The position numbers and the translations under genes were made by a program. Positions 1 to 64,000 of a stretch of 64,000 bases of DNA are shown here, in pieces; the first letter of the stretch is position 1; the number at the start of each line of letters is the position of its first letter. The DNA comes from Aurantibacillus circumpalustris (GTDB lineage: Bacteria; Bacteroidota; Bacteroidia; B-17B0; Aurantibacillaceae). The DNA is taken from positions 124,001 to 188,000 of the forward strand of contig NZ_CP121197.1 in the NCBI RefSeq assembly GCF_029625215.1, written 5' to 3'. The notes beneath the pieces are model-generated. The model ran no database searches, was not told the DNA's origin, and saw only the letters and a list, made by a program, of their open reading frames with translations.

Positions 1-2
1 TA

Positions 3-2027
3 ATTAATTGCATTTACAAGGATGAAAATCAAAATATTTGGATCGGAACCTATAACGACGGCGTGTATTACATTCATAATCCATTTTTTAATTCACTAAG
101 CTTTTCATTCAATAATAAAAATCTCAATATACATCAAGTTTTTTTGAGCAATAATTTATTGGTTGCTGCAACCAGCAATGGATTGTATGGTTTAAATCTG
201 TCAGATGGTAAAACAAAAATCTTATCAAAACCCGACGAAATATTTTTAGAACCGGTTAGCAGTATCACAGAGTTTGATGGTATATTCTATTATGCCAAAC
301 GTAACCAAATGAACATGATTCAATCCATGATTTTTGACTCTAAAAACAATTACATCTTTAAACCGGTTATCGCACGACAATATTATCCAATTAACAAGGA
401 TGAAAGTGTTGTTGCCGATTGGGATAACGCGAATATTTTACTTTGTAATTTAGATGCGACCAAAACACTCGACACACTAATTTCTTTCCCCGATTATCGT
501 ATTTCAATTAATGCATTCCTAAAAAAGGATAATCTGCTCTACATTGGAACTAGTAACGGTCTTTATGTTTACGATTTTAAAAGCAAACGAAATAAAAATT
601 TAGTCAGGAACGAATTAAATTTCAACATCAATGATGTAGCAATTATCAACAATAAGCTATATGCTGCGCATGAAGCAGGTATTACAGATGTTTATGACGG
701 AAAACTAATTCAACAGGTTGGGAAATTTCGTTTGAACACCGTGAAAAAAATTAAACAATATAATGATCAAATTTGGCTTGCTACTCTTGATGGAATTTAT
801 GTCTGCGACAAAAATTTAGTTCCTCTAAAAACGCTTAATAAATCAAATGGGCTGCTTTCAAACTCCATCAACGATATTACCTTTAACGATCAAACAGTAA
901 GTATTGCTACTGCAAGAGGAGTCTCTACTGCCGAATTTAAAGATATCATTCGCTTTAACTCCACTTTAAAACCGGTTACCCTTAATACAATAAGTTCTAA
1001 CGGAAGTGTGTATGGCGCAGGCAAATCTGAATACAAATTTACCGCCAGTCAGGAAAACATTTCTATCAATTTCTTTAGTCCATTGTTCAACAAACCAAAC
1101 AAACAGTTTTTTAAATGGCGCATTGACGGGAGTGATTGGAAATATTTTAACAACCCCACGTTTGACGTTACTTTAACTGGCGGTTCACATCTTATTGAAA
1201 TATCGGCTTCGGCTGATAACATTTCCTGGAGTGAAAACACACTAGTGCATATTGAAAAAGAACAAAAACTTACTGAAAAACAATCCATCTATTGGTTAAT
1301 TACTTTAGGAAGTTTATCACTCATTCTGCTTATTAGTTTTGTTTGGATAAGACGTGTAAAAATAAAAGCGCGCAAACGTTTAAAAGATGAACAACAAGTA
1401 AACCTGTTAAAACACCAGGCTATGAACTCTCTTTTAAGTCCTCATTTTATTTTTAATTCTTTAACCTCCATTCAAAATTACATTAATACAAACAAGGGTC
1501 TGCAAGCCAGCGAATACCTTGCTAAGTTCTCACGCTTAATAAGAATGATTATTGAAAAGGCTGCACAAAGTGATATTTCTTTGCATGATGAATTATCTCG
1601 TTTAACTTATTATCTGGAATTGGAAAAAGAAAGATTTAAAAATAAATTCGATTATGTAATAAATATAGACGATAACATTAAGACGCACGAAATTCAAATT
1701 CCTAATATGATTATTCAACCCTTTGTTGAGAATTGTATTATACATGGTATTTTACCTAAACAGGAACATGGAGAACTTATCATTTCATTTAAAACAAAAG
1801 GTAACCGTAAATTTTTAATAACCATTGAAGATAATGGAATTGGCTTGATTAAAGCAAGTGAACACGCAAAAACAGGACATAAATCTTTAGGAACAAGTAC
1901 TATCAATAATATTCTTGAGATTAACTCGAAACTTTCGGGAAAAAAACAAAAAGTCACCATGATTGATAAATCAACACTGGATGAAAATACAAATGGAACT
2001 CTCATTACTATAGAACTCGAATTATAA
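3..2027 (+). CDS. Hybrid beta-propeller / LytS-type sensor histidine kinase (5' end outside window)
   Basis: The reading frame is open from the window edge, so the N-terminus is missing. The first visible residues include WIGTYNDGVYYI, a typical two-component-regulator propeller (Reg_prop) strand, and further such repeats follow (YIGTSNGLYVY, IWLATLDGIYVC). A Y_Y_Y-like beta-sandwich (KWRIDGSDWKYF) precedes one membrane helix near 1285-1347. The cytoplasmic part is a His_kinase (LytS/YpdA) domain. Its phospho-acceptor histidine lies in LLSPHFIFNSL at about 1443, and a HATPase region carries N (FVENCIIHG) and G1 (IEDNGIGL) boxes. By family the protein senses a periplasmic signal and phosphorylates a LytTR regulator, none of which lies next to it. 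A GTG at 63 is in frame but internal to the propeller and should not be taken as the start. The stop overlaps the likely start of the next gene. Confidence 0.9.
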   Translation: MNCIYKDENQNIWIGTYNDGVYYIHNPFFNSLSFSFNNKNLNIHQVFLSNNLLVAATSNGLYGLNLSDGKTKILSKPDEIFLEPVSSITEFDGIFYYAKRNQMNMIQSMIFDSKNNYIFKPVIARQYYPINKDESVVADWDNANILLCNLDATKTLDTLISFPDYRISINAFLKKDNLLYIGTSNGLYVYDFKSKRNKNLVRNELNFNINDVAIINNKLYAAHEAGITDVYDGKLIQQVGKFRLNTVKKIKQYNDQIWLATLDGIYVCDKNLVPLKTLNKSNGLLSNSINDITFNDQTVSIATARGVSTAEFKDIIRFNSTLKPVTLNTISSNGSVYGAGKSEYKFTASQENISINFFSPLFNKPNKQFFKWRIDGSDWKYFNNPTFDVTLTGGSHLIEISASADNISWSENTLVHIEKEQKLTEKQSIYWLITLGSLSLILLISFVWIRRVKIKARKRLKDEQQVNLLKHQAMNSLLSPHFIFNSLTSIQNYINTNKGLQASEYLAKFSRLIRMIIEKAAQSDISLHDELSRLTYYLELEKERFKNKFDYVINIDDNIKTHEIQIPNMIIQPFVENCIIHGILPKQEHGELIISFKTKGNRKFLITIEDNGIGLIKASEHAKTGHKSLGTSTINNILEINSKLSGKKQKVTMIDKSTLDENTNGTLITIELEL

Positions 2028-3016
2028 AAAAAACTATCACATATTTATTTATACTCCTAAGTGTTTTATCTTTTTCACAAAAAATAAATCTGCTGAGTGA
2101 CTCTCTTGGCTTCTGTCAAGGAGACAGCGCTTTTGTTGAGGTCAAACATTCTATTGAGAATATTACATCCATAACATGGACTACCCCATCGGGTATTATT
2201 ACCAACACTAAAAAAGTTAGAGCACAAAAACCGGGAAAATATTTTGTAAAAATCACCTCACAACAATTTTCTTTACCAATATACGATAGTAGTATTGTAA
2301 CTATTTATCCTAAACCAAAATTAGTATTAAGAGATACCATTATTTGTAAAGGTCAGTCCATTATTTTGGATGCAAAAAACCCCGGGATGCATTACTTATG
2401 GAATACCTTCGAAACAACACAAAAAATTAAAATTACTAATCCCGGAAGGTATTGGGTTGCCCTCATTAATGGAAGCTGCAATACTGTGGATACTGTTTAC
2501 ATAAAACCATTGCAAGGGAGTGGTGTTGTGTTAAACCGAGAGGCTACTTTTTGCATGAATGAAGAAATTAGAACCATAAGTATTAAGGTAAACCCAGGTA
2601 CAAAAATTCAGTGGAGCACGGGTTCTACGTCAGCAAGCATTTATGTTATAAAGGAGGGAAATTATTGGGTGAAAACAGAAATGAATAACTGCGGGGCACA
2701 AATAGATACTATTAAAGTAAAATTAAAAGTATGCGAATGCGAAATGATGATTCCAAATAGTTTTACACCCAATGAAGATAACCGCAATGACTATTTTTTT
2801 CCCATTGCCCAATGCGATTATTCTTATTACATGATGACGATTACGGATCGCTGGGGAAATACAGTGTTTACAACAAACAATATAGCTGGCAGATGGGATG
2901 GTAGATTTAAAGGTAATTTATGTCCGGAAGATATTTACATTTTTAAAATTGAAAGTACTGAAAAAGGTAGCGATAAAAAACTCATTCGAAACGGTCATAT
3001 CTCTTTATTCAGATGA
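2024..3016 (+). CDS. Secreted protein with T9SS type-B (CHU_C) sorting domain; start codon appears to be ATA
   Basis: The C-terminus is a gliding-motility-associated CHU_C domain: IPNSFTPNEDNRNDYFFP, then ITDRWGNTVF, then a final strand ending GHISLFR. This is the type-B signal for T9SS export. The first ATG, GTG or TTG in frame is a TTG at 2366, inside a domain. Upstream the frame stays open and encodes a convincing signal peptide, (I)KKTITYLFILLSVLSFSQ, followed by two PKD/Ig-like modules (FCQGDSAFVEV..., ICKGQSIIL...). The signal peptide begins with ATA at 2024, which overlaps the kinase stop as ATAA. No canonical start lies between the in-frame stop at 1982 and 2366. The simplest reading is an ancestral ATGA overlap in which G became A. 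That keeps the kinase stop (TGA to TAA) but changes ATG to ATA. Function beyond secretion is unknown. Confidence 0.8.
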   Translation: MKKTITYLFILLSVLSFSQKINLLSDSLGFCQGDSAFVEVKHSIENITSITWTTPSGIITNTKKVRAQKPGKYFVKITSQQFSLPIYDSSIVTIYPKPKLVLRDTIICKGQSIILDAKNPGMHYLWNTFETTQKIKITNPGRYWVALINGSCNTVDTVYIKPLQGSGVVLNREATFCMNEEIRTISIKVNPGTKIQWSTGSTSASIYVIKEGNYWVKTEMNNCGAQIDTIKVKLKVCECEMMIPNSFTPNEDNRNDYFFPIAQCDYSYYMMTITDRWGNTVFTTNNIAGRWDGRFKGNLCPEDIYIFKIESTEKGSDKKLIRNGHISLFR

Positions 3017-3101
3017 GTAGACTTTATTACCCATACATTAATACATTCCATTTCAAACGTATTTTGTATCTTTAAGTTATCGGTTACTTGAATCCAATGA
3101 A

Positions 3102-4514
3102 ATGAGAACTCTATTACATTTCTTTTTGTTATTTCTAGCGAGTTTTACGCTTTACGCTCAGGAAAGGTTAGGCATTACAAATAGCAATTATTACAGTACG
3201 GCAAACATTCAATTAAATCCATCATCGAGTGTAGATTCAAGAACCTATATGCAATTGCATTTAGCTGGGGTAAACATTTATGCGAAAACCAATTTCGCTT
3301 ACCTTCCTAATTTTAATATTAAACAAATCGCCAATCCACCAGAACCAATTAGAACGGAAGGAACTAATAAAAAATTTTTATACGTGAACGGATCTGCAGA
3401 AGCTCTCTCGTTTGTTATGAGCAAAAGAACTTACGGCTTTGGTTTTTTTGTTAGAGCCAGAACAGTACTCGACATGAGAGGGGTTTCTTATGAGTTGGCC
3501 TCTGCCTTGTTAAACGGACAAGGTTTTTCGAGTGTTGTTGATCGAAGTCTTTTAGGTCAAAAATTAAAAAACGCAAAATTTAGTCACATGTCTTGGGCTG
3601 AATATGGAATCAATCTTGGCAAAATTATCAAACGAGAACAGGATATTTTAATCACTGTGGGAACAAATTTAAAATACCTTACCGGAATTAATATTATTTA
3701 TGCCAACATTCTTGAGTTTGATAGTTATAACGATGGGAATGGCGCTTTTGGTGTAAACAATCTTGATGCTAAAATTTTAAGAAATAAATCAAAATGGAAC
3801 TCAGGTAAAGGATTTGGATTAGATCTCGGCATCACCTATAAAATAATGGAGGGTTACGTTGATAAATATTATGCCAATTCAAAACTATCGAATTGCGACT
3901 ACGTGGACTATAAATGCAAAATAGCTCTTTCACTAAGAGATCTCGGTTTTATAAATTTCAAAGGTGCTAATACCGACACCCGAGTGAAAGGTTCAGGATT
4001 CTTCGATCCCTATCATTCCGACACTTCTTTTGTAGATGCATTAGGATACAATTTTCAAAACACAACAGTACAAGGTAACCCAATCTTAGCAAGTCTGCCA
4101 ACGGCATTAACAGGTCAATTTGATTATAATTTTGATAACTCCATTTATTTGAATTTTACTTTAGTCAAAAACCTCGTGCCTACGCGCATAACCGGAGTAC
4201 CAAGTCCCGATCTATTTTCTATTTGTCCACGCATAGAATTTAAACAATTTGAGTTTGCATTGCCGCTAACATTTCAAAAATTTATTTACCCTCAACTTGG
4301 TTTTGGTTTAAGATTTAGAAGTTTTGTTGTTGGTATGGACAATATGTTCCCATTATTTTTAACACGGAATACCAATGGCTTTAATGTTTATTGCAGTCTT
4401 GCTATTTCCTTATTCAGGAACCCTGCTTGTAACACTAAAAGAATGAGTGTATCAAAATGCCCAAGCTATAGAAAGACAGGCAAAAATAAAGCAAAAAAAA
4501 GAAAACATTTTTAG
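3102..4514 (+). CDS. DUF5723-like secreted or outer-membrane protein
   Basis: The protein has 470 residues and a clear signal peptide (MRTLLHFFLLFLASFTLYAQ). The mature start, ERLGITNSNYYSTANIQLNP, and the alternating aromatic and polar strands (GFGFFVRART, GLDLGITYKI, FGLRFRSFVVG) resemble the DUF5723 family, predicted beta-barrel proteins of Bacteroidota. The C-terminus is very basic (KTGKNKAKKRKHF), which is unusual after the last barrel strand. A near-consensus -7 box (TATCTTTA, 3067-3074) lies upstream of the ATG. It stands alone between the T9SS gene and a convergent operon. The family assignment is from pattern recognition and the role is unknown. Confidence 0.7.
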   Translation: MRTLLHFFLLFLASFTLYAQERLGITNSNYYSTANIQLNPSSSVDSRTYMQLHLAGVNIYAKTNFAYLPNFNIKQIANPPEPIRTEGTNKKFLYVNGSAEALSFVMSKRTYGFGFFVRARTVLDMRGVSYELASALLNGQGFSSVVDRSLLGQKLKNAKFSHMSWAEYGINLGKIIKREQDILITVGTNLKYLTGINIIYANILEFDSYNDGNGAFGVNNLDAKILRNKSKWNSGKGFGLDLGITYKIMEGYVDKYYANSKLSNCDYVDYKCKIALSLRDLGFINFKGANTDTRVKGSGFFDPYHSDTSFVDALGYNFQNTTVQGNPILASLPTALTGQFDYNFDNSIYLNFTLVKNLVPTRITGVPSPDLFSICPRIEFKQFEFALPLTFQKFIYPQLGFGLRFRSFVVGMDNMFPLFLTRNTNGFNVYCSLAISLFRNPACNTKRMSVSKCPSYRKTGKNKAKKRKHF

Positions 4515-4529
4515 TTCGAAAAAGCTATG

Positions 4530-4590
4530 TCGATTTTTTCGCCACAAATGACACTAATTTATTTTGTGAAATTCGTGTAATTAGTGGCTT
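4530..4590. repeat. Imperfect inverted repeat of the dispersed GTG-rich intergenic family
   Basis: Between two convergent genes, GCCAC...ACTAAT is answered by ATTAGTGGC around a TTTGTGAAATTCGTGTAA core. The sequence resembles the CACAGAG/TTTGTGG repeats at 21960-22140, 35975-36120 and 36640-36800 and is probably a degenerate member of the same family. It has no T-tract, so it is a poor terminator. Confidence 0.45.
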
Positions 4591-4632
4591 TCTTTCAGGG
4601 GCCTGTCCATGTATCTTACAACGGGTAGTTAA

Positions 4633-5166
4633 TTAATTCACGAGTTTTTGATCGCGCTTCATAATTATAGAAGCAGCAAATGCTCCAGATAATCCAATAA
4701 ATAATAATGGAATTATTTTTCCGGTAGTTGCTCTAAAGGCCGAAAGTGTAGCGATCTGCTCATTTATTATTCTTGGAAAATCGTCAACTTTTATTTTGTC
4801 TGGATTTTTAACTTGCTGAACTTTTAAAATTTCAAGGTATTCAGAACTGTTATAGTACTTGATAAATTCGTCTGCCTTCCAATTGAATTCTACATAATTA
4901 TAAACGCTGGTTATGATTAATCCAATAGCAAGAACCGTGAGGCCAATACGCATGCCCTCTTTCGCTCCAATGTATCCACCGTGATCTTTTTCTCGAACAT
5001 GGTAAATAGCAAGAAAGAAAAAAGGAATAATTAAAAACACTGCAGTAATGATGGAATAATAAAATCCAAATTTACTAAACATATTATCGCTTAAAACGAT
5101 ATAAAGTTTAAAAACAATAACTACTAGCGAATAAAATAAACCGTAAAGAAGTGCTTTTTTGTTCAT
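4633..5166 (-). CDS. DUF4199 domain membrane protein
   Basis: A 177-residue integral membrane protein. It has helices near residues 5-25 and 34-56, a KEGMRIGLTVLAIG segment typical of DUF4199, and a final helix with IIPLLFIGLSGAFAASI close to the C-terminus. DUF4199 proteins have no assigned biochemical role. The ATG lies 1 base downstream of the rho stop region, so it is almost certainly co-transcribed with and translationally coupled to rho. Confidence 0.8.
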   Translation of the reverse strand: MNKKALLYGLFYSLVVIVFKLYIVLSDNMFSKFGFYYSIITAVFLIIPFFFLAIYHVREKDHGGYIGAKEGMRIGLTVLAIGLIITSVYNYVEFNWKADEFIKYYNSSEYLEILKVQQVKNPDKIKVDDFPRIINEQIATLSAFRATTGKIIPLLFIGLSGAFAASIIMKRDQKLVN

Positions 5167-5167
5167 C

Positions 5168-6766
5168 TTAACCGTTCATACTAATTAGAAATTCTTCATT
5201 AGTTTGGCTGCGACGCAATCTATCGAGTAAAAACTCCATCGCTTCTTGCGGATTCATATCACCTAAATGTTTACGAAGTACCCATAAGCGCGTTAAGGTT
5301 TCTTTATCAATTAATAAATCATCTCTACGTGTTGATGACGCCAAAAGATCGATAGCAGGATAAATTCTACGGTTAGATAATTTTCTATCTAACTGCAATT
5401 CCATGTTACCTGTTCCTTTAAATTCTTCAAATATTACCTCGTCCATTTTTGATCCGGTCTCTGTTAAAGCAGTGGCAATAATGGTTAAAGATCCGCCATT
5501 TTCTACTTTACGTGCAGCACCAAAAAAACGTTTTGGTTTGTGAAGCGCATTAGCATCCACACCTCCGGTTAATACCTTTCCACTTGCTGGTGATACTGTA
5601 TTGTAAGCACGTGCTAAACGTGTTATACTATCTAATAAAATAACCACATCGTGACCACACTCAACCATACGTTTTGCTTTTTCAAGAACGATGTTGGCAA
5701 TCTTCACATGTTTTTCTGCAGGTTCATCAAATGTACTAGAGATAACTTCGGCTTTAACGCTACGCGCCATATCGGTTACCTCTTCAGGACGTTCATCAAT
5801 TAAAAGAATAATTAAATAAACTTCTGGATGATTATAAGCAATTGCATTTGCTATGTCTTTTAATAAAACTGTTTTACCCGTTTTAGGCTGAGCAACAATT
5901 AAACCACGTTGACCTTTACCAATAGGTGAGAAAAGATCCATAACACGTGTACTCATGTTTTCCTGAGGATGTCCGGTTAGCTTTAATTTCTCATAAGGAA
6001 ATAATGGTGTTAAGTAATCAAAAATCACGCGGTCACGCACAAACGATGGGTCACGGCCGTTGATTTGATCAACTTTAATTAATGGAAAATATTTTTCGCC
6101 TTCTTTTGGCGGACGTACCCCACCTTTAACAACATCACCTGGTTTTAAACCAAACAATTTAATTTGTGATTGAGAAACGTAAACATCATCAGGAGAATTG
6201 AGGTAATCGTAATCGGAGCTTCTCATAAAACCGTAGCCATCAGGCATAATTTCTAGCACTCCAGTTACAAAAACGATATTGTCAAAATTGTAATAAACTT
6301 TTTCTGGTTTTTTTTCAGGTGCAGGTTCTTGTTCTTCTTTCTGCATTCCCTGCACGCCATTGTCTTCTTCTTGTTGTGCATCTGCAGATCCGGCATTTAC
6401 TATCTCTTCACTTGTTGCTGCTGCTTCTGCCTCCACTGCTACTTTCACTTCAGCAACTTCCTGAACAGAATCCTCTTCATTAGCAGAGCTAATAGTTGCG
6501 TTTACAACTTCCTCATTTATCGGTTCAAGTTTAACCTTGCGAGGACGTTTTTCTTTTTGTTCTTTATTTTCTTTCACTTCTTTTTGTTCTTTTTTAGGAA
6601 ATTTTTCCATGATATTTTTTGTGAGTTCGTTGTTTTCATTTTGAGCATCAACTATTTTTAAGATCAGGTCTCCTTTAGACAAACCTTTACTTTCTATAGA
6701 AAAAGCTTTTGCAATTTCTTTTAATTCGGGTAGGGCTCTACCACTTAAGTCAATAACTTCAAACAT
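5168..6766 (-). CDS. rho: Transcription termination factor Rho
   Basis: A hexameric RNA-dependent ATPase that terminates transcription. Residues 1-45 form a Rho_N helical domain ([16 protein letters not shown]). Residues about 50-155 are a low-complexity insert, first Lys/Glu-rich and then Glu/Ala-rich. The RNA-binding cold-shock-like domain starts near 165 ([15 protein letters not shown]). The Walker A motif, AQPKTGKT, is at about 290-298, followed by [29 protein letters not shown] and the secondary RNA-binding loop ([19 protein letters not shown]). At 532 residues it exceeds the E. coli protein (419) because of the insert, which is common in Bacteroidota. The gene is preceded by about 240 bases of non-coding DNA. 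Confidence 0.97.
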
Positions 6767-6920
6767 AGAGCGGATACTTGTAATACTAATTTCGGACGTT
6801 TTTTATTTTTTTGATTGATTGTCAGCCGTAAGAAAATTCGACTGTTATAATACTAGGCAATATTAGCGAAAAAAGTTCAATCAGCAAATAAAAAAGAAAA
6901 TAATTTTAAACTATTTAAAT

Positions 6921-6960
6921 AAAAAAAATCCCCGCCTTCTATTAAACAGAAAACGAGGAT
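6921..6960 (-). terminator. Rho-independent terminator after the DUF1761 gene
   Basis: On the minus strand an ATCCTCGTTTTCT arm pairs, with some G-U pairs, with AGAAGGCGGGGAT and is followed by eight T. It lies about 50 bases past the stop of the gene ending at 7009. Confidence 0.75.
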
Positions 6961-7008
6961 AAATAATTAACTGATAAAAAAGAACTTCTAGCGAAAAGTC
7001 AAAGAATT

Positions 7009-7512
7009 TTAAACTTGTGTAAATGCACAGATAATGCCGCCCATTAAAGCCATGCAAACTACCCAGTATCCAGCATTAATAGCAACATATTTAAATGATT
7101 TACGCTCGAATAAAGCTGGTACGCCAATAATTGGAAAGGCAAGCATGATCCCTGCGAAGGTGCCATGAAATGCTCCATGCTTAAACGTTCGGTAACTTGT
7201 ACCATAAAGCTCGGTGAATTTCGCGAGTAGTGTCATCGACTCTGAATTAGGATCTCCTGAGTCTGGTTGATGCGTCAAAAGTGCATTAACATGAACCTGA
7301 TGGACTACCAGCATGGTCATAACAACTGCCACAAAAAAAGACAATAAAATGGTTAGACCAAAAATCAAACCCATATTTGCATTTTTTCCATCTTCTTCGG
7401 TTATTCCCGTGGCAACCATCCAGGCTTTACCAAACCCAATTTTTGGATTGTACCAAACAAATCCAATAACTAATGGCACCAAAGTGGCGCCTAATAATAC
7501 TACTATATTCAT
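7009..7512 (-). CDS. DUF1761 domain membrane protein
   Basis: A 167-residue protein with four predicted membrane helices: a start with VLLGATLVPLVIGFVWYNP, then a helix near residues 50-70, one near 115-130 and one at the C-terminus. The FVWYNPKIGFGKAWM motif is characteristic of DUF1761. Function unknown. It is a single gene with its own downstream terminator. Confidence 0.8.
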   Translation of the reverse strand: MNIVVLLGATLVPLVIGFVWYNPKIGFGKAWMVATGITEEDGKNANMGLIFGLTILLSFFVAVVMTMLVVHQVHVNALLTHQPDSGDPNSESMTLLAKFTELYGTSYRTFKHGAFHGTFAGIMLAFPIIGVPALFERKSFKYVAINAGYWVVCMALMGGIICAFTQV

Positions 7513-7563
7513 GATTTATAAATTAAGAATTATATCAAATATAATAGATTGGATGTAAAAATC

Positions 7564-7582
7564 AAACTCAGTTTTTGAGTTT
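7564..7582 (-). terminator. Possible weak terminator overlapping the DUF4476 stop
   Basis: AAACTCA and TGAGTTT form a 7-bp hairpin. On the minus strand it is followed by GATTTTTA. The 13-base core recurs in inverted orientation at 8607-8619, upstream of the same gene. Confidence 0.4.
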
Positions 7583-8582
7583 ACTTGGTTAAAAACGCGT
7601 TGAGTTCCTCGGTAGTTGTGCTGAACGAAAACACTTCGCCCACCTGATAATAGTTCGATTTATCCACGCAATAATCATAAGCATACTTTGCATAAGTAAG
7701 TTTATCACCGTCCATGCTAAATAGTTTTGTAATTACTTTTATCTGATCCACAGAAAGGCACGCGTTCTTCGTTGCGACTTTAGCGGTACTCATTTTGGTG
7801 TCTGAGAATGGCTTTGACTCTACCGCTTCTTTTATCTTATTAAAATTAGCCTGACTCATAGCCGCTCTGCATCCATAAGAAAAGTTTTTATTCGTATTAG
7901 TTTTGATATTCGAATTGGTATTATTGTGCTTCTTTGCTTCAGAATCATGTCCACTGCCAGAATGATGCCCCCTATTATAAGTGGACGAAGCACTACTATT
8001 TCGAGTAGTTTTCGAATGTGACGCGTCAGTTCTCGTGGCATTTGGATCATTTGCATTTACAGTCATGTTAATATCCGGCATACTAATATTGATAGAAACA
8101 TTGGTCGGGGATGTATTGCCCGAATTACTTTGTGTAACGGTTGACGAGGAATTGTTGTTATAAGAATATCCATCGCCTGTTTTCGGTTCTTCAGAAGTAG
8201 AATTTTCCGCCGTATTATATTGTACTTCTTTCACGGTAACTGTCGACTCATTTAAGGGAACACTTCCAAAATACCGCAATTTTAACTGGTTCTTCGCATC
8301 CCTTTTTATGCGCGCCGTATGCTCGAAATTAGGTTCTAGCGCCATAGTTTGTTTTAATTGAGGCAAACTTTTATTTTCAAATTCAATTCGCAAACTTATG
8401 TTCGGGGAAATGTTTGACATTTTTAAATTTGTCTCAGGTATATTGTTTTGTTTCACACCATTAACAAAAACGTAGAAGGCATCGCCATCTTCTGAGAAGA
8501 CAATAAGATTAACATTAGACTGACTATAAGAGAAGAATGCAGATAAGAATAAAACAACCAAAATACTTATTCGTTTTTTCAT
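7581..8582 (-). CDS. Secreted DUF4476 domain protein
   Basis: The 333-residue product has a signal peptide (MKKRISILVVLFLSAFFSYS) and an N-terminal beta-rich region of about 120 residues (NLIVFSEDGDAFYVFVNGV). A Ser/Thr/Asn/His-rich linker follows at about residues 125-235. The C-terminal DUF4476 domain (about 240-333) has the family pattern FNKIKEAVESKPFSDTKMS, then VDQIKVITKLFSMDGDKL and FAKxAYDYCVD-like helices. DUF4476 is widespread and uncharacterised in Bacteroidota. The linker is compositionally simple and likely disordered. It is monocistronic, and short inverted repeats flank the gene. Confidence 0.8.
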   Translation of the reverse strand: MKKRISILVVLFLSAFFSYSQSNVNLIVFSEDGDAFYVFVNGVKQNNIPETNLKMSNISPNISLRIEFENKSLPQLKQTMALEPNFEHTARIKRDAKNQLKLRYFGSVPLNESTVTVKEVQYNTAENSTSEEPKTGDGYSYNNNSSSTVTQSNSGNTSPTNVSINISMPDINMTVNANDPNATRTDASHSKTTRNSSASSTYNRGHHSGSGHDSEAKKHNNTNSNIKTNTNKNFSYGCRAAMSQANFNKIKEAVESKPFSDTKMSTAKVATKNACLSVDQIKVITKLFSMDGDKLTYAKYAYDYCVDKSNYYQVGEVFSFSTTTEELNAFLTK

Positions 8583-8660
8583 GATATATTATTTTTAATG
8601 ATAATTCTCAAAAACTGAGCCAAAAAATTTAGTCAGGAGTTAACAGATGTTAAGTACAAA

Positions 8661-9749
8661 CTAAACGAATTTTTCGCCTTTACTCACTTTTACATCGTTT
8701 ACAAAATTACGAATCTGTTGTTCGTCCTGTTTTTTGCAAATCATTAATACACCTTCACTTTCAACAACAATGTAGTCTTCTAAACCTTGAAGCACAACTA
8801 ATTTATCTTTTGGAACTTGAACGATACAATTGTTGCAATCATAGGTAATAATATTTTTACCTACTAAAGCGTTGTTCTTATCATCCTTCTTAATTTGCGT
8901 GTACAAACTTCCCCACGTTCCAAGATCACTCCAACCAAAAATACTTGAACGTACATAAACATTCTTTGCTTTTTCCATCACACTGTAATCAATCGAAATA
9001 TTTTTGCAGGTGGCATAAGCTCGGTTAACAAATTCTTTTTCTTTATCTGTATTATAAAAATCCCAACCTTCTTTAAAAACATTAGCCAACTCAGGATCAT
9101 GTTTTTCCATGGCGCTTATAATGCTTTCTGTGCTCCAAATAAAAATACCTGAGTTCCACAAAAAGTCACCACTATCCATAAAAAAGTTAGCCATTTCGGC
9201 ATCAGGTTTTTCGGTAAAGGTTTTTACTTTATTAATGCGTTTATCTTTTTCTTCAACATCACTTTTAATAAATTGAATGTAACCATAACCTGTATCAGGA
9301 CGTGTTGGTTTAATGCCAAGCGTTATCAGACAGTCTTGTTGTTTGGCTTTATCAAAACACGACTTTATTGCTTTTACAAATGTATCTTCCTTTTTCACGA
9401 GATGATCACTCGGGGCAACTAAAGTAATGGCTTTTGGATCGCGTTTATGTATTTTATAGGAGGCGTAGGCAATGCAAGGCGCCGTGTTTTTTCGTGCTGA
9501 CTCACATAAAATATTTTCCTTTAATAGTTTTGGTAGTTGCTCAGCAACCAGTTTTTCATAAGCGTTACTGGTTACCACGAAAATATTTTCTATTGGGCAA
9601 GTTTGAGCAACACGATCATACGTTTGCTGTAATAAGGTCTGACCAGTTCCTAATATATCCAAAAACTGCTTGGGGTGCTGTGTAGTGCTCATTGGCCAAA
9701 AACGAGTGCCAACCCCTCCTGCCATTATAATTGCGTAGTGATGTTTCAT
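8661..9749 (-). CDS. manC: Mannose-1-phosphate guanylyltransferase
   Basis: Makes GDP-mannose from mannose-1-phosphate and GTP for polysaccharide and glycoprotein synthesis. The nucleotidyltransferase signature IIMAGGVGTRFWPMS is at the N-terminus. KNTAPCIAYA, the LVAPSDHLV metal-binding segment, FTEKPD and GDFLWNSGIFIW follow. The length is that of the single-domain enzyme without a C-terminal isomerase. A GTG four codons upstream (9761) is possible, but the ATG at 9749 immediately precedes the conserved region and fits better. The phosphohexomutase at 29527 could supply its substrate, although it is 20 kb away. Confidence 0.92.
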   Translation of the reverse strand: MKHHYAIIMAGGVGTRFWPMSTTQHPKQFLDILGTGQTLLQQTYDRVAQTCPIENIFVVTSNAYEKLVAEQLPKLLKENILCESARKNTAPCIAYASYKIHKRDPKAITLVAPSDHLVKKEDTFVKAIKSCFDKAKQQDCLITLGIKPTRPDTGYGYIQFIKSDVEEKDKRINKVKTFTEKPDAEMANFFMDSGDFLWNSGIFIWSTESIISAMEKHDPELANVFKEGWDFYNTDKEKEFVNRAYATCKNISIDYSVMEKAKNVYVRSSIFGWSDLGTWGSLYTQIKKDDKNNALVGKNIITYDCNNCIVQVPKDKLVVLQGLEDYIVVESEGVLMICKKQDEQQIRNFVNDVKVSKGEKFV

Positions 9750-9829
9750 AAAAACGTCCACAAAAGTAAAAAATAAAGCGAGGATATTCTTCGAAAAAGA
9801 TTCGATAGTGTTAATTTAGATAAAAAGCG

Positions 9830-9837
9830 TATATTTG
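9830..9837 (+). promoter_or_regulatory. -7 box of the DEAD-box helicase gene
   Basis: TATATTTG matches the Bacteroidota TAnnTTTG element exactly. It lies about 97 bases before the ATG at 9934, which implies a leader of roughly 90 nt. I see no clear -33 TTG. Confidence 0.65.
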
Positions 9838-9933
9838 CACCCTTAATCTTAAAATTATCTCGCCCATTTTGTCGGCTCGAAGCATTAAAGCGGGATTTTC
9901 TAAGGCTTTAATGTATAATTTAAAATTTAAAAA

Positions 9934-11823
9934 ATGACTTTTCAAGAATTAGGTCTCAACAGCGACCTATTAAAAGCTGTTACTGACCTTGGGTTCGTTA
10001 ATCCTACGCCCATACAAGAACAAACTATTGCCCTATTGGGAAAAGAAAAAACAGATCTAGTAGCTTTAGCGCAAACTGGTACTGGTAAAACGGCTGCTTT
10101 TGGTTTGCCCATGTTAAACAGAATCGACTGTGATAACAAAACCGTTCAAGCGCTTATTTTAGCTCCTACCCGTGAGTTATGTGTACAAATCACAAACGAC
10201 ATTAAAAATTACGGTAAATATTTAAAAGGATTTGGTGTAACTGCTATTTATGGTGGTGCCCGAATTGATGGACAAATTAAAGACATTAAACGTGGTGTAC
10301 AGGTAGTTGCTGCAACTCCTGGGCGTTTAATTGACATGATTGAGCGTCGTGTGATTAATTTAAGCACTGTTCAAGTGGTTATTTTAGATGAGGCGGACGA
10401 AATGTTGAACATGGGTTTTAAAGATGATTTAGATATTATCTTAAAAGAAACGCCCAAAGAAAAAAACACTTGGTTGTTTAGCGCAACTATGCCTAAAGAA
10501 GTTGAGCGTATCGCGCGTACTTATATGAGCAAGCCTGTTGAATTAACAACTGGTAAGAAAAATGAAGGTGCAGATAATTTAGAACACATCTATTACATGG
10601 TTAGTCCACGCGATAGATATTTAGCTCTAAAACGTGTTGCCGATTTTTATCCTGAAATTTTTGGAATTGTATTTTGTCGTACGAAAGCAGAAACGCAAGA
10701 AGTTGCTGATTCGCTTATTAAAGACGGATACAGCGCTGATGCTTTACATGGTGATCTTTCACAAAGTCAACGTGATTTTGTAATGAAACGTTTCCGTAGC
10801 AAAACTTTACAAATGTTGGTGGCTACCGATGTAGCTGCTCGTGGTATTGATGTTAACAACGTAACACACGTTATTAATTACAATTTACCGGAAGATGTTG
10901 AGAATTATACGCACCGTACAGGTAGAACTGCTCGTGCTGGTAAGTCTGGTATTGCTATTGCAATTATTACTCCAAAAGACAGTGGTAAGGTAAAAGACAT
11001 CGAACGTATTATTAAAAAGAAATTCGAAAAGAAAGATGTTCCTAACGGTTTAGAGGTTTGCGAAAAACAACTTTTTAACCTGGTTCATAAATTACATAAC
11101 GTTGAAGTAAAAGATGATGAAATTGAAAGCTTCTTACCTGCTATCTACGAAGAATTAAAAGACCTTTCTAAAGAAGAAATCATTAAACGTGTAATTAGTG
11201 AAGAGTTTAACCGTTTCCATGAATATTATGATAATGCTCCTGATCTTAACATCGTAAAAGGTGCTGTTGACGGTGCTTTCGGAAACAGCAGAACAACGCG
11301 TTTCTTTGTAAACATGGGTGCTTTAGACGGATTTAACATCAATAGTTTGAAAGACTTTTTAGCGGATGCTGTAAAATTACAACAGCGTATGGTATTTAAT
11401 GTAGATGTAAAAAGTAGCTTCTCGTTTTTTGAAACAGAAAGCAAATTAGTAGATACATTCTTAGCATTAAATTCTCAAGATCTTGAATTCAACAACCGGA
11501 AAATTTCATTAGAGGTGAGTAACCGCAAAATGAAAGAAGGCGGAAGAAGCAGCGATAGTCGTGGTGGTGGAAGAAGCGGTGGCGGTGGCTACAAAGGTGG
11601 TAGTCGTGATGGCGGATTCAGAGAGAAACGTGAAGGTGGTTTCAGAGAAAAACGCGAAGGTGGTTTTGGTGGTGGCGAAAAACGCGAAGGCGGCGGTGGA
11701 TTCGGTGGCGGTGAAAAACGCGATGGGAAACGTCCTAGAAAATCAGGAAGTTTTAACGGACCAGATCGCGATAAATCTTCTTTTGCAGAAAAGAAAAAAG
11801 GTTTCGGTAAGAGTAAATTCTAG
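9934..11823 (+). CDS. DEAD-box RNA helicase with DbpA-type RNA-binding domain and Gly/Arg-rich tail
   Basis: An ATP-dependent RNA helicase, probably acting in ribosome assembly or cold adaptation. It carries a Q motif (GFVNPTPIQEQ), motif I AQTGTGKT (46-53), DEAD (152-155), SAT (LFSATMP) and motif VI HRTGRTARAG (about 326). A DbpA/CsdA-like RNA-recognition domain lies near residues 450-525 (RTTRFFVNMGALDGFN). The tail (about 540-629) has tandem EKREGGF and GGGEKREGG units rich in Gly, Arg and Lys. Such tails bind RNA non-specifically. A long leader and a strong downstream terminator define a monocistronic unit. Confidence 0.93.
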   Translation: MTFQELGLNSDLLKAVTDLGFVNPTPIQEQTIALLGKEKTDLVALAQTGTGKTAAFGLPMLNRIDCDNKTVQALILAPTRELCVQITNDIKNYGKYLKGFGVTAIYGGARIDGQIKDIKRGVQVVAATPGRLIDMIERRVINLSTVQVVILDEADEMLNMGFKDDLDIILKETPKEKNTWLFSATMPKEVERIARTYMSKPVELTTGKKNEGADNLEHIYYMVSPRDRYLALKRVADFYPEIFGIVFCRTKAETQEVADSLIKDGYSADALHGDLSQSQRDFVMKRFRSKTLQMLVATDVAARGIDVNNVTHVINYNLPEDVENYTHRTGRTARAGKSGIAIAIITPKDSGKVKDIERIIKKKFEKKDVPNGLEVCEKQLFNLVHKLHNVEVKDDEIESFLPAIYEELKDLSKEEIIKRVISEEFNRFHEYYDNAPDLNIVKGAVDGAFGNSRTTRFFVNMGALDGFNINSLKDFLADAVKLQQRMVFNVDVKSSFSFFETESKLVDTFLALNSQDLEFNNRKISLEVSNRKMKEGGRSSDSRGGGRSGGGGYKGGSRDGGFREKREGGFREKREGGFGGGEKREGGGGFGGGEKRDGKRPRKSGSFNGPDRDKSSFAEKKKGFGKSKF

Positions 11824-11835
11824 TTAGAATTAGTG

Positions 11836-11893
11836 AGCGGCTCTCGCAAGTGAAAAGATTCTTATTCTTTTTGTTTGTGAGAGCCGCTTTTTT
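11836..11893 (+). terminator. Strong terminator after the DEAD-box helicase
   Basis: AGCGGCTCTCGCAA pairs with TTGTGAGAGCCGCT, with a 25-base loop containing a weaker inner stem. Six T follow. It ends about 70 bases after the stop. Confidence 0.85.
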
Positions 11894-11942
11894 GTGCCTA
11901 AAAACGAAAGATATTAATGGCTAATATTCTCAGCCTTTATTT

Positions 11943-11950
11943 TATATTTG
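11943..11950 (+). promoter_or_regulatory. -7 box of the aminotransferase gene
   Basis: TATATTTG is an exact TAnnTTTG match 26 bases before the ATG at 11976, so the leader is predicted to be about 20 nt. Confidence 0.65.
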
Positions 11951-11975
11951 TAGCCTAATTACAATAAAAAAGAAC

Positions 11976-13175
11976 ATGCCAACTATCTCACAAAAAGCAA
12001 CAGCCATGCCGGCTTCTCCAATTCGTAAACTTGTGCCATTTGCAGAGGCTGCAAAAAAGAGAGGAACAAAAATTTATCACTTAAATATTGGTCAACCTGA
12101 TATTGAAACACCAGATACATTTTTGAATGCGGTTAAAAACGCTGATATGAAGATTGTGGAGTATAGTCACAGTGCAGGTAATGAAAGTTACCGCAGAAAA
12201 TTATGTGGTTATTATCAGGAGTATAATATTAATGTGGATCAAAACGACATCATCATTACCTGTGGTGGTAGTGAAGCCATTGAAATAGCTTTGCTTACCT
12301 GTTTTAATCCGGGTGATGAAATAATTATCCCTGAACCTTTTTACGCCAACTACAATGGCTTTAGCAGAGCAGCTGATGTAATCGTGAAGCCGGTTGCCAG
12401 CAGTATTGATACTGGTTTTGCTTTACCTTCGATTGAAGATTTTGAAAAACAAATTACTCCTAAAACAAAAGGGATCATGATTTGTAATCCTGGCAATCCA
12501 ACCGGACGTCTTTATACAAAAGAAGAACTAGAAGCATTAAGCATTTTAGTAAAAAAGTATGATCTTTTTTTGTTGAGCGATGAAGTGTACCGTGAATTTT
12601 GTTATGATGGAATGGAATATGTGAGTGTGATGCATTTAGCGGGGATTGAGAATAATGTGGTTCTTTTAGATTCTATTAGTAAACGTTACAGTGCTTGTGG
12701 CGCACGTATTGGAGCCATGGTGAGCAAAAATAAAGAAATCATGGCTGCCGCAATAAAATTTGCACAAGCAAGATTAAGTCCCCCGACTTATGGACAGATT
12801 GGTGCAGAGGCAGCATTGGATACACCTAAATCCTACTTCACTGCCGTAAATAAAGAATACGTGAGCAGAAGAGATTACATTACCGAAGCATTAAATAACA
12901 TAGAAGGTGTTTATTCACCGAAACCGAGTGGAGCTTTTTACTGTATTGCAAGATTACCAATTGATAATGCAGATAAATTTTGTCAATGGTTACTAGAGTC
13001 GTTTAATTTTAATTCCGAAACGGTTATGCTTGCTCCAGCAACAGGATTTTATTCTACACCCGGCGCCGGATTTAACGAAGTGCGTATTGCCTACGTTTTA
13101 AAAATTGAAGATCTAAAAGCGGCTATGACATGTTTAGAAGAAGGTTTAAAAGTTTATCCAGGTAGAACAATTTAA
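11976..13175 (+). CDS. Class I/II PLP-dependent aminotransferase (aspartate aminotransferase-like)
   Basis: A fold-type I aminotransferase of 399 residues. It has KIYHLNIGQPDIETPD near the N-terminus and VEYSHSAGNESYRRKL. GGSEAIEIAL lies in the cofactor-binding region and MICNPGNPTGRLYT carries the conserved NPTG. LSDEVYREF and the Schiff-base lysine K236 in SISKRYSACGARIG follow. The conserved C-terminal Arg lies in NEVRIAYV. The family transfers amino groups between aspartate, or related acids, and 2-oxoglutarate; the exact substrate cannot be read from the sequence. The next gene begins one base after its stop, so the two are probably coupled. Confidence 0.9.
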   Translation: MPTISQKATAMPASPIRKLVPFAEAAKKRGTKIYHLNIGQPDIETPDTFLNAVKNADMKIVEYSHSAGNESYRRKLCGYYQEYNINVDQNDIIITCGGSEAIEIALLTCFNPGDEIIIPEPFYANYNGFSRAADVIVKPVASSIDTGFALPSIEDFEKQITPKTKGIMICNPGNPTGRLYTKEELEALSILVKKYDLFLLSDEVYREFCYDGMEYVSVMHLAGIENNVVLLDSISKRYSACGARIGAMVSKNKEIMAAAIKFAQARLSPPTYGQIGAEAALDTPKSYFTAVNKEYVSRRDYITEALNNIEGVYSPKPSGAFYCIARLPIDNADKFCQWLLESFNFNSETVMLAPATGFYSTPGAGFNEVRIAYVLKIEDLKAAMTCLEEGLKVYPGRTI

Positions 13176-13176
13176 G

Positions 13177-13845
13177 ATGCTGAAAACAAAAATAGCTTTT
13201 GCGACACTTGCTTTATTTATAGGGTTTACTCGTTGTACTTCTGAATCTCAACAAGAATCAAAAGCAGAAACGAAACAACTTATAACGCAAGTTGTTCCAG
13301 AAGTAAAAATAACAGATACCACTACTTTTCAGAATGATCTATACAATTACCCAAGTACAACAGGCGCTTTAGGTGTATTTGATGTCCCTGAAATGTTGGT
13401 ATTGAGTTTGATTGATTCGGCCAATTCAAAGGAGATGTCTACCAGACTTGTAAAAAATTACGCTTTACTAGAAGAAGATCTTAACTTCATTCATGCGGAA
13501 TTGAACGGACCAGTTGGTATGCTCACGTACAATAACAATGTAAATAATTTTGTATTTGAAAGTGTTTTGTTTATTAAAAAAATGCCAAAAGTGCAGCCCA
13601 AACGTTCTAAAATTGTAATACTAGAAGCCTCTCCCATGTTGGTGTATAATTTTTACGGGTCATACCAAAATTTATTTAGCGCCTACGAGCAAATTAAACG
13701 CTACTGCAATAAAAATGATTTGATGCAAACAGGACCCATGCGCGAATTTTATATAACTGATCCGGAAAAAGAAAAAGATGTAAGTAAATGGCTAACACGT
13801 ATCATGTTGCCAGTTATTTCTATGCGCAAGAAACCGACATCCTAA
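13177..13845 (+). CDS. Exported (possible lipoprotein) GyrI-like / AraC effector-binding domain protein
   Basis: A hydrophobic N-terminus (IAFATLALFIGFTRC) ends in a Cys at residue 20, which could be a lipidation site although the lipobox is not ideal. The C-terminal third carries AYEQIKRYCNKNDL followed by GPMREFYITDPEKEKDVSKW and IMLPV. This is the characteristic end of the GyrI-like/AraC effector-binding fold (SRPBCC-like small-molecule binder). The region before it (TGALGVFDVPEMLVLSLID) fits the first half of that fold. The domain is usually cytoplasmic and fused to a DNA-binding head, and an exported stand-alone copy is less usual. It follows the aminotransferase by one base. Confidence 0.65.
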   Translation: MLKTKIAFATLALFIGFTRCTSESQQESKAETKQLITQVVPEVKITDTTTFQNDLYNYPSTTGALGVFDVPEMLVLSLIDSANSKEMSTRLVKNYALLEEDLNFIHAELNGPVGMLTYNNNVNNFVFESVLFIKKMPKVQPKRSKIVILEASPMLVYNFYGSYQNLFSAYEQIKRYCNKNDLMQTGPMREFYITDPEKEKDVSKWLTRIMLPVISMRKKPTS

Positions 13846-13891
13846 GTTTTTTTAACCTTGTTCTAAAATTAATTTTTCGCAATTTTAATAG

Positions 13892-14620
13892 GTGAAAAAT
13901 TATTTAGTTAAACAGGTATTCAGCACATTATTTTATCCTCTACTTTTTGTTTTGGTAATGTGGTTTGTATTTCTTTTGCAGAATACCATTCAATTCAACT
14001 TTCTAAAACTCGGTGTATTGCCTCGTAATAGCTTAGGTCTATTAGGAATCATCACTTCTGTTTTTGTTCATGGTGATATTAAGCACATTGCTTCTAACAC
14101 ACTTCCTATTCTTGCTCTTGGAATGATGTTGTTTTATTTCTATAAAAAAATTGCCCTACCAGTTTTCTTTTGGCTTTGGTTAATTAGTGGTATGTGGTTA
14201 TGGATAGGCGGAAGAAGTAGTGACAGTTATCCAACTTATCACATTGGCGCAAGTACATTAGTATATGGACTTGCAGCGTTTTTATTTTTTAGTGGTTTGT
14301 TTCGAAGACACTTACGTTTAATGGTAGTTTCTGCCTTAGTTGTTTTTTTATATGGAGGAATAGTTTGGGGAATTTTCCCTATTAAACAAGAAATAAGTTG
14401 GGAAGGACATTTGTTTGGAATGATTGCTGGGATTTTAATTGCGTTTAATTATCGAAAAGAAGGTCCGCAACGCCGCGTGTATCAATGGGAAGAAGAGGAA
14501 GACGATGATGATCAAGATCAACCCTGGAATATTCAACCTGCTGAAGAAGTGAATGCTCCTCAAAATCCAAGTGAGGATATTAAAATAACCTACACCTATA
14601 AAGAAAAAGAGAAAGAATAA
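13892..14620 (+). CDS. Rhomboid-family intramembrane serine protease
   Basis: The product has 242 residues and about six hydrophobic helices. Conserved features are FVHGDIKHIASNTLP (His and Asn of the second helix region), HIGASTLVYG with the catalytic Ser near residue 120, and WEGHLFGMIAG with the catalytic His near 173. The start is a GTG at 13892. The last 45 residues are an acidic, hydrophilic cytoplasmic tail (EEEEDDDDQDQ). Rhomboids cleave membrane proteins within or near the bilayer. No substrate can be inferred from the neighbours. The gene converges on the Nnr gene with one base between the stops. Confidence 0.9.
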   Translation: MKNYLVKQVFSTLFYPLLFVLVMWFVFLLQNTIQFNFLKLGVLPRNSLGLLGIITSVFVHGDIKHIASNTLPILALGMMLFYFYKKIALPVFFWLWLISGMWLWIGGRSSDSYPTYHIGASTLVYGLAAFLFFSGLFRRHLRLMVVSALVVFLYGGIVWGIFPIKQEISWEGHLFGMIAGILIAFNYRKEGPQRRVYQWEEEEDDDDQDQPWNIQPAEEVNAPQNPSEDIKITYTYKEKEKE

Positions 14621-14621
14621 A

Positions 14622-16148
14622 TTAGTCTTCCAACTTTTTAAACGCCCGTGGCAACATTTCTATCACATCACTTATCAAAAGACTTTCCGCACTTTTTTTC
14701 TTTACACATAAATCAGCGGCATAACCGTGAATAAAAGTTCCTATTAAAGCCGATTGCGGGGCATTGTATCCGCGAGCTAGCAAACCTAAAATAATTCCCG
14801 TTAAAGCATCGCCGCTACCACCCTTAGCCAATCCAGGATTTCCACTCGAATTAAAAAACACATTTCCATCAGGCATACAAATAGCAGTATGAGCACTCTT
14901 TAAAATTAAAATGCAATTATACTTTAAAGAAAAATGTTTTGCTGCTTTTAATCGTTCGAAATCGTCGGTGTGTTTTTCGGTGAGACGTTCAAATTCTTTT
15001 GGATGCGGAGTTAATATGGTTCCCGGTTGTAAAAAATTTAACCAGGTTTTATTCTCTGAGAGAATATTTAAGCCGTCGGCATCAACTATTAATTTACCAG
15101 TGTAATATTGAAGAATTTTTTTAAACGCTGTTTGTGTGTCAATATGCGTGCCCGTACCAGGACCAAAAGCAATGGCATCAAAGAGTTCTGGTTTATCTAT
15201 TTCAGAAATAAAAGCCAAATTTGGATCCACGCTGCTCATCGCTTCTGGCAGATGAGTGAGTAAAGCAGTTACAGTTTCTTTGTTTGAATGTAAGGTCAAT
15301 AAACCAGCGCCACTTCTTAAACAGGCTCTCGAAGCAATAAGGCCAGCACCACTTTTTCCAATACTACCAGCTAATAAGAGGGCGTGGCCAAAAGTGCCCT
15401 TATGCGAAAATTTAGACCGTGGTTTTAACAAAGAAGAAATTTCTTGCCTGGTGATGTAATAAAAATTGCTTGCCTGAAGTTCAATTCCGGCTCGACTTAA
15501 ACCAATATCCAGAATCTCAAACTCAGGAACATATTTTTTATTTTCGGCGAACAAAAAAGAAATTTTTGGAAACTGAAAGGTAAGTGTTAAGGAAGATTGA
15601 ATAATTGTTTTATTTTCTGAAGAACTTTTATCGACGTACAAACCACTCGGAACATCAATGCTAATGATCTTAGAAAAATTATCATTGATAATTTGTATAA
15701 CCTCTTCCAACAGACCTTCAACAGGTTTATTAATTCCTGTTCCTACTAGTGCGTCAACTATTAAAACATCCGTATTATTCTTTTCCCCCGAGATCAATTG
15801 TTTAAATTCTTCCAATGAGTGGATTTCATGAATACGGATAGGGAATTTTTCTTTTAATTGATTGAAGTTGGTTTGCGCATCTTCACTGAATGTTTTTTTA
15901 TAGTCAACTATAATAGCTTTTACAGTAAACCCCTGTATACTCAACAAACGTGCTATTGCTAATCCATCACCACCATTATTTCCCTTTCCACAAACGATCC
16001 AAAACTCCGAATTGATATCCGCTAGTTTTAATAATCTGCTCACACATGACCTTGCAGCGCGTTCCATTAAATCGATCGATTTTACAGGTTCGTGTTCAAT
16101 GGTATATTGATCTAATTCTTTTGTTTTTTCTGCACTCAGAATTTTCAT
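14622..16148 (-). CDS. nnr: Bifunctional NAD(P)HX epimerase / ADP-dependent NAD(P)HX dehydratase
   Basis: Repairs hydrated NAD(P)H. The N-terminal YjeF_N epimerase (about 1-215) has VCGKGNNGGDGLAIARLL and VDALVGTG. The C-terminal ribokinase-like dehydratase (about 225-508) has SHKGTFGHALLLAGS, AFGPGTG, TPHPKEFERL and the catalytic GNPGLAKGGSGDALTGI. At 508 residues it matches the usual length of the bacterial fusion. A 40-codon gene lies 15 bases upstream on the same strand. Confidence 0.95.
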   Translation of the reverse strand: MKILSAEKTKELDQYTIEHEPVKSIDLMERAARSCVSRLLKLADINSEFWIVCGKGNNGGDGLAIARLLSIQGFTVKAIIVDYKKTFSEDAQTNFNQLKEKFPIRIHEIHSLEEFKQLISGEKNNTDVLIVDALVGTGINKPVEGLLEEVIQIINDNFSKIISIDVPSGLYVDKSSSENKTIIQSSLTLTFQFPKISFLFAENKKYVPEFEILDIGLSRAGIELQASNFYYITRQEISSLLKPRSKFSHKGTFGHALLLAGSIGKSGAGLIASRACLRSGAGLLTLHSNKETVTALLTHLPEAMSSVDPNLAFISEIDKPELFDAIAFGPGTGTHIDTQTAFKKILQYYTGKLIVDADGLNILSENKTWLNFLQPGTILTPHPKEFERLTEKHTDDFERLKAAKHFSLKYNCILILKSAHTAICMPDGNVFFNSSGNPGLAKGGSGDALTGIILGLLARGYNAPQSALIGTFIHGYAADLCVKKKSAESLLISDVIEMLPRAFKKLED

Positions 16149-16163
16149 AAAAATTTTAATTTT

Positions 16164-16286
16164 TTAGGTGCACTTATCACAGTCTTTTCCGTCACCTTGG
16201 TTCTTTTTTTTCGGTATCCAAAATTTAAATACCAGGTAAACCAGTGCTGAAGCAAGTAAAACGTATGTGATAATTTGCTGTAACAT
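16164..16286 (-). CDS. 40-aa single-helix membrane peptide, FeoB-associated Cys-rich-like
   Basis: A small frame starts MLQQIITYVLLASALVYLVF and ends in a basic, Cys-containing tail (IPKKKNQGDGKDCDKCT). One N-terminal helix followed by Lys residues and a Cys pair matches the architecture of FeoB-associated small membrane proteins (PF12669-like). Its ATG overlaps the stop of the CocE-type hydrolase as TAATG, a common sign of translational coupling. It sits 15 bases before nnr, making a three-gene minus-strand unit. No feoB is visible in the window, so a role in iron transport is not supported here. Confidence 0.7.
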   Translation of the reverse strand: MLQQIITYVLLASALVYLVFKFWIPKKKNQGDGKDCDKCT

Positions 16287-18163
16287 TAGTTTGGCAAAAT
16301 TGGTAAAATGATAGATGATTCGTTTGCTGCTTGATGGTATACTTTTATGTCGCTGCTAATAAAATCTTTGTCATCGCAAGTATAAATATTGGTAAATGTC
16401 TGTGGATTGCGATCAAACAAAGGAAACCAGCTACTTTGAATTTGAATCATTAATTTATGTCCTTTTTTAAAAGTATGCGAAACATCTGGTAAAGTGAATT
16501 TTACGGTTTCAATTTGGTCAGGGTTAAACGCTTCAGGCTTTTCAAAACTGTTTCTATATTTTCCTCTCATAATTTCTCCTCGCACTAACATTTGATAACC
16601 GGCCATTTCTGCTTCATTTTTAATTCCTTGGCAACACACAGATGTATCATAAGAAAAATCGTTGGGAAAAACATCAATGATCTTAACAATAAAATCTGCA
16701 TCTGTGCTAGAAATAGTTACTTTAAGATCTGCAACAACAGGACCAGCAAGCGTTAAATCGTTTACGAGAATTCCAGTTTCAAATACCAATACGTCAGGAC
16801 GTCGTGCAGCAAAACGTTGATCGTCTATCATGTATTCACGTGTGCGTTTAATCTGCACACCTTCTGCGTAAGGCACAGGTTTTGAAGGATCGCTGGTGTA
16901 TTTAGAAAATGAGTTAGAAGAACTTGGTGCAATAAAAGACAAAGCATGATTCGCACTGAGATAAATAGATTTGTATTCTACATTTTTTGCCGGCCAGAAA
17001 TCAAACATTCTCCATTTATTTTCACCCGTAAAAAAAATGCTCGCTTCAGAAATTGTTTTTTCATTTCCTTTTCCTTTTAAATAATAATTAAAAAAAGGGG
17101 TTTCAATATTGTCATGATAATAAGAGGAAGTTTTACTTTCAAATCTCACACTTCCAAAATAACTTCCATCAGAACGGTTCCAACCACCATGAAACCAGGG
17201 TCCCATTACCAGTTTATTATTAGTTGTTGGCGATTGTTTTTCAATAGCTTTGTATAAATTCCATGCACCGTAACAATCTTCCGCATCGAAATTTCCCCCA
17301 ACAACCAATACTGCCGGTTTTATATTCTTTGCAACATTTCTCGCGTTTCTTGCTTTCCAAAATTCATCATAGTTAGGGTGCGCAACGAGTTCATTCCAAA
17401 ATTCAATACTATCACCGATGAGCTTTGTGAAATTTTTTACAGCACCATTTCTGAGAAAAAAATTGTAATCGTCCTTTTCTAGAAAATTATAACCTTTTGA
17501 ACTTAACGGAGTAGGTTTAGGTCTGGGCTTACCAAAGCCCGAATAAAATGCAAAGGCATCAGCCATGGCAAAGGCACCGTTGTGGTGAAAGTCATCTCCT
17601 AAAAACCATTCTGTAACTGGTGCTTGCGGACTAACCGCCTTTAAAGCTGGATGTCCACTTAAAGCTGCCATAGTGCTGTAAAATCCCGGATAGGAAATTC
17701 CTAACACACCAATGTTGCCATTGTTATTGGAAATATTTTTAATCAGCCAATCAAATGAATCGTAACTGTCACTAGACTCGTCAATATCTTTTTTAGTTTT
17801 TTTGTTTTCTATAAAAGGGCGAACATCCATAAATTTTCCTTCACTCATGTAACATCCACGTACATCTTGCATTACAATGATGTAATTCTCTTTTACATAG
17901 TGAGAATAATGTGTTATGAGGTAAGAAGAAAATCGATTTGCTCCATAAGGTTTGAGAGAATAAGGTGTTCTTACCATTAAAATAGGATGTTTTTCAGTAT
18001 TACTTTTGGGAGCGTAAACACTGGTAAAAAGTTTAATACCATCACGCATGGGAATTTGAACTTCCTGTTTTGTGTAGTTTTTTGCAAGCCAAACTGTATC
18101 AACCACTTGTGATTTTGAAAAAAAGAAGGTAAAAAGTAAAAGGGATAAAAGGAGTTTTGTCAT
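16286..18163 (-). CDS. Secreted CocE/NonD (X-Pro dipeptidyl-peptidase S15) family hydrolase
   Basis: A signal peptide (KLLLSLLLFTFFFSKSQ) is followed by an alpha/beta-hydrolase of the S15/CocE family. The nucleophile Ser is in GISYPGFY (about 154-161), the Asp in GGNFDAED (about 285-292) and the His in GPWFHGGW (about 317-324). The C-terminal PepX_C jelly-roll domain includes TLAGPVVADLKVTIS and FKKGHKLMIQIQSSWFP. Members hydrolyse esters, amides or acylated peptides in the periplasm, and the substrate is unknown. The length (625) is normal for the family. Confidence 0.9.
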   Translation of the reverse strand: MTKLLLSLLLFTFFFSKSQVVDTVWLAKNYTKQEVQIPMRDGIKLFTSVYAPKSNTEKHPILMVRTPYSLKPYGANRFSSYLITHYSHYVKENYIIVMQDVRGCYMSEGKFMDVRPFIENKKTKKDIDESSDSYDSFDWLIKNISNNNGNIGVLGISYPGFYSTMAALSGHPALKAVSPQAPVTEWFLGDDFHHNGAFAMADAFAFYSGFGKPRPKPTPLSSKGYNFLEKDDYNFFLRNGAVKNFTKLIGDSIEFWNELVAHPNYDEFWKARNARNVAKNIKPAVLVVGGNFDAEDCYGAWNLYKAIEKQSPTTNNKLVMGPWFHGGWNRSDGSYFGSVRFESKTSSYYHDNIETPFFNYYLKGKGNEKTISEASIFFTGENKWRMFDFWPAKNVEYKSIYLSANHALSFIAPSSSNSFSKYTSDPSKPVPYAEGVQIKRTREYMIDDQRFAARRPDVLVFETGILVNDLTLAGPVVADLKVTISSTDADFIVKIIDVFPNDFSYDTSVCCQGIKNEAEMAGYQMLVRGEIMRGKYRNSFEKPEAFNPDQIETVKFTLPDVSHTFKKGHKLMIQIQSSWFPLFDRNPQTFTNIYTCDDKDFISSDIKVYHQAANESSIILPILPN

Positions 18164-18284
18164 AACGTGCTATTTTACTGGTGTTCATGTAAAAGTAATG
18201 GTTTTTTCATTAACAATTAATGGTTTAAAACATTGCTCTGTTTGCGCCAAAAACAGTCCGCAATCCATCTATATTTAAAAGATA

Positions 18285-20975
18285 ATGGCAGCAGAGAAAA
18301 AAAATAAATTCAGAGGAGAAGATTCTATTGAAACCCTGGTAGATGTTGAAGAACGATCAATTGAACGTAACGACATTGAGGATGTTGCCAAAAAAACGGT
18401 TGAACGGAAGAATAAACCAAAAAACACACAAAAAGTTTCAGAACCAAAACCTGAAAATGCTAAAACTGTTTCTCCCGCTAAACAAAAAGTAGGACTTAAA
18501 ACACACATTCAACAATTTCTTACTTTTTACAACGACGAACGCACGCAGAAAATTGTTGGTTTGTTACTTATACTTTTCTCAGCATATTTAACCATTGCCT
18601 TTGTGTCTTATTTCTCAAGTTGGGACGTAGATCAGGACAAGGTATTAGGAGATAGAGCTGAATTATTTCTCCCTGAAACCAAAGTAAAAAACTGGTTAGG
18701 AAAGTTTGGCGCCATTGTATCGCATCTTTTTATGTACAAAGGTTTTGGCGCTTCATCATTTATTTTAGTCCCAGTACTTTGTCTGTTTGGTTTACAAAAA
18801 GTAGTTCAACGCAAATTAATTAATGTGGTTTCATTTAATGCTAAATGGCTGTTCATCATGGTATGGAGCTCATTGGCATTAGCATATATTTTCTCTGATA
18901 AATTATTTTTTATGGGCGGAGGTTTTGGTTATTTTATGAATGCTAAAATTGCCAATTACGTTGGTGGTTTTGGATTGGGAGCCTTAATCATTTTTTCTAT
19001 GCTCACGTTTTTGGTATTGAGTATTAATTTATCTTTTAAACTACCAGCCAGAGCTTCGATTATGATGGATGAAGAAACTGAAGAAGAAATGACTTCCAAC
19101 TTTACAAGTACTTCGCCAGCAAAAGATCCTACTACTGCCGAATTCAATTCTTCACACAATGAATTAAACGAATCAAAACTAACACCCGAAGAAGAAGCGG
19201 AGTTATTAAACTTTGAAGTCATCACAAAAAATGATACTTCAGAAAAAATAGATCCTTTGGCTGATTCTTCTTTTGAAGTTATTCAACCTAAGGATGAAGT
19301 TATTCCTGTAAATGAAAATCAAGTAGATCTTACTGCCACAGCAAATGACAGTGTTGACAATGGATCTAAAGGAGAACCAGAACTGGAAATTGCAGCGACG
19401 GTTAACGAAACAGATATTATTGAAGACGAAAATAAAGCTGAAAAACTAGTAGAGCAATTTGGAGAATATGACCCTACGCTTGATTTGGGTTCATACAAGT
19501 TTCCTCATTTCGATTTACTTAATGATTATGGAAGCATTCAAAGTAAAGTAAATCAAGATGAATTGATCGCCAATAAAAATAAAATTCTTGGTACCTTAAA
19601 AAATTATGGTATTGAAATTGATAAAATTATGGCGACCGTTGGTCCAACAGTTACCTTATACGAAATTGTTCCTGCGGCCGGTGTGCGTATTAGCAAAATT
19701 AAAAATCTTGAAGATGACATTGCTTTGAGTCTAGCGGCTTTAGGAATACGAATCATAGCGCCAATTCCAGGTAAAGGAACCATTGGTATTGAAGTACCAA
19801 ATCAAACACCAGAAATGGTGCCAATGAAAAATATTCTTGCTTCCGAAAAATTTAATAACTCACAATTTGAATTACCAATTGCTTTAGGAAAAACAATTAG
19901 TAACGAAATTTTTATAGCCGATCTTGCTAAAATGCCTCACTTATTAATGGCTGGGGCAACAGGACAGGGTAAGTCTGTAGGTCTTAATGCGGTATTAGTT
20001 TCCTTACTTTACAAAAAACATCCTGCGCAGGTAAAGTTTGTGTTGGTTGATCCTAAAAAAGTAGAGTTAACCTTATTCAATAAAATTGAGAGACACTTTC
20101 TCGCAAAACTTCCAAACTCCGAGGATGCAATTATTACAGACAACACTAAAGTAATTCATACCCTCAATTCGCTCTGTATTGAAATGGACAACCGTTACGC
20201 ACTTTTGCAGGATGCGCAGGTGCGTAACATTAAAGAGTACAACACTAAGTTTATCAACCGTAAATTAAATCCAAACGACGGACATAAATATTTACCATAC
20301 ATAGTTTTAGTTGTGGATGAATTTGCAGATTTAATTATGACTGCGGGTAAGGAAGTAGAAACTCCAATTGCCCGTCTTGCACAATTGGCAAGGGCTATTG
20401 GAATTCACCTAATCATTGCGACACAACGACCATCTGTAAATATTATTACAGGAACTATTAAAGCGAATTTCCCAGCGCGTATTGCTTTTAGAGTAAGTAG
20501 TAAGATTGATAGCCGTACTATTTTAGATTCGGGCGGAGCTGATCAATTAATTGGACGTGGAGATATGTTGTTAAGCACAGGTAATGATTTAATTCGGATT
20601 CAATGTGCTTTTGTAGATACGCCTGAAGTAGAAAAAATCACTGAATTTATTGGCAACCAACGTGCTTATCCGAGTGCGTTTTTATTGCCCGAATATGTTG
20701 GCGAAGATGGTGAAAGTGGAAAAGATGAAGTAGACTTAAGTGAACGTGATAAGATGTTTGATGATGCTGCTAAGCTTGTGGTGCAGTTTCAACAAGGTAG
20801 TGCTTCGTTTTTACAACGTAAATTAAAATTAGGCTACAACAGAGCTGGCAGGATTGTTGACCAATTAGAAGCCGCAGGGTTTATCGGTCCGTTTGAAGGT
20901 TCTAAAGCACGTGAAGTTTTGGTAAAGGATATGGCACAAATGGATGAAATTTTGCAAAAAATAAAAAATCGCTAA
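18285..20975 (+). CDS. ftsK: FtsK/SpoIIIE DNA translocase
   Basis: A septal DNA pump for chromosome segregation. The cytoplasmic, charged N-terminus is followed by about four membrane helices (residues 88-260) and an acidic linker (about 265-390). A FtsK alpha/beta motor follows with Walker A GATGQGKSVG (about 556-565) and Walker B VLVVDEFADL (about 672). ATQRPSVNIITG is also present. The C-terminal gamma winged helix (FLQRKLKLGYNRAGRIVDQL) would recognise KOPS-like polar sequences. The size of 896 residues and the architecture are typical of the phylum. Confidence 0.96.
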   Translation: MAAEKKNKFRGEDSIETLVDVEERSIERNDIEDVAKKTVERKNKPKNTQKVSEPKPENAKTVSPAKQKVGLKTHIQQFLTFYNDERTQKIVGLLLILFSAYLTIAFVSYFSSWDVDQDKVLGDRAELFLPETKVKNWLGKFGAIVSHLFMYKGFGASSFILVPVLCLFGLQKVVQRKLINVVSFNAKWLFIMVWSSLALAYIFSDKLFFMGGGFGYFMNAKIANYVGGFGLGALIIFSMLTFLVLSINLSFKLPARASIMMDEETEEEMTSNFTSTSPAKDPTTAEFNSSHNELNESKLTPEEEAELLNFEVITKNDTSEKIDPLADSSFEVIQPKDEVIPVNENQVDLTATANDSVDNGSKGEPELEIAATVNETDIIEDENKAEKLVEQFGEYDPTLDLGSYKFPHFDLLNDYGSIQSKVNQDELIANKNKILGTLKNYGIEIDKIMATVGPTVTLYEIVPAAGVRISKIKNLEDDIALSLAALGIRIIAPIPGKGTIGIEVPNQTPEMVPMKNILASEKFNNSQFELPIALGKTISNEIFIADLAKMPHLLMAGATGQGKSVGLNAVLVSLLYKKHPAQVKFVLVDPKKVELTLFNKIERHFLAKLPNSEDAIITDNTKVIHTLNSLCIEMDNRYALLQDAQVRNIKEYNTKFINRKLNPNDGHKYLPYIVLVVDEFADLIMTAGKEVETPIARLAQLARAIGIHLIIATQRPSVNIITGTIKANFPARIAFRVSSKIDSRTILDSGGADQLIGRGDMLLSTGNDLIRIQCAFVDTPEVEKITEFIGNQRAYPSAFLLPEYVGEDGESGKDEVDLSERDKMFDDAAKLVVQFQQGSASFLQRKLKLGYNRAGRIVDQLEAAGFIGPFEGSKAREVLVKDMAQMDEILQKIKNR

Positions 20976-21096
20976 AAGCTTTGCTGACACTCAACATTTT
21001 TCACGTCTCGTTTAATAGCACGTAGAAGGCTTTCAAAAATTACACATAAATTAACAAGTTATCGCTGACGGATTTCGAATCTATATCCTAAGGCCT

Positions 21097-21228
21097 TATT
21101 GGTGTAACGCCTTTAGAGTGGCTGTTTAAGCAAAATGGCAACTGTAAATTGATCTATTAGAGCCGCTATGTAAGCATTAGTTTAATTATTAAACCTTTTT
21201 TATCTTTGTTCGTCTATATTGGTGTAAC
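21097..21228. repeat. Two direct copies of TATTGGTGTAAC upstream of lolA
   Basis: The 12-mer occurs at 21097-21108 and again at 21217-21228, 120 bases apart. The first copy lies within an imperfect inverted repeat (CTAAGGC...GCCTTTAG). The second lies between the predicted lolA transcription start and its ATG. It may be a protein-binding or RNA-level site; function unknown. Confidence 0.4.
21201..21208 (+). promoter_or_regulatory. -7 box of lolA
   Basis: TATCTTTG matches TAnnTTTG and lies 36 bases before the ATG at 21244. Confidence 0.6.
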
Positions 21229-21243
21229 CGTTTTTAAAAAAAT

Positions 21244-21897
21244 ATGAAAAAATTATTAGCCTTCCTTTTTTTAGTCAGTACCCTTATTTTTAACGCCCAG
21301 GAGCAAGATCCAAAAGCAAAAGCGGTACTTGACGATGTAAGTAAACTTACCAAGTCATACAAAACTATTAATGCTGATATTGTTTTTACAATGTTCGACA
21401 AAGACAAAAAGGCCACTGAAAAGCCACAGAATTGGAAAATTCAGGTTAAAGGACAAAAGTTTAAATTAGAAATTCCTGGGACGGTGATTGTGTGTGATGG
21501 TAAAACGTTATGGAATTACAATAAGGATGCAAAAGAAGTAACCATTAAGAACTTTGATCCAAACAACGAAGACCAAAATCCAAGCACCATGTTTACGATG
21601 TACGAAACAGGATACAAATACAAATACGACAAAGAACAAACTGTTGCTGGTGCCCCAAGTAATTTAATAGATCTCTATCCGGCCATTAAACCCGAAAAGA
21701 AAAAATTTCATACCGTAAAACTGGCAATCAGTAAAACAAAAAAGCAAATTGTGCAAATGAAGATGATGATGAAAGATGGTGGCACACAGGTTTACGACAT
21801 TAAAGCGATGAAGATAAATACCGAAATGCCTGATGCTTTATTTGTATTTGATTTAAAGGGCTTTAAAGCTGATCAGATCAGCGACGAAAGAGATTAA
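21244..21897 (+). CDS. lolA: LolA-family outer-membrane lipoprotein carrier
   Basis: A periplasmic chaperone that ferries lipoproteins to the outer membrane. A signal peptide (MKKLLAFLFLVSTLIFNAQ) precedes a 198-residue LolA-like fold. The fold has VLDDVSKLTKSYKTINADI, a half-barrel strand WKIQVKGQKFKLEIPG, and VCDGKTLWNYNKDAKEVTI. Loops are Lys-rich. It has its own promoter and a strong terminator. It follows ftsK on the same strand at a distance of 268 bases, an order seen in other Bacteroidota. Confidence 0.88.
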   Translation: MKKLLAFLFLVSTLIFNAQEQDPKAKAVLDDVSKLTKSYKTINADIVFTMFDKDKKATEKPQNWKIQVKGQKFKLEIPGTVIVCDGKTLWNYNKDAKEVTIKNFDPNNEDQNPSTMFTMYETGYKYKYDKEQTVAGAPSNLIDLYPAIKPEKKKFHTVKLAISKTKKQIVQMKMMMKDGGTQVYDIKAMKINTEMPDALFVFDLKGFKADQISDERD

Positions 21898-21917
21898 TTA
21901 ACTTTTCAATGAATATT

Positions 21918-21942
21918 AAGGTCGGTTCGCCGGCCTTTTTTT
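21918..21942 (+). terminator. Terminator after lolA
   Basis: AAGGTCGG, a TTCG tetraloop, then CCGGCCTT and a run of T. This is a textbook intrinsic terminator 20 bases past the stop. Confidence 0.9.
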
Positions 21943-21959
21943 ATGCGTAAATTTTAACC

Positions 21960-22140
21960 AAAGTGCTATTTAACCGCAGAGTCTCACAGAGTTGATTTTT
22001 ATCGGCAAATTTCTATTGTAATTTTCATAGCTATTTCCCTCGTCATGAAAATAGGCGACGTTAAACAGCGAGTTTCGCAGAGTTCATTTTCATTTACCTA
22101 TTCTCAGTCTTACTCCTTTACTCTGCTTACTGTGGTAAAA
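21960..22140. repeat. Degenerate CACAGAG-type intergenic repeats
   Basis: Between the lolA terminator and the acetyltransferase lie CGCAGAGTCTCACAGAGTT, GCGAGTTTCGCAGAGTT and CTCTGCTTACTGTGG. They are related to each other and to the array at 36640-36800. No coding potential is visible here. Confidence 0.55.
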
Positions 22141-22144
22141 TAGT

Positions 22145-22621
22145 CTACAGATCTATTCTATAATACAAACTATCAATCGGGTTCGAACTATAATCACTCG
22201 GAAGATCGGATATTTTAATCTCTATAAACCCTTTCTTTAGATAAAATTTTTGAGCAGCTATGAATTGATCCATCGTTCCAAGAAAAATTTGTTTAACGCC
22301 TTGTCCCCTGCCCCACTCCACACTTTTATTTAATAACAGTGTAGCGGTACTATGCGAACTTCCCCTAAATTCTTTATCCACCATCATCCTTTTTACGACG
22401 GCATTTCCGTTTGAGTAAAGTTGCAAACCAACAGTTCCAACTACTTTCCTATCAAAAAGTGCGACCCAAAATTTCTGGTCGGTTAATTGATAAACTTCAC
22501 TAATGCGTGTGCTTTGTGGTGAGGTAATTGGAATTGGAAATTCTTTTTCGATCCCAAGCATCATATGATTAATGCCGTCCTGATAATCTGGTTTATATTC
22601 AACTAGTGTGATCTTTTCCAC
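22145..22621 (-). CDS. GNAT-family N-acetyltransferase
   Basis: A 158-residue single-domain acetyltransferase. The central strand AVVKRMMVDKEFRG, the acetyl-CoA pyrophosphate loop RGSSHSTATLL and a late strand with FYLKKGFIEI fit the GNAT fold. The start is a GTG at 22621, which lies inside the end of the upstream 58-aa gene (23-base overlap), so expression is probably coupled. Acceptor substrate unknown. Confidence 0.85.
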   Translation of the reverse strand: MEKITLVEYKPDYQDGINHMMLGIEKEFPIPITSPQSTRISEVYQLTDQKFWVALFDRKVVGTVGLQLYSNGNAVVKRMMVDKEFRGSSHSTATLLLNKSVEWGRGQGVKQIFLGTMDQFIAAQKFYLKKGFIEIKISDLPSDYSSNPIDSLYYRIDL

Positions 22622-22775
22622 CTAATTTTTTATTTGCGTAGATGCGTAAAATAAGACTTACCACCGAAAGTACCATTAAAAAGATTCCAAGGTTCGGGTG
22701 CCCACCAAATAATTCAAGTACACCAGAAATAAATAATAATCCTACTGCCAAATAACCTAACCAAGGTTTGCTCAT
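22599..22775 (-). CDS. 58-aa small membrane protein overlapping the acetyltransferase gene
   Basis: The frame MSKPWLGYLAVGLLFISGVL to NKKLGGKDHTS encodes two hydrophobic helices (about 6-20 and 29-45) separated by ELFGGHPN, with a basic C-terminus. It begins just after the secDF terminator and ends 23 bases inside the acetyltransferase gene in another frame. Length and composition suit a small integral membrane protein. No family is recognised. The overlap and order suggest a two-gene operon. Confidence 0.6.
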   Translation of the reverse strand: MSKPWLGYLAVGLLFISGVLELFGGHPNLGIFLMVLSVVSLILRIYANKKLGGKDHTS

Positions 22776-22791
22776 TGTATTTGTATTAAAT

Positions 22792-22827
22792 AAAAAAACC
22801 TCTCTAAATTTTCAGAGAGGTTTTTTT
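22792..22827 (-). terminator. Terminator after secDF
   Basis: AACCTCTCT and AGAGAGGTT form a 9-bp stem flanked by seven A and seven T, so it can act in either direction. It lies 14 bases past the secDF stop. Confidence 0.9.
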
Positions 22828-22840
22828 GAATGAATTAATT

Positions 22841-25800
22841 TTATTGTTTCTTATCGAAATCTACAACTATTGGAGTAGAGATACATAACGATGAATAAGT
22901 ACCAATAACACGACCTATTAATAAAGCGAAGATAAATCCACGGATACTTTCTCCTCCGAAAATAAAAATAACAACGAGTACAAAGAATACCGTTAACGAT
23001 GTTAAGATCGTACGACTTAAGGTACTGTTTAAAGCATAGTTAATTAAAGTATTACGCTCTTCTCCATAAACATCCGTTTTACCGCTGTCTCTTAATTTCT
23101 CACGAATCCTATCAAACACAACTACTGTTTCTGTCATGGTATAACCCATAACCGTTAAAATCGCAGCGATAAAATCTTGACCAATTTCTAAAGGAAGAAG
23201 TCCATCACAAATAGTATAACATGATAATACAATAAGCACGTCATGGAATAAAGCCACAACCGAACCTAAACCATATTGCCATTTACGGAAACGAACAACA
23301 ATGTATAAGAACATCATTAAACAAGAAAATAAAATCGCCCCATAAGCACCGTAAACAATGTCAGTTGCGATGGTTGGACCAACCTTTTGTTGTTGAGGAA
23401 TGGTGTAAGGTATATTCAATGAAGCTAAACCTTTGTTCAACTGCACTTCCACTTCATGATCAGCGTTAGGATTATTATCCGTTACACGGTATGTAGTAGT
23501 TATTTTAGCTTTGTTTGAAGTTCCAGCACCAATACTTTTAACTTCAAGCGCTGCATCTGGAAACACTGGTTCTAAAGCTTTCTTAATATCTTCAGTATTC
23601 ACGTCTTTTTTAAAGTGTACTTGATACGTACGGCCACCTTTAAAATCAACACCTAAATTTAAACCGCCATTTTTAAAATAAAACACAATCCCTAAAACAA
23701 TGATAGCGGTTGAAACTGCGTAATAAATTTTACGTTTTCCTACAAAATCAAAATGAAGATTTTTAAATGCATTACGCGTTAAATTATTATCAAAAGGAAT
23801 TTCCATTTTACGCTCTAACATCCATTCGAACATTACACGTGTAATTAGAATAGCCGAGAATAAAGACGTACAAATACCAATAAATAAGGTAGTTGCAAAA
23901 CCTTGCACCGGACCTGAACCAAATACATAAAGAATTACCGCCAAAATTGCCAAAGTAACGTTAGAGTCAATAATGGAAGACATTGCATGTTTAAACCCTT
24001 CTTTAATTGACTGAGAAGTGCTCTTGCCGAGCGTGAGCTCTTCACGTATACGTTCGAAGATGAGGATATTCGCATCCACCGCTAAACCAATAGTTAATAC
24101 AATACCAGCAATACCAGGTAATGTTAATACAGCACCAAGGGAGGTTAGAATTCCCATGATAAAGAACATATTTGCTATCAAAGCAATGTTCGCTACCATA
24201 CCAGCCTTATTGTAATACACGTACATGAATACAAGAATTACCAATAAAGCAATACCAAAACTGGTTAAACCTGAATCGATAGACTCTTGCCCTAAAGTAG
24301 GTCCAACAATACTTTCCTCAACAATATGAGCAGGAGCAGGTAATTTACCCGCACTTAAAATAGCAGCTAAAGCATCTGCTTCAGAATCTGTAAAGTTTCC
24401 TGTAATTTGTGACTGTCCGCCTGAAATCTCTGAATTAACGCGTGGAGCAGAATACACCATGTTATCCATCACTACTGCGATACATTTTCCTTTGTTAGCA
24501 CCAGTAATTGTTTTCCATTTCTGAGCAGCTTCACTGTTCATACTCATACTGATTAATGGAACACCACCTGATTGTTGCGTATAATCTTTACGTGCGTCAG
24601 TAATAATATCACCACTTAAAGCAGCTTTCCCTTTACTGTCAGTTTGTTTAATAGCGAACAATTCGAAATAGCTACCAACAACTTTTCCACTTTCATCCTT
24701 TTGTTCCACTTCTTTGGAACCCCACATGAATTTTAATTTTGAAGGGAAAACATTTTTAGAACGCGCAATGCGTAAATAAGCGTTTACCTTTGCAGTATCA
24801 GCTCTTGAAGTTGCAATACCAACCGAAGCACCTTCTGCATATCTCTCAGGCTTACCGTCTTTGTCAACTTGAACGCGTCCTTTTAAAGGCACAAGCGGCA
24901 ATACATTTTGGTAAAACGCATATAATGGCGCTCTCTTTTGAAAACCTTTAATAGCGGTATCTTGTGGATTAACAGAAGCTGTAGCAGCTGCTGTTGAATC
25001 TGCCGAAGTTGAATCAGCTTTAGCTACAACATTTTTAGGAGCCAAAGAATCAGCAACAGCAGAGGTATCTCTTTTGGAACCGTGTAATTCTCGGCTAATA
25101 ATCGCATTTGCTTTGTCTAATAAAGGTGCAATTTCTCCATTTTCATAAGTTTCCCAGAATTCTAGGTTTGCTGTTCCTTGTAATAACTCACGAACACGCG
25201 CTTTATCTTTAACACCTGGTAACTCTACAAGTATACGTCCACCAGTTCCTAATTTCTGAATGTTTGGTTGAGAAACACCAAAACGGTCAATACGACTACG
25301 GAAAGTTTTTTCTGCATTTCCAATCGATTCTTCAACACGCTCTCTTATAAATTTAATTACTTCTTCATTCGAAGAATTATAACCAATCTTTGATTTATTT
25401 TCAATTGTTTGAAACAACGGAGCTAAACGACTATTTGGAGCCGTTTTTTTATAGGTCTTTTCAAACAAAGTGATGAAATCATCATTGTTATTTACACCTA
25501 AATTCTTTTGTGTTTCAGCTAAGGCGGCATTAAAAGGAACATCCGTACTATTATTAGAAAGATTTTTTATGATGTCGATAACCGAAACTTCTAACGTAAC
25601 GTTCATTCCACCACGTAAATCCAGACCAAGATTAATTTCGTTCTTTTTACACTCCTCATATGTGTACTCTGCAACCAGAATGTCGTACACAGTAATTTTC
25701 TTCATCGAGTCAAGGTAACGGTCAGCTAGTATTGCTGCATAAGCGTTCAATGAATCCATATTACCGGAAGGATATCTGGCGCTCGCTTTTGATTGGGCGT

Positions 25801-25912
25801 ATTCCCCTGCTTCCTTTTCAACACCCTTAGTAACCCAAGTAAATGATAAATAAAAAATACAGGCCAGAGCTAATAGGATGGCAAATATTTTAATGGCACC
25901 TTTGTTTTGCAT
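22841..25912 (-). CDS. secDF: SecDF fused protein-export membrane protein
   Basis: Uses the proton gradient to complete Sec-dependent export. SecD comes first: helix near residues 8-26, conserved GLDLRGGMNVTLEV at about 97-110, and a P1 periplasmic domain interrupted by an Ala/Ser/Thr-rich insert. The helix bundle with FGIALLVILVFMYVYY and GLAVDANILIFERIREE follows. SecF begins near residue 720 with its own GVDFKGGRTYQ (about 752) and MTETVVVFDRIREKLR. At 1023 residues it is the usual fused form of the phylum. Divergently transcribed from secA, which makes this a Sec-machinery locus. Confidence 0.96.
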   Translation of the reverse strand: MQNKGAIKIFAILLALACIFYLSFTWVTKGVEKEAGEYAQSKASARYPSGNMDSLNAYAAILADRYLDSMKKITVYDILVAEYTYEECKKNEINLGLDLRGGMNVTLEVSVIDIIKNLSNNSTDVPFNAALAETQKNLGVNNNDDFITLFEKTYKKTAPNSRLAPLFQTIENKSKIGYNSSNEEVIKFIRERVEESIGNAEKTFRSRIDRFGVSQPNIQKLGTGGRILVELPGVKDKARVRELLQGTANLEFWETYENGEIAPLLDKANAIISRELHGSKRDTSAVADSLAPKNVVAKADSTSADSTAAATASVNPQDTAIKGFQKRAPLYAFYQNVLPLVPLKGRVQVDKDGKPERYAEGASVGIATSRADTAKVNAYLRIARSKNVFPSKLKFMWGSKEVEQKDESGKVVGSYFELFAIKQTDSKGKAALSGDIITDARKDYTQQSGGVPLISMSMNSEAAQKWKTITGANKGKCIAVVMDNMVYSAPRVNSEISGGQSQITGNFTDSEADALAAILSAGKLPAPAHIVEESIVGPTLGQESIDSGLTSFGIALLVILVFMYVYYNKAGMVANIALIANMFFIMGILTSLGAVLTLPGIAGIVLTIGLAVDANILIFERIREELTLGKSTSQSIKEGFKHAMSSIIDSNVTLAILAVILYVFGSGPVQGFATTLFIGICTSLFSAILITRVMFEWMLERKMEIPFDNNLTRNAFKNLHFDFVGKRKIYYAVSTAIIVLGIVFYFKNGGLNLGVDFKGGRTYQVHFKKDVNTEDIKKALEPVFPDAALEVKSIGAGTSNKAKITTTYRVTDNNPNADHEVEVQLNKGLASLNIPYTIPQQQKVGPTIATDIVYGAYGAILFSCLMMFLYIVVRFRKWQYGLGSVVALFHDVLIVLSCYTICDGLLPLEIGQDFIAAILTVMGYTMTETVVVFDRIREKLRDSGKTDVYGEERNTLINYALNSTLSRTILTSLTVFFVLVVIFIFGGESIRGFIFALLIGRVIGTYSSLCISTPIVVDFDKKQ

Positions 25913-25953
25913 AATCGTAAATTTCTACAGTAAATTTTTTTAAATTGAGGGTG

Positions 25954-25984
25954 CAAATATATCATTTTACCCCATATTTCCCAA
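25954..25984 (-). promoter_or_regulatory. secDF promoter (-33 TTG, 20-base spacer, -7 TATATTTG)
   Basis: Reading the minus strand, TTG (25984-25982) is followed by 20 bases and TATATTTG (25961-25954). Both elements and the spacing match the Bacteroidota primary sigma consensus. It lies about 40 bases before the secDF ATG. Confidence 0.75.
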
Positions 25985-26195
25985 TTTTAGATTAATTTTT
26001 TGGTTACTAACAGCTTATCACCAAAATTTTAAAGTTTTAATCAAAACTTAACCCTGTTTTTAAGGGTAAAAAAGTCTTTGCCGGAGGTTCAAAGACATCC
26101 TAATTATTTCGCCTCAATCCGTGTTAACAAATCAAAATTAAACAACAGGCAATCTCTATTTTTTGTTACCTTTATTGGCTAAATTTTTATTTATT

Positions 26196-29100
26196 ATGTT
26201 TGATTTTCTTAAAAAGCTGTTTGGTACTAAAAGTGAGAAAGATATTAAAAACCTTGAGTCTAAAGTAGAAGAAATAAATTCCATTTTTGCATCACTAAAT
26301 TCAATTTCAGATAATGACCTGCGTGCTAAATCTGCAGCATTAAAAGCTTCTATAAAAGAGGCAATTAAACCTCAAAATGACAAAATTCTTGAAATCAAAA
26401 TGCGCATTGACAATGACGTAGATATGGATGTTAACACCAAGGAAGGTCTTTATAAGGAAATTGACGACATTGAAAAAGAAATTACGGAAGAACTTGGAAC
26501 CATTCTTACAAGCCACTTACCTGAAGCCTTTGCCGTTTTAAAAGAAACAGCCAGAAGATTTAAAGACAATAAAGAACTTTCAGTAACCGCAAATGAATTT
26601 GATAAAGATTTATCCAAAACACATAAAAACGTTGAGATAAAAGGTGAGACGGCCAACTATAAAAACACATGGTTAGCTGCAGGTACAGAAATTACATGGG
26701 ACATGGTGCATTACGATGTTCAGTTAATTGGTGGAATGGTTTTACACGATGGTAAGATTGCTGAAATGACAACAGGTGAGGGAAAAACACTCGTGTCTAC
26801 TTTACCAATATTTTTAAATGCATTGGGTGGACGAGGCGTACACGTTGTAACCGTAAACAATTACCTCGCCAAACGTGACAGTGAGTGGAACGCTCCTTTA
26901 TTTCAATTTCATGGCTTAAGTGTAGATTGTATTGATAAACACGAGCCAAATACGGATGAACGTCGTAAGGCATATAACTGCGATGTAACTTACGGGACTA
27001 ATAACGAATTTGGTTTTGATTACCTGCGTGATAATATGGCGCGCGGTGTGGATGAGCTCGTACAACGCAAACATAACTATGCCATTGTTGATGAGGTCGA
27101 TTCAGTTTTGATTGACGATGCGCGTACGCCTTTAATCATTAGCGGTCCAACTCCACAAGGTGACAAACATGAATTCATTGAATACAAACCACGTATTGAA
27201 AAGTTGGTGAATGTTCAAAGACAATACATTCAAACCTGCATTATTGAAGCCAAAAAATTAATGGCTGAGGGTAAGGAAAAAGAAGCGGGTATTCCCTTAT
27301 TGCGTGCTTACAGAGGTCTTCCAAAAAACGGCGCGCTCATTAAGCTTTTAAGTGAACAAGGTGCTAGAGCCTTATTACAAAAAACCGAGAATCATTATAT
27401 GCAGGATCAAAATAAAGAAATGCATAAAATTGATGTTGAACTTTATTTTACAATTGAAGAAAAAAATAATCACGTTGAACTTTCTGAAAAAGGAATTGAC
27501 TTTTTAACAGGAAACAGTGATGATCCAAAGTTTTTTGTAATTCCAAACGTTGGAGACGAAATAGCTGAGATTGAAAAAGGAATTTCAGATCCAAAAGAAA
27601 AAACTGCTGCAAAAGAAGTGGTAATGCGCGAATTCAGTATTAAGAGTGAGCGTATTCATACAGTAAACCAGTTATTAAAAGCTTACACCGTTTTTGAAAA
27701 AGATACCGAGTATGTTATTGATGGTGGACAAGTGAAAATTGTTGACGAACAAACCGGTCGTATTATGGACGGTCGTCGTTACAGCGATGGATTACACCAA
27801 GCTATTGAAGCGAAAGAAAATGTGAAAATTGAAGCAGCAACGCAAACTTACGCTACTGTAACACTTCAAAATTACTTCCGTATGTACCACAAATTAGCGG
27901 GTATGACAGGTACTGCAACGACTGAGGCACAGGAGTTCTGGAGCATTTATAAATTAGATGTTGTAGAAATACCAACCAACAGACCGATCACTCGTAAGGA
28001 CGAACAAGATTTAGTTTACAAAACGAAACGTGAAAAATATAATGCCGTAATTGAAGAAGTTGAAAAATTAGTAGCGGCAGGGAGACCAGTTTTAATTGGT
28101 ACTACCACGGTTGAAATTTCTGAGTTATTAAGTAGAATGCTAAAACTTCGTGGCATTAAACACAATGTATTAAACGCGAAACTTCACGCTAAAGAAGCTG
28201 AAATTGTTGCGGAAGCCGGTAAGTCGGGAACCGTTACCATTGCAACAAACATGGCTGGTCGTGGAACGGATATTAAACTTGGGCCTGGTGTTAAAGAAGC
28301 TGGCGGTTTAGCAATTATTGGTACAGAGCGTCATGAAAGTCGTCGTGTTGACAGACAGTTACGTGGTCGTGCTGGTCGTCAAGGTGATCCAGGAAGTTCT
28401 CAATTCTTTGCCAGTTTGGAAGATAATTTAATGCGTTTATTCGGTAGCGAACGTATCGCCTCTTTAATGGATCGTATGGGATTAAAAGAAGGTGAAGTTA
28501 TTCAACACAGCATGATTACCAAGAGTATTGAACGTGCACAAAAGAAAGTGGAAGAAAATAACTTTGGAATTCGGAAGCGTTTGATTGAGTATGATGATGT
28601 AATGAATGCGCAACGTGAAGTAATTTACAAACGCAGAAGAAACGCATTGTATGGCGATAAATTAAGTATCGACATCGCCAACATGATTTACGAAGTGGCA
28701 GATGCTATTGTTATTGAGTATCAACCAATAAATGATTACGAAGGTTTTACTTTAGAGTGCATTAAAAACTTTGGTATTGAGAGTCCATTTAACGAACAAC
28801 AATTCAAAAGTGGCAAAGAAGATGATTTAATTCACCAATTATTTGAGGTAGCCCAAAAACGCTATTTGGAAAAAGCACATCAAATTTCTGAACAAGCACT
28901 TCCAGTTGTAAGAGACGTTTACAAAAATCCAAATAACAATTTTGAAAACATTGTAACTCCATTTACCGACGGCATTAAGGTGTTGCAAGTTATGGTGAAT
29001 CTTAAAAAAGCGTTTGAAAGTAACGGGCGTGAATTGTTTTTAGGTTTTGAAAAAGCAGTAGTTCTTGCGATGATTGATGATTCATGGAAAGAACATTTAC

Positions 29101-29486
29101 GTGAATTAGATGATTTAAAACAAGCCGTTCAAAATGCATCATTGGAGCAAAAAGATCCTTTGGTTATTTATAAGTTGGAGTCCTTTAATCTTTTCAAAGA
29201 AATGATTAATAAGGCAAACAAAGAAGTAATTTCTTTCTTAATGAAAGGTGGTTTGCCAAACGAAAATAATAATCAACCTCAGGCACGTTTTACTCAAGAG
29301 GCACCGCAACAGAAAAAAGAAAAGTTAGTGGAGACCCGTGACGAACATGCTATTGAAGAACAAAACGCGCAACAAAAACCAAAGTCTCAACCTATTCGTG
29401 TGGAAGCAAAAATAGGGCGTAACGACCCTTGTCCTTGCGGTAGTGGTAAAAAATACAAAGCTTGTCATGGTGCAGGTATTGCATAA
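26196..29486 (+). CDS. secA: Preprotein translocase ATPase SecA
   Basis: The ATPase motor of the Sec pathway. [16 protein letters not shown] is the expected N-terminus, so I start at the ATG at 26196. An in-frame TTG at 26163 overlaps a probable -7 box (TACCTTTA, 26167-26174). Walker A is TTGEGKT (about 192-198), with [47 protein letters not shown] and [15 protein letters not shown]. The C-terminal zinc finger is [16 protein letters not shown]. The length (1096) includes the extended NBD insert common in Bacteroidota. Confidence 0.97.
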   Translation: [1096 protein letters not shown]

Positions 29487-29526
29487 TATTTTAAACGAAT
29501 TTATTTCTCTATTAATATTTTAGAAA

Positions 29527-30933
29527 ATGACAAAAATTAAATTTGGAACGGATGGCTGGAGAGCTATCATCGCTAAGGATTTTACAGTAGACAATGTAGC
29601 ACGTGTAACAGAAGCTACAGCGAAATGGATGCTGACTAAAGAGAAAAAACCGACGGTTGTATTAGGACATGATTGTCGTTTTGCAGGTGAACTCTTTGCT
29701 GAAACAAGTGCAAAAGTGTTTATTGCAGCAGGTATAAAAGTGTTTTTAGCAAAAGATTTTATCAGTACGCCTATGATTTCTTTAGGCGCGGTGAAATTAA
29801 AAACGAGCTTAGGCATTATTATAACAGCAAGTCATAATCCTCCATCATACAACGGTTATAAAATAAAAGGTTCTTATGGTGGACCTTTAGGTCCAGAAAA
29901 AGTTCAAGAAATTGAAGATACAATTCCTGAAAAAGCTACCTATGATTGGAATTCGGTGGACTTAAAAAACGCAGAAGCAATTGGATTGCTTGAAATCGTT
30001 GCTTTGGAAGACATGTACATTAAACATGTTGAAGAAAATTTTGATTTAAAAGCAATAAAAAACTCTGGTTTAAGTTTTGCTTACGATGCCATGTACGGTG
30101 CCGGACAACGTGTTATGCAGCGTTTGTTTCCTGAGATTCATAAATTACATTGCGATAACAATCCGGGCTTTCACGGACAAGCGCCGGAACCCATTCACAA
30201 AAATTTAATTGAGTTTAGCGAGTATATAAAAAAGAACGGGAAAATCTCTTGCGGTTTAGCTACTGATGGTGATGCCGATAGAATTGGGCTTTACGACAGC
30301 AAAGGAAATTTTGTTGACTCACACCACATTATTTTATTACTGATTCACTATTTGGTAAAATACAAAAACCAAAAAGGAAAAGTAGCGGTTGCTTTTAGCA
30401 CAACGGTGAAAATTAAAAACATGTGCGAACACTATGGTTTGCCATTAGACGTTGTGAAAATTGGTTTTAAATACATTTGTAACATCATGATAACCGAAGA
30501 TGTATTGGTTGGTGGTGAAGAAAGCGGTGGTATTGCTATCAAAGGACACATTCCCGAACGTGATGGAATTTGGATGGGATTAGTTATCTGGGAATTTATG
30601 GCCAAGACTGGAAAAAGTCTGAACGAATTAATTGAAGAAGTCTACGCAATAACAGGAACTTTTTGTTTTGATAGAAATGATCTTCATATCAACGACGAAA
30701 TAAAAAATAAAGTTTTAGCAAATTGCAAAAGCGGAGCGTATAAAGAAATTGGCAAATTTAAAGTAAGTCGTGTAGACGATTTAGATGGTTACAAATTCTT
30801 TTTCGATGAGAATACCTGGATGATGATTCGCGCGAGCGGTACGGAGCCTGTATTACGCGTGTATGCCGAAGCAGCAAACAGAGCTATTGTAGATGAAATT
30901 CTAGCAAGTGCTAAAAAAGTTTTGTTGGGGTAA
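29527..30933 (+). CDS. Phosphoglucomutase/phosphomannomutase family protein
   Basis: An alpha-D-phosphohexomutase of 468 residues. The N-terminus KFGTDGWRAIIAKDFT is conserved. The phosphoserine loop TASHNPPSYNGYK is near residue 100, the magnesium loop TDGDADRIG near 246-253, the sugar loop GGEESGGIA in domain 3 and the phosphate loop RASGTEPVLRVY near the C-terminus. It interconverts hexose 1- and 6-phosphates. The family signature does not decide glucose versus mannose versus both. It follows secA by 40 bases. Confidence 0.93.
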   Translation: MTKIKFGTDGWRAIIAKDFTVDNVARVTEATAKWMLTKEKKPTVVLGHDCRFAGELFAETSAKVFIAAGIKVFLAKDFISTPMISLGAVKLKTSLGIIITASHNPPSYNGYKIKGSYGGPLGPEKVQEIEDTIPEKATYDWNSVDLKNAEAIGLLEIVALEDMYIKHVEENFDLKAIKNSGLSFAYDAMYGAGQRVMQRLFPEIHKLHCDNNPGFHGQAPEPIHKNLIEFSEYIKKNGKISCGLATDGDADRIGLYDSKGNFVDSHHIILLLIHYLVKYKNQKGKVAVAFSTTVKIKNMCEHYGLPLDVVKIGFKYICNIMITEDVLVGGEESGGIAIKGHIPERDGIWMGLVIWEFMAKTGKSLNELIEEVYAITGTFCFDRNDLHINDEIKNKVLANCKSGAYKEIGKFKVSRVDDLDGYKFFFDENTWMMIRASGTEPVLRVYAEAANRAIVDEILASAKKVLLG

Positions 30934-30960
30934 GCTAATCCTTAACGCTCACTCCTATTT

Positions 30961-32268
30961 TTAAGGTCTCTCTTTTACAACAATATCATCCAATTGATAA
31001 CTTGTTGCGCCTGATGTTGTGCTTTTGTATTTAAATGCAATTCGTGTATTCGTTGATTTGTGTCCACTTAAAGAAACATAACCCGAAGGAACCCACAAAT
31101 AATCACTAGAAGTTGGAGATAAGGCGTAGTTAGGTGAAAGACTTGTCCATATTGCAGTTGTTGGATCTCCTGAAGTATAATTTATTGAAATCAAAACCTC
31201 CAATAAAGTGCCTGAATATTTTGCCGCTGATTTAAAACTCAACACCACATCCTTTGAAGTTGAAATATCAACTGCTGGAGAAATCAACCAGTTTTCTGAA
31301 TTTGAATTCCCACTCACGTAACCACTAATTTTTGCGAAAGGGCTTGTGGTTAAAGAGGAAGTTCCAATAATCCAGTTAACCGAATTATTGGTGACAGAGT
31401 AGCTTGCCCAACCTCCACTATTAATGGTGTTGTCATTAAAATCTTTTAATAGAAATACGCCTGCTTCCAGAGTATTGACAGGAGCCGAACATAAAGGACC
31501 ATTCATATTTACCTCAGCGTATTCTCTTAAAGTCAATTGCATGGTTCCATTATACTGACTCACAATCCCAACAATACTTCCATTTCCTTTTGGTAAAGTT
31601 TTACCTGCGAAATTACTACGACCACTTGTCCGCACCGTGAGAATCTTTCCTGCTTCACAGGCTGTAATGGTTTGGTTAGTGGTAGTTTTTCCAATAGCAT
31701 CGGCAAAAGTCGGAACAAGCGTGTTTGTTTTAAATTCCATGCCATTGAGCTGAATAAGCTGTGATTGCAAACTATTCGAATGTGTTGGGCTTGCAGCGTA
31801 AAGCAAGATATCATCTACTAAAACAATTTTTGCTTGCACAGGATTTCCTGAAGAAAGTTTCACAATGTTTTTAGCCACATCAACAGAATCCAAATAAATC
31901 ATACTGTTAGCTGAAATCAAATAAAGATTATTCAAATTGATTCTGATTTTATCACCCACATACAAACCTCCCGACTCTTTTATGTTTAATTGAATCGCTC
32001 CGCCGCTTTCGTCTTTCACAAAAATCTGCTGGTAAAAATTCCCACTCAGCTCATCACTCATTACAGTGCAATACAAATTCGTATCGCCACCTTTAAATTT
32101 GTAGGCAGAAATTGAATTAGCAGTAACTCTTTCTTTCATTTTACGAATAGTCAATTGTGCCCCATCGTTAACTTGTTTTAAAGGTGGGTAATCAAATTCT
32201 TTTTTACAGGAAAAAACTAAAAATAAAACGATTAGAAACTTTATGGAGTATTTAAAATAGTTTGGCAT
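30961..32268 (-). CDS. DUF5689 surface lipoprotein with C-terminal choice-of-anchor (jelly-roll) domain
   Basis: A lipoprotein signal peptide ends LVLFLVFSCKK with the lipid-acceptor Cys. DUF5689 (about residues 35-240) contains an OB-fold-like segment (FVKDESGGAIQLNI, YVGDKIRINLNNLYL). The C-terminal domain (about 270-435) has WLISPAVDISTSKDVVLSFK and YQLDDIVVKE, as in choice-of-anchor J/cleaved-adhesin jelly rolls. It lies 3 bases downstream of a TonB-dependent receptor gene and is evidently its partner. OB-like lipoproteins next to receptors and secreted nucleases suggest capture of nucleic acids or phosphate esters. That is inference. Confidence 0.82.
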   Translation of the reverse strand: MPNYFKYSIKFLIVLFLVFSCKKEFDYPPLKQVNDGAQLTIRKMKERVTANSISAYKFKGGDTNLYCTVMSDELSGNFYQQIFVKDESGGAIQLNIKESGGLYVGDKIRINLNNLYLISANSMIYLDSVDVAKNIVKLSSGNPVQAKIVLVDDILLYAASPTHSNSLQSQLIQLNGMEFKTNTLVPTFADAIGKTTTNQTITACEAGKILTVRTSGRSNFAGKTLPKGNGSIVGIVSQYNGTMQLTLREYAEVNMNGPLCSAPVNTLEAGVFLLKDFNDNTINSGGWASYSVTNNSVNWIIGTSSLTTSPFAKISGYVSGNSNSENWLISPAVDISTSKDVVLSFKSAAKYSGTLLEVLISINYTSGDPTTAIWTSLSPNYALSPTSSDYLWVPSGYVSLSGHKSTNTRIAFKYKSTTSGATSYQLDDIVVKERP

Positions 32269-32271
32269 AAT

Positions 32272-34800
32272 TTAAAAGCTAAAATTGATAATAAGCATAT
32301 ACGTAGTTCCGGTCATATAAACATATTTGTTCGGAAACTTTGAAACTTGTTGTTGATCCCATCGCAGTTGCTCGTAGCCACCAGTGATTGTGTTTTTTGT
32401 ATTCAGCAAATTGTTTATACTCGCATTTAAATTCAGCGAATACCTTTTATGAATACGATAAGATTTAGACGTATTCACATTTAAAACGAAGTAGGAAGGA
32501 ATTTGCTCCTGTCCGATTATTTTCTGAGCAAGTTCTTTTTCATTGTCCTGAAATTTACCGGCGGCTTCTGTGGTTCTTCGATCCGGATTGGGTTCCACAT
32601 AAATTTTATCGAAATAATTCAAACAAACACCAAGCGACCAAAACTTTTTACCCATAAAGCGATAACCGAGTGCGCTTACTAATTGCGGTGAATTGCCAAG
32701 TTTGTAATTTTTAAGATACACTCTGCGGTTAAAATAAAGTGAAGTGTTATTATTGTCTTGCCAAGCTTGTAATTTTGGTTGGTTACTGTAATACGATTGT
32801 GCAAATCCTGAAACAAATTGAAAGATATGAGAAGTGTAAACAGTTTTCTCTATACCCAACTCAAAACCTCGGTGCGTCTGATTTACATTGGTCATAATTA
32901 AATTCACAAGTGTATTGTAGTTATCGTCATAATAAGTCCTCAACCAGGTTTGGTTATTTATTTGATTAGAGTAGAGTGTGAAACGCAATTTTAAGTTTGG
33001 GTATTTTGCGAGGTAATTAATATCGGAAGAAACAACTTCTTCATTTTTAATATCATCCACCACATCGTTTCGTACTCTGGGTGAAATAAAAACATTAGAG
33101 GCCTCGGGTGCCCTTGATAGTATATTTAAATTCGCAGTAATAAAATTTCTTCCATTTAGTTTATAGGTTCCACCAGCCTTAAAACCGTAATTCAGAAAAT
33201 TTAATTTATCGCTTTCTCCCTTACTTGTCGTAGGGAATTTTCCATTTGCGACATAACCTGTTCTCCACAATCTACTATCTGAAATAGTAAGTCCACCATA
33301 AATATCCGCTTTTCTTAAAGTATATTCTGCCAAAGCCCAGGCCTCCGCTTTATTAATGGTGATGGCGTAATCGTAACCAAATTTATCGTCTCTGTAAATT
33401 TTTCTGTTCGGATTTTCAATGTCGTTTTGTTGAATTAATGGATCAACGCCAAGATTTTGTGCAAACTGATCCACATCTATCCAAAAACTTGCGCCCAAAA
33501 GATCTTCCATTTCTTTGTATCTTTTATTTATGTAGTGAAAAGCATTTACACCCATGCTAATAAATACATTTTCTTTTCGCTCATTGTAAATCAAATTAAA
33601 TCCTGTTTGACTGAGATTTTCAACTCTGTTCTCTAAAATATAACGCGCTCTGGTTTCATTAGTATTTACGCTTTGTGTTCCACTTGCCGAATACAGATTC
33701 GCTTGATTTAGCGCTATCAACTCGTCCCAATTTATTTGTCGGGTGTTTACATCTGTTTCCCAATTATACGTTGCTGCGTCTCCACCTGTATTGTCAACCT
33801 TCGCATAAAAATAGCCTGGCAAATATTTATAATAATCTGGTTTCGGATTTGCAGCATTATTAAAATTTAAACCACTCAGACTTGATTTTCCAAAAGTGTG
33901 ATATATGGTTGAACTGACTTTTCTTTTTTCATTGGGTGTATAAATATGTGATAGTAAAAACATTGGTCTACTTGTACTACTTATAGAGGCATTTCTTACT
34001 TTTCCATTTTGGTAACCCCACAAACTATTGTAGTATTTGTCACCGCTTACGACATATGTTTCTAACGTCGCAGCAGTTGATAGTCCTTTTTCAACAGGAG
34101 CCACAAAGCCAGTGAAAGAAAACAAATGTTTATCATTTAATTTTTTATCTAAAGACATATAAAAAGCTTTAGCGTCAAAATACGTTCCAGGCACATATAC
34201 TTCATTACCCCAACGTGCAGAAGCAGAAAGTGTAAGCGCCCAATTGTTCTTCATTAAACCGGTAGAGTGTGTCAACATTACTCGATGGCGAAACACGCGG
34301 TTAGCAGTAGCATAAGAAACCCGTGTTCCTTTTTTAAACGAACTTGCTTTTGAATCTATATTTGTATAGCCACCCGGACCAGAAGACCCATAGCGGTTGG
34401 CCACATTACCGAAACGTGCTTCTACAAACCTAGTTACGTCATTTAAACCACCCCAACTGCTCCACGAAGCAAAACCTGTCTCAGGATTTGTAACGTTTAC
34501 GCCGTTAATCATCACCACTTGATTCTCTGCAGAATATCCACGCATTCTATACCGAGCTGTCCCAAACTGAAAACTGGCGTATTGCGTAAACAAATCTCTG
34601 CTTGATTGTAAAAGCGAAGAAGCGTCTTGTTCATCCAAATCTGATTCAGCATCACTTCCACCTGTACTATAAATTGGAATGGTGTAATTCATCACAGTAC
34701 TATCCGATTTTTGGTTTTGAGAAACGCGCAACGTATCTGTTTGCGAAATACAATTAAGTGTAACTAAAAGAAAAAAAGTGCAGAGTAATTTTTTTTTCAT
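32272..34800 (-). CDS. TonB-dependent outer-membrane receptor
   Basis: A 22-strand receptor-type protein. The signal peptide starts at the ATG at 34800 (MKKKLLCTFFLLVTLNCISQ). A plug domain includes YRMRGYSAENQVVMINGV and GFASWSSWGGLNDVTRF. The long beta-barrel ends in aromatic TYMLIINFSF, a typical terminal strand. No carboxypeptidase-like N-terminal domain is present, unlike SusC receptors. The frame remains open 24 codons upstream, but that segment (MFLFWSKSLFAG) is less likely to be translated. The DUF5689 lipoprotein follows in an operon, and a secreted EEP-family enzyme is transcribed divergently. Energy-dependent uptake of a large or scarce ligand is expected. Confidence 0.92.
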   Translation of the reverse strand: MKKKLLCTFFLLVTLNCISQTDTLRVSQNQKSDSTVMNYTIPIYSTGGSDAESDLDEQDASSLLQSSRDLFTQYASFQFGTARYRMRGYSAENQVVMINGVNVTNPETGFASWSSWGGLNDVTRFVEARFGNVANRYGSSGPGGYTNIDSKASSFKKGTRVSYATANRVFRHRVMLTHSTGLMKNNWALTLSASARWGNEVYVPGTYFDAKAFYMSLDKKLNDKHLFSFTGFVAPVEKGLSTAATLETYVVSGDKYYNSLWGYQNGKVRNASISSTSRPMFLLSHIYTPNEKRKVSSTIYHTFGKSSLSGLNFNNAANPKPDYYKYLPGYFYAKVDNTGGDAATYNWETDVNTRQINWDELIALNQANLYSASGTQSVNTNETRARYILENRVENLSQTGFNLIYNERKENVFISMGVNAFHYINKRYKEMEDLLGASFWIDVDQFAQNLGVDPLIQQNDIENPNRKIYRDDKFGYDYAITINKAEAWALAEYTLRKADIYGGLTISDSRLWRTGYVANGKFPTTSKGESDKLNFLNYGFKAGGTYKLNGRNFITANLNILSRAPEASNVFISPRVRNDVVDDIKNEEVVSSDINYLAKYPNLKLRFTLYSNQINNQTWLRTYYDDNYNTLVNLIMTNVNQTHRGFELGIEKTVYTSHIFQFVSGFAQSYYSNQPKLQAWQDNNNTSLYFNRRVYLKNYKLGNSPQLVSALGYRFMGKKFWSLGVCLNYFDKIYVEPNPDRRTTEAAGKFQDNEKELAQKIIGQEQIPSYFVLNVNTSKSYRIHKRYSLNLNASINNLLNTKNTITGGYEQLRWDQQQVSKFPNKYVYMTGTTYMLIINFSF

Positions 34801-34927
34801 GCCTTGGGGGGATGCGTAAAAATAAGTAAAGGTTAAACCAGCAAATAAACTTTTAGACCAAAACAAAAACAACTTAGATAAAGATCATTTTCGTTTTTGT
34901 AGGTTTAGAGAAGATAAATTTGTTTTG

Positions 34928-35971
34928 ATGAGACTTCCTGTAATTTTATTTTTTGTTTTTTGCATAGAGTCTCTCTCGTCTCAAAAGCTTGATAAGTCTA
35001 AGGAATACTACATTTCTGCTATCGGATTTTGGAACGTTGAAAACCTCTATGACACCCTAAATGATAAGTGGAAAAACGACGAAGATTTTACACCAGAAGG
35101 AATTAATAGGTGGACAGGCGATCGCTATTGGACAAAAATAGATCATTTAGCTACAGTTATTAGCCAAATGGCAACAGATATAACTCCTGATGGGCTAGCG
35201 ATTTTAGGAATATGCGAAGTGGAAAATAAAAATGTTGTTCAAGACCTGGTGAACTCATCACATCTTAAAAAAAGAAATTACCAATTTGTGCATATTGAAG
35301 GTCCTGATATTAGAGGCGTTGACCCCGCATTAATCTATAACCCAACTTATTTTTCTTTAAAAAAAGCAGTGTCTTATCGTGTACAATTGGTTACAGACTC
35401 TACACACAAAACCAGAGACATACTTGTTGTGAGTGGTTTGTTCTCAGGTGAAGCACTCACGGTCTTGGTTAATCACTGGCCCTCAAGAAGAGGAGGAGAA
35501 TTATTAAGCAGAGTAAACAGAAATGCAGCCGCAAAAGTTGCGCGGCATATTACGGATAGTGTCACCAAAAATAATCCGAATGCAAAAGTAATTATCATGG
35601 GTGATTTAAATGATGACCCTATAAACGAAAGCGTAAAAAAATACATTGGAACGTATTCTGATTTAAGGAAACCAGAAACAGATTTGTATTATAACCCAAT
35701 GGAATGGCTTTACAAAAAAGGTATTGGCACCCTAGCCTGGCAAGATAGTTGGAATTTGTTTGATCAAATTATTTTAAATAAAAATTGGATTCCAGGTAAT
35801 TACGAAACCTGGCAGTATTATAAAGTGCGAATTTTTAATAAAGACTTTTTAAAAGCAGACCACGGGAATTTTAAAGGCTATCCATTTCGAACGTACAGCG
35901 GAGGTTCGTATACGGGCGGCTATAGCGATCATTTTGCGTCATACATTATTATAGCGAAAGAGAAAAAATAG
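34928..35971 (+). CDS. Secreted endonuclease/exonuclease/phosphatase (EEP) family protein
   Basis: A signal peptide (MRLPVILFFVFCIESLSSQ) leads into a DNase I-like fold. Motifs visible are IGFWNVENLYDT (substrate/metal Asn), GICEVEN (metal Glu), NHWPSRRGGE (catalytic His), IIMGDLNDDP (Asp/Asn pair) and the terminal SDHFASY. All active-site positions look intact. Such enzymes cleave nucleic acids or phosphoesters, and export suggests extracellular or periplasmic hydrolysis. The ATG at 34928 is preferred to a TTG one codon earlier. Divergent from the TonB receptor and DUF5689 genes. Confidence 0.92.
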   Translation: MRLPVILFFVFCIESLSSQKLDKSKEYYISAIGFWNVENLYDTLNDKWKNDEDFTPEGINRWTGDRYWTKIDHLATVISQMATDITPDGLAILGICEVENKNVVQDLVNSSHLKKRNYQFVHIEGPDIRGVDPALIYNPTYFSLKKAVSYRVQLVTDSTHKTRDILVVSGLFSGEALTVLVNHWPSRRGGELLSRVNRNAAAKVARHITDSVTKNNPNAKVIIMGDLNDDPINESVKKYIGTYSDLRKPETDLYYNPMEWLYKKGIGTLAWQDSWNLFDQIILNKNWIPGNYETWQYYKVRIFNKDFLKADHGNFKGYPFRTYSGGSYTGGYSDHFASYIIIAKEKK

Positions 35972-35974
35972 ACA

Positions 35975-36120
35975 CAAATTTTACGAATTTGCACTAAAGG
36001 GCATAGGAAAAACATTTGTGACCTTAATGTAAATCTTTGTGTGCTTTGTGGTTAAACATTGTACAAAAAACCACTTAGACACTAAGACCACTGAGAATCA
36101 CTAAGAAAAACTCTAAGAGA
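35975..36120. repeat. Degenerate TTTGTGTG/CCACTTAGAC intergenic repeats
   Basis: AATCTTTGTGTGCTTTGTGG is followed by AACCACTTAGACACTAAG and CACTGAGAATCACTAAG. These are short, partly complementary segments related to the array at 36640-36800. No gene is visible. Confidence 0.5.
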
Positions 36121-36137
36121 TTACTTTCTCCCCGTTA

Positions 36138-36557
36138 TTAATTAATCTTTTTTCCGCTATAGATATTAGAGTAAATCAGCGACGGATGTGAATTATTTAT
36201 ATAGAGACTATCTGTCTTAAAAAAATAACCCTGGATGCGTGTTGCTGAAAAATTCGGCTCCGTATCAAAATTAACTTCAAAAATAGTTTCGCTGGTGGTG
36301 GAATTTGTCATTTTCAAACCAGTTGCAGCATCTGATTTTTTGACTTCCATTACAACAGTATAAGTTGAATCTTTTTTATACGGGTTATTCATAGCGTCGT
36401 AAAAGGTATTACTACTCTTTACCTGACAGTTATACATACCCAGGTATTTATCCCTAAAGTCAATTGGAGTTGCAAGTTTATTCTCAATTGTGTCTTTTTT
36501 GCAAGAGAACCCAATAAGAATTAGCAGGGCTACTAATAAATTGATTCTTGTTTTCAT
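36138..36557 (-). CDS. Small lipoprotein, function unknown
   Basis: The signal peptide MKTRINLLVALLILIGFSCK ends in a good lipobox (GFSC), so the 139-residue product is predicted to be lipidated and periplasmic or surface-exposed. The mature part has IDFRDKYLGMYNCQVKS and several short beta-strand-like segments (YTVVMEVKKSD, TIFEVNFD), as in small beta-barrel or lipocalin-like lipoproteins. No family is recognised. It lies between two blocks of dispersed repeats. Confidence 0.65.
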   Translation of the reverse strand: MKTRINLLVALLILIGFSCKKDTIENKLATPIDFRDKYLGMYNCQVKSSNTFYDAMNNPYKKDSTYTVVMEVKKSDAATGLKMTNSTTSETIFEVNFDTEPNFSATRIQGYFFKTDSLYINNSHPSLIYSNIYSGKKIN

Positions 36558-36639
36558 TTTTATTGTTTTTTGAGTGAAACAAAATTTGAATTGTAAACGA
36601 ATACACTAATTTAAACAAAATTTTAATTCCTTCGACATT

Positions 36640-36800
36640 AAACCACAGGGTGACACAGTGAAAATATAAGTTGTTTCTCCGTGAATCTCTGCGGTTATTT
36701 AACCACAGAGTCACACAAAGTAAGCACAGCGTAACACAGTGAAAATATACTTTGTTTCTCTGTGAAACTCTGTGCAATACTCCTTAAACTCTGTGGTTAA
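36640..36800. repeat. Tandem CACAGAG/GTGAAAATATA intergenic repeat array
   Basis: Two imperfect units run in the same direction (about 36642-36698 and 36699-36800). Both contain ACACAGTGAAAATATA, TTGTTTCTC and a GTGAA-CTCTG core. Each unit can fold on itself, with AACCACAG pairing with CTCTGTGGTT. Related degenerate copies occur at 4530, 21960 and 35975. Open frames through it only translate the repeat. Confidence 0.75.
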
Positions 36801-36820
36801 AATGGAAGAAAAACCGTCAC

Positions 36821-36850
36821 AAAAAAAACCCCTCATTTGCATGAAGGGCT
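36821..36850 (-). terminator. Terminator after the cold-shock protein gene
   Basis: On the minus strand CCCTTCAT, a GCAA loop, then ATGAGGGG and a run of eight T. It ends about 30 bases past the stop. Confidence 0.85.
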
Positions 36851-36876
36851 TTAACTCTATATTTAGAGAGAGATAA

Positions 36877-37065
36877 TTAAGCTAAACGAACGTTAACTGC
36901 GTTTAAACCTTTTTTACCTTCTTGAATTTCAAAAACTACGTTATCATTCTCACGAATGTCTTCTTGTAATCCTGTTGCGTGTACAAAGATATCTTGTCCA
37001 CCTTCTTCTTTAATAAATCCGAAACCTTTTGCTTCGTTAAAAAATTTTACTACTCCGTTTTTCAT
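36877..37065 (-). CDS. Cold-shock domain protein (CspA family)
   Basis: A 62-residue single cold-shock domain: MKNGVVKFFNEAKGFGFIKE with RNP1 (KGFGFI), then DIFVHAT (RNP2), then VVFEIQEGKKGLNAVNV. It binds single-stranded RNA or DNA as a chaperone. It lies 92 bases downstream of an RhlE-like helicase on the same strand and has its own terminator. A joint role in RNA unfolding at low temperature or during growth transitions is likely. Confidence 0.95.
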   Translation of the reverse strand: MKNGVVKFFNEAKGFGFIKEEGGQDIFVHATGLQEDIRENDNVVFEIQEGKKGLNAVNVRLA

Positions 37066-37157
37066 TTTGTTTTGTTTTTTTGTCCTGTTTCCAGAACGGT
37101 TATTTATTTGTTTATTGTTTGTTTGTGTCTAATTACATTTTCTCAAAGCACCGTGCT

Positions 37158-38294
37158 TTAGTTAAATGGATGAGTTGACACCACCTCAATGTTTTTCTTA
37201 ATTAATTTATTTATATCTTTTAAATAATTCATTTCTTCTTTCGCACAAAACGACATTGCTACTCCTGATGCGCCAGCTCTTCCAGTTCTACCAATACGGT
37301 GAACATAAGTTTCAGCTTGCTCAGGAATTTCGTAATTAATTACATGCGATAATTTATCTACATCAATTCCACGAGATGCAATATCTGTGGCTACTAATAT
37401 ACGAATTGTTCTGTTCTTAAAACCTTTTAATGCTCTTTCTCTTGCACCTTGCGATTTATTTCCATGAATTGCCGCTGCAGCAATACCCAAAGTAGCCAAA
37501 TCCTTCACAACCTTATCAGCACCATGTTTGGTACGGGTAAATACTAAAGCATGTTCAATATTATTACTCGATAAAACGTGTTTTAACAAACCGCGTTTAT
37601 TCTCTTTTTTAACATAATAAACCGATTGTTCTACCAAAGTTGTGGTAGAAGATACCGGATTAACAGCCACACTTACCGGATTAACCAAAATGGTATTAGC
37701 CAGTTTCATAATAGCCGGAGCTGCCGTAGCAGAGAAAAATAAAGTCTGACGTTTAGCAGGAATCTTAGTGATGATCTTTTTAATATCATTAATAAAACCC
37801 ATGTCCAACATACGATCTGCTTCGTCTAATACAAAGTGCTCGATGTTGTTTAGTTTTACGTACCCTTGATTCATTAAATCTAATAATCTACCTGGAGTAG
37901 CAACAATTACGTCAACCCCTCTGCGTAAATTATTTACTTGGTTTACCTGAGATACACCACCAAAAATGATGCAATGAGAAATACCTAAGTTTTTACCGTA
38001 TGCTGTAAAGTTTTCACTTATTTGAGAAACTAGTTCGCGGGTTGGAGCAAGGATAAGCGCTTTAACAGTGCCAGGACCTTGTCTTTGATTGCTTCTTTTA
38101 GCGTCTAATAATTGTAAGATTGGAAGAGCAAAAGCAGCCGTCTTACCGGTACCAGTTTGCGCGCAACCAAAAATATCTTTTCCTTCTAAAATATGGGGAA
38201 TCGCTTGTTCTTGAATAGGAGTGGGTTCTGTGTACCCTTTTTTGTCAAGTGCCATGACCAGTGGCTTAATTAGTCTTAAATTTGAAAATGTCAT
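37158..38294 (-). CDS. DEAD-box RNA helicase, RhlE-like
   Basis: A compact 378-residue helicase core without a C-terminal extension. It has a Q motif (GYTEPTPIQEQAIP), motif I CAQTGTGKT, motif Ia PTRELVSQ, DEADRMLDMG, FSATAA and HRIGRTGRAG. The core matches the RhlE branch. A minus-strand TATATTTG box about 140 bases upstream suggests a long leader, as in cold-induced helicase genes. The cold-shock protein gene follows it. Confidence 0.93.
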   Translation of the reverse strand: MTFSNLRLIKPLVMALDKKGYTEPTPIQEQAIPHILEGKDIFGCAQTGTGKTAAFALPILQLLDAKRSNQRQGPGTVKALILAPTRELVSQISENFTAYGKNLGISHCIIFGGVSQVNQVNNLRRGVDVIVATPGRLLDLMNQGYVKLNNIEHFVLDEADRMLDMGFINDIKKIITKIPAKRQTLFFSATAAPAIMKLANTILVNPVSVAVNPVSSTTTLVEQSVYYVKKENKRGLLKHVLSSNNIEHALVFTRTKHGADKVVKDLATLGIAAAAIHGNKSQGARERALKGFKNRTIRILVATDIASRGIDVDKLSHVINYEIPEQAETYVHRIGRTGRAGASGVAMSFCAKEEMNYLKDINKLIKKNIEVVSTHPFN

Positions 38295-38433
38295 TAAATT
38301 GTTTAATTCGTTTATTTTTTATTTTACACGTGATCTTTCATCACATCATTTTAATCTAAGAAAAGTGTAAAATTAATCGAATTGTAATCTGGGTGACACA
38401 AACAAGAAGTATACAATCTTCTAAAGAAGAGGA

Positions 38434-38441
38434 TACAAATA
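38434..38441 (-). promoter_or_regulatory. -7 box of the RhlE-like helicase gene
   Basis: On the minus strand TATATTTG matches TAnnTTTG. It lies 140 bases before the ATG at 38294, which predicts a leader of about 135 nt. No good -33 element is seen. Confidence 0.5.
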
Positions 38442-38537
38442 TACACAACTTATGAACATTAAGCTAGGATTATTTGGACAGAAGTCTAATCAACTGGTAA
38501 TCAGAGTATAATAATACAGAAGAAATTAAAGAAATAG

Positions 38538-38734
38538 GTTCTTTCAGGTTTTTTGGGCGCCCGGGCGGGCTGCTTCGGGCTCCGCTAAGCACAAGCTGGC
38601 TAAACAAGCCAACGGCTTGCTTCCCTGCTCCGGTTTTTTTTAGCGATAAAAGAGGCATCGCTAAAAAAGAACTAAACCCTTTGCATACTTGGCGCGAAAT
38701 CTCCCAATTCCGTCTCAATCCCTCAAGCTAGAAC
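38538..38734 (-). repeat. GC-rich structured dispersed element
   Basis: A roughly 200-base block with GC content far above its surroundings. Read on the minus strand it begins TAGCTTGAGGGATTGAG and passes through CGCGCCAAGTATGCAAAG. It contains a perfect 8-bp hairpin (TTAGCGAT/ATCGCTAA, 38640-38664) and then GCGGAGCCCGAAGCAGCCC and GCCCGGGCGCCC before GAAAGAA. The order resembles a non-coding repeat common in Flavobacteriia, from memory of such genomes. An 82-codon frame inside it is not credible. Confidence 0.6.
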
Positions 38735-39038
38735 CGGCAATCATCTTCGTATATGATTCATCGTTTCCAGCACGGATTTTTAAAAAAATGTTGAATTTAT
38801 TTCTGCATTTGTCTTCCATATTACAAAAGAAGGGCAGTTTTGCGGGTTGGTAGTTTAGGGTAGGCGGTTTATTCAAGAGTTGAGATTTACTAACAACCGA
38901 TTGAAAATGCGTTTTGTAAACATCAGATGTATAACCAACAAAGGGCGACCAATTAACTTTAGTTGGAAATTTGTTTTGGGCGTCAATCGTTAAGTTTAAA
39001 CACACAAAGCAAATCGCTATACAAATTCTGGTTTTCAT
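38715..39038 (-). CDS. Small secreted protein of an uncharacterised Bacteroidota family
   Basis: A signal peptide (MKTRICIAICFVCLNLTIDA) precedes about 87 residues with a conserved-looking core, AKLPFFCNMEDKCRN and FLKIRAGNDESYTKMI. I recall similar LPFFCKME...FRLG proteins in many Bacteroidota, all without a known function. The ATG at 39038 lies one base after the stop of the T9SS protein gene, so the two are coupled. The last residues (GSSLRD) fall in the GC-rich element, which may have replaced the original 3' end. Confidence 0.65.
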   Translation of the reverse strand: MKTRICIAICFVCLNLTIDAQNKFPTKVNWSPFVGYTSDVYKTHFQSVVSKSQLLNKPPTLNYQPAKLPFFCNMEDKCRNKFNIFLKIRAGNDESYTKMIAGSSLRD

Positions 39039-39039
39039 C

Positions 39040-41202
39040 TTAATCCATTTTAATAATTTTCCGAGTGTAAACCACTTCTCCAAAGTTGAGTTGAATAAAA
39101 TAAATTCCTTCTTTAAGATGACTTACGGAAAGTATGCTATTGCCTTTTTGAAAATCTTGCGAAAGAATAAGTTTTCCTAATTGATCGTAGAGTTTCACCA
39201 AAGCAGCGTGTTGCAATTCTAAATGAAGATTTTCATTAAGTGGATTAGGATAAATACGAAAGTTTGAGTTTAAATTTTCATTAATGCCAGTACAATTAGA
39301 ATAAATAACACTAACGGTTTTTGAATTGTTGCATCCTGTTAAAGTATTCGTACCAGCAACTGAAAAAACACTGCTAGCGTTTATTGAAACTGAAATAGTT
39401 GGTGTAAGTTGTGTGGTACTCCAACTATAAGTGGAAGCGCCAGAAACAGTAAGGGTGGCAGATTGCCCCGGACAAACCGTTGCTGGTTGTGCGGTAACAA
39501 CAAGTGAAGGGTTAGCATTAACAGTAAGCACAAAACCTGCTCGCGTTCCATCTGCCGTGCAAGTTGCCGCCGCCGCATAATAGGTATAAGTGCCGGCGCT
39601 TAAGGTAGGGGTAACCAACACAGAGCCTGAACCAATGGAACTGCTTGCTGTGTTAGACGCATACCAGGTAATAGCTGCAGTACTCATGGCTGTAATGCTC
39701 GTATTCTGACCACTACAAATGTTTTTGTTTTGCTCACAAGTATTGCCATAGGGAACATCAAGACAAGTAGACAGTTTACAAACAAATACATCTAAAGTAC
39801 CGTTAGAAGTGAGATTATAAACGGATGGCCCGGGATCAAAATCGGCAGTTAATGAAAAACTGCCTGTAAAATAAACCGAACCTGTATTGTCTAACCATAA
39901 ATCACGAGCACCGTCAAATGAAGGACCTCCAAGTTGTTTAGCATCTATAAAATTACCGGTATCATCCAACTCTAGTAGAAAAATGTCTGTACCACCAACT
40001 GACGTGAGGCTATAAGTGGCTGGCCCGGGATCAAAATCGACACTTAAACTAAACGACCCCATGGCAAATAACGTGTTATTTTTATCGATACAAATTCCAG
40101 TCATAATTTCAGTACTTGGACCACCCACCTGTTTGCCCCATAAAAAATTACCTCCGGCATCCAGTTTAATAACAATAGCATCATTCATACCTAAAGAGTT
40201 GAGTGTGTAACTGCCAATGCCTGGGTCAACATCTACGGTACCTGTAAAAGACCCACCTAAATACAAATTGTTAAGAGTATCCAACGTGAGCAATGACAGT
40301 CCAGTCTTATCAGGTGAAGCGTTTCCAAAAGATACCGCCCAGATGAAATTACTGGCTGGGTCTAGTTTTAGCACGTAAGAGTCACCATAGATCGTAGTGA
40401 TTGCAGTAAGTGAAAAACTTCCGGGCCCAGGATTAAAATCTACGCTCCCTCTGAACAAACCCGTAAGCAAAATATTATTTGCGCTATCAAATTCTATATA
40501 TTCAAAAAAGTCGTGCAAAGATCCACCATAACGTAATGCCCACAATAAAAGCCCATTATTTGAAAATTTACATACAAAAACATCGTTTCCACCATTCGAA
40601 GTCAGTGGAAAATTCCCAGCACCCGGATCAAAATCAACAGTACCCATAAAACTCCCGCAAACAATAAAATTTCCCGCGGCATCGTATTTTATAATGGGGT
40701 TACTAACATATAGGCCTGTAGTATATAAAAAACCGGAAATGAAATTTCCTGAGGGATCTAGTTTATTGTATATGGTTTGTGTTATCCCAGTGGTTCCAAC
40801 CGTATACTGCCCACTACCCGGATCAAGATCAGCTGTTCCAGTTATTATTCCTGCCATCCAAATATTCTGTTGAGGATCAAGACAAAGCGAAGTCAGTTGA
40901 CCACCACCACTTGATTCCAGGTTGAGTTGTACCCCCCAAAGAAAATTTCCTGCAGGATCAAATTTCAAAACATAAAGATCTTGTCCCGCCGCAGTAAGAG
41001 TATATACAGAGGGTCCGGGATCAAAATCCACCGTCCCTGAAAAAGTTCCTGCTGTGTACCAATTTCCACATTGGTCGGTTACAATGGGCCAACCCAAGTC
41101 ATGGTAAGGTCCACCAAAAGAAACGGCTTTGTTTAATACGAGTGGTTGGGAAAAACCAGAAATTGAAATAAGAAGGACTATTAAAGTAAATAGACTTTTC
41201 AT
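39040..41202 (-). CDS. T9SS type-A secreted protein with seven SBBP-like repeats
   Basis: A signal peptide (MKSLFTLIVLLISISGFSQ) is followed by seven repeats of about 55-60 residues. Each has the pattern xVDFDPGxxxYxLTSxG, DxFVxKLDxxGNFLW (for example VDFDPGPSVY, ADLDPGSGQY, VDVDPGIGSY). Seven units suggest a closed seven-bladed beta-propeller. Two Ig-like domains follow (AITWYASNTASS, SYSWSTTQLTPTISV). The C-terminal type-A sorting domain is FRIYPNPLNENLHLEL, LYDQLGKLIL and GIYFIQL. It is predicted to be exported by T9SS and attached to the surface. Ligand unknown. Confidence 0.88.
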   Translation of the reverse strand: MKSLFTLIVLLISISGFSQPLVLNKAVSFGGPYHDLGWPIVTDQCGNWYTAGTFSGTVDFDPGPSVYTLTAAGQDLYVLKFDPAGNFLWGVQLNLESSGGGQLTSLCLDPQQNIWMAGIITGTADLDPGSGQYTVGTTGITQTIYNKLDPSGNFISGFLYTTGLYVSNPIIKYDAAGNFIVCGSFMGTVDFDPGAGNFPLTSNGGNDVFVCKFSNNGLLLWALRYGGSLHDFFEYIEFDSANNILLTGLFRGSVDFNPGPGSFSLTAITTIYGDSYVLKLDPASNFIWAVSFGNASPDKTGLSLLTLDTLNNLYLGGSFTGTVDVDPGIGSYTLNSLGMNDAIVIKLDAGGNFLWGKQVGGPSTEIMTGICIDKNNTLFAMGSFSLSVDFDPGPATYSLTSVGGTDIFLLELDDTGNFIDAKQLGGPSFDGARDLWLDNTGSVYFTGSFSLTADFDPGPSVYNLTSNGTLDVFVCKLSTCLDVPYGNTCEQNKNICSGQNTSITAMSTAAITWYASNTASSSIGSGSVLVTPTLSAGTYTYYAAAATCTADGTRAGFVLTVNANPSLVVTAQPATVCPGQSATLTVSGASTYSWSTTQLTPTISVSINASSVFSVAGTNTLTGCNNSKTVSVIYSNCTGINENLNSNFRIYPNPLNENLHLELQHAALVKLYDQLGKLILSQDFQKGNSILSVSHLKEGIYFIQLNFGEVVYTRKIIKMD

Positions 41203-41288
41203 GGGTTCAGGTTAACAGATGACTATATCGAAGATAATGAAAAAACATGTACCCACTTTAAATAAGATTCCTCTCTTTCAGAAAATCT

Positions 41289-43904
41289 TTACCCCCCTCT
41301 CTCCTTTTCCAAATAAGAATGTACTACATCAATGGCATTATCAATCACATCACTTAAAGCTACAATGTACGCCCCGGGCTTTGCCAGTGTAAATGCATGC
41401 TTCAAGGCTTCAACTTCTTTTGGAATGTATTCGTAGGATTTTTTCTTGTCGTGTTGTTTGATGCCTTCAAATAATAAGTCCACAATCTCTTGCGCTTGTC
41501 TGCCACGTAAAAATTTATCCTGACGAATAATAATGTGGTCAAACATTTCTGCCGAAATCCTTCCCATTTCTCGAATGTCCTCATCGCGTCTATCTCCTGT
41601 ACCAGTGATAATGCCAATTTTTAAAGGAGATTCAATAGAAGTCAAAAATTCTTTAATGCCTTTAAATCCATCCGGGTTGTGCGCAAAATCAATCAGTACT
41701 TTGTAATCTTTAAAATCGAACACATTCATTCGTCCAGGTGTTTGGGCTGCAGAAGGAATAAAGGTTTCAAGGTTCGTTTTAATGTCTTCTATTTGAAATC
41801 CATAAACATAAGATGCCAGAGTTGCCGCAAGTACATTTGAAATCATAAAGGATACTTTTCCGCCAAACGTTAGTGGTATATTAATTACCTTATCGATTCT
41901 AAACTTCCATTCTCCTTTTTTGATGGTGATAAAACCGTTTTCGTAGATAGCTGCAATGCCTCCTTTTTTGCAATGTTCTTTTATTATTTTATTATTTTCA
42001 TCTAAACTGAAATAGGCAACATTACAATCGGCGTTTTTCCCAAGCAGCACACAATATTCATTATCAGCATTAAGAACTGCGTAACCATCGCGTTTCACAC
42101 TTTTCACCACAACGCCTTTTACATTGGCCATGTCTTTCAAGGTATTAATATCCGAAAGTCCCATGTGATCTTCCTGAATATTTGTCACAACGGCCACATC
42201 GCACCTTCCAAAACCCAATCCTGAGCGTAAAATACCACCACGCGCTGTTTCAAGCACTGCAAACTCAACGGTAGGATCTTTTAAAATAAATTCGGCACTT
42301 ATCGGACCCGTTGTATCTCCCTTAGTAAGCATGGAATTTTGCACGTAAATTCCATCAGATGTTGTAAACCCAACACGGTAACCATTATTTTTTACAATGT
42401 GTGCAATCAATCGTGTTGTAGTAGTTTTTCCATTTGTGCCTGTAACCGCGATAATTGGAATACGGCAATCTTTCCCTGGAGGATAAAGCATATCAATTAC
42501 TGGTGCCGCAACATTTCTAGGTAAGCCAACCGCAGGTGCAAGGTGCATTCTAAATCCAGGAGCGGCGTTTACTTCAAGAACAACACCACCAGTAGATTCA
42601 AGCGGCTCACTTAAATTAGTTGCCATTATGTCGATACCACAAATATCTAATCCAATTACTCGTGAAATACGTTCGCAATAAAAAATATTGGTCGGGTGCA
42701 TGATGTCTGTAATGTCCGTAGAAGTTCCGCCAGTACTAAGGTTGGCGGTGCCTTTCAAATAACATTTTTCATTTTTTTTAGGGACAGTTGCTAAGGTATA
42801 CTTGTATTTGGCTATTTGATCAAGTGTTTCTTTATCGATGGTTATTTCGGTTAAAACGTTTTCATGTCCGTAACCCCTGCGCGGATCATTATTTTCAGTA
42901 TCAATGAGTTGTTGCAGAGTTGATTTACCGTCACCAATCACATGGGCTGGCTCTCTTAACGCAGCAGCGATAAAACGGTTATTAATTACCAATACTCTAA
43001 AATCAAATCCCTGAATAAATTTTTCTACAATTATACGGTACGAATATTTTTTGGCATGATGAAAAGCTTCAATCGCCTCTTCTTCGGTTTTTACGTTGAT
43101 GGTGGCTCCTTTACCATGATTGCCGTCTAAAGGCTTAAACACCAATGGAAATTTCACATAGTCAATCACTTCTTTAACTTGTTCGAGTTGACTGATACAC
43201 ATGCCTTTCGCAACTGGAATAGCTGCTTCCTCAAGCATTCTTTTGGTTTCATCTTTATTACTTGCCAAATCTACGGCAATAGAACTGGTTCTATCTGTCA
43301 TAGTAGCTCTGAAGCGTACCTGATTTTTACCGTAACCTAGTTGAATTAAAGATTCTTTATTCAAACGGATGTAAGGAATATTTCTAGCAACAGCTTCATC
43401 TACAATAGATCCTGTGCTAGGCCCAAAGCGCACTCTTTCGCGCATTTTACGCATATCAATTATATCAGTAGTTAAATCGTATTCCTTTGCATCCACAATA
43501 GATTGGGCAATTGCCACGGCAGCCTTTGCAGCAAAAACCCCAACGTTTTCCTCCATGTATGAAAATACAACGTTGTAAATACCTGTAGCCCCAGTTCCAC
43601 GAGTTCTCCCGAATCCTACTTCCATACCGGCGAGAGTTTGAATTTCTAATGCAATGTGTTCAATCACATGTCCCATCCAGGTTCCTTCTTCAACCCTTTC
43701 AAAAAAACCACCCTCGTAATCCTTAGAACAACGATGGCTAACCATTGTAGGAAACATCTTTTTTAAACGCTCTAAAAAACCAGGAATCTTGTTTGTTGGT
43801 GATTGCTCCAATTCTTGCAGATCTAATTTCATTACGATCAATTTTTTGCGATAATTAGACCAATAATTCGGGCCCCTGAGGGTTTTAATTTCGATGATTT
43901 GCAT
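41289..43904 (-). CDS. cphA: Cyanophycin synthetase
   Basis: Builds multi-L-arginyl-poly-L-aspartate from Asp, Arg and ATP. The N-terminal domain (about 1-160) is conserved (EGGFFERVEEGTWMGHVIEH, RTRGTGATGIYNVVF). An ATP-grasp domain follows with FPLVFKPLDGNHGKG and VVLEVNAAPGFRMH. The C-terminal Mur-ligase-like domain has VTGTNGKTTTTRLI near residue 490, ETARGGILRSGLGF, NIQEDHMG, DFAHNPDG and TGTGDRRDEDI. The 871 residues match cyanobacterial CphA. It is divergent from cyanophycinase with 154 bases between them. Confidence 0.95.
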   Translation of the reverse strand: MQIIEIKTLRGPNYWSNYRKKLIVMKLDLQELEQSPTNKIPGFLERLKKMFPTMVSHRCSKDYEGGFFERVEEGTWMGHVIEHIALEIQTLAGMEVGFGRTRGTGATGIYNVVFSYMEENVGVFAAKAAVAIAQSIVDAKEYDLTTDIIDMRKMRERVRFGPSTGSIVDEAVARNIPYIRLNKESLIQLGYGKNQVRFRATMTDRTSSIAVDLASNKDETKRMLEEAAIPVAKGMCISQLEQVKEVIDYVKFPLVFKPLDGNHGKGATINVKTEEEAIEAFHHAKKYSYRIIVEKFIQGFDFRVLVINNRFIAAALREPAHVIGDGKSTLQQLIDTENNDPRRGYGHENVLTEITIDKETLDQIAKYKYTLATVPKKNEKCYLKGTANLSTGGTSTDITDIMHPTNIFYCERISRVIGLDICGIDIMATNLSEPLESTGGVVLEVNAAPGFRMHLAPAVGLPRNVAAPVIDMLYPPGKDCRIPIIAVTGTNGKTTTTRLIAHIVKNNGYRVGFTTSDGIYVQNSMLTKGDTTGPISAEFILKDPTVEFAVLETARGGILRSGLGFGRCDVAVVTNIQEDHMGLSDINTLKDMANVKGVVVKSVKRDGYAVLNADNEYCVLLGKNADCNVAYFSLDENNKIIKEHCKKGGIAAIYENGFITIKKGEWKFRIDKVINIPLTFGGKVSFMISNVLAATLASYVYGFQIEDIKTNLETFIPSAAQTPGRMNVFDFKDYKVLIDFAHNPDGFKGIKEFLTSIESPLKIGIITGTGDRRDEDIREMGRISAEMFDHIIIRQDKFLRGRQAQEIVDLLFEGIKQHDKKKSYEYIPKEVEALKHAFTLAKPGAYIVALSDVIDNAIDVVHSYLEKERGG

Positions 43905-44019
43905 AAGAAATAGATTGATTATGGATCAATGTAGGATTTGTTTTTAATTTAAACAAGGGTGTGTTTAAAATAAGATGATAAGTGAAATGCAAGAACGCAG
44001 TAGATAAAAATAATTCAAT

Positions 44020-44027
44020 TAGTTTTG
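44020..44027 (+). promoter_or_regulatory. -7 box of cphB
   Basis: TAGTTTTG matches TAnnTTTG and lies 39 bases before the cyanophycinase ATG, in the divergent cphA-cphB intergenic region. No clear matching box for cphA is seen on the other strand. Confidence 0.5.
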
Positions 44028-44058
44028 TTCGATAGATTTAAACACAATACTACTAAGT

Positions 44059-44943
44059 ATGATTAAGCCAAAAGGGAGATTAATAATTATTGGAGGATGC
44101 GTTGATAAAGGAAGTTTTACGAGCGGCCCTGAAGAAAATACACCACAAAATTTAAAGTTTTTTGAAAAAGGAATTTTAAAACGTATGATCACAGAATCTT
44201 TGAATGGCGATCATTCTAAAATTGAAATTATAACAACAGCCAGTTCTATTCCAAAAGAAGTTGGAGAAGAATACATTGACGCCTTTAAACAACTAGGCAT
44301 TACAGATGCACAAGTACTTGACATACGTACCCGGGAAGAGGCAAATGATCCGGCAAATATAGAGCGTTTGAGAAAAGCCGACATCGTAATGTTTACTGGA
44401 GGAGATCAATTACGTTTAACTTCTATTTTTGGAGGTACACAATTTCATCATTTATTACTAGAACGTTACGAAAACGAACATTTTGTTATTTCAGGAACCT
44501 CAGCAGGCGCTGCTGCAAGCTCTAATAACATGATTTATCAAGGCAGTAGCACTGAAGCCTTATTAAAAGGAGAAGTGAAAATTACAGGCGGTTTAGGTTT
44601 TATTAATAATGTTATTATTGATACACACTTCGTAAGGCGTGGGCGCATTGGTCGCTTGATGTATGCTTGTGCCAGCAATCCGATAAATCTTGGCATTGGT
44701 TTAGGAGAAGATACCGGCTTATTAATTAAGGATGGGCATTCTATGGAGGCCATCGGATCAGGGTTAGTTATTCTTGTGGATGGTACGCACATGCGTCATA
44801 CAAATATTACCGATGTGCAAATGGGCGAACCTGTATCTATTGAGAATTTAGCGGTTAATGTCTTGTCTTTTGGAGATAAGTTTGATCTTAAAACAAAGAC
44901 CATGAATTTTCATGACATCATTAAAACTGCTGAGGCAGAATAA
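44059..44943 (+). CDS. cphB: Cyanophycinase
   Basis: An S51-family exopeptidase that cleaves cyanophycin to beta-Asp-Arg dipeptides. It has GRLIIIGGCVDKG at the N-terminus, MFTGGDQLRLTSIF, and the nucleophile Ser near residue 147 in ISGTSAGAAASSN. DTHFVRRGRIGRLMYA and GIGLGEDTGLLI are also conserved. No signal peptide is present, so it acts in the cytoplasm on intracellular polymer, as in CphB rather than secreted CphE. Divergent from cphA and convergent with the isoaspartyl peptidase. Confidence 0.95.
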   Translation: MIKPKGRLIIIGGCVDKGSFTSGPEENTPQNLKFFEKGILKRMITESLNGDHSKIEIITTASSIPKEVGEEYIDAFKQLGITDAQVLDIRTREEANDPANIERLRKADIVMFTGGDQLRLTSIFGGTQFHHLLLERYENEHFVISGTSAGAAASSNNMIYQGSSTEALLKGEVKITGGLGFINNVIIDTHFVRRGRIGRLMYACASNPINLGIGLGEDTGLLIKDGHSMEAIGSGLVILVDGTHMRHTNITDVQMGEPVSIENLAVNVLSFGDKFDLKTKTMNFHDIIKTAEAE

Positions 44944-44957
44944 TTTTGTAAAAGCCT

Positions 44958-45890
44958 TTAGTCGTTGTAAATTCCGATAAATGGTTTTTCGCCTTCTTTT
45001 AGTGAAGCTCTATACATGCCTTCAGAATTGAAAGGAAATTCAATGTTTCCTTTGGTATCAAGAGCTATTAAACCTCCTTCTCCACCTATTTCTACTAGTT
45101 TCTTTTTAACTACAAGCTCACACGCTTCTTTTAATGAAAGTCCTTTATACTCAATAAGACACGAAATGTCGTACGCCACAACCGAACGGATAAAAAATTC
45201 TCCATGTCCTGTGCAAGAAATAGCGCAGGTTTTATTATTGGCATATGTTCCTGCTCCAATAATAGGGGTGTCACCCACCCGACCATGTTTTTTGTTCGTC
45301 ATTCCTCCAGTACTCGTTCCAGCTGCAAGGTTTCCATGAACATCTAAGGCGACAGCACCAACAGTGCCAAATTTTTTATCGTCTGGCAAAGTGTGATCCA
45401 TTACTATACTGTCGCTCTTTAAAGCCTGTTGTAATTGATCGTAACGTAATTGCACAAAAAAGTAGTCGTCGGGCATAAATACAGCATTTGTTTTTTTTGC
45501 AAATTCAATTGCTCCAGATCCAGCAAGCAGCACATGCTCTGATTGCTCCATAACGGATCGAGCTAAACTTATTGGATTTTTGATGTTTTGAACACCAGCC
45601 ACAGCCCCAGCGCTTAAATCTAAACCGTTCATAATAGAGGCATCCATTTCATGTTTACCATTATGCGTAAAAACCGCCCCTTTTCCGGCATTAAACAAAG
45701 GATTATCTTCTAATGTCCGAATTGCAGTTTCTACTGCTTCAAAACTAGCACCCCCCTTTTTAAGGATTGCTTCTCCGGAAAATATAGCTGATTTTAGACC
45801 TTCTTGGTAAGCAATTTCTTTTTCAGGAGTCATAGAAGAGCGAAGTATTGTGCCTGCTCCACCGTGTATGGCAATGGCGAATTTATTCAT
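44958..45890 (-). CDS. iaaA: Isoaspartyl peptidase / L-asparaginase (Ntn hydrolase)
   Basis: An autoprocessing Thr hydrolase. It has FAIAIHGGAGTILRS at the N-terminus, NPLFNAGKGAVFTHNG, MDASIMNG, and the cleavage site with nucleophile Thr near residue 175 in FGTVGAVALDVHGN. AAGTSTGGMTNKKHGRVGD and a CTGHGEFFIR segment follow. Plant-type enzymes of this family hydrolyse isoaspartyl dipeptides, including beta-Asp-Arg from cyanophycin. Position beside cphB strongly suggests it completes degradation to Asp and Arg. Stops of the two convergent genes are 14 bases apart. Confidence 0.93.
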   Translation of the reverse strand: MNKFAIAIHGGAGTILRSSMTPEKEIAYQEGLKSAIFSGEAILKKGGASFEAVETAIRTLEDNPLFNAGKGAVFTHNGKHEMDASIMNGLDLSAGAVAGVQNIKNPISLARSVMEQSEHVLLAGSGAIEFAKKTNAVFMPDDYFFVQLRYDQLQQALKSDSIVMDHTLPDDKKFGTVGAVALDVHGNLAAGTSTGGMTNKKHGRVGDTPIIGAGTYANNKTCAISCTGHGEFFIRSVVAYDISCLIEYKGLSLKEACELVVKKKLVEIGGEGGLIALDTKGNIEFPFNSEGMYRASLKEGEKPFIGIYND

Positions 45891-46045
45891 AACGGGATAA
45901 AGGTATCAAATATTGCCAAAGTCTTTTATCCGTGTTCACTTATTAACTCCCAGAACATAACTTATTTGAATCTTGCAGACCAATCAATTGGACATTATTT
46001 TTTAGTGATTTAAGTATTAATCAAAGCTTTATGAACAAAAATGTA

Positions 46046-46053
46046 TATATTTG
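46046..46053 (+). promoter_or_regulatory. -7 box of the DUF6089 gene
   Basis: TATATTTG is an exact consensus match 21 bases before the ATG at 46074. Because this box lies after the in-frame ATG at 46041, transcription from it would begin too late for that codon, so the downstream ATG is favoured. Confidence 0.7.
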
Positions 46054-46073
46054 AGGCTTGTGAAAATTGCCGA

Positions 46074-47009
46074 ATGTTAAAACGTAATAAGCATTTAATT
46101 CTTGTTATTAACTTAATTTTAATCTCCTTTTCAGCACTTGATGCGCAAAAAGGGTACAAATTAGAGTTTGGAATACTTACAGGTGTTTCAAATTATTTAG
46201 GTGAAATTGGTGGTCGCGAGCAAAAAGCACGCCCTACATTTTTAGATTTAAAACTCGCTAAAACCCGTTGGAACGAAGGGGTTTATTTCCGCTACAAATT
46301 TCATCCTAGCTTAGCTGTAAGAGTTGCATTCAATTACTTAAGGATTTCCGGCGAAGATAATCTTTCTCTTAACGAAGGGAGACGCTACAGAAATCTTAGT
46401 TTCAGAAATGATATTTATGATCTTGAAACAACCTTAAACTGGTTATTTTTCGATTCAAAAAAACCGGTAGGGTATTACGCACGTACCAGTGTATACTTCA
46501 CTGCTTATTTATTTGCTGGCGCTGGAGTTTTTCACCATAATCCCAAAACATTATACCAAGGATCTTGGATTGCATTGCAGCCCTATAAAACCGAAGGAGT
46601 TGCCTATTCTCGTTGGGGCTATTGTGTACCCGTTGGTTTAGGGTTTTATGTTACTCTCAGTAAACGTCGTCGCACGCACCGCATCGGAATAGAAATCAAC
46701 TGGCGCTACACAAATACCGATTATCTTGACGATATTTCTACTACTTATAAAAGTCCAGCAGAGTTACCAAGTTCAACTTCTGTGGCCTTATCGAACAGAA
46801 ATCCAGAGTTAACAAAACAACCTGATAATTTTGCCGCTAACTATGGTTGGCACGGAGTTGATGCGTCTGGAAATCCTATTAATCAAGCTCCAAGAGGGAA
46901 TCCTGATAACAAAGATTCTTACGTTTCTTTGAACATAACTTACGGCATTGCCATCAGGTCTATTTTTCTGAAAAGTAAAGGAAGAAGAATCAGAACTGTT
47001 TCTTTTTAA
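46074..47009 (+). CDS. DUF6089-like outer-membrane beta-barrel protein
   Basis: The product starts MLKRNKHLILVINLILISFS with a signal peptide ending near DAQKG. The mature protein opens EFGILTGVSNYLGEIGG and continues with barrel-like strands (FRYKFHPSLAVRVAFNYL, GYYARTSVYFTAYLFAGAG, RRTHRIGIEINWRYT). This is the pattern of DUF6089, a family of predicted outer-membrane proteins in Bacteroidota. Function is unknown. I use the ATG at 46074 because of the signal-peptide fit and the promoter position. Confidence 0.8.
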   Translation: MLKRNKHLILVINLILISFSALDAQKGYKLEFGILTGVSNYLGEIGGREQKARPTFLDLKLAKTRWNEGVYFRYKFHPSLAVRVAFNYLRISGEDNLSLNEGRRYRNLSFRNDIYDLETTLNWLFFDSKKPVGYYARTSVYFTAYLFAGAGVFHHNPKTLYQGSWIALQPYKTEGVAYSRWGYCVPVGLGFYVTLSKRRRTHRIGIEINWRYTNTDYLDDISTTYKSPAELPSSTSVALSNRNPELTKQPDNFAANYGWHGVDASGNPINQAPRGNPDNKDSYVSLNITYGIAIRSIFLKSKGRRIRTVSF

Positions 47010-47045
47010 GACCCAACATTAACATAAGTAATTCTATTTCATTTT

Positions 47046-47076
47046 AAAAGAGCCGGATTGTTTATCCGGCTCTTTT
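47046..47076. terminator. Bidirectional terminator between DUF6089 and osmC genes
   Basis: AAAAGAGCCGGAT and ATCCGGCTCTTTT pair around a TGTTT-type loop, with A-run and T-run ends on both sides. It sits between convergent stops at 47009 and 47091. Confidence 0.9.
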
Positions 47077-47090
47077 CATTCGTCTCACAA

Positions 47091-47510
47091 TTAACCTTCC
47101 AGACTGGCAGTATAAGTTATTTCCGTCTTAAGGAGTTTTGATATTGGGCAATTTGTTTTAGCGTCTGCTACTAACTCATCAAACTTTTCTTTACTAATTC
47201 CTGGCACTTTAGCGTTCACTGTTAAGTGCGAATTGGTAATTTCTCCCTTAGCTGGATCCAATGTAATATCGCATTTTGTATCAATATTTGCAGGTGGAAA
47301 TCCAGCGCTGCTTAAATTAAAACTAAGTTTCATGGTAAAACATCCCGCGTGTGCCGCCGCTATAAGTTCTTCAGGGTTTGTACCTACTCCCTCTTCAAAT
47401 CTTGAACTAAATGAATAGTGTGTTTTATTTAAAACCGTACTTTGAGAAGTTAAGTTTCCTTTGCCTTCCTTTCCTGTTCCCTGCCAATTGGCTGTTGCAA
47501 ATCTTTTCAT
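47091..47510 (-). CDS. OsmC/Ohr-family peroxiredoxin
   Basis: A 139-residue thiol peroxidase of the OsmC type. The two redox Cys are in AAAHAGCFTMKLS (about residue 57) and TNCPISKLL (about 125), and the N-terminal strand is ATANWQGTGKEGKGN. It detoxifies organic hydroperoxides in the cytoplasm. Monocistronic, with the shared terminator downstream. Confidence 0.92.
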   Translation of the reverse strand: MKRFATANWQGTGKEGKGNLTSQSTVLNKTHYSFSSRFEEGVGTNPEELIAAAHAGCFTMKLSFNLSSAGFPPANIDTKCDITLDPAKGEITNSHLTVNAKVPGISKEKFDELVADAKTNCPISKLLKTEITYTASLEG

Positions 47511-47627
47511 GTTTTTATGGTTTAAAGTTTACACGCAAGGTAATAAAGAAATTAATAAACCGTATTATTTTTAGTTCTGTTTTTGGGTCATAGTGAATGG
47601 GTATTGTTCTTTATTTCAAATATCAAA

Positions 47628-48872
47628 TCAACTATTAATGACCTTATTTTTCGCTTCAATCCAAAGCGACATGTAACGTGAACTAGAAGTTGTGTGTTGC
47701 ATCAACATTTCCCCTATAAAATTTTTTAAACGGTGCTTTATGAGATTGTCGCTTACGAAATGTATTTTTGAAATTAGATCCGTGCCGTGTTTTTCTTTTG
47801 AATAACAAGCGTTAATAATACTAATACCATTTTCTTGCGCTTGTTCCCAAAGATTTTTATCGGAATATAAGTTTACAGCAGCTATTGCAATTTCTTCTGC
47901 GTTGTTTGCAATTTCACCGTTCCAAGCCAACTTCCCATTCATTGATTCTGCACCGATATCAGTTGTAACACTTGGTGTGCCATTCATCATCGCGTCCACT
48001 AATTTACCTTTTAAACCTGCGCCAAAACGTAAGGGCGCAAGACATACTCGTGCAGTAGACATAACCTCTCCAACATCATTTGCTCTGCCTTTAATCAAAA
48101 ATCCTTCTTTTGGATTATGTAGCTCGAAAACCTTATGCGAAGGATAAGCTCCGTATACATTCATCTCAGCTTTTGGCATTAGTTTACGAATAAGTGGCCA
48201 AACATCTTGTTTTAAAAAAAGAACAGCGTCCCAATTTGGTTCATGTAAAAAATTTCCGATGCTTATAAAGCTTTTCCTTTCTGAAAAATTTGGCCATGCT
48301 GCAATTTGTTTTTCCCCAATAGAGTCAAACAAAAATGGGACATAATGCAACAAAGCTATATCCACTTTAAAAACTTCTTTCAATAAATCCATTTCGTGTA
48401 AAGAAATAATCAACGAAAGATCACAGCGATAAACGCTTGCTATTTCCCGTTTAGAAACTGTGCTGAAAAGATCCGCTGTTTCATAGGTTCTGTTTTCTTT
48501 CAAAGCTTTATGCCGCGCAGCCCTTAAACAATGTAAGTCCTCTGTATCTAACATTCTAAGCGCATTAGGACATTGTTCTGCTACGCGCCAACCATATTGC
48601 TCTTCGGTAGTAAAACGATCGAATAAAACAATGTTAGGATCCAGCTCTTTGATGAAAGCATCAAAGCTAGCATCGTTTAATTCGATAGGACATGTTTTAA
48701 CACCAATCTTTCTAATATCTGCCTGATGCTCGCTCTCATTAGCTGCACTGGCAAAGAAAATTACCCAATTTTGCGTTTGGAATAATTGAATAAGCTGCAT
48801 AATACGGCTACCTGCTGCCGAGGAAGATGGTTCTGGCCACACTTTACCAATAATTAAGACGCTTTGGATCAT
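47628..48872 (-). CDS. GT4-like glycosyltransferase
   Basis: A 414-residue GT-B-fold protein. The N-terminal Rossmann half has VLIIGKVWPEPSSSAAGSRI. The C-terminal half has SIGNFLHEPNWDAVLFLK, the donor-binding region KGRANDVGEVMSTARVCLAP and APLRFGAGLKGKLVDAMMNG with an ExxxxG-like Ala/Gly turn. TPSVTTDIGAESM completes the family signature. It probably adds a sugar to a surface polysaccharide or glycolipid. Acceptor and donor cannot be deduced. No other glycan genes adjoin it. Confidence 0.85.
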   Translation of the reverse strand: MIQSVLIIGKVWPEPSSSAAGSRIMQLIQLFQTQNWVIFFASAANESEHQADIRKIGVKTCPIELNDASFDAFIKELDPNIVLFDRFTTEEQYGWRVAEQCPNALRMLDTEDLHCLRAARHKALKENRTYETADLFSTVSKREIASVYRCDLSLIISLHEMDLLKEVFKVDIALLHYVPFLFDSIGEKQIAAWPNFSERKSFISIGNFLHEPNWDAVLFLKQDVWPLIRKLMPKAEMNVYGAYPSHKVFELHNPKEGFLIKGRANDVGEVMSTARVCLAPLRFGAGLKGKLVDAMMNGTPSVTTDIGAESMNGKLAWNGEIANNAEEIAIAAVNLYSDKNLWEQAQENGISIINACYSKEKHGTDLISKIHFVSDNLIKHRLKNFIGEMLMQHTTSSSRYMSLWIEAKNKVINS

Positions 48873-49023
48873 TCTGCTTTGTAAAAGTAGTGAAATTAAA
48901 CGGTCGCTTTTGTATTAGTACATTCGTTTTCCATTGTAGGCATTTCTTGCATTTAACCGTTAATTGCTTATTAATTATTTCTTGCATTCATTTGTGATTC
49001 AGAATTATTTTTACATTTAATGC

Positions 49024-49788
49024 ATGAAGAAAGGTTTCTTTATTCTAACATTTTTTTTACTGTTCTCACATTTATCTTATTCCTGGAATCATCAAGGACA
49101 TAGGCTAGTTGCGTTGATAGCAAGAAGTCAATTAGATGACAAGGTTATTGAAACAATAAATTTTTATTTAAAAGGGATGTCTTGGGAAGATGCCGCCTGC
49201 TGGATGGACGATGTTCATAACGATGCAAAGTATGAAGAAATGAAAACCTGGCACTACGTAAATATTGAAAAAGATAAAACTTATGTGCAAACCAAAGAAA
49301 ACAATATTATAAATAAATTGGAATACTGCTTGAGGATGTTAGAATACCGCATTTACCAGCCAGAAGATGTTGTTCATGAAACATTAAAAGTACTCTTTCA
49401 TTTAGTTGGAGACATTCATCAACCGTTACATTGTGGTTACAGTGATGACAGAGGAGGTAATGAAGTTCGACTTTATCTTATTCAAAAAGAAACGAATCTC
49501 CATAAAGTATGGGATCGAGAAATTATTGATAACAAAAACATTGACATTTGGCGTTGCGCAAAAGTTTTGGTTGGCATGAATCTATCTCTTAAAAAGAAAA
49601 CGGAAATAGAAAAAATTGATATCTTAGGTTGGGCTAATGAGTCCAGAATTTTATTACCCTCATTGTATATTACCAATGGAAATAAAATAGATCAACATTA
49701 TCTCGAAGTCAATACGCCAATTGTTGAATCGCAACTTATTAAAGCGGGACTGCGATTAGCAGCGATTTTAAATAGATATTTCAAATAG
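49024..49788 (+). CDS. Secreted S1/P1-type nuclease
   Basis: A signal peptide (MKKGFFILTFFLLFSHLSYS) is cleaved just before WNHQGH, placing Trp at the mature N-terminus as a zinc ligand, as in this family. Other ligands are visible in CWMDDVHND, WHYVNI, HLVGDIHQPLHCGYSDDRGGN and VHKVWD-like HKVWDREI. These trinuclear-zinc enzymes degrade single-stranded DNA and RNA and 3'-nucleotides. It may work with the EEP enzyme at 34928 in extracellular nucleic-acid use, although the genes are not adjacent. Confidence 0.93.
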   Translation: MKKGFFILTFFLLFSHLSYSWNHQGHRLVALIARSQLDDKVIETINFYLKGMSWEDAACWMDDVHNDAKYEEMKTWHYVNIEKDKTYVQTKENNIINKLEYCLRMLEYRIYQPEDVVHETLKVLFHLVGDIHQPLHCGYSDDRGGNEVRLYLIQKETNLHKVWDREIIDNKNIDIWRCAKVLVGMNLSLKKKTEIEKIDILGWANESRILLPSLYITNGNKIDQHYLEVNTPIVESQLIKAGLRLAAILNRYFK

Positions 49789-49789
49789 A

Positions 49790-50518
49790 CTAAAAATAGG
49801 TGTCAAATGCTAGTCCAAAAGTAATGAATAGGTTTTCTCGCTCTGTTCGGTTAATCTTGTTATAAGTTAATTTGGATGCAAGACTCAATAATCTGGTAAG
49901 CTGAATTTTAAGATCAGCTTCCCCCTTATAAATAACATCGTTGCGCTGCTGTAAGGAATTTTGCACAAAAAAAGAACTTGTAAATGAAAATCTGGTTTTG
50001 TAATAATATTTAATATTCAAACCCAAAGAATTACGTGGTGTCTGAAAAACTTCCCTTGTAGTATCTGCCAGATACACATCATTGAAGTCATACAAAATTT
50101 CGTCGGTAATTTTTATTTTAAAATTTGGTTTATCAATAAAAATATAGGCCACTCCTCCTCCAGCCTGTAGCTGGTTGTTTATGCGAAGAGAATAGCTTTT
50201 ATTATAAACGGATAAAGTCCAGTAGTAAAAATGTTTTATACTTTTGTAAAGATTAATATCAATGGCACTCGTAAAGTCATTATTTATCAATTTTTTCTGC
50301 TGTTCGCCGTATGGCCATTTATTATTAAAATCAATCATAAATGGCTTTTTTCTATAATTAAAATTGAGTGTATTATTAAGAAGATAGGATTGACTGTTGT
50401 TAGTTCTATTGTAATTTCCCGAAGCTGCATAATTAACATGGTAATAAATGGAGTCGGAAAATTGGGCAACACTACTTAAGCCTGATAGTAAGAAAAATAA
50501 GTATGAATAATTTTTCCT
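49790..50518 (-). CDS. DUF481-like outer-membrane protein; 5' end lacks a start codon (frameshift or non-canonical start)
   Basis: The first in-frame ATG (50338) begins inside the domain. Upstream the frame is open to a stop at 50521-50519 and encodes a signal peptide (RKNYSYLFFLLSGLSSVAQ) and a first barrel segment (DSIYYHVNYAASGNYNRT). The remainder (YSLRINNQLQAGGGVAYIF, LNIKYYYKTRFSFTSSFF, final LFITFGLAFDTYF) resembles DUF481/YdiY-type outer-membrane proteins. No ATG, GTG or TTG precedes the signal peptide in frame. A TTG at 50522-50520 is in frame if one A is removed from the A5 run at 50511-50515, giving KENYSYLFF. A sequencing indel, a recent frameshift or an unusual start are all possible. 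Confidence 0.65.
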   Translation of the reverse strand, partial: RKNYSYLFFLLSGLSSVAQFSDSIYYHVNYAASGNYNRTNNSQSYLLNNTLNFNYRKKPFMIDFNNKWPYGEQQKKLINNDFTSAIDINLYKSIKHFYYWTLSVYNKSYSLRINNQLQAGGGVAYIFIDKPNFKIKITDEILYDFNDVYLADTTREVFQTPRNSLGLNIKYYYKTRFSFTSSFFVQNSLQQRNDVIYKGEADLKIQLTRLLSLASKLTYNKINRTERENLFITFGLAFDTYF

Positions 50519-50613
50519 TCAAGAAGACAAAGATTAAAAAAATATCTTTTTTGAATTCCTTTTATAGATAAATTAACGCTAGTGGAATAATTTATTTTGA
50601 CTGCAGCAGTATA

Positions 50614-51285
50614 TTAATATCTAAAAATTAGAAATAAAGCTGTAGGTGCCTGAACCCCAATATTGAATGGTACAAAGTTACTCCCGCCGCCATTGCCATT
50701 ACCATCAGATGTTTGAGTACTCGAAATCTGTGAGTTAATAAAAAATTCCGTTCCCAAAAGAATGTGTTTTGATAGAGCATAATTTAAGCCACCTCTTATA
50801 GACGGTCCCGCAAAAAATTTTGTAGTTTCAACGGTAGTAGATGTTGTATTAAATGACTGATTTAAAAAAGAAGTAAGTTTAGAGTAAACAACTCCCATTC
50901 CGAATTCAATACCCCAAAAAGGTATAAATCTTTGGTGTTGGAGATATTTTTTCTCGTAACCAGCGCGAATCGTAACATTTACAGTGTTTAGATGGAGGGA
51001 AGAAACTCCGTCATTACTAGAGTTTTCACTCACATTAAAACCTGTTGCAAATGCCATTCCTGAACCAGTTGTAACATTGCTTGACGAAAAACAAAGTGTA
51101 TATGGGTTGGAGTTTATAGAACTATTACTGTTAAAACTAATGAATTGTTGTAACAGAAGATTACTCTGAATGCCAATGTACTTGTAGGCTTTTTTCTTAG
51201 TAGGTAAATAAGTAGAAGAATCCTTTTGAGCACTTACCTGTATAAAGAAAATACTCAAAAATAAAAATAGAACTATGTTTCTCAT
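50614..51285 (-). CDS. Secreted outer-membrane beta-barrel protein, function unknown
   Basis: The 223-residue product has a signal peptide (MRNIVLFLFLSIFFIQVSA) and barrel-like strands (YIGIQSNLLLQQFISF, MAFATGFNVSENSS, ALSKHILLGTEFFIN). It ends in APTALFLIFRY, a plausible terminal strand. Thr/Ser/Asn-rich loops separate them. No family is recognised with certainty. It begins 10 bases after the cytochrome-c peroxidase stop, so the two share an operon. Confidence 0.7.
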   Translation of the reverse strand: MRNIVLFLFLSIFFIQVSAQKDSSTYLPTKKKAYKYIGIQSNLLLQQFISFNSNSSINSNPYTLCFSSSNVTTGSGMAFATGFNVSENSSNDGVSSLHLNTVNVTIRAGYEKKYLQHQRFIPFWGIEFGMGVVYSKLTSFLNQSFNTTSTTVETTKFFAGPSIRGGLNYALSKHILLGTEFFINSQISSTQTSDGNGNGGGSNFVPFNIGVQAPTALFLIFRY

Positions 51286-51295
51286 TCTGCCGTTT

Positions 51296-52522
51296 TTATT
51301 TTTTGAAAGGATCAGAATACATAGGAGACGTTAAAAAATCTTCATCCTTCAAGGTATTCAAAAATGCAATAAGTGCAGATTTCTCGGCCGGCAAAATGTT
51401 TAATTTCTTAGGTGTACCATCAAAATTTCTAAACAAAGGGCTTAAATTATTATTTGGTTTTATATTATGGCTGTAATGATCAATTACTTCTCCCAAATTG
51501 TTAAATCTACCATCATGCATATAAGGTCCTGTAACCGAAATGTTCTTTAATGTTGGTACTTTAAATAGTCCTTGGTCACCTTGTTTTTTTGTAAGTGCCC
51601 CCAAACCCTTATCTGTATATACTTCATCAAGTCCAATATTAAACATTTGCGAAGGTGAAGTAACAGCGCCATATTCTCCTGGATCTTGGGGATTAGAGTC
51701 ATGGCATTTAGCACAGTTATACTTATTATGGAATAATTTTCTTCCTTCCTCTTCAATTCCAGTAAGTGTGCTTGTGATAAGCACAGGAGAAAAATTGTCC
51801 TCGAAGGGCTCGCTGTTAAAGTTAGTATTCTTTCCTGTGTCCTTATCAGTATTTAAACAAGCAATAAAACCTTGCAAAGCATAGGCAATTTTTTCTTTCG
51901 TTACCTCACTTGAACCAAAAGCCTTATTAAACAATTCTGGGTAATACGAAATACTGTTTATTTTATTAATCAGTGTTTCAAAATCAGGGATATTCATCTC
52001 ATTATGATTCAAAACAGGATTCAAAACCATATCAGCAAGACTATTTTGTCTACCATCCCAAAACAGCAGAAGATCGGTTTGATTATCTTTTGTAGGCATT
52101 GACGTTTCAGTTGGAGGGTTGAAACCACCAGTATTCGAATTAAAATCTGTACTATTATCGTTACCAAATCCCCTCAATCCTTGAATAGAAGGCGAATTTC
52201 TTTTTAAATCAATTCCATTAAAGCCTTTATTCACTTTTACATTATCAGCGAAGGCAAACTCTTGTTTGTGGCAGCTACCGCAAGACACCTGATTGTTTAC
52301 AGACAAATTTTTATCGTAAAACAATACCCTTCCAAGCACAGCTAAATCATTGTTTACGCCATGCTTTTCTAAATATTTATTATCTTCAGCTTTCAAGTTA
52401 GGCTCTTGAATCAAAATACCAGGTGTGTTAGACTGCTGGTTTTCTTTTTTACATGCTGTGAAATTAACAGCGAACACTGTCGCTAAAACAGAAGCACTAA
52501 TTATAATTCCAGATTTTTTCAT
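51296..52522 (-). CDS. Di-haem cytochrome-c peroxidase (MauG/CcpA-like), predicted lipoprotein
   Basis: Reduces hydrogen peroxide with electrons from cytochrome c, or performs a MauG-like oxidation. Two haem-attachment motifs are present, CGSCH (about 79-83) and CAKCH (about 268-272). The conserved PTLKNISVTGPYMHDGRF carries the axial Met. A cluster of DGRQNSLADMVLNPV is also typical. The N-terminus (ASVLATVFAVNFTACKK) ends in a Cys consistent with lipidation. Length and order match the family. A beta-barrel protein follows in the operon. Confidence 0.93.
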   Translation of the reverse strand: MKKSGIIISASVLATVFAVNFTACKKENQQSNTPGILIQEPNLKAEDNKYLEKHGVNNDLAVLGRVLFYDKNLSVNNQVSCGSCHKQEFAFADNVKVNKGFNGIDLKRNSPSIQGLRGFGNDNSTDFNSNTGGFNPPTETSMPTKDNQTDLLLFWDGRQNSLADMVLNPVLNHNEMNIPDFETLINKINSISYYPELFNKAFGSSEVTKEKIAYALQGFIACLNTDKDTGKNTNFNSEPFEDNFSPVLITSTLTGIEEEGRKLFHNKYNCAKCHDSNPQDPGEYGAVTSPSQMFNIGLDEVYTDKGLGALTKKQGDQGLFKVPTLKNISVTGPYMHDGRFNNLGEVIDHYSHNIKPNNNLSPLFRNFDGTPKKLNILPAEKSALIAFLNTLKDEDFLTSPMYSDPFKK

Positions 52523-52738
52523 GAGCCAATTATTAACATCATTTTATGAATGATTTTTACAATAACGAAATTAAACAAAAAAAAGTATGTTTAATCTCCA
52601 AAGTAAACTGAGCTTGTTAAAATTAGCACTAAATTAATGCTTTTCTAATGTAAAAAGGCGTCAAAATGCGCTGAATCAACTCTTTTTTGAATTTTACGCT
52701 AATTAGTCCCTACTTAAGGCATTCCGAATAATTACCTC

Positions 52739-52746
52739 TATTTTTG
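52739..52746 (+). promoter_or_regulatory. -7 box immediately before the LytS-type kinase start
   Basis: TATTTTTG matches TAnnTTTG and ends only 3 bases before the ATG at 52750. If used, the mRNA would be leaderless or nearly so. Confidence 0.5.
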
Positions 52747-52749
52747 TGG

Positions 52750-53742
52750 ATGAATTTTTCGTATTTCAATTTTTGGGTTAGAAACGTTATTCTCTATTTA
52801 TTTTTTTGCCTTCTTGGCCTGGTTACAATATTGCTTGACGAAAAGCACATCATTCATCAAGAAGGTCACATCGCGAAAGCCGTTTTTCAAGGAGGGATGA
52901 TTGTTTTGATTGCTCATATTCAAGTTTATATTCATAATGTTTATTTATATAAAAAGTATTTTAGTATTAACACCCTCAAATACATTACGGGTATAATTTT
53001 TTTATTTATTAGTTATTTTCTTATCAATTACTTTACTCCTTTTCGTTTTGTTAGAAGTGAAGAACCTGTAACCATGGGTATTTCTATATTCCTGGTTTAT
53101 CTTGTTGGTCTTGGTTTTTATTATGCTCACAAAAATATTTTGGAGCGTAACCTTTTATTTAAGAGTGAAATTATTGAACGAGACGAAGAAATTCGGCATT
53201 TAAAGGCGCAACTAAATCCTCATTTTTTATTTAACGCGCTTAATAATTTGTACGGAACAGCCTTAACAGATCCCAAAGAAACACCTGACAAAATTCTTGA
53301 ATTGTCGGACTTATTACGCTATCAGATTGAGTCCTCAAAGAAAGAACACGTTACCCTTGACGACGAAATTCAATTTATACGTAAATATTTAAGCTACGAA
53401 CAGAATCGTAATCCAAAATTAAAAATTGATTTTGAAACAGATGAATGGATAAACAGAGTCTCCATTTCTCCTATGCTTTTTATGCCTTTTATTGAAAATG
53501 CTATTAAATATAGTGCTCACACAGATAAACCATTTTGTTTTCTATCCATTAAAACGGATAAAAAAACCTTGTTTTTCAAAATGAGAAATAACTTTACGCT
53601 TGAACGCAGAAAATTTTCAGGAACAAACACGGGTATTTTAAACACTAAAAAACGTCTAGAATTGACTTATAAAAACAAACACCAATTAGTAATAGAAGAT
53701 AAAAATGAAATTTACACAGTAGAACTAACTATTAAATTATAA
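52750..53742 (+). CDS. LytS/YehU-type sensor histidine kinase
   Basis: About 330 residues with four membrane helices (residues 8-130) and no large extracellular domain. A coiled segment leads to the His_kinase domain with KAQLNPHFLFNALNNLY (acceptor His near residue 158). A degenerate HATPase follows (LFMPFIENAIKYS, then TGILNTKKRLEL). The first ATG is 52750, and a TTG two codons earlier overlaps the -7 box. The next gene, a LytTR regulator, starts 2 bases after its stop and is the cognate partner. The compact membrane sensor resembles those that respond to membrane state. Confidence 0.92.
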   Translation: MNFSYFNFWVRNVILYLFFCLLGLVTILLDEKHIIHQEGHIAKAVFQGGMIVLIAHIQVYIHNVYLYKKYFSINTLKYITGIIFLFISYFLINYFTPFRFVRSEEPVTMGISIFLVYLVGLGFYYAHKNILERNLLFKSEIIERDEEIRHLKAQLNPHFLFNALNNLYGTALTDPKETPDKILELSDLLRYQIESSKKEHVTLDDEIQFIRKYLSYEQNRNPKLKIDFETDEWINRVSISPMLFMPFIENAIKYSAHTDKPFCFLSIKTDKKTLFFKMRNNFTLERRKFSGTNTGILNTKKRLELTYKNKHQLVIEDKNEIYTVELTIKL

Positions 53743-53744
53743 AG

Positions 53745-54425
53745 ATGAAACTAAAATGCTTGATAGTTGACGATGAAGCTCCCGCGCACAAAGTACTGCA
53801 GGCACATATTGCCAAAACAGATATATTAGAAATAGTGGGCGATGTTTATAATGGTAAAGAGGCGCTTGATTTTTTAAGCAAAACAAAAGTAGACCTCATT
53901 TTTTTGGACATTGAGATGCCCAAGCTCACAGGACTGGAACTATTGCAGTGTTTACCCTATCACGTCTCAGTAATATTAACAACAGCTTATAGTAATTTTG
54001 GATTTGAAGCTTATCAAAATGATGTTGTAGATTATCTTTTAAAACCCATTTCCTTTCCACGCTTTTTAAAAGCAATCAATAAAGTAACAAACCTAAGACT
54101 ACCTACAAAAAAAGAAGAACCTAAATTTCCAGATATTGAATTGAAACACGAAGGCGTTTTAAAAACTATAAACACGAAAAGTATTATATACATTGAGGCA
54201 GTAGGAAACTACATCAAAATAAATTTGATTAATGAAAAACCACTGTTGGTAACTCAAACAATGAAATATATAAGTTCTTTATTACCACAGGATTACTTCA
54301 CGCGAATTCATAAATCATTTATCGTTAAACGCGAAGCTATCGCTGAGATAAAGAAAACTGAAATTACATTAATAAATAAAGTTACACTTCCTGTTGGAAG
54401 AAAATACTCTGTGCTTTTGGAATAG
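53745..54425 (+). CDS. LytTR-family response regulator
   Basis: A 226-residue DNA-binding regulator. The receiver has the acidic pair D9/D10, phospho-acceptor D55 in FLDIEMP, LTTAYS and a conserved Lys near 104 in YLLKPIS. The C-terminal LytTR domain includes IIYIEAVGNYIKINL and FTRIHKSFIVKREAI with LPVGRKY at the end. It lies 2 bases after the kinase gene. It converges on a desaturase gene with 24 bases between stops. Direct control of that gene is possible but not shown. Confidence 0.95.
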   Translation: MKLKCLIVDDEAPAHKVLQAHIAKTDILEIVGDVYNGKEALDFLSKTKVDLIFLDIEMPKLTGLELLQCLPYHVSVILTTAYSNFGFEAYQNDVVDYLLKPISFPRFLKAINKVTNLRLPTKKEEPKFPDIELKHEGVLKTINTKSIIYIEAVGNYIKINLINEKPLLVTQTMKYISSLLPQDYFTRIHKSFIVKREAIAEIKKTEITLINKVTLPVGRKYSVLLE

Positions 54426-54449
54426 ACTGATTTCTTTTCCTTAAACAAA

Positions 54450-55538
54450 TTATTTACCCAGCTTGTACAACATTTTTGTGTGCTCAAAAAGGGCACCTGC
54501 AAATGTTTTTTCGTAATTGTAAGGTATATTAAATTCCTGAGCTGTAGTGGCTACAATTTTTGCAATTTTTGGATAGTGTACATGCGAAATTCCCGGGAAC
54601 AAGTGGTGTTCTACCTGAAAATTGAGACCTCCAACAAAATAGGAAACAATTTTACTATCCATTGAAAAGTTCATGGTTGTGCGCAATTGATGTTCAATAA
54701 AATTATTCTCTAACTCCCCTTCTTCATTTGGAAGTGGAAATTCATTTTCTTCGGTAACATGGGCAACTTGAAAAACCATTGCCAGAGTTAATCCAGCTAC
54801 ATAGTGCATTACAAGGTAACCAGTTAACCAATTTAAAAATGATAATTCCTGAATCACAAAATAAGGAATCAACATGTATGCGAAATACAAGACTTTTGAA
54901 ACAATAATTACAGCTAGCTCCTTTGCAAAAGTGGTATTTGCGGTTTTTAAATAACCACCTTTATTGTAGCGTTTTAACTGTCTAAAATCTTTAACAGTGC
55001 TCCACATTAAAGTCATTAGACCATAAAAAAACCAAGCATACAAAAATTGAAATTTGTGAATTTTCTTTTTTTCTGAATGTGGATCAAAACGCAACATGCC
55101 AACTGGTGCAATGTCTTCATCATGATCGTGAACATTTGTATAAGTGTGATGAATTATATTATGTTGAATTCTCCAATTAAGCGAATTACCAGATAATAAG
55201 CTAATCGAGAAAAAACCAAGAAATTTATTGAAACGATCGTTCTTACTATAGCTACCATGGTTAGCATCGTGCATAATTCCCATGCCAATTCCAGCCATTC
55301 CTAAACCCATCAAAACAGATAAAAGCAACCAAATTGATTTACTCTCAAAAACGTGAAATGTAATTAAAAAATAAGGGACCAAATAAGCCGCAAACATCAC
55401 AACCGTTTTTAAGTAAAGATGGATGTTACCGTGTTTACTGATTTTATTTTCTTTAAAGTAAGCGTCAACTCTTTTTCTGAGTTCGTTTTGAAATGTTCTG
55501 TTAGATCCGTTATTAAATCTAAGTGCAGTTTTGCTCAT
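54450..55538 (-). CDS. Membrane fatty-acid (acyl-CoA type) desaturase
   Basis: A di-iron desaturase of 362 residues. The three histidine boxes are HDANH (about 88), HNIIHH with HTYTN following (about 125-130) and QVEHH (about 308-312). Four main membrane helices are visible. Gln in the third box is the hallmark of front-end desaturases (delta-5/6 type), but no cytochrome b5 domain is fused. It introduces a double bond into acyl chains and so adjusts membrane fluidity. Neighbouring genes on the other strand encode a membrane sensor and regulator. Confidence 0.9.
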   Translation of the reverse strand: MSKTALRFNNGSNRTFQNELRKRVDAYFKENKISKHGNIHLYLKTVVMFAAYLVPYFLITFHVFESKSIWLLLSVLMGLGMAGIGMGIMHDANHGSYSKNDRFNKFLGFFSISLLSGNSLNWRIQHNIIHHTYTNVHDHDEDIAPVGMLRFDPHSEKKKIHKFQFLYAWFFYGLMTLMWSTVKDFRQLKRYNKGGYLKTANTTFAKELAVIIVSKVLYFAYMLIPYFVIQELSFLNWLTGYLVMHYVAGLTLAMVFQVAHVTEENEFPLPNEEGELENNFIEHQLRTTMNFSMDSKIVSYFVGGLNFQVEHHLFPGISHVHYPKIAKIVATTAQEFNIPYNYEKTFAGALFEHTKMLYKLGK

Positions 55539-55745
55539 TTGAACTTTAATTTAACTATGAGAGCAAATAACACCAATTTCTGTAGAAGGTTGGTTTAAAA
55601 AAGGATCAAACGTTCTATTATTGTACGAACGGCGTTCATCCGTTGGGTTGCATATATTGCTGCTTAGAGCATCAGGATGTAATCATTGTAGAATGTGTTG
55701 TTATTACAATAACTAAACCATTACTTCAAAAAGGATTACACTTGG

Positions 55746-56147
55746 CTAGTTTACAGTTGACAGTATGGAAGGGTAGAGTTGCAAAATAAAATTCTTCGTC
55801 ATGGATCTATTTACACTTAAGCTATGTGGTTCTTTCGATAGAAGGTTAAAGGTATTACCTGAGCGAACGTCCATTAACCTAACAATACAGTTCTCTCTTA
55901 CAATCATATCATCTGCTAACCTGAATGAGTATGTGCCTTTTGTTTTAAATTCAAAACTTAATTCCAAAAACTCATCGCTTGTTTCAGGAAGGCAATTAAT
56001 AATAATTTGAAAATTAGTTACCTCGTTCTCCTTTTTTGGTTCTTCTGTTTGAGCATTTGCTAAACTCTGCTTAAAAACAGATGCTTCTGTTTGCGAAAAA
56101 CTGTAATGAACGAGTAATATTGAGATGAGAGTAAAAAGTTTTTTCAT
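55746..56147 (-). CDS. Small secreted protein, paralogue of the upstream gene
   Basis: A signal peptide (KLFTLISILLVHYSFSQ) precedes about 114 residues. The core, LSFEFKTKGTYSFRL, IVRLMDVRSGNTFNL and KNFILQL, aligns in order with VEINQNKKGSYTFTK, VVIMDSLTGKTFDL and ERFVLQM of the gene 40 bases upstream. The pattern is that of a small beta-sandwich module found at the ends of Bacteroidota secreted proteins. No function is known. The two genes form a tandem pair, probably from duplication and divergence. Confidence 0.6.
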   Translation of the reverse strand: MKKLFTLISILLVHYSFSQTEASVFKQSLANAQTEEPKKENEVTNFQIIINCLPETSDEFLELSFEFKTKGTYSFRLADDMIVRENCIVRLMDVRSGNTFNLLSKEPHSLSVNRSMTKNFILQLYPSILSTVN

Positions 56148-56187
56148 TTAGATTTGTTTTTAAATAATTTATTCGGTGTTTAAAAAA

Positions 56188-56622
56188 CTACCGCATAGCA
56201 GTTAAGTTTGTTTTTGTTTTAGCCATTTGAAGCACAAACCGTTCTGGAATATCTTTTGAAACATCAAAAGTGTATGAATCAGTAGTTTTAAGGTCAAAAG
56301 TTTTACCTGTTAAAGAATCCATGATCACAACGGAGTAGTATTCTGGTAACATTAAAGAGGGGTGCTTAGTAAAAGTATAAGAACCCTTTTTATTTTGGTT
56401 GATTTCAACAGGTATTGGTTCATTACCATAACCAGGTAAACTTTCAATCATAATCTCAGAATCGGAATTATTAGGACTACTTTTATAAACTAATGCTTCA
56501 TATTCTTCTGAATACACTAAAACTGTTTTATTTTGATTAGCTGTTTTTGGTGTTTGTTGTGCACTTACTGCCATTGTTGAGGCTAAGAAAGCGATAGCAA
56601 ATAATGTAAAAAAATTTTTCAT
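56188..56622 (-). CDS. Small secreted protein, first of a tandem paralogous pair
   Basis: I start at the ATG at 56622 because MKNFFTLFAIAFLASTMAVS is a clear signal peptide. Upstream in-frame ATGs only add a Lys-rich stretch. The mature part has a beta-rich module (GSYTFTKHPSLMLPEYYSVV, DSLTGKTFDLKTTDSYTFDV) shared with the next gene. Related modules commonly cap larger secreted proteins of the phylum, so this may be a free-standing version. Function unknown. Confidence 0.6.
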   Translation of the reverse strand: MKNFFTLFAIAFLASTMAVSAQQTPKTANQNKTVLVYSEEYEALVYKSSPNNSDSEIMIESLPGYGNEPIPVEINQNKKGSYTFTKHPSLMLPEYYSVVIMDSLTGKTFDLKTTDSYTFDVSKDIPERFVLQMAKTKTNLTAMR

Positions 56623-56831
56623 GCTTGTTTTTTTAGTTTTAACCATTTTACTCCTGTGGCTCAAAGTAACGAAGAGATCATTTGTTTTTTTTCGCGATTG
56701 TGGGTTTCATATTTCACATGTAAGTTTTTTTGCGTTTTGGTAAACACTTCAAACTAAACAAGATTTACTTCTTGGCATCACTAATACAGACAATGTGAGG
56801 AGGTTTTGAAACTAAAACTAGCTTTGTACAA

Positions 56832-56860
56832 AAACAGAAAAAGCCCTTAAAAAGGGCTTA
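56832..56860 (-). terminator. Terminator after the STAS-like protein gene
   Basis: AAGCCCTT and AAGGGCTT form an 8-bp stem. On the minus strand it is followed by TTTCTGTTTTT. It lies about 85 bases past the stop at 56944. The rest of the 56623-56943 gap shows nothing recognisable. Confidence 0.7.
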
Positions 56861-56943
56861 ACAATACTAAATAAGCTAGTTTTTGAGTGGTTTTTACTGG
56901 TATGGTTAAAATTAATAAGTGAATAAACTGTTGAATCGCTTGA

Positions 56944-57372
56944 CTACTTGTTTTTTTTTCGATTTGAAAGAAGTTCTTTAGCTTCGAACGCTGAAATTTT
57001 ATTACGCAGCCATTCAAGAGCTTTTTGGCGATCGGTGAATAAACGCGTTTTTACATGGGGCTTATTTACAGTGAGGTAAATATTCCCGAGTATCTTTTGT
57101 TTATTTGTATGAATAATTATTGCCTTAGCAATATTTAAATGCGCCAATTCTTTAGAAGCTAGCAAGGCACGCGCATCGTCAGTAATTGTACTTTCTTTTT
57201 TAGCGTCGATGAGTAGGGCGTAGTTTTTGTTATCGCATAAACTGAGGTTAATTTCTTTGATTTTTCTCACGTCATCCGTTTGTAGCTCCGCACCCTCTTT
57301 CACAATATTTTCAATAATTATGCCCTCGAGCTTAAAAATCTCTACCTTTTCTAGACTGTACTTATGTCCCAT
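56944..57372 (-). CDS. STAS/SpoIIAA-like domain protein
   Basis: A 142-residue soluble protein. The arrangement of IIIENIVKEGAEL, DVRKIKEINLSLCDNKNYALLIDA, a helix with ARALLASKELAHL, AKAIIIHTN and TRLFTDRQKALEWL follows the STAS-like (SEC14/SpoIIAA-related) fold found in many uncharacterised Bacteroidota proteins. No catalytic motif is visible, and the C-terminus is Lys-rich. A regulatory or ligand-binding role is typical for the fold. Single gene with its own terminator. Confidence 0.6.
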   Translation of the reverse strand: MGHKYSLEKVEIFKLEGIIIENIVKEGAELQTDDVRKIKEINLSLCDNKNYALLIDAKKESTITDDARALLASKELAHLNIAKAIIIHTNKQKILGNIYLTVNKPHVKTRLFTDRQKALEWLRNKISAFEAKELLSNRKKNK

Positions 57373-57453
57373 GCCAATTTTATATTTATTACACTAACTC
57401 AAGAGGAAATGCTATTTCAACCCAAGTTACAAAAAATAACTCAAATAAGCTTG

Positions 57454-58662
57454 TTAAGTATACGCATAGTCGCTTAAGTACTCGTAGTTATGCGTGAGTT
57501 TGCCATCCTTACAAATACTTGCACGTTTAATTGTTTTGTCTTTATCGTTGCCAAAAACGAAAGGCAATACCCGTTCAGAAAGATCTTTTCCAAAATCATC
57601 ACTTGCGTTTCTAGGTAATTCGCAAGGCAAATTATCAACTGCCATAATACAAATTGTATCTTGTGTAAATGGTAAATCTTCTTTTTCGGTTTTAATATTA
57701 TAACCGTAGAAAGGTTGAGCAATGGTACTTGCGCGAATAGTAGTTGGCACAGAGCCATCTATATCGCAAGTTACATCTGCAATGACAGACATGCGGAAGT
57801 TGTCTGCCTTCATGTCTTTTTTTGAAAACATTTTTGGAGAACGTGGATCCCAATAATGCGTTGAGATGTAAAGATCGGTTACTTTTGTAAACGGCGGAAA
57901 TTTCGAAACAAAATGTTCGGGATGCGTAAAAAAATCGTTCAAATCAAAGTTATGATCGTTCGGGCGTTCAACATAATCGCGTGGATTTAGCTGACAATAC
58001 ACCGGCTCTCTGAAAGTAGCCATTATAAATTCGTCTGACGTTACTTTTCTTATTTTAAGAGTGCTTAAAGTTTCGATAGCGCCGTTTGCAACTCGGCCTC
58101 CACCTGTAATAGCAATTTTTATATTTGGCAATTTAGCACGCTTTAATTCCTCTTCCATTTCTGCCCTATCGCGGCATTGATTAGCAGGTTTTAAACGAAA
58201 CAAGTCGTATTTCAAGCCATAACCTAAAATTCCATTATATGCACCAACAATTCCAGCATAACGTCCAAAACCAATAATCCTATTGTTATGTTTGTCGGTA
58301 AGTGTTTCGTAATCGATCATCTGGATCTTTTTTTCAATAAGACCTTTGATGAGTTTTTTATTGTGTGGTTGCTTTTTTATGGTATGTGAAAAGAAAAAAT
58401 ATTTTTTCTTCGCGATTAATTTTTCAACAGGAACTTCCTTTACTCCCATTAAAATATCACAATCGTTTAAATCTTCTTGAAGGGGTATACCAAAAGAAGT
58501 ATACTCGTCGTCGCTATAACATCTAATTTTACTTGGTTGGACAACAATTTCCACGTTTGGGTATTGACGTATTAACTCTGAACAAATTAACGGAGTGAGA
58601 GGTACTCGTTTATCTGGTGGACTTTTTTCCTCGCGTAAAACGCCTATTTTAAACTTTTCCAT
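57454..58662 (-). CDS. NAD(P)-dependent oxidoreductase, saccharopine/alanine dehydrogenase-like
   Basis: A 402-residue two-domain dehydrogenase. The N-terminal AlaDh_PNT-like part has IGVLREEKSPPDKRVPLTP and DILMGVKEVP. YFFFSHTIKKQ and MIDYETLTD are typical of LYS1-type saccharopine dehydrogenases. The Rossmann site is IAITGGGRVANGAIETL. VIADVTCDIDGSVPTT lies in the C-terminal region. The reaction is probably an NAD-linked interconversion of a keto acid and an amino acid. No lysine-pathway genes adjoin it, so the substrate is open. Confidence 0.82.
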   Translation of the reverse strand: MEKFKIGVLREEKSPPDKRVPLTPLICSELIRQYPNVEIVVQPSKIRCYSDDEYTSFGIPLQEDLNDCDILMGVKEVPVEKLIAKKKYFFFSHTIKKQPHNKKLIKGLIEKKIQMIDYETLTDKHNNRIIGFGRYAGIVGAYNGILGYGLKYDLFRLKPANQCRDRAEMEEELKRAKLPNIKIAITGGGRVANGAIETLSTLKIRKVTSDEFIMATFREPVYCQLNPRDYVERPNDHNFDLNDFFTHPEHFVSKFPPFTKVTDLYISTHYWDPRSPKMFSKKDMKADNFRMSVIADVTCDIDGSVPTTIRASTIAQPFYGYNIKTEKEDLPFTQDTICIMAVDNLPCELPRNASDDFGKDLSERVLPFVFGNDKDKTIKRASICKDGKLTHNYEYLSDYAYT

Positions 58663-58694
58663 ACTTAATCCGTATTTTTACAAAGATAACATTT

Positions 58695-60155
58695 ATGGCA
58701 TTTTTGAAGCGACTTTTAATCTTTATTTTTCTTGTTTACGAACTAAGCCACCCTTGTTATTCTCAAAAGAAGGAATCGCTCTTAACAAAAAAATATTCGC
58801 CTAATCAGCTAAAAGAAGATGCAACGGTTCTTGGTGATGTGCTTTTAGCAATGCATCCAGGTATTGGGATATATAAACCTAGAATTTTTTATCATGATCT
58901 AATAAAATCTTTTACCAGTTCCTTCAATGATAGTTTAACCGAAAAACAATTTCGCTTAAAAACAAAATTATTCATTGATGAATTTCATTGTGGACATTCG
59001 GAAGTTCTTTATTCAAAAGCCTTTTATAAAGAAGTAAATAAATTAAAGTTGAATTATTCACCTTACGTTTTTTTGCCGGTTAAAGAACAGCTTTTTATGA
59101 TTGCTAATCTAAATAAAAAGCAGGACAGCTCCATCACAAGAGGTTCTGAAATACTTAGAATTAATGGAATAGCCGTTGATTCAATGATTCGTTATTCCAG
59201 ACGATTTATTAGTACCGATGGTTTTAATCAAACGGGTAAAGATCATTATGTGCAGCTAGGTTTTAATAGTTATTTTTTGGCTCTATTTGGAAGACCAGAC
59301 ACTTTTGAAGTTGAATATAAAAAAGGTGAGGTTTTAAAAACGATAAAATATTCAGCCATTCAACCAAAAGCGTTTCCGCCGCTACCGCTAGAACCAAAAG
59401 AAGATAGTTTGCTAAGAAATTACAAACGTGCAAATATAGCTTACCGTTTTTTAGATGAGGGTAATAAATCGATGTTACTAAAAATTACAAAATTTTCCCA
59501 TAAAGGAGATGCGCGCGCATACAGAAGGATTTTTAAAAAATTAAAAAAGAATAAAAGTGAAAATCTCATTATTGATTTAAGAAACAATGGAGGTGGTAGT
59601 TTAGGTAACAGTTACAGACTTTTGAGTTATTTGCTTGAGAAGGAAAGTACTCAAACATTAAGTACAACAATTAAAAAGTACCCTTTCAAAAAATACACGA
59701 AAGGAAATCTTGCATTTAAATTTACCAGGTTTGCTTATAAAATTATTGGACAAAAAAAATCGGTACATGATACAGATAATTTCATTTATACCATTAAACC
59801 GCGTAAAAAAAATCATTATAGCAATAAACTATTTGTGCTAATTAACGGGGGTTCGTTCTCCGCATCCTGTTTGGTGGCGGGCTACTTAAAAGCAAGCAAC
59901 CGAGCAGTATTTATTGGTACTGAAACTGGAGGAGCAATTGAAGGCTGCAATGCAGGCGTAACTCCATTTTATAAATTACCCAATACAAAATTGCGTGTAC
60001 GTGTCCCAGCATTTAGAATCGTACACGACGCTTGCCCACTAATAACAGGACATGGCATTCTTCCCGACTATGAAATTAAATATCAACTAAAAGATATTTT
60101 ATCGAAACAAGATCTTGAAATGCTAAAAGTGAAAGAGTTGATTCAAAACCATTAA
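58695..60155 (+). CDS. Secreted S41-family (C-terminal processing-like) peptidase
   Basis: A signal peptide (LLIFIFLVYELSHPCYS) is followed by an N-terminal helical region and a PDZ-like segment (GSEILRINGIAVDSMI). The S41 catalytic domain has LLKITKFSHKGDAR, LIIDLRNNGGGSLGN and the nucleophile Ser near residue 388 in LINGGSFSASCLVAG. GTETGGAIEGCN is also conserved. S41 enzymes cleave misfolded or tagged periplasmic proteins. The protein has 486 residues and about 25 bases separate it from the divergent dehydrogenase gene. Confidence 0.88.
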   Translation: MAFLKRLLIFIFLVYELSHPCYSQKKESLLTKKYSPNQLKEDATVLGDVLLAMHPGIGIYKPRIFYHDLIKSFTSSFNDSLTEKQFRLKTKLFIDEFHCGHSEVLYSKAFYKEVNKLKLNYSPYVFLPVKEQLFMIANLNKKQDSSITRGSEILRINGIAVDSMIRYSRRFISTDGFNQTGKDHYVQLGFNSYFLALFGRPDTFEVEYKKGEVLKTIKYSAIQPKAFPPLPLEPKEDSLLRNYKRANIAYRFLDEGNKSMLLKITKFSHKGDARAYRRIFKKLKKNKSENLIIDLRNNGGGSLGNSYRLLSYLLEKESTQTLSTTIKKYPFKKYTKGNLAFKFTRFAYKIIGQKKSVHDTDNFIYTIKPRKKNHYSNKLFVLINGGSFSASCLVAGYLKASNRAVFIGTETGGAIEGCNAGVTPFYKLPNTKLRVRVPAFRIVHDACPLITGHGILPDYEIKYQLKDILSKQDLEMLKVKELIQNH

Positions 60156-60310
60156 AATTAACGCACGCTTATACGTTCTACCAAAATAATCGGACTCAAT
60201 TATTACGATCGTTGCAAATTAAATAAACCGTTGAGCAAACAATCACAAACTAAGTGTTTTAGTGGAGAAGAATTAACTATTTACCCTATTAAAATTGCTT
60301 ATTAACGTGG

Positions 60311-60485
60311 TAATTTTGCATTGTCGCAATGTGAATGTTAACTACACAAACACAACAAAAAGCACTCTCGTTCTTTTAAAGCATTCTCTGAAGTTGAAAC
60401 ATACAAAGAGGAAAAGTGGAAACACTTAAAATTTAATAAACCACGGACCGACATCTTGGATAAAGTGAAGATGGGATACGGTTAA
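60311..60485 (+). pseudogene. Possible short transcription unit with a frameshifted small ORF
   Basis: A TAATTTTG box (60311-60318) is followed by ATG at 60335 and MLTTQTQQKALSFF, then a stop at 60377. In the next frame the sequence reads on as KAFSEVETYKEEKWKH and ends at 60485. Removing one T from the TTTT run at 60374-60377 joins them into about 49 residues. A good terminator follows at 60522. No family is recognised, so this may be a decayed gene or chance. Confidence 0.3.
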
Positions 60486-60521
60486 CAGTAGTGATTTTGG
60501 TAAAAAAACAAGTCAAGACTT

Positions 60522-60553
60522 AAAGCCAATGTTGCAAGACATTGGCTTTTTAT
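60522..60553 (+). terminator. Terminator in the 60156-60640 gap
   Basis: AAAGCCAATGT and ACATTGGCTTT pair around TGCAAG and are followed by a T-rich tail. It could serve the S41 peptidase gene or the short unit at 60311-60485. The rest of the gap shows nothing recognisable. Confidence 0.8.
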
Positions 60554-60610
60554 TTAAATATTCTAGAGTTTTCTAAGCTTTAATAATTCGACTAACACAA
60601 AATTAAATAT

Positions 60611-60618
60611 TATTTTTG
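60611..60618 (+). promoter_or_regulatory. -7 box of the 73-aa membrane protein gene
   Basis: TATTTTTG matches TAnnTTTG and lies 30 bases before the ATG at 60641. Confidence 0.6.
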
Positions 60619-60640
60619 TGTTAATTTTTAAGCCTAAAAA

Positions 60641-60862
60641 ATGTCTGAGTCCTTACCTCCTAAGAAATGGAAATTTGCTTTATTAGTTTGGTGTTTTATT
60701 TATCCAATTATCACCTTGCTTTCAATCACTGTATTTCCCTTGATGGTAGATTTTCCAAATCCGTTAAGAACTTTGGTAATGAGTTTGATTTTGGTTCCAA
60801 TAATGGCATTTTTCTATATACCATTTATCAATAAGAAGTTTTCTAATTGGCTTAGAAAATAA
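60641..60862 (+). CDS. 73-aa membrane protein resembling the C-terminal membrane part of ABM-superfamily proteins
   Basis: The sequence PPKKWKFALLVWCFIYPIIT, then PNPLRTLVMSLILVPIMAFF and a final basic KKFSNWLRK, gives two helices. It closely follows the pattern of the two-helix tail found after the antibiotic-biosynthesis-monooxygenase domain in COG3224-type proteins. Here that catalytic domain is absent and the gene has its own promoter, so it is a free-standing version. Function unknown. Confidence 0.7.
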   Translation: MSESLPPKKWKFALLVWCFIYPIITLLSITVFPLMVDFPNPLRTLVMSLILVPIMAFFYIPFINKKFSNWLRK

Positions 60863-60922
60863 TCCAGTTAATTCTGTTTTTGAATAACATCCTAAATGAA
60901 TGATTTAACGCTTCTTTTTGAA

Positions 60923-61444
60923 TTAGTTTCCCTCAATTGAATTTACCATGGTAAACAATTCCTTTTCATTAGTTGAATTTAAAGTCTGCGTGTTTTCTTG
61001 CCAAGCAAAGATGATATAAAAATGGTCGTCTACTTTAACAAAATAACGGTAAGCATCAAATGATTTTGCTTTGGTTTTGGATTCAATAAAATTTGATTTT
61101 TTTCTTTCAAAAGACATATCGTTGTTTCTCACACGATCATATTTTACAACATCCACAAATTCAAGATTGCCAACAGCATTTCGTTTGGTAGAATCTAATC
61201 CACTTTGCGTACTTGGGTATACAACCACATGCATTTTCCCATCTTTGTGTGATTTTGAAAAATGAACTCCCGCACAAGCACAAAGAGCATTTCCTGGTTC
61301 TTCCCAGGGACTTTTTGTTCCGAACTCCTCGGCATTCCAGCCCGCAGGCGGGGTGTACTTTAATTTAAGGTTTTTTGATTTCACAGATTGTGCTTGTGAA
61401 AAGGCTATCATGCCGACGAATAAAAAGGATAATAAAGTTCTCAT
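60923..61444 (-). CDS. Secreted protein of unknown function
   Basis: A signal peptide (MRTLLSFLFVGMIAFSQA) precedes a 155-residue mature part. It begins LKLKYTPPAGWNAEEFG, has a Cys pair in ALCACAGVHF, and shows beta-strands (KMHVVVYPSTQ, DAYRYFVKVDDHFYIIFAW) with a final helix (EKELFTMVNSIEG). The opening PPxGW and closing helix recall PsbP/DUF1795-like lipid-binding folds, but the similarity is weak. Single gene. Confidence 0.6.
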   Translation of the reverse strand: MRTLLSFLFVGMIAFSQAQSVKSKNLKLKYTPPAGWNAEEFGTKSPWEEPGNALCACAGVHFSKSHKDGKMHVVVYPSTQSGLDSTKRNAVGNLEFVDVVKYDRVRNNDMSFERKKSNFIESKTKAKSFDAYRYFVKVDDHFYIIFAWQENTQTLNSTNEKELFTMVNSIEGN

Positions 61445-61501
61445 AGCAATTAATTTTAGTTAAATGTAAATAAATTGAAGAGAACTGCAAGCGGATTGTT
61501 G

Positions 61502-61509
61502 TATCTTTG
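61502..61509 (+). promoter_or_regulatory. Possible -7 box for tmRNA
   Basis: TATCTTTG matches TAnnTTTG about 75 bases upstream of the mature tmRNA 5' end, so a processed leader would be needed. Confidence 0.4.
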
Positions 61510-61584
61510 AAATAGTTCTTTCAGGATAAGTTTTAAATTAATAGTTTTTGATGTAAATCAGACTTTGAAATAGAGAACTTAAAT

Positions 61585-61951
61585 GGGTCCGACCGGATTT
61601 GACAGTAAGCGCATCAGATAAGTAAGCATGTAGAGCGTTGTAAGACGAGCTCTTAAAACTGAACTTTCAAAACTTTTATTTGGCGAAGATAACTCTTACG
61701 CTATGGCTGCTTAATTTAGAATTAAGTGTCCTTTGCTTTCCAGGGAGCTAAACTGCTCTGCGCCTTGGGTAAAGCATCATAAATGTGTAGTTTGTTTTAC
61801 CGACGTTGCTAGGTAAAACAATATTAGCAGCTAAGTTAAAGGTTGGTTTGATATAACGCCTGCCTTTAGCCGACAATCAAGTTATAGCTAAACATTGTAG
61901 AAAGCTTATTTTTTCCTTATTTGGACGAGAGTTCGAATCTCTCCGGATCCA
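61585..61951 (+). ncRNA. ssrA: Transfer-messenger RNA
   Basis: Rescues stalled ribosomes and tags their products. The 5' end GGGTCCGACCGGATTTGACA and 3' end GTTCGAATCTCTCCGGATCC form the tRNA-Ala-like acceptor and T arms. The CCA end is not encoded (ACTG follows). The resume frame at 61682-61714 reads GEDNSYAMAA and then TAA, a degradation tag close to the usual Bacteroidota type. Pseudoknot-like stems follow (for example GGTAAAGC...; GTTTTACC...GGTAAAAC). The length of 367 bases is normal. A terminator lies 12 bases downstream. Confidence 0.96.
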
Positions 61952-61962
61952 CTGATAAATGT

Positions 61963-61990
61963 AAAAGTCTCGCACCGGCGAGACTTTTTT
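61963..61990 (+). terminator. tmRNA terminator
   Basis: AAAAGTCTCGC, loop ACCG, GCGAGACTTTTTT: an 11-bp stem with a T-tract immediately after the tmRNA. Confidence 0.9.
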
Positions 61991-62002
61991 GTTTTCAGGA
62001 AG

Positions 62003-62027
62003 CCGCTGAAAGCTTGCTTTCAAGCGG
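62003..62027. other. Second inverted repeat after the tmRNA terminator
   Basis: CCGCTGAAAGC and GCTTTCAAGCGG form an 11-bp stem with a single-base bulge and a tight loop, 12 bases past the terminator T-tract. It lacks a T-tail. Possibly a processing or repeat element. Confidence 0.4.
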
Positions 62028-62145
62028 ATTTATGAAAATATAAATAACTTGTTGCATGGTAAAAAGTTTTGTAAAGTAATTCTGAGTTAAGAGAGATCAA
62101 TATTTCATTCATCAAATTATGTTAACGGGTTAGCCTGCTTCAAGA

Positions 62146-62153
62146 TATTTTTG
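62146..62153 (+). promoter_or_regulatory. -7 box of the HPF/RaiA-like gene
   Basis: TATTTTTG matches TAnnTTTG and lies 45 bases upstream of the ATG at 62198. Confidence 0.6.
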
Positions 62154-62197
62154 TACCTTATCCATAGAAGTTATTTATTCACCTCTTAAAAATTACT

Positions 62198-62512
62198 ATG
62201 ATAATACAATTGAACGCAGACAAAAATCTAACCATCCACGAAGAGTATAGAAATAAGTTAGAATCTTTATTAACCGAAGAATTAAGTCGGTACAGTGATC
62301 ACATAACAAGACTTGAAGTTCATCTATCAGATGAAAATGGAAGTAAAAGCGGAGTAAACGATAAAAGATGTTTACTCGAAGCGCGTCTTGCTGGTAGAAA
62401 ACCAATTGCTGTTATAGACATAGCAAACACGCATGATTTGTCGGTAATCGGAGCTATTAGCAAATTAAAACCTTCGTTAGAAACCATATTTGGGAGGTTA
62501 AGGAGTCATTAA
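62198..62512 (+). CDS. HPF/RaiA-like ribosome-associated protein
   Basis: A 104-residue single-domain protein of the S30AE type. It opens MIIQLNADKNLTIHEEYR, has ELSRYSDHITRLEVHLSDEN and KRCLLEARLAGRKPIAVIDI, and ends in a basic helix (ISKLKPSLETIFGRLRSH). Members bind the 30S subunit and help form inactive ribosomes, or stabilise them under stress. It lacks the C-terminal dimerisation domain of long HPF. Location beside tmRNA fits a ribosome-maintenance theme. Confidence 0.8.
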   Translation: MIIQLNADKNLTIHEEYRNKLESLLTEELSRYSDHITRLEVHLSDENGSKSGVNDKRCLLEARLAGRKPIAVIDIANTHDLSVIGAISKLKPSLETIFGRLRSH

Positions 62513-62614
62513 TAATTTTAACATAAAGCCCTTTAAATTCGTTGTTTAATGGATTAGAATTTTTAATACCTTCATATAACAAGGTCAAAAGTGCAAACAA
62601 AAAAAATCTTTCGC

Positions 62615-63250
62615 ATGAAACACTTAAAGCCCATAATTACGTGTTTAATACTTTTAGTTAGTTTTATTGCACGAGGACAAAAAGACTTTTCTAAATATGC
62701 TGTTGGTGTGAATTTTGTTCCGCTTTATTCAGGAACTCCCGAATTGCAATTGGATTATTTCCCAACAAAGTACTTTGGATTTTCTGCAAGCGGTGGTTAT
62801 ACCTATAAAGCATTGCGGGGAGGTTTTGTAAAAGTAGGTGATTACTCAAAAATTGATGATCTGAAAGGCAGTTATTTTAAAATTGGGTTAAAATATAGAA
62901 CCCCATCAAAACCTAGAAAACATATTTTTATTGCTTTTGCTCAATTGAGTTATATATACTCTTATTTTAATGAAACAGGGCGTCGTTATTTTGAGGAAGG
63001 CCAAAAAAATATTCGCATTACAGGTTTTGCAAATGCTTTTGCAGCTGCTTTTGGGTTTGAGTGTCGTTTATTAAATCACGTTTTTTTAAGAGGTGGTTTG
63101 CAATATGCAATTTCATTTCGAAATGAGCACCTTGGATATCCTGGTCATACCTTCCAGCCTGGAATTGGCGCGTCTGGTCTACTTTTTAATAATCAAATTG
63201 CACTTGGACTCGTGTTTAAATTTTCTGATTTGAAATGTAAATCCGATTAA
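62615..63250 (+). CDS. Secreted outer-membrane beta-barrel protein, function unknown
   Basis: I start at the ATG at 62615, which begins the signal peptide (MKHLKPIITCLILLVSFIA). A GTG eight codons earlier is also open. The mature part has barrel strands (YAVGVNFVPLYSGTPEL, YFGFSASGGYTYKAL, YFKIGLKYRTP, FLRGGLQYAISFRNE) and ends in IALGLVFKFSDLK. The length of about 190 residues suits a small eight-strand barrel. No named family is recognised. Confidence 0.7.
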   Translation: MKHLKPIITCLILLVSFIARGQKDFSKYAVGVNFVPLYSGTPELQLDYFPTKYFGFSASGGYTYKALRGGFVKVGDYSKIDDLKGSYFKIGLKYRTPSKPRKHIFIAFAQLSYIYSYFNETGRRYFEEGQKNIRITGFANAFAAAFGFECRLLNHVFLRGGLQYAISFRNEHLGYPGHTFQPGIGASGLLFNNQIALGLVFKFSDLKCKSD

Positions 63251-63254
63251 AGTC

Positions 63255-63273
63255 AGTCCATTGGAATTGGACT
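63255..63273. terminator. Weak possible terminator between convergent genes
   Basis: AGTCCA and TGGACT pair around an 8-base loop and are followed by AATTTT on the plus strand. It lies just after the beta-barrel gene and overlaps the end of the TPR gene. Confidence 0.35.
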
Positions 63274-64000
63274 AATTTTCCCTAGTTATTCCTACAATTT
63301 TTTCATAGTTACTTCGTCTTTCTGAATCATGCATTAAAGAATTTAGCCAAAAAGTCGCTGTCTTAAAATCATTAGCATTAATGTACATAGCCGCCAAATT
63401 CAATTTAGGTTCATCGAAACGAGGACTAATTCTTGCCGCTTCTTCATAAAATTTTTTCGCTGAAAGCACTTCGTTAGTAAACACAAACGATGAAGCTAAA
63501 TCGTTGAGTACATTTTTATTGTACGGCGCAAGTTCATAGGCTTTTAAAAAATCTTGCTGTGCTTCCTTATAATTTCCCATTGAAGCTTTTGCATTACCCG
63601 TGTACCAATAGATTGGGATCGAAGTTGGATCAACCGAATAGGCATAACTCATTGCGGAATTACCTGAGCTGATCAGATCTGGTAGCTGATTACTGTTTTT
63701 ATAATTGTACATTCTTCTTGTATAATACTCTCCATTAAAGCGCTTTATTCCAGTAAATACAATTCCCAGCAATACAAGTAGGGAGGCGAAAACTGCTACA
63801 TCATTCACTCTTATTTCTCCGAACTTTTTAAGAGGTAGATACTTTTTTATATGATAATAAATCATTCCGTAAAGTATGCTAATCCAAAGTCCATGTTCAA
63901 TACGCTCCTTTGGAAAATCGAAAAAGGAAATTGCCGCGTAACCTGTTATAAATGCTATACACAAAATCAAATCTAAACGAAGCCATTTATCTCGCGGTAT
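63272..64000 (-). CDS. C-terminal part of an O-antigen ligase-like membrane protein with TPR repeats (runs off the window)
   Basis: The frame is open to the window edge, so the start is outside. The visible part begins PRDKWLRLDLILCIAFITGY and continues AISFFDFPKERIEHGLW, as in Wzy/O-antigen ligase-family proteins of Bacteroidota. It has three membrane helices and then TPR units (YWYTGNAKASMGNYKEAQQD, VLNDLASSFVFTNE, KLNLAAMYINAND). Such proteins polymerise or transfer surface polysaccharide. A TTG at 63970 should not be taken as the start. Confidence 0.8.
   Translation of the reverse strand: MPRDKWLRLDLILCIAFITGYAAISFFDFPKERIEHGLWISILYGMIYYHIKKYLPLKKFGEIRVNDVAVFASLLVLLGIVFTGIKRFNGEYYTRRMYNYKNSNQLPDLISSGNSAMSYAYSVDPTSIPIYWYTGNAKASMGNYKEAQQDFLKAYELAPYNKNVLNDLASSFVFTNEVLSAKKFYEEAARISPRFDEPKLNLAAMYINANDFKTATFWLNSLMHDSERRSNYEKIVGITREN

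Follow-up and report, generated by a model that had tools for sequence, protein, structure and literature searches.

The Flavo-1 motif (RF01705), described by Weinberg et al. in 2010 (PMC2864571, in the part of the paper available), is labelled 'Gene; sRNA' in Rfam. A 2022 review lists it under the sRNAs of highest abundance and, in the available passages, names no function for it (PMC9029176). According to the accessible part of a study on F. psychrophilum, Flavo-1 matches lie sense or antisense to transcribed regions alike, and many lie in none (PMC9723704). Other dispersed repeats include the REP sequences and the GTAG and CGTC palindromic repeats, which, as set out in the available sections of PMC3733652, are small, intergenic and structured, are often found past gene ends, and contain G-T pairs in their stems. 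MITEs are likewise known for non-autonomous dispersal.

Here, we describe a structured repeat of the subfamily termed type C in a stretch of 64,000 nucleotides from Aurantibacillus circumpalustris (the window), whose genome is a single contig of 4,604,442 bases. The repeat shares with Flavo-1 the core GGGAY, a short helix, a GA-rich 3x3 loop, a second helix and AGCCCG, together with a terminal CGCCC and intergenic dispersal in Bacteroidota, while type C differs from Flavo-1 in having its own P1 sequence, in mostly lacking a long P2 and in sometimes carrying accessory hairpins. The features listed above for REP, GTAG and CGTC repeats are also shared; however, REP sequences measure 20-40 bp (PMC3733652, available sections), whereas the element is ca. 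80-170 bp long and multi-helix, and it flanked no RAYT gene in the three cases examined. As for MITEs, one genome (G017) carries Flavo-1 inside an inverted-repeat element, but the focal copy shows neither inverted ends nor a target duplication. No description of the element was found in the accessible portions of the literature on Flavo-1, Bacteroidetes MITEs, REP-associated transposases and intergenic palindromes.

Location and composition of the element

The earlier note on this DNA, made from the letters alone, had proposed that positions 38538-38734 form a structured, dispersed element of markedly higher GC content with a perfect 8-bp hairpin and a GCGGAGCCCGAAGCAGCCC core. The GC content of this interval was 50.8%, and that of 38555-38637 was 65.1%, a value reached by a fraction of 7.8e-5 of 83-bp windows, as compared to the average of 35.3% for the whole window. 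The GCGGAGCCCGAAGCAGCCC core was present on the minus strand, and the hairpin proved to be longer than claimed, with 12 perfect pairs on the minus strand and 12-13 pairs in predicted folds. The element itself was real, but its proper limits were narrower than those proposed (38555-38695). Its parts and the adjacent genes are listed below; R2 and A2 are a covariance model and an alignment described in the following sections.

38555..38695, minus strand: whole element, type C, Flavo-1-related; 141 bp; full-length match (1-101) to R2, 63.8 bits
38691..38695, minus strand: 5' arm of the closing stem P0, GCGCC; partner 38557-38561; covariation in relatives
38557..38561, minus strand: 3' arm of the closing stem P0, GGCGC; partner 38691-38695; covariation in relatives
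38683..38685, minus strand: 5' strand of P1b, UGC; partner 38571-38573; focal pairing from the R2 alignment
38571..38573, minus strand: 3' strand of P1b, GCA; partner 38683-38685
38674..38679, minus strand: 5' strand of P1c, GGGUUU; partner 38577-38582; from A2 covariation, the R2 alignment and RNAalifold
38577..38582, minus strand: 3' strand of P1c, GAGCCC; partner 38674-38679
38636..38668, minus strand: distal hairpin, 12 perfect pairs (TTTTTTAGCGAT / ATCGCTAAAAAA), which is the hairpin of the earlier note
38589..38626 (limits approximate), minus strand: accessory hairpin, GCAAGCC..GGCTTG..AGCCAG, a module inserted on the 3' side of P1
38560..38565, minus strand: CCCGGG palindrome between P1 and P0, overlapping the P0 3' arm by two bases
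38715..39083, minus strand: small secreted protein gene, a 122-aa ORF from TTG, 19 bp upstream of the element
37158..38294, minus strand: downstream neighbour, a mechanical ORF which we take from its sequence motifs to be DEAD-box RNA helicase-like

The last two ORFs flank the gap that holds the focal copy. P1b read CAU/GUG in the sister copy L028 and, for example, CAC/GUG in other genomes; the stem of the distal hairpin in L028 was AGGCGAT/ATCGCCT. The CCCGGG palindrome, whose equivalent in L028 is CTCGAG, is possibly a reduced P2. In the focal copy the AGGGAT core was changed to AAGTAT, and this copy looks like a decaying, degenerate member of type C. A search for an intrinsic terminator pattern (GC hairpin followed by a T-run) gave one consensus match, inside the accessory module, against a mean of 0.3 in shuffles.

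The earlier note had also placed the end of the small secreted protein within the element and suggested that a gene terminus had been trimmed or replaced. The protein does end inside the interval first proposed, but its stop codon (38715-38717) lies 19 bp outside the repeat. Homologues of this protein, which probably starts at an ATG inside the 122-aa ORF, were found in nine of 40 relatives besides its own genome. In the four closest of them a conserved block ending in GNDESYxxMI is followed by 3-6 residues (MI-APNNRE, MI-TPNNRE, MI-HNK and MI-TFSTK), and the focal protein ends in MI-AGSSLRD (seven residues). Since the stop codon is outside the element, the conserved block is intact and the tail varies among homologues, the suggestion of a trimmed or replaced gene end was abandoned. 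An 82-aa ORF (38470-38718) runs through the element and had no Pfam match at E ≤ 0.1, which agrees with the remark that such blocks often give spurious frames. Beside the element, the stretch GAGGGATTGAGACGGAATT (window 38706-38724, minus strand), in which the small secreted protein has its stop codon, looked by eye like a 5' strand belonging to a second Flavo-1 in truncated form.

Relationship to Flavo-1

The search of the window with Rfam models returned only the tmRNA gene (61585-61954, RF00023, 120 bits). The focal copy did not reach the gathering cut-off of Flavo-1 (42 bits), and the focal stretch (L013) gave no Flavo-1 match at E ≤ 10. Other Rfam families matched on this stretch at a permissive threshold look like chance and were rejected. 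Two covariance models are compared in what follows: R1, whose training set comprised 31 elements of the Flavo-1 and type B kinds, and R2, built from 20 type C elements, all from other genomes. R2 detected the focal copy with 63.8 bits (E = 6.7e-12 in the window and 4.8e-10 genome-wide), the type C sister L028 with 95.7 bits, and the type B copies L021 and L023 with 41.8 and 37.9 bits. It missed all six Flavo-1 loci tried (L014, L016, L018, L031, L034 and L053) and also L095; in all, it matched four of the 14 loci given. R1 did not detect the focal copy. It matched L028, which lies outside its training set, with 28.6 bits (E = 6.8e-4) in a 30-kb search, and L028 was not among its genome-wide matches, for which the best 150 of 1103 candidates were scored.

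The locus L099, present in neither training set, was detected by both R1 (42.5 bits) and R2 (46.0 bits) and appeared by eye to have P1 of type C together with a long P2 like that of Flavo-1. The P1 helix order with GA-rich internal loops is present in type C, and the focal copy aligned over its full length with two of the three P1a pairs broken. The Flavo-1 copies of the same genome keep the same motif order, for example AAGGAT-GCAGCGG ... TAGCG-AGAGCCTGACCC ... GGGTAACGCCC. Because R2 missed the Flavo-1 loci, type C is linked to Flavo-1 via intermediates, namely L099 and type B. This indirect link, together with a score below Rfam detection, places the focal copy as a relative of Flavo-1 outside RF01705.

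Copies in the genome and accessory modules

When the focal element was used as a blastn query, six further matches were obtained at five places of the 4.6-Mb genome. Its terminal 16-mer, with up to two mismatches, occurred at nine genomic places including the focal one, and the reversed control gave none; the dispersal claimed by the earlier note was thus confirmed. The copies share a frame of which one end carries GCGCC-AGGGAT and the other AGCCCGCCCGGGCGCCC, after which A usually follows; the hairpins of the interior vary, and some copies are truncated. Genome-wide, R1 gave at least 13 matches at E ≤ 10, at least 10 of them at E ≤ 0.001 (best 150 of 1103 candidates scored), and R2 gave at least seven, at least six of them at E ≤ 0.001 (best 150 of 811). 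The union of the two models at E ≤ 0.001 covered at least 13 distinct places, including the focal copy and Flavo-1 copies. These copy numbers are lower bounds because the searches score only the best first-look candidates (25 per genome in the phylum survey described below). Beyond the 13 places, weaker and partial copies exist, and three further copies were recognised by pattern only (1445779, 45839 and 367281). With the Rfam model, four Flavo-1 matches of this genome exceeded the cut-off and a fifth fell slightly short of it.

The match to the accessory module at 38596-38620 was the only one in its own genome at up to three mismatches. Similar modules in other genomes were inserted in the 5' side of P1 (L180), in the 3' side (L204) or in both (L201 and L195), and reversed modules sit inside P2 of the G017 elements. 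A module search in selected loci gave 16 matches, a number that is not genome-wide since the loci were chosen for containing elements; 10 were inside perfectly P0-closed elements, and the remaining six lay by eye in reversed, imperfectly closed or truncated elements.

Covariation supports a conserved fold

Folding of the single focal sequence was unremarkable (z = -1.6 on the minus strand and -1.0 on the plus strand), and the evidence for structure is the covariation among copies. In alignment A1, comprising 31 Flavo-1 and type B sequences with 23 pairs, 90.6% of cells were paired, as against at most 52.0% in slid versions, and 16 pairs showed double changes, one pair being seen as UA, GC, AU and CG. 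The covariation score was 0.339 versus 0.131 in shuffles, and it was reached in none of 500 shuffles, which were uncorrected for relatedness. The weakest helix was P2 (69.1% paired). Alignment A2 contained 20 of 27 type C rows, the five rows whose 5' loop carries a module and the two own-genome rows having been dropped and the range of L187 having been lengthened by 11 bases. Here, 95.2% of cells were paired (at most 59.8% in slid versions) and 10 pairs showed double changes, with 0 of 500 shuffles, again uncorrected for relatedness, reaching the observed value. The count of further pair types was no higher than in shuffles (173/500 for A1 and 407/500 for A2, respectively). RNAalifold, given A2 with no structure, returned the same P0 and inner P1 helices with the distal hairpin shifted by one; of its 29 pairs, 16 showed double changes and one was an unclaimed short local pair.

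As the ends of P0 in A1 were picked by eye, its P0 pairs are not independent, and P0 was tested separately in two sets that had not been selected for it. The first set consisted of 89 of the 149 Rfam-model Flavo-1 matches (those with complete flanks, with one of the 41 from G017), of which 14 were not located. An exact 5-base complement followed by CC was found within 180 bases downstream in 59 of the 75 located matches, as compared to 19.8 on average and at most 32 when the arms were swapped among sequences (2000 trials), and 5.7 and 14 with base shuffling. Some of the 16 misses appeared by eye to pair with another suffix (CCGTT/AACGG, GCCTT/AAGGC and GGGGC/GCCCC). The second set was collected with a pattern fixing the 3' end only and comprised 69 stretches, 63 of them titled Bacteroidota or subgroups; 58 of its 71 distinct matches were tabulated, eight without a GCG arm and five with other arms being dropped. 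Tabulation of the arms GCGCC and GCGCT against R = G and R = A gave 45, 0, 1 and 12 (p = 1.5e-11, uncorrected for relatedness). An association (Y-R, p = 1.8e-4) was also seen within the CYCGRG palindrome, between the P0-paired base and its partner there, and possibly reflects alternative pairing.

These results support a closing stem, P0, in Flavo-1 and its relatives, which is new with respect to the Rfam match structure, where only P1 is paired, without P0 or P2; the original motif drawing may show more. On the folded strand, G-U exceeded A-C cells by 21 to 2 in A2, 13 of the 21 coming from one pair, and in A1 the counts were 9 and 4 without two poor pairs or 10 and 13 with them. This excess slightly favours folding of this strand in single-stranded form. 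After the terminal CGCCC, A occupied positions +1 to +6 in 63, 67, 61, 38, 48 and 55 of 76 other elements, the A-run being forced by the search pattern in the named-genome set. Homologues with covarying pairs thus occur in other Bacteroidota genomes, the earlier note having pointed to similar blocks in intergenic regions of Flavobacteriia, and the searches and covariance models contradict the outcome that it had set against its own proposal, namely a single-copy sequence with neither covariation nor homologues.

Gain, loss and carriage of copies

The L099 site lies between two conserved genes, and both flanks are close together in five relatives. It was empty (no R1 or R2 match at E ≤ 1) in G010, G012, G016 and G022, and occupied by one match in the own genome (G000) and by two R1 matches in G009. 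The two G009 copies differ in subtype from L099 and sit, by eye, in a ca. 325-bp tandem duplication that includes the upstream gene end (L258, G009:C244:28600-29600). The site shows gain or loss of the element within a genus, though, as the gaps have diverged, not an exact junction. At the focal site, the gene order was not kept in the homologues examined, and no empty counterpart was obtained.

G017 had 41 Flavo-1 matches, and 20 copies (loci L060-L079) were examined in detail. Flavo-1 was carried in an element of 228-360 bp with inverted ends and 8-bp target duplications: 16 of the 20 copies had ca. 70 bp of upstream sequence in common, which ended at a sharp boundary, 14 had both inverted ends (GGATCAATCGGAATTGTTGGGGA / GGGTCAAGCGGAAAAGCTGGGGA type), and three (L060, L078 and L079) had neither. 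The flanking 8-mers of the 14 two-ended copies were equal at seven or more of eight positions in 10 cases, four of which were identical, as against 0 of 182 mismatched pairs. The inverted-end pattern occurred 61 times in G017 and its reversed control 0 times. Owing to these inverted ends and duplications, Flavo-1 can ride in a MITE in G017. A search of G017 found no autonomous partner with such ends. Several G017 contigs end near the composite inverted-repeat element. Among 143 P0-bounded copies from other loci, there was no excess of target duplications (14 with at least 4 bp; null mean 11.4, maximum 19), and the focal copy showed no inverted ends by eye. The exact 19-mer core had no match in viral contigs, and blastn with one type C query gave no match in plasmid and phage collections.

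Two Y1 (RAYT-like) genes are present in the own genome (L029, G000:C1:517567-517911, and L030, G000:C1:271253-271597). They are flanked by their own short palindromes (AAAACCGTTTTAACGGTTTA and GCTCCTACGGAGC) and probably form REP/RAYT pairs with them; R1 found no element beside either gene. A third Y1 gene (L053 in G038, 500-1630) is bracketed by TTGAAGTCCTTCGGACTTC-type repeats, and a Flavo-1 element starts ca. 180 bp from the Y1 match. Among these few cases, no RAYT gene (0 of 3) was flanked by the element, and other repeats flank all three.

Gene context and transcription

Gene context was derived from mechanical ORFs, and the background gaps include element-bearing ones. Writing the element as E between arrows for the neighbouring genes, 39 elements from the own genome and relatives were distributed as >E> 14, >E< 11, <E< 7 and <E> 3, with four undefined or inside an ORF. 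In the own genome the upstream gene was on the same strand in 14 of 17 elements with a defined upstream gene, while the tandem copies of relatives were seven sense and five antisense. The 50 classified elements of named genomes comprised 18 convergent (>E<), 28 tandem (14 >E> and 14 <E<) and four divergent (<E>) cases; this set also held 10 undefined elements and three inside ORFs, and nine without a 5' arm were skipped. Of the 148 background gaps in these loci, taken at lengths of 100-800 bp, 85 were tandem, 32 divergent and 31 convergent. Divergent gaps were therefore under-represented and convergent gaps over-represented, and the sense bias of the own genome was absent from the named set. 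The rarity in divergent gaps and the inconsistent strand preference argue against a dedicated sRNA or riboswitch, and the placement is more in line with a tolerated repeat than with a regulator. No promoter-like site was found in 38290-38760 with the sigma-70 consensus, the only one used and a weak test in Bacteroidota.

Interpretation and alternative explanations

The element is probably a non-autonomous, dispersed, structured mobile repeat, a diverged relative of Flavo-1 that is recognised by its fold and mobilised in trans. The 'miniature mobile or RNA element' of the earlier note is hence refined to a Flavo-1-related structured repeat behaving as a mobile element. The folded strand, minus at the focal site, is closed by P0 (mostly GCGNN/NNCGC), and P1 forms a long interrupted hairpin with GA-rich internal loops, to which many relatives add P2. 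The element ends in CGCCC, usually followed by A-rich sequence, and accessory hairpins can insert at loop positions with the frame preserved. Intergenic gaps gain or lose copies, and those between divergent genes seldom do so. The mobilising machinery may recognise the single-strand fold, and a transposase or other factor encoded elsewhere may act on it in trans, the focal copy presumably having moved in this way. No mobiliser was found, and the three Y1 genes examined are flanked by other repeats. A broader and rather doubtful proposal is that Flavo-1 represents one branch of a large Bacteroidota superfamily of P0-closed two- or three-helix junctions, which would move as single strands without target duplication, be recognised by their fold, evolve through insertion of entire hairpin modules into one another's loops and depend on an unrecognised structure-dependent mobiliser.

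A functional 3'-UTR RNA, whose fold at the end of the upstream mRNA blocks 3' exonucleases or attenuates read-through and is kept by selection, would agree with the same-strand upstream gene at the focal site and in most elements of the own genome, and the predominance of G-U over A-C in A2 fits a single-stranded fold such as RNA. However, such an RNA is an unlikely explanation: tandem copies are evenly split between sense and antisense in the named genomes and nearly so in relatives, the A1 counts of G-U and A-C are only 9 to 4 without the two poor pairs and 10 to 13 with them, F. psychrophilum Flavo-1 occurs in either orientation with many copies untranscribed (PMC9723704, accessible part), and four relatives lack the element in the only conserved gap examined. 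The same transcript pattern, the large number of divergent copies in single genomes, which reaches 41 in G017, and the failure of the sigma-70 search to find a promoter-like site all weigh against a dedicated trans-acting small RNA, as which Rfam types Flavo-1; conserved structure and the Rfam label speak for it, and we give it very little credence.

Movement by a RAYT (Y1 transposase), as for a REP-type repeat, would account for a single-strand fold, for the lack of a target-duplication excess and for positions mostly away from promoters, and Y1 genes do occur in the genome and, in L053, near a Flavo-1 element. Yet the element is larger and multi-helix, the short palindromes that flank all three Y1 genes examined are of other kinds, and R1 finds nothing beside the two in the own genome, which leaves this explanation improbable. 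The inverted ends and 8-bp duplications around Flavo-1 in G017 resemble those of an ordinary MITE, which a DDE transposase would move via terminal inverted repeats. The MITE reading stands for the G017 composite only, as the focal copy has no inverted ends or duplications; three of the 20 G017 copies are without either end and P0-bounded copies show no duplication excess, and for the element at large it is highly improbable.

On this evidence, Flavo-1 can be re-read as one member of a family of mobile, structured repeats. The closing stem P0 is added to its description, Flavo-1 is linked to subfamilies absent from the Rfam matches obtained here, and one site is seen in empty and occupied states. 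The nature of Flavo-1 thereby becomes testable, and the annotation of its copies as sRNA genes or short proteins needs rethinking.

Host range

Across the phylum, R1 matched 22 of 148 genomes, the own genome included, with the best 25 candidates scored per genome. The Rfam model of Flavo-1 matched 25 of 41 genomes, again including the own genome, and gave the 149 matches tallied above. Among pattern matches outside Bacteroidota, L170, L216 and L219 have no such arm and look like chance, and two spirochaete-titled contigs were found by pattern, one with a GCGCC arm (L225) and one with a related end (L218).
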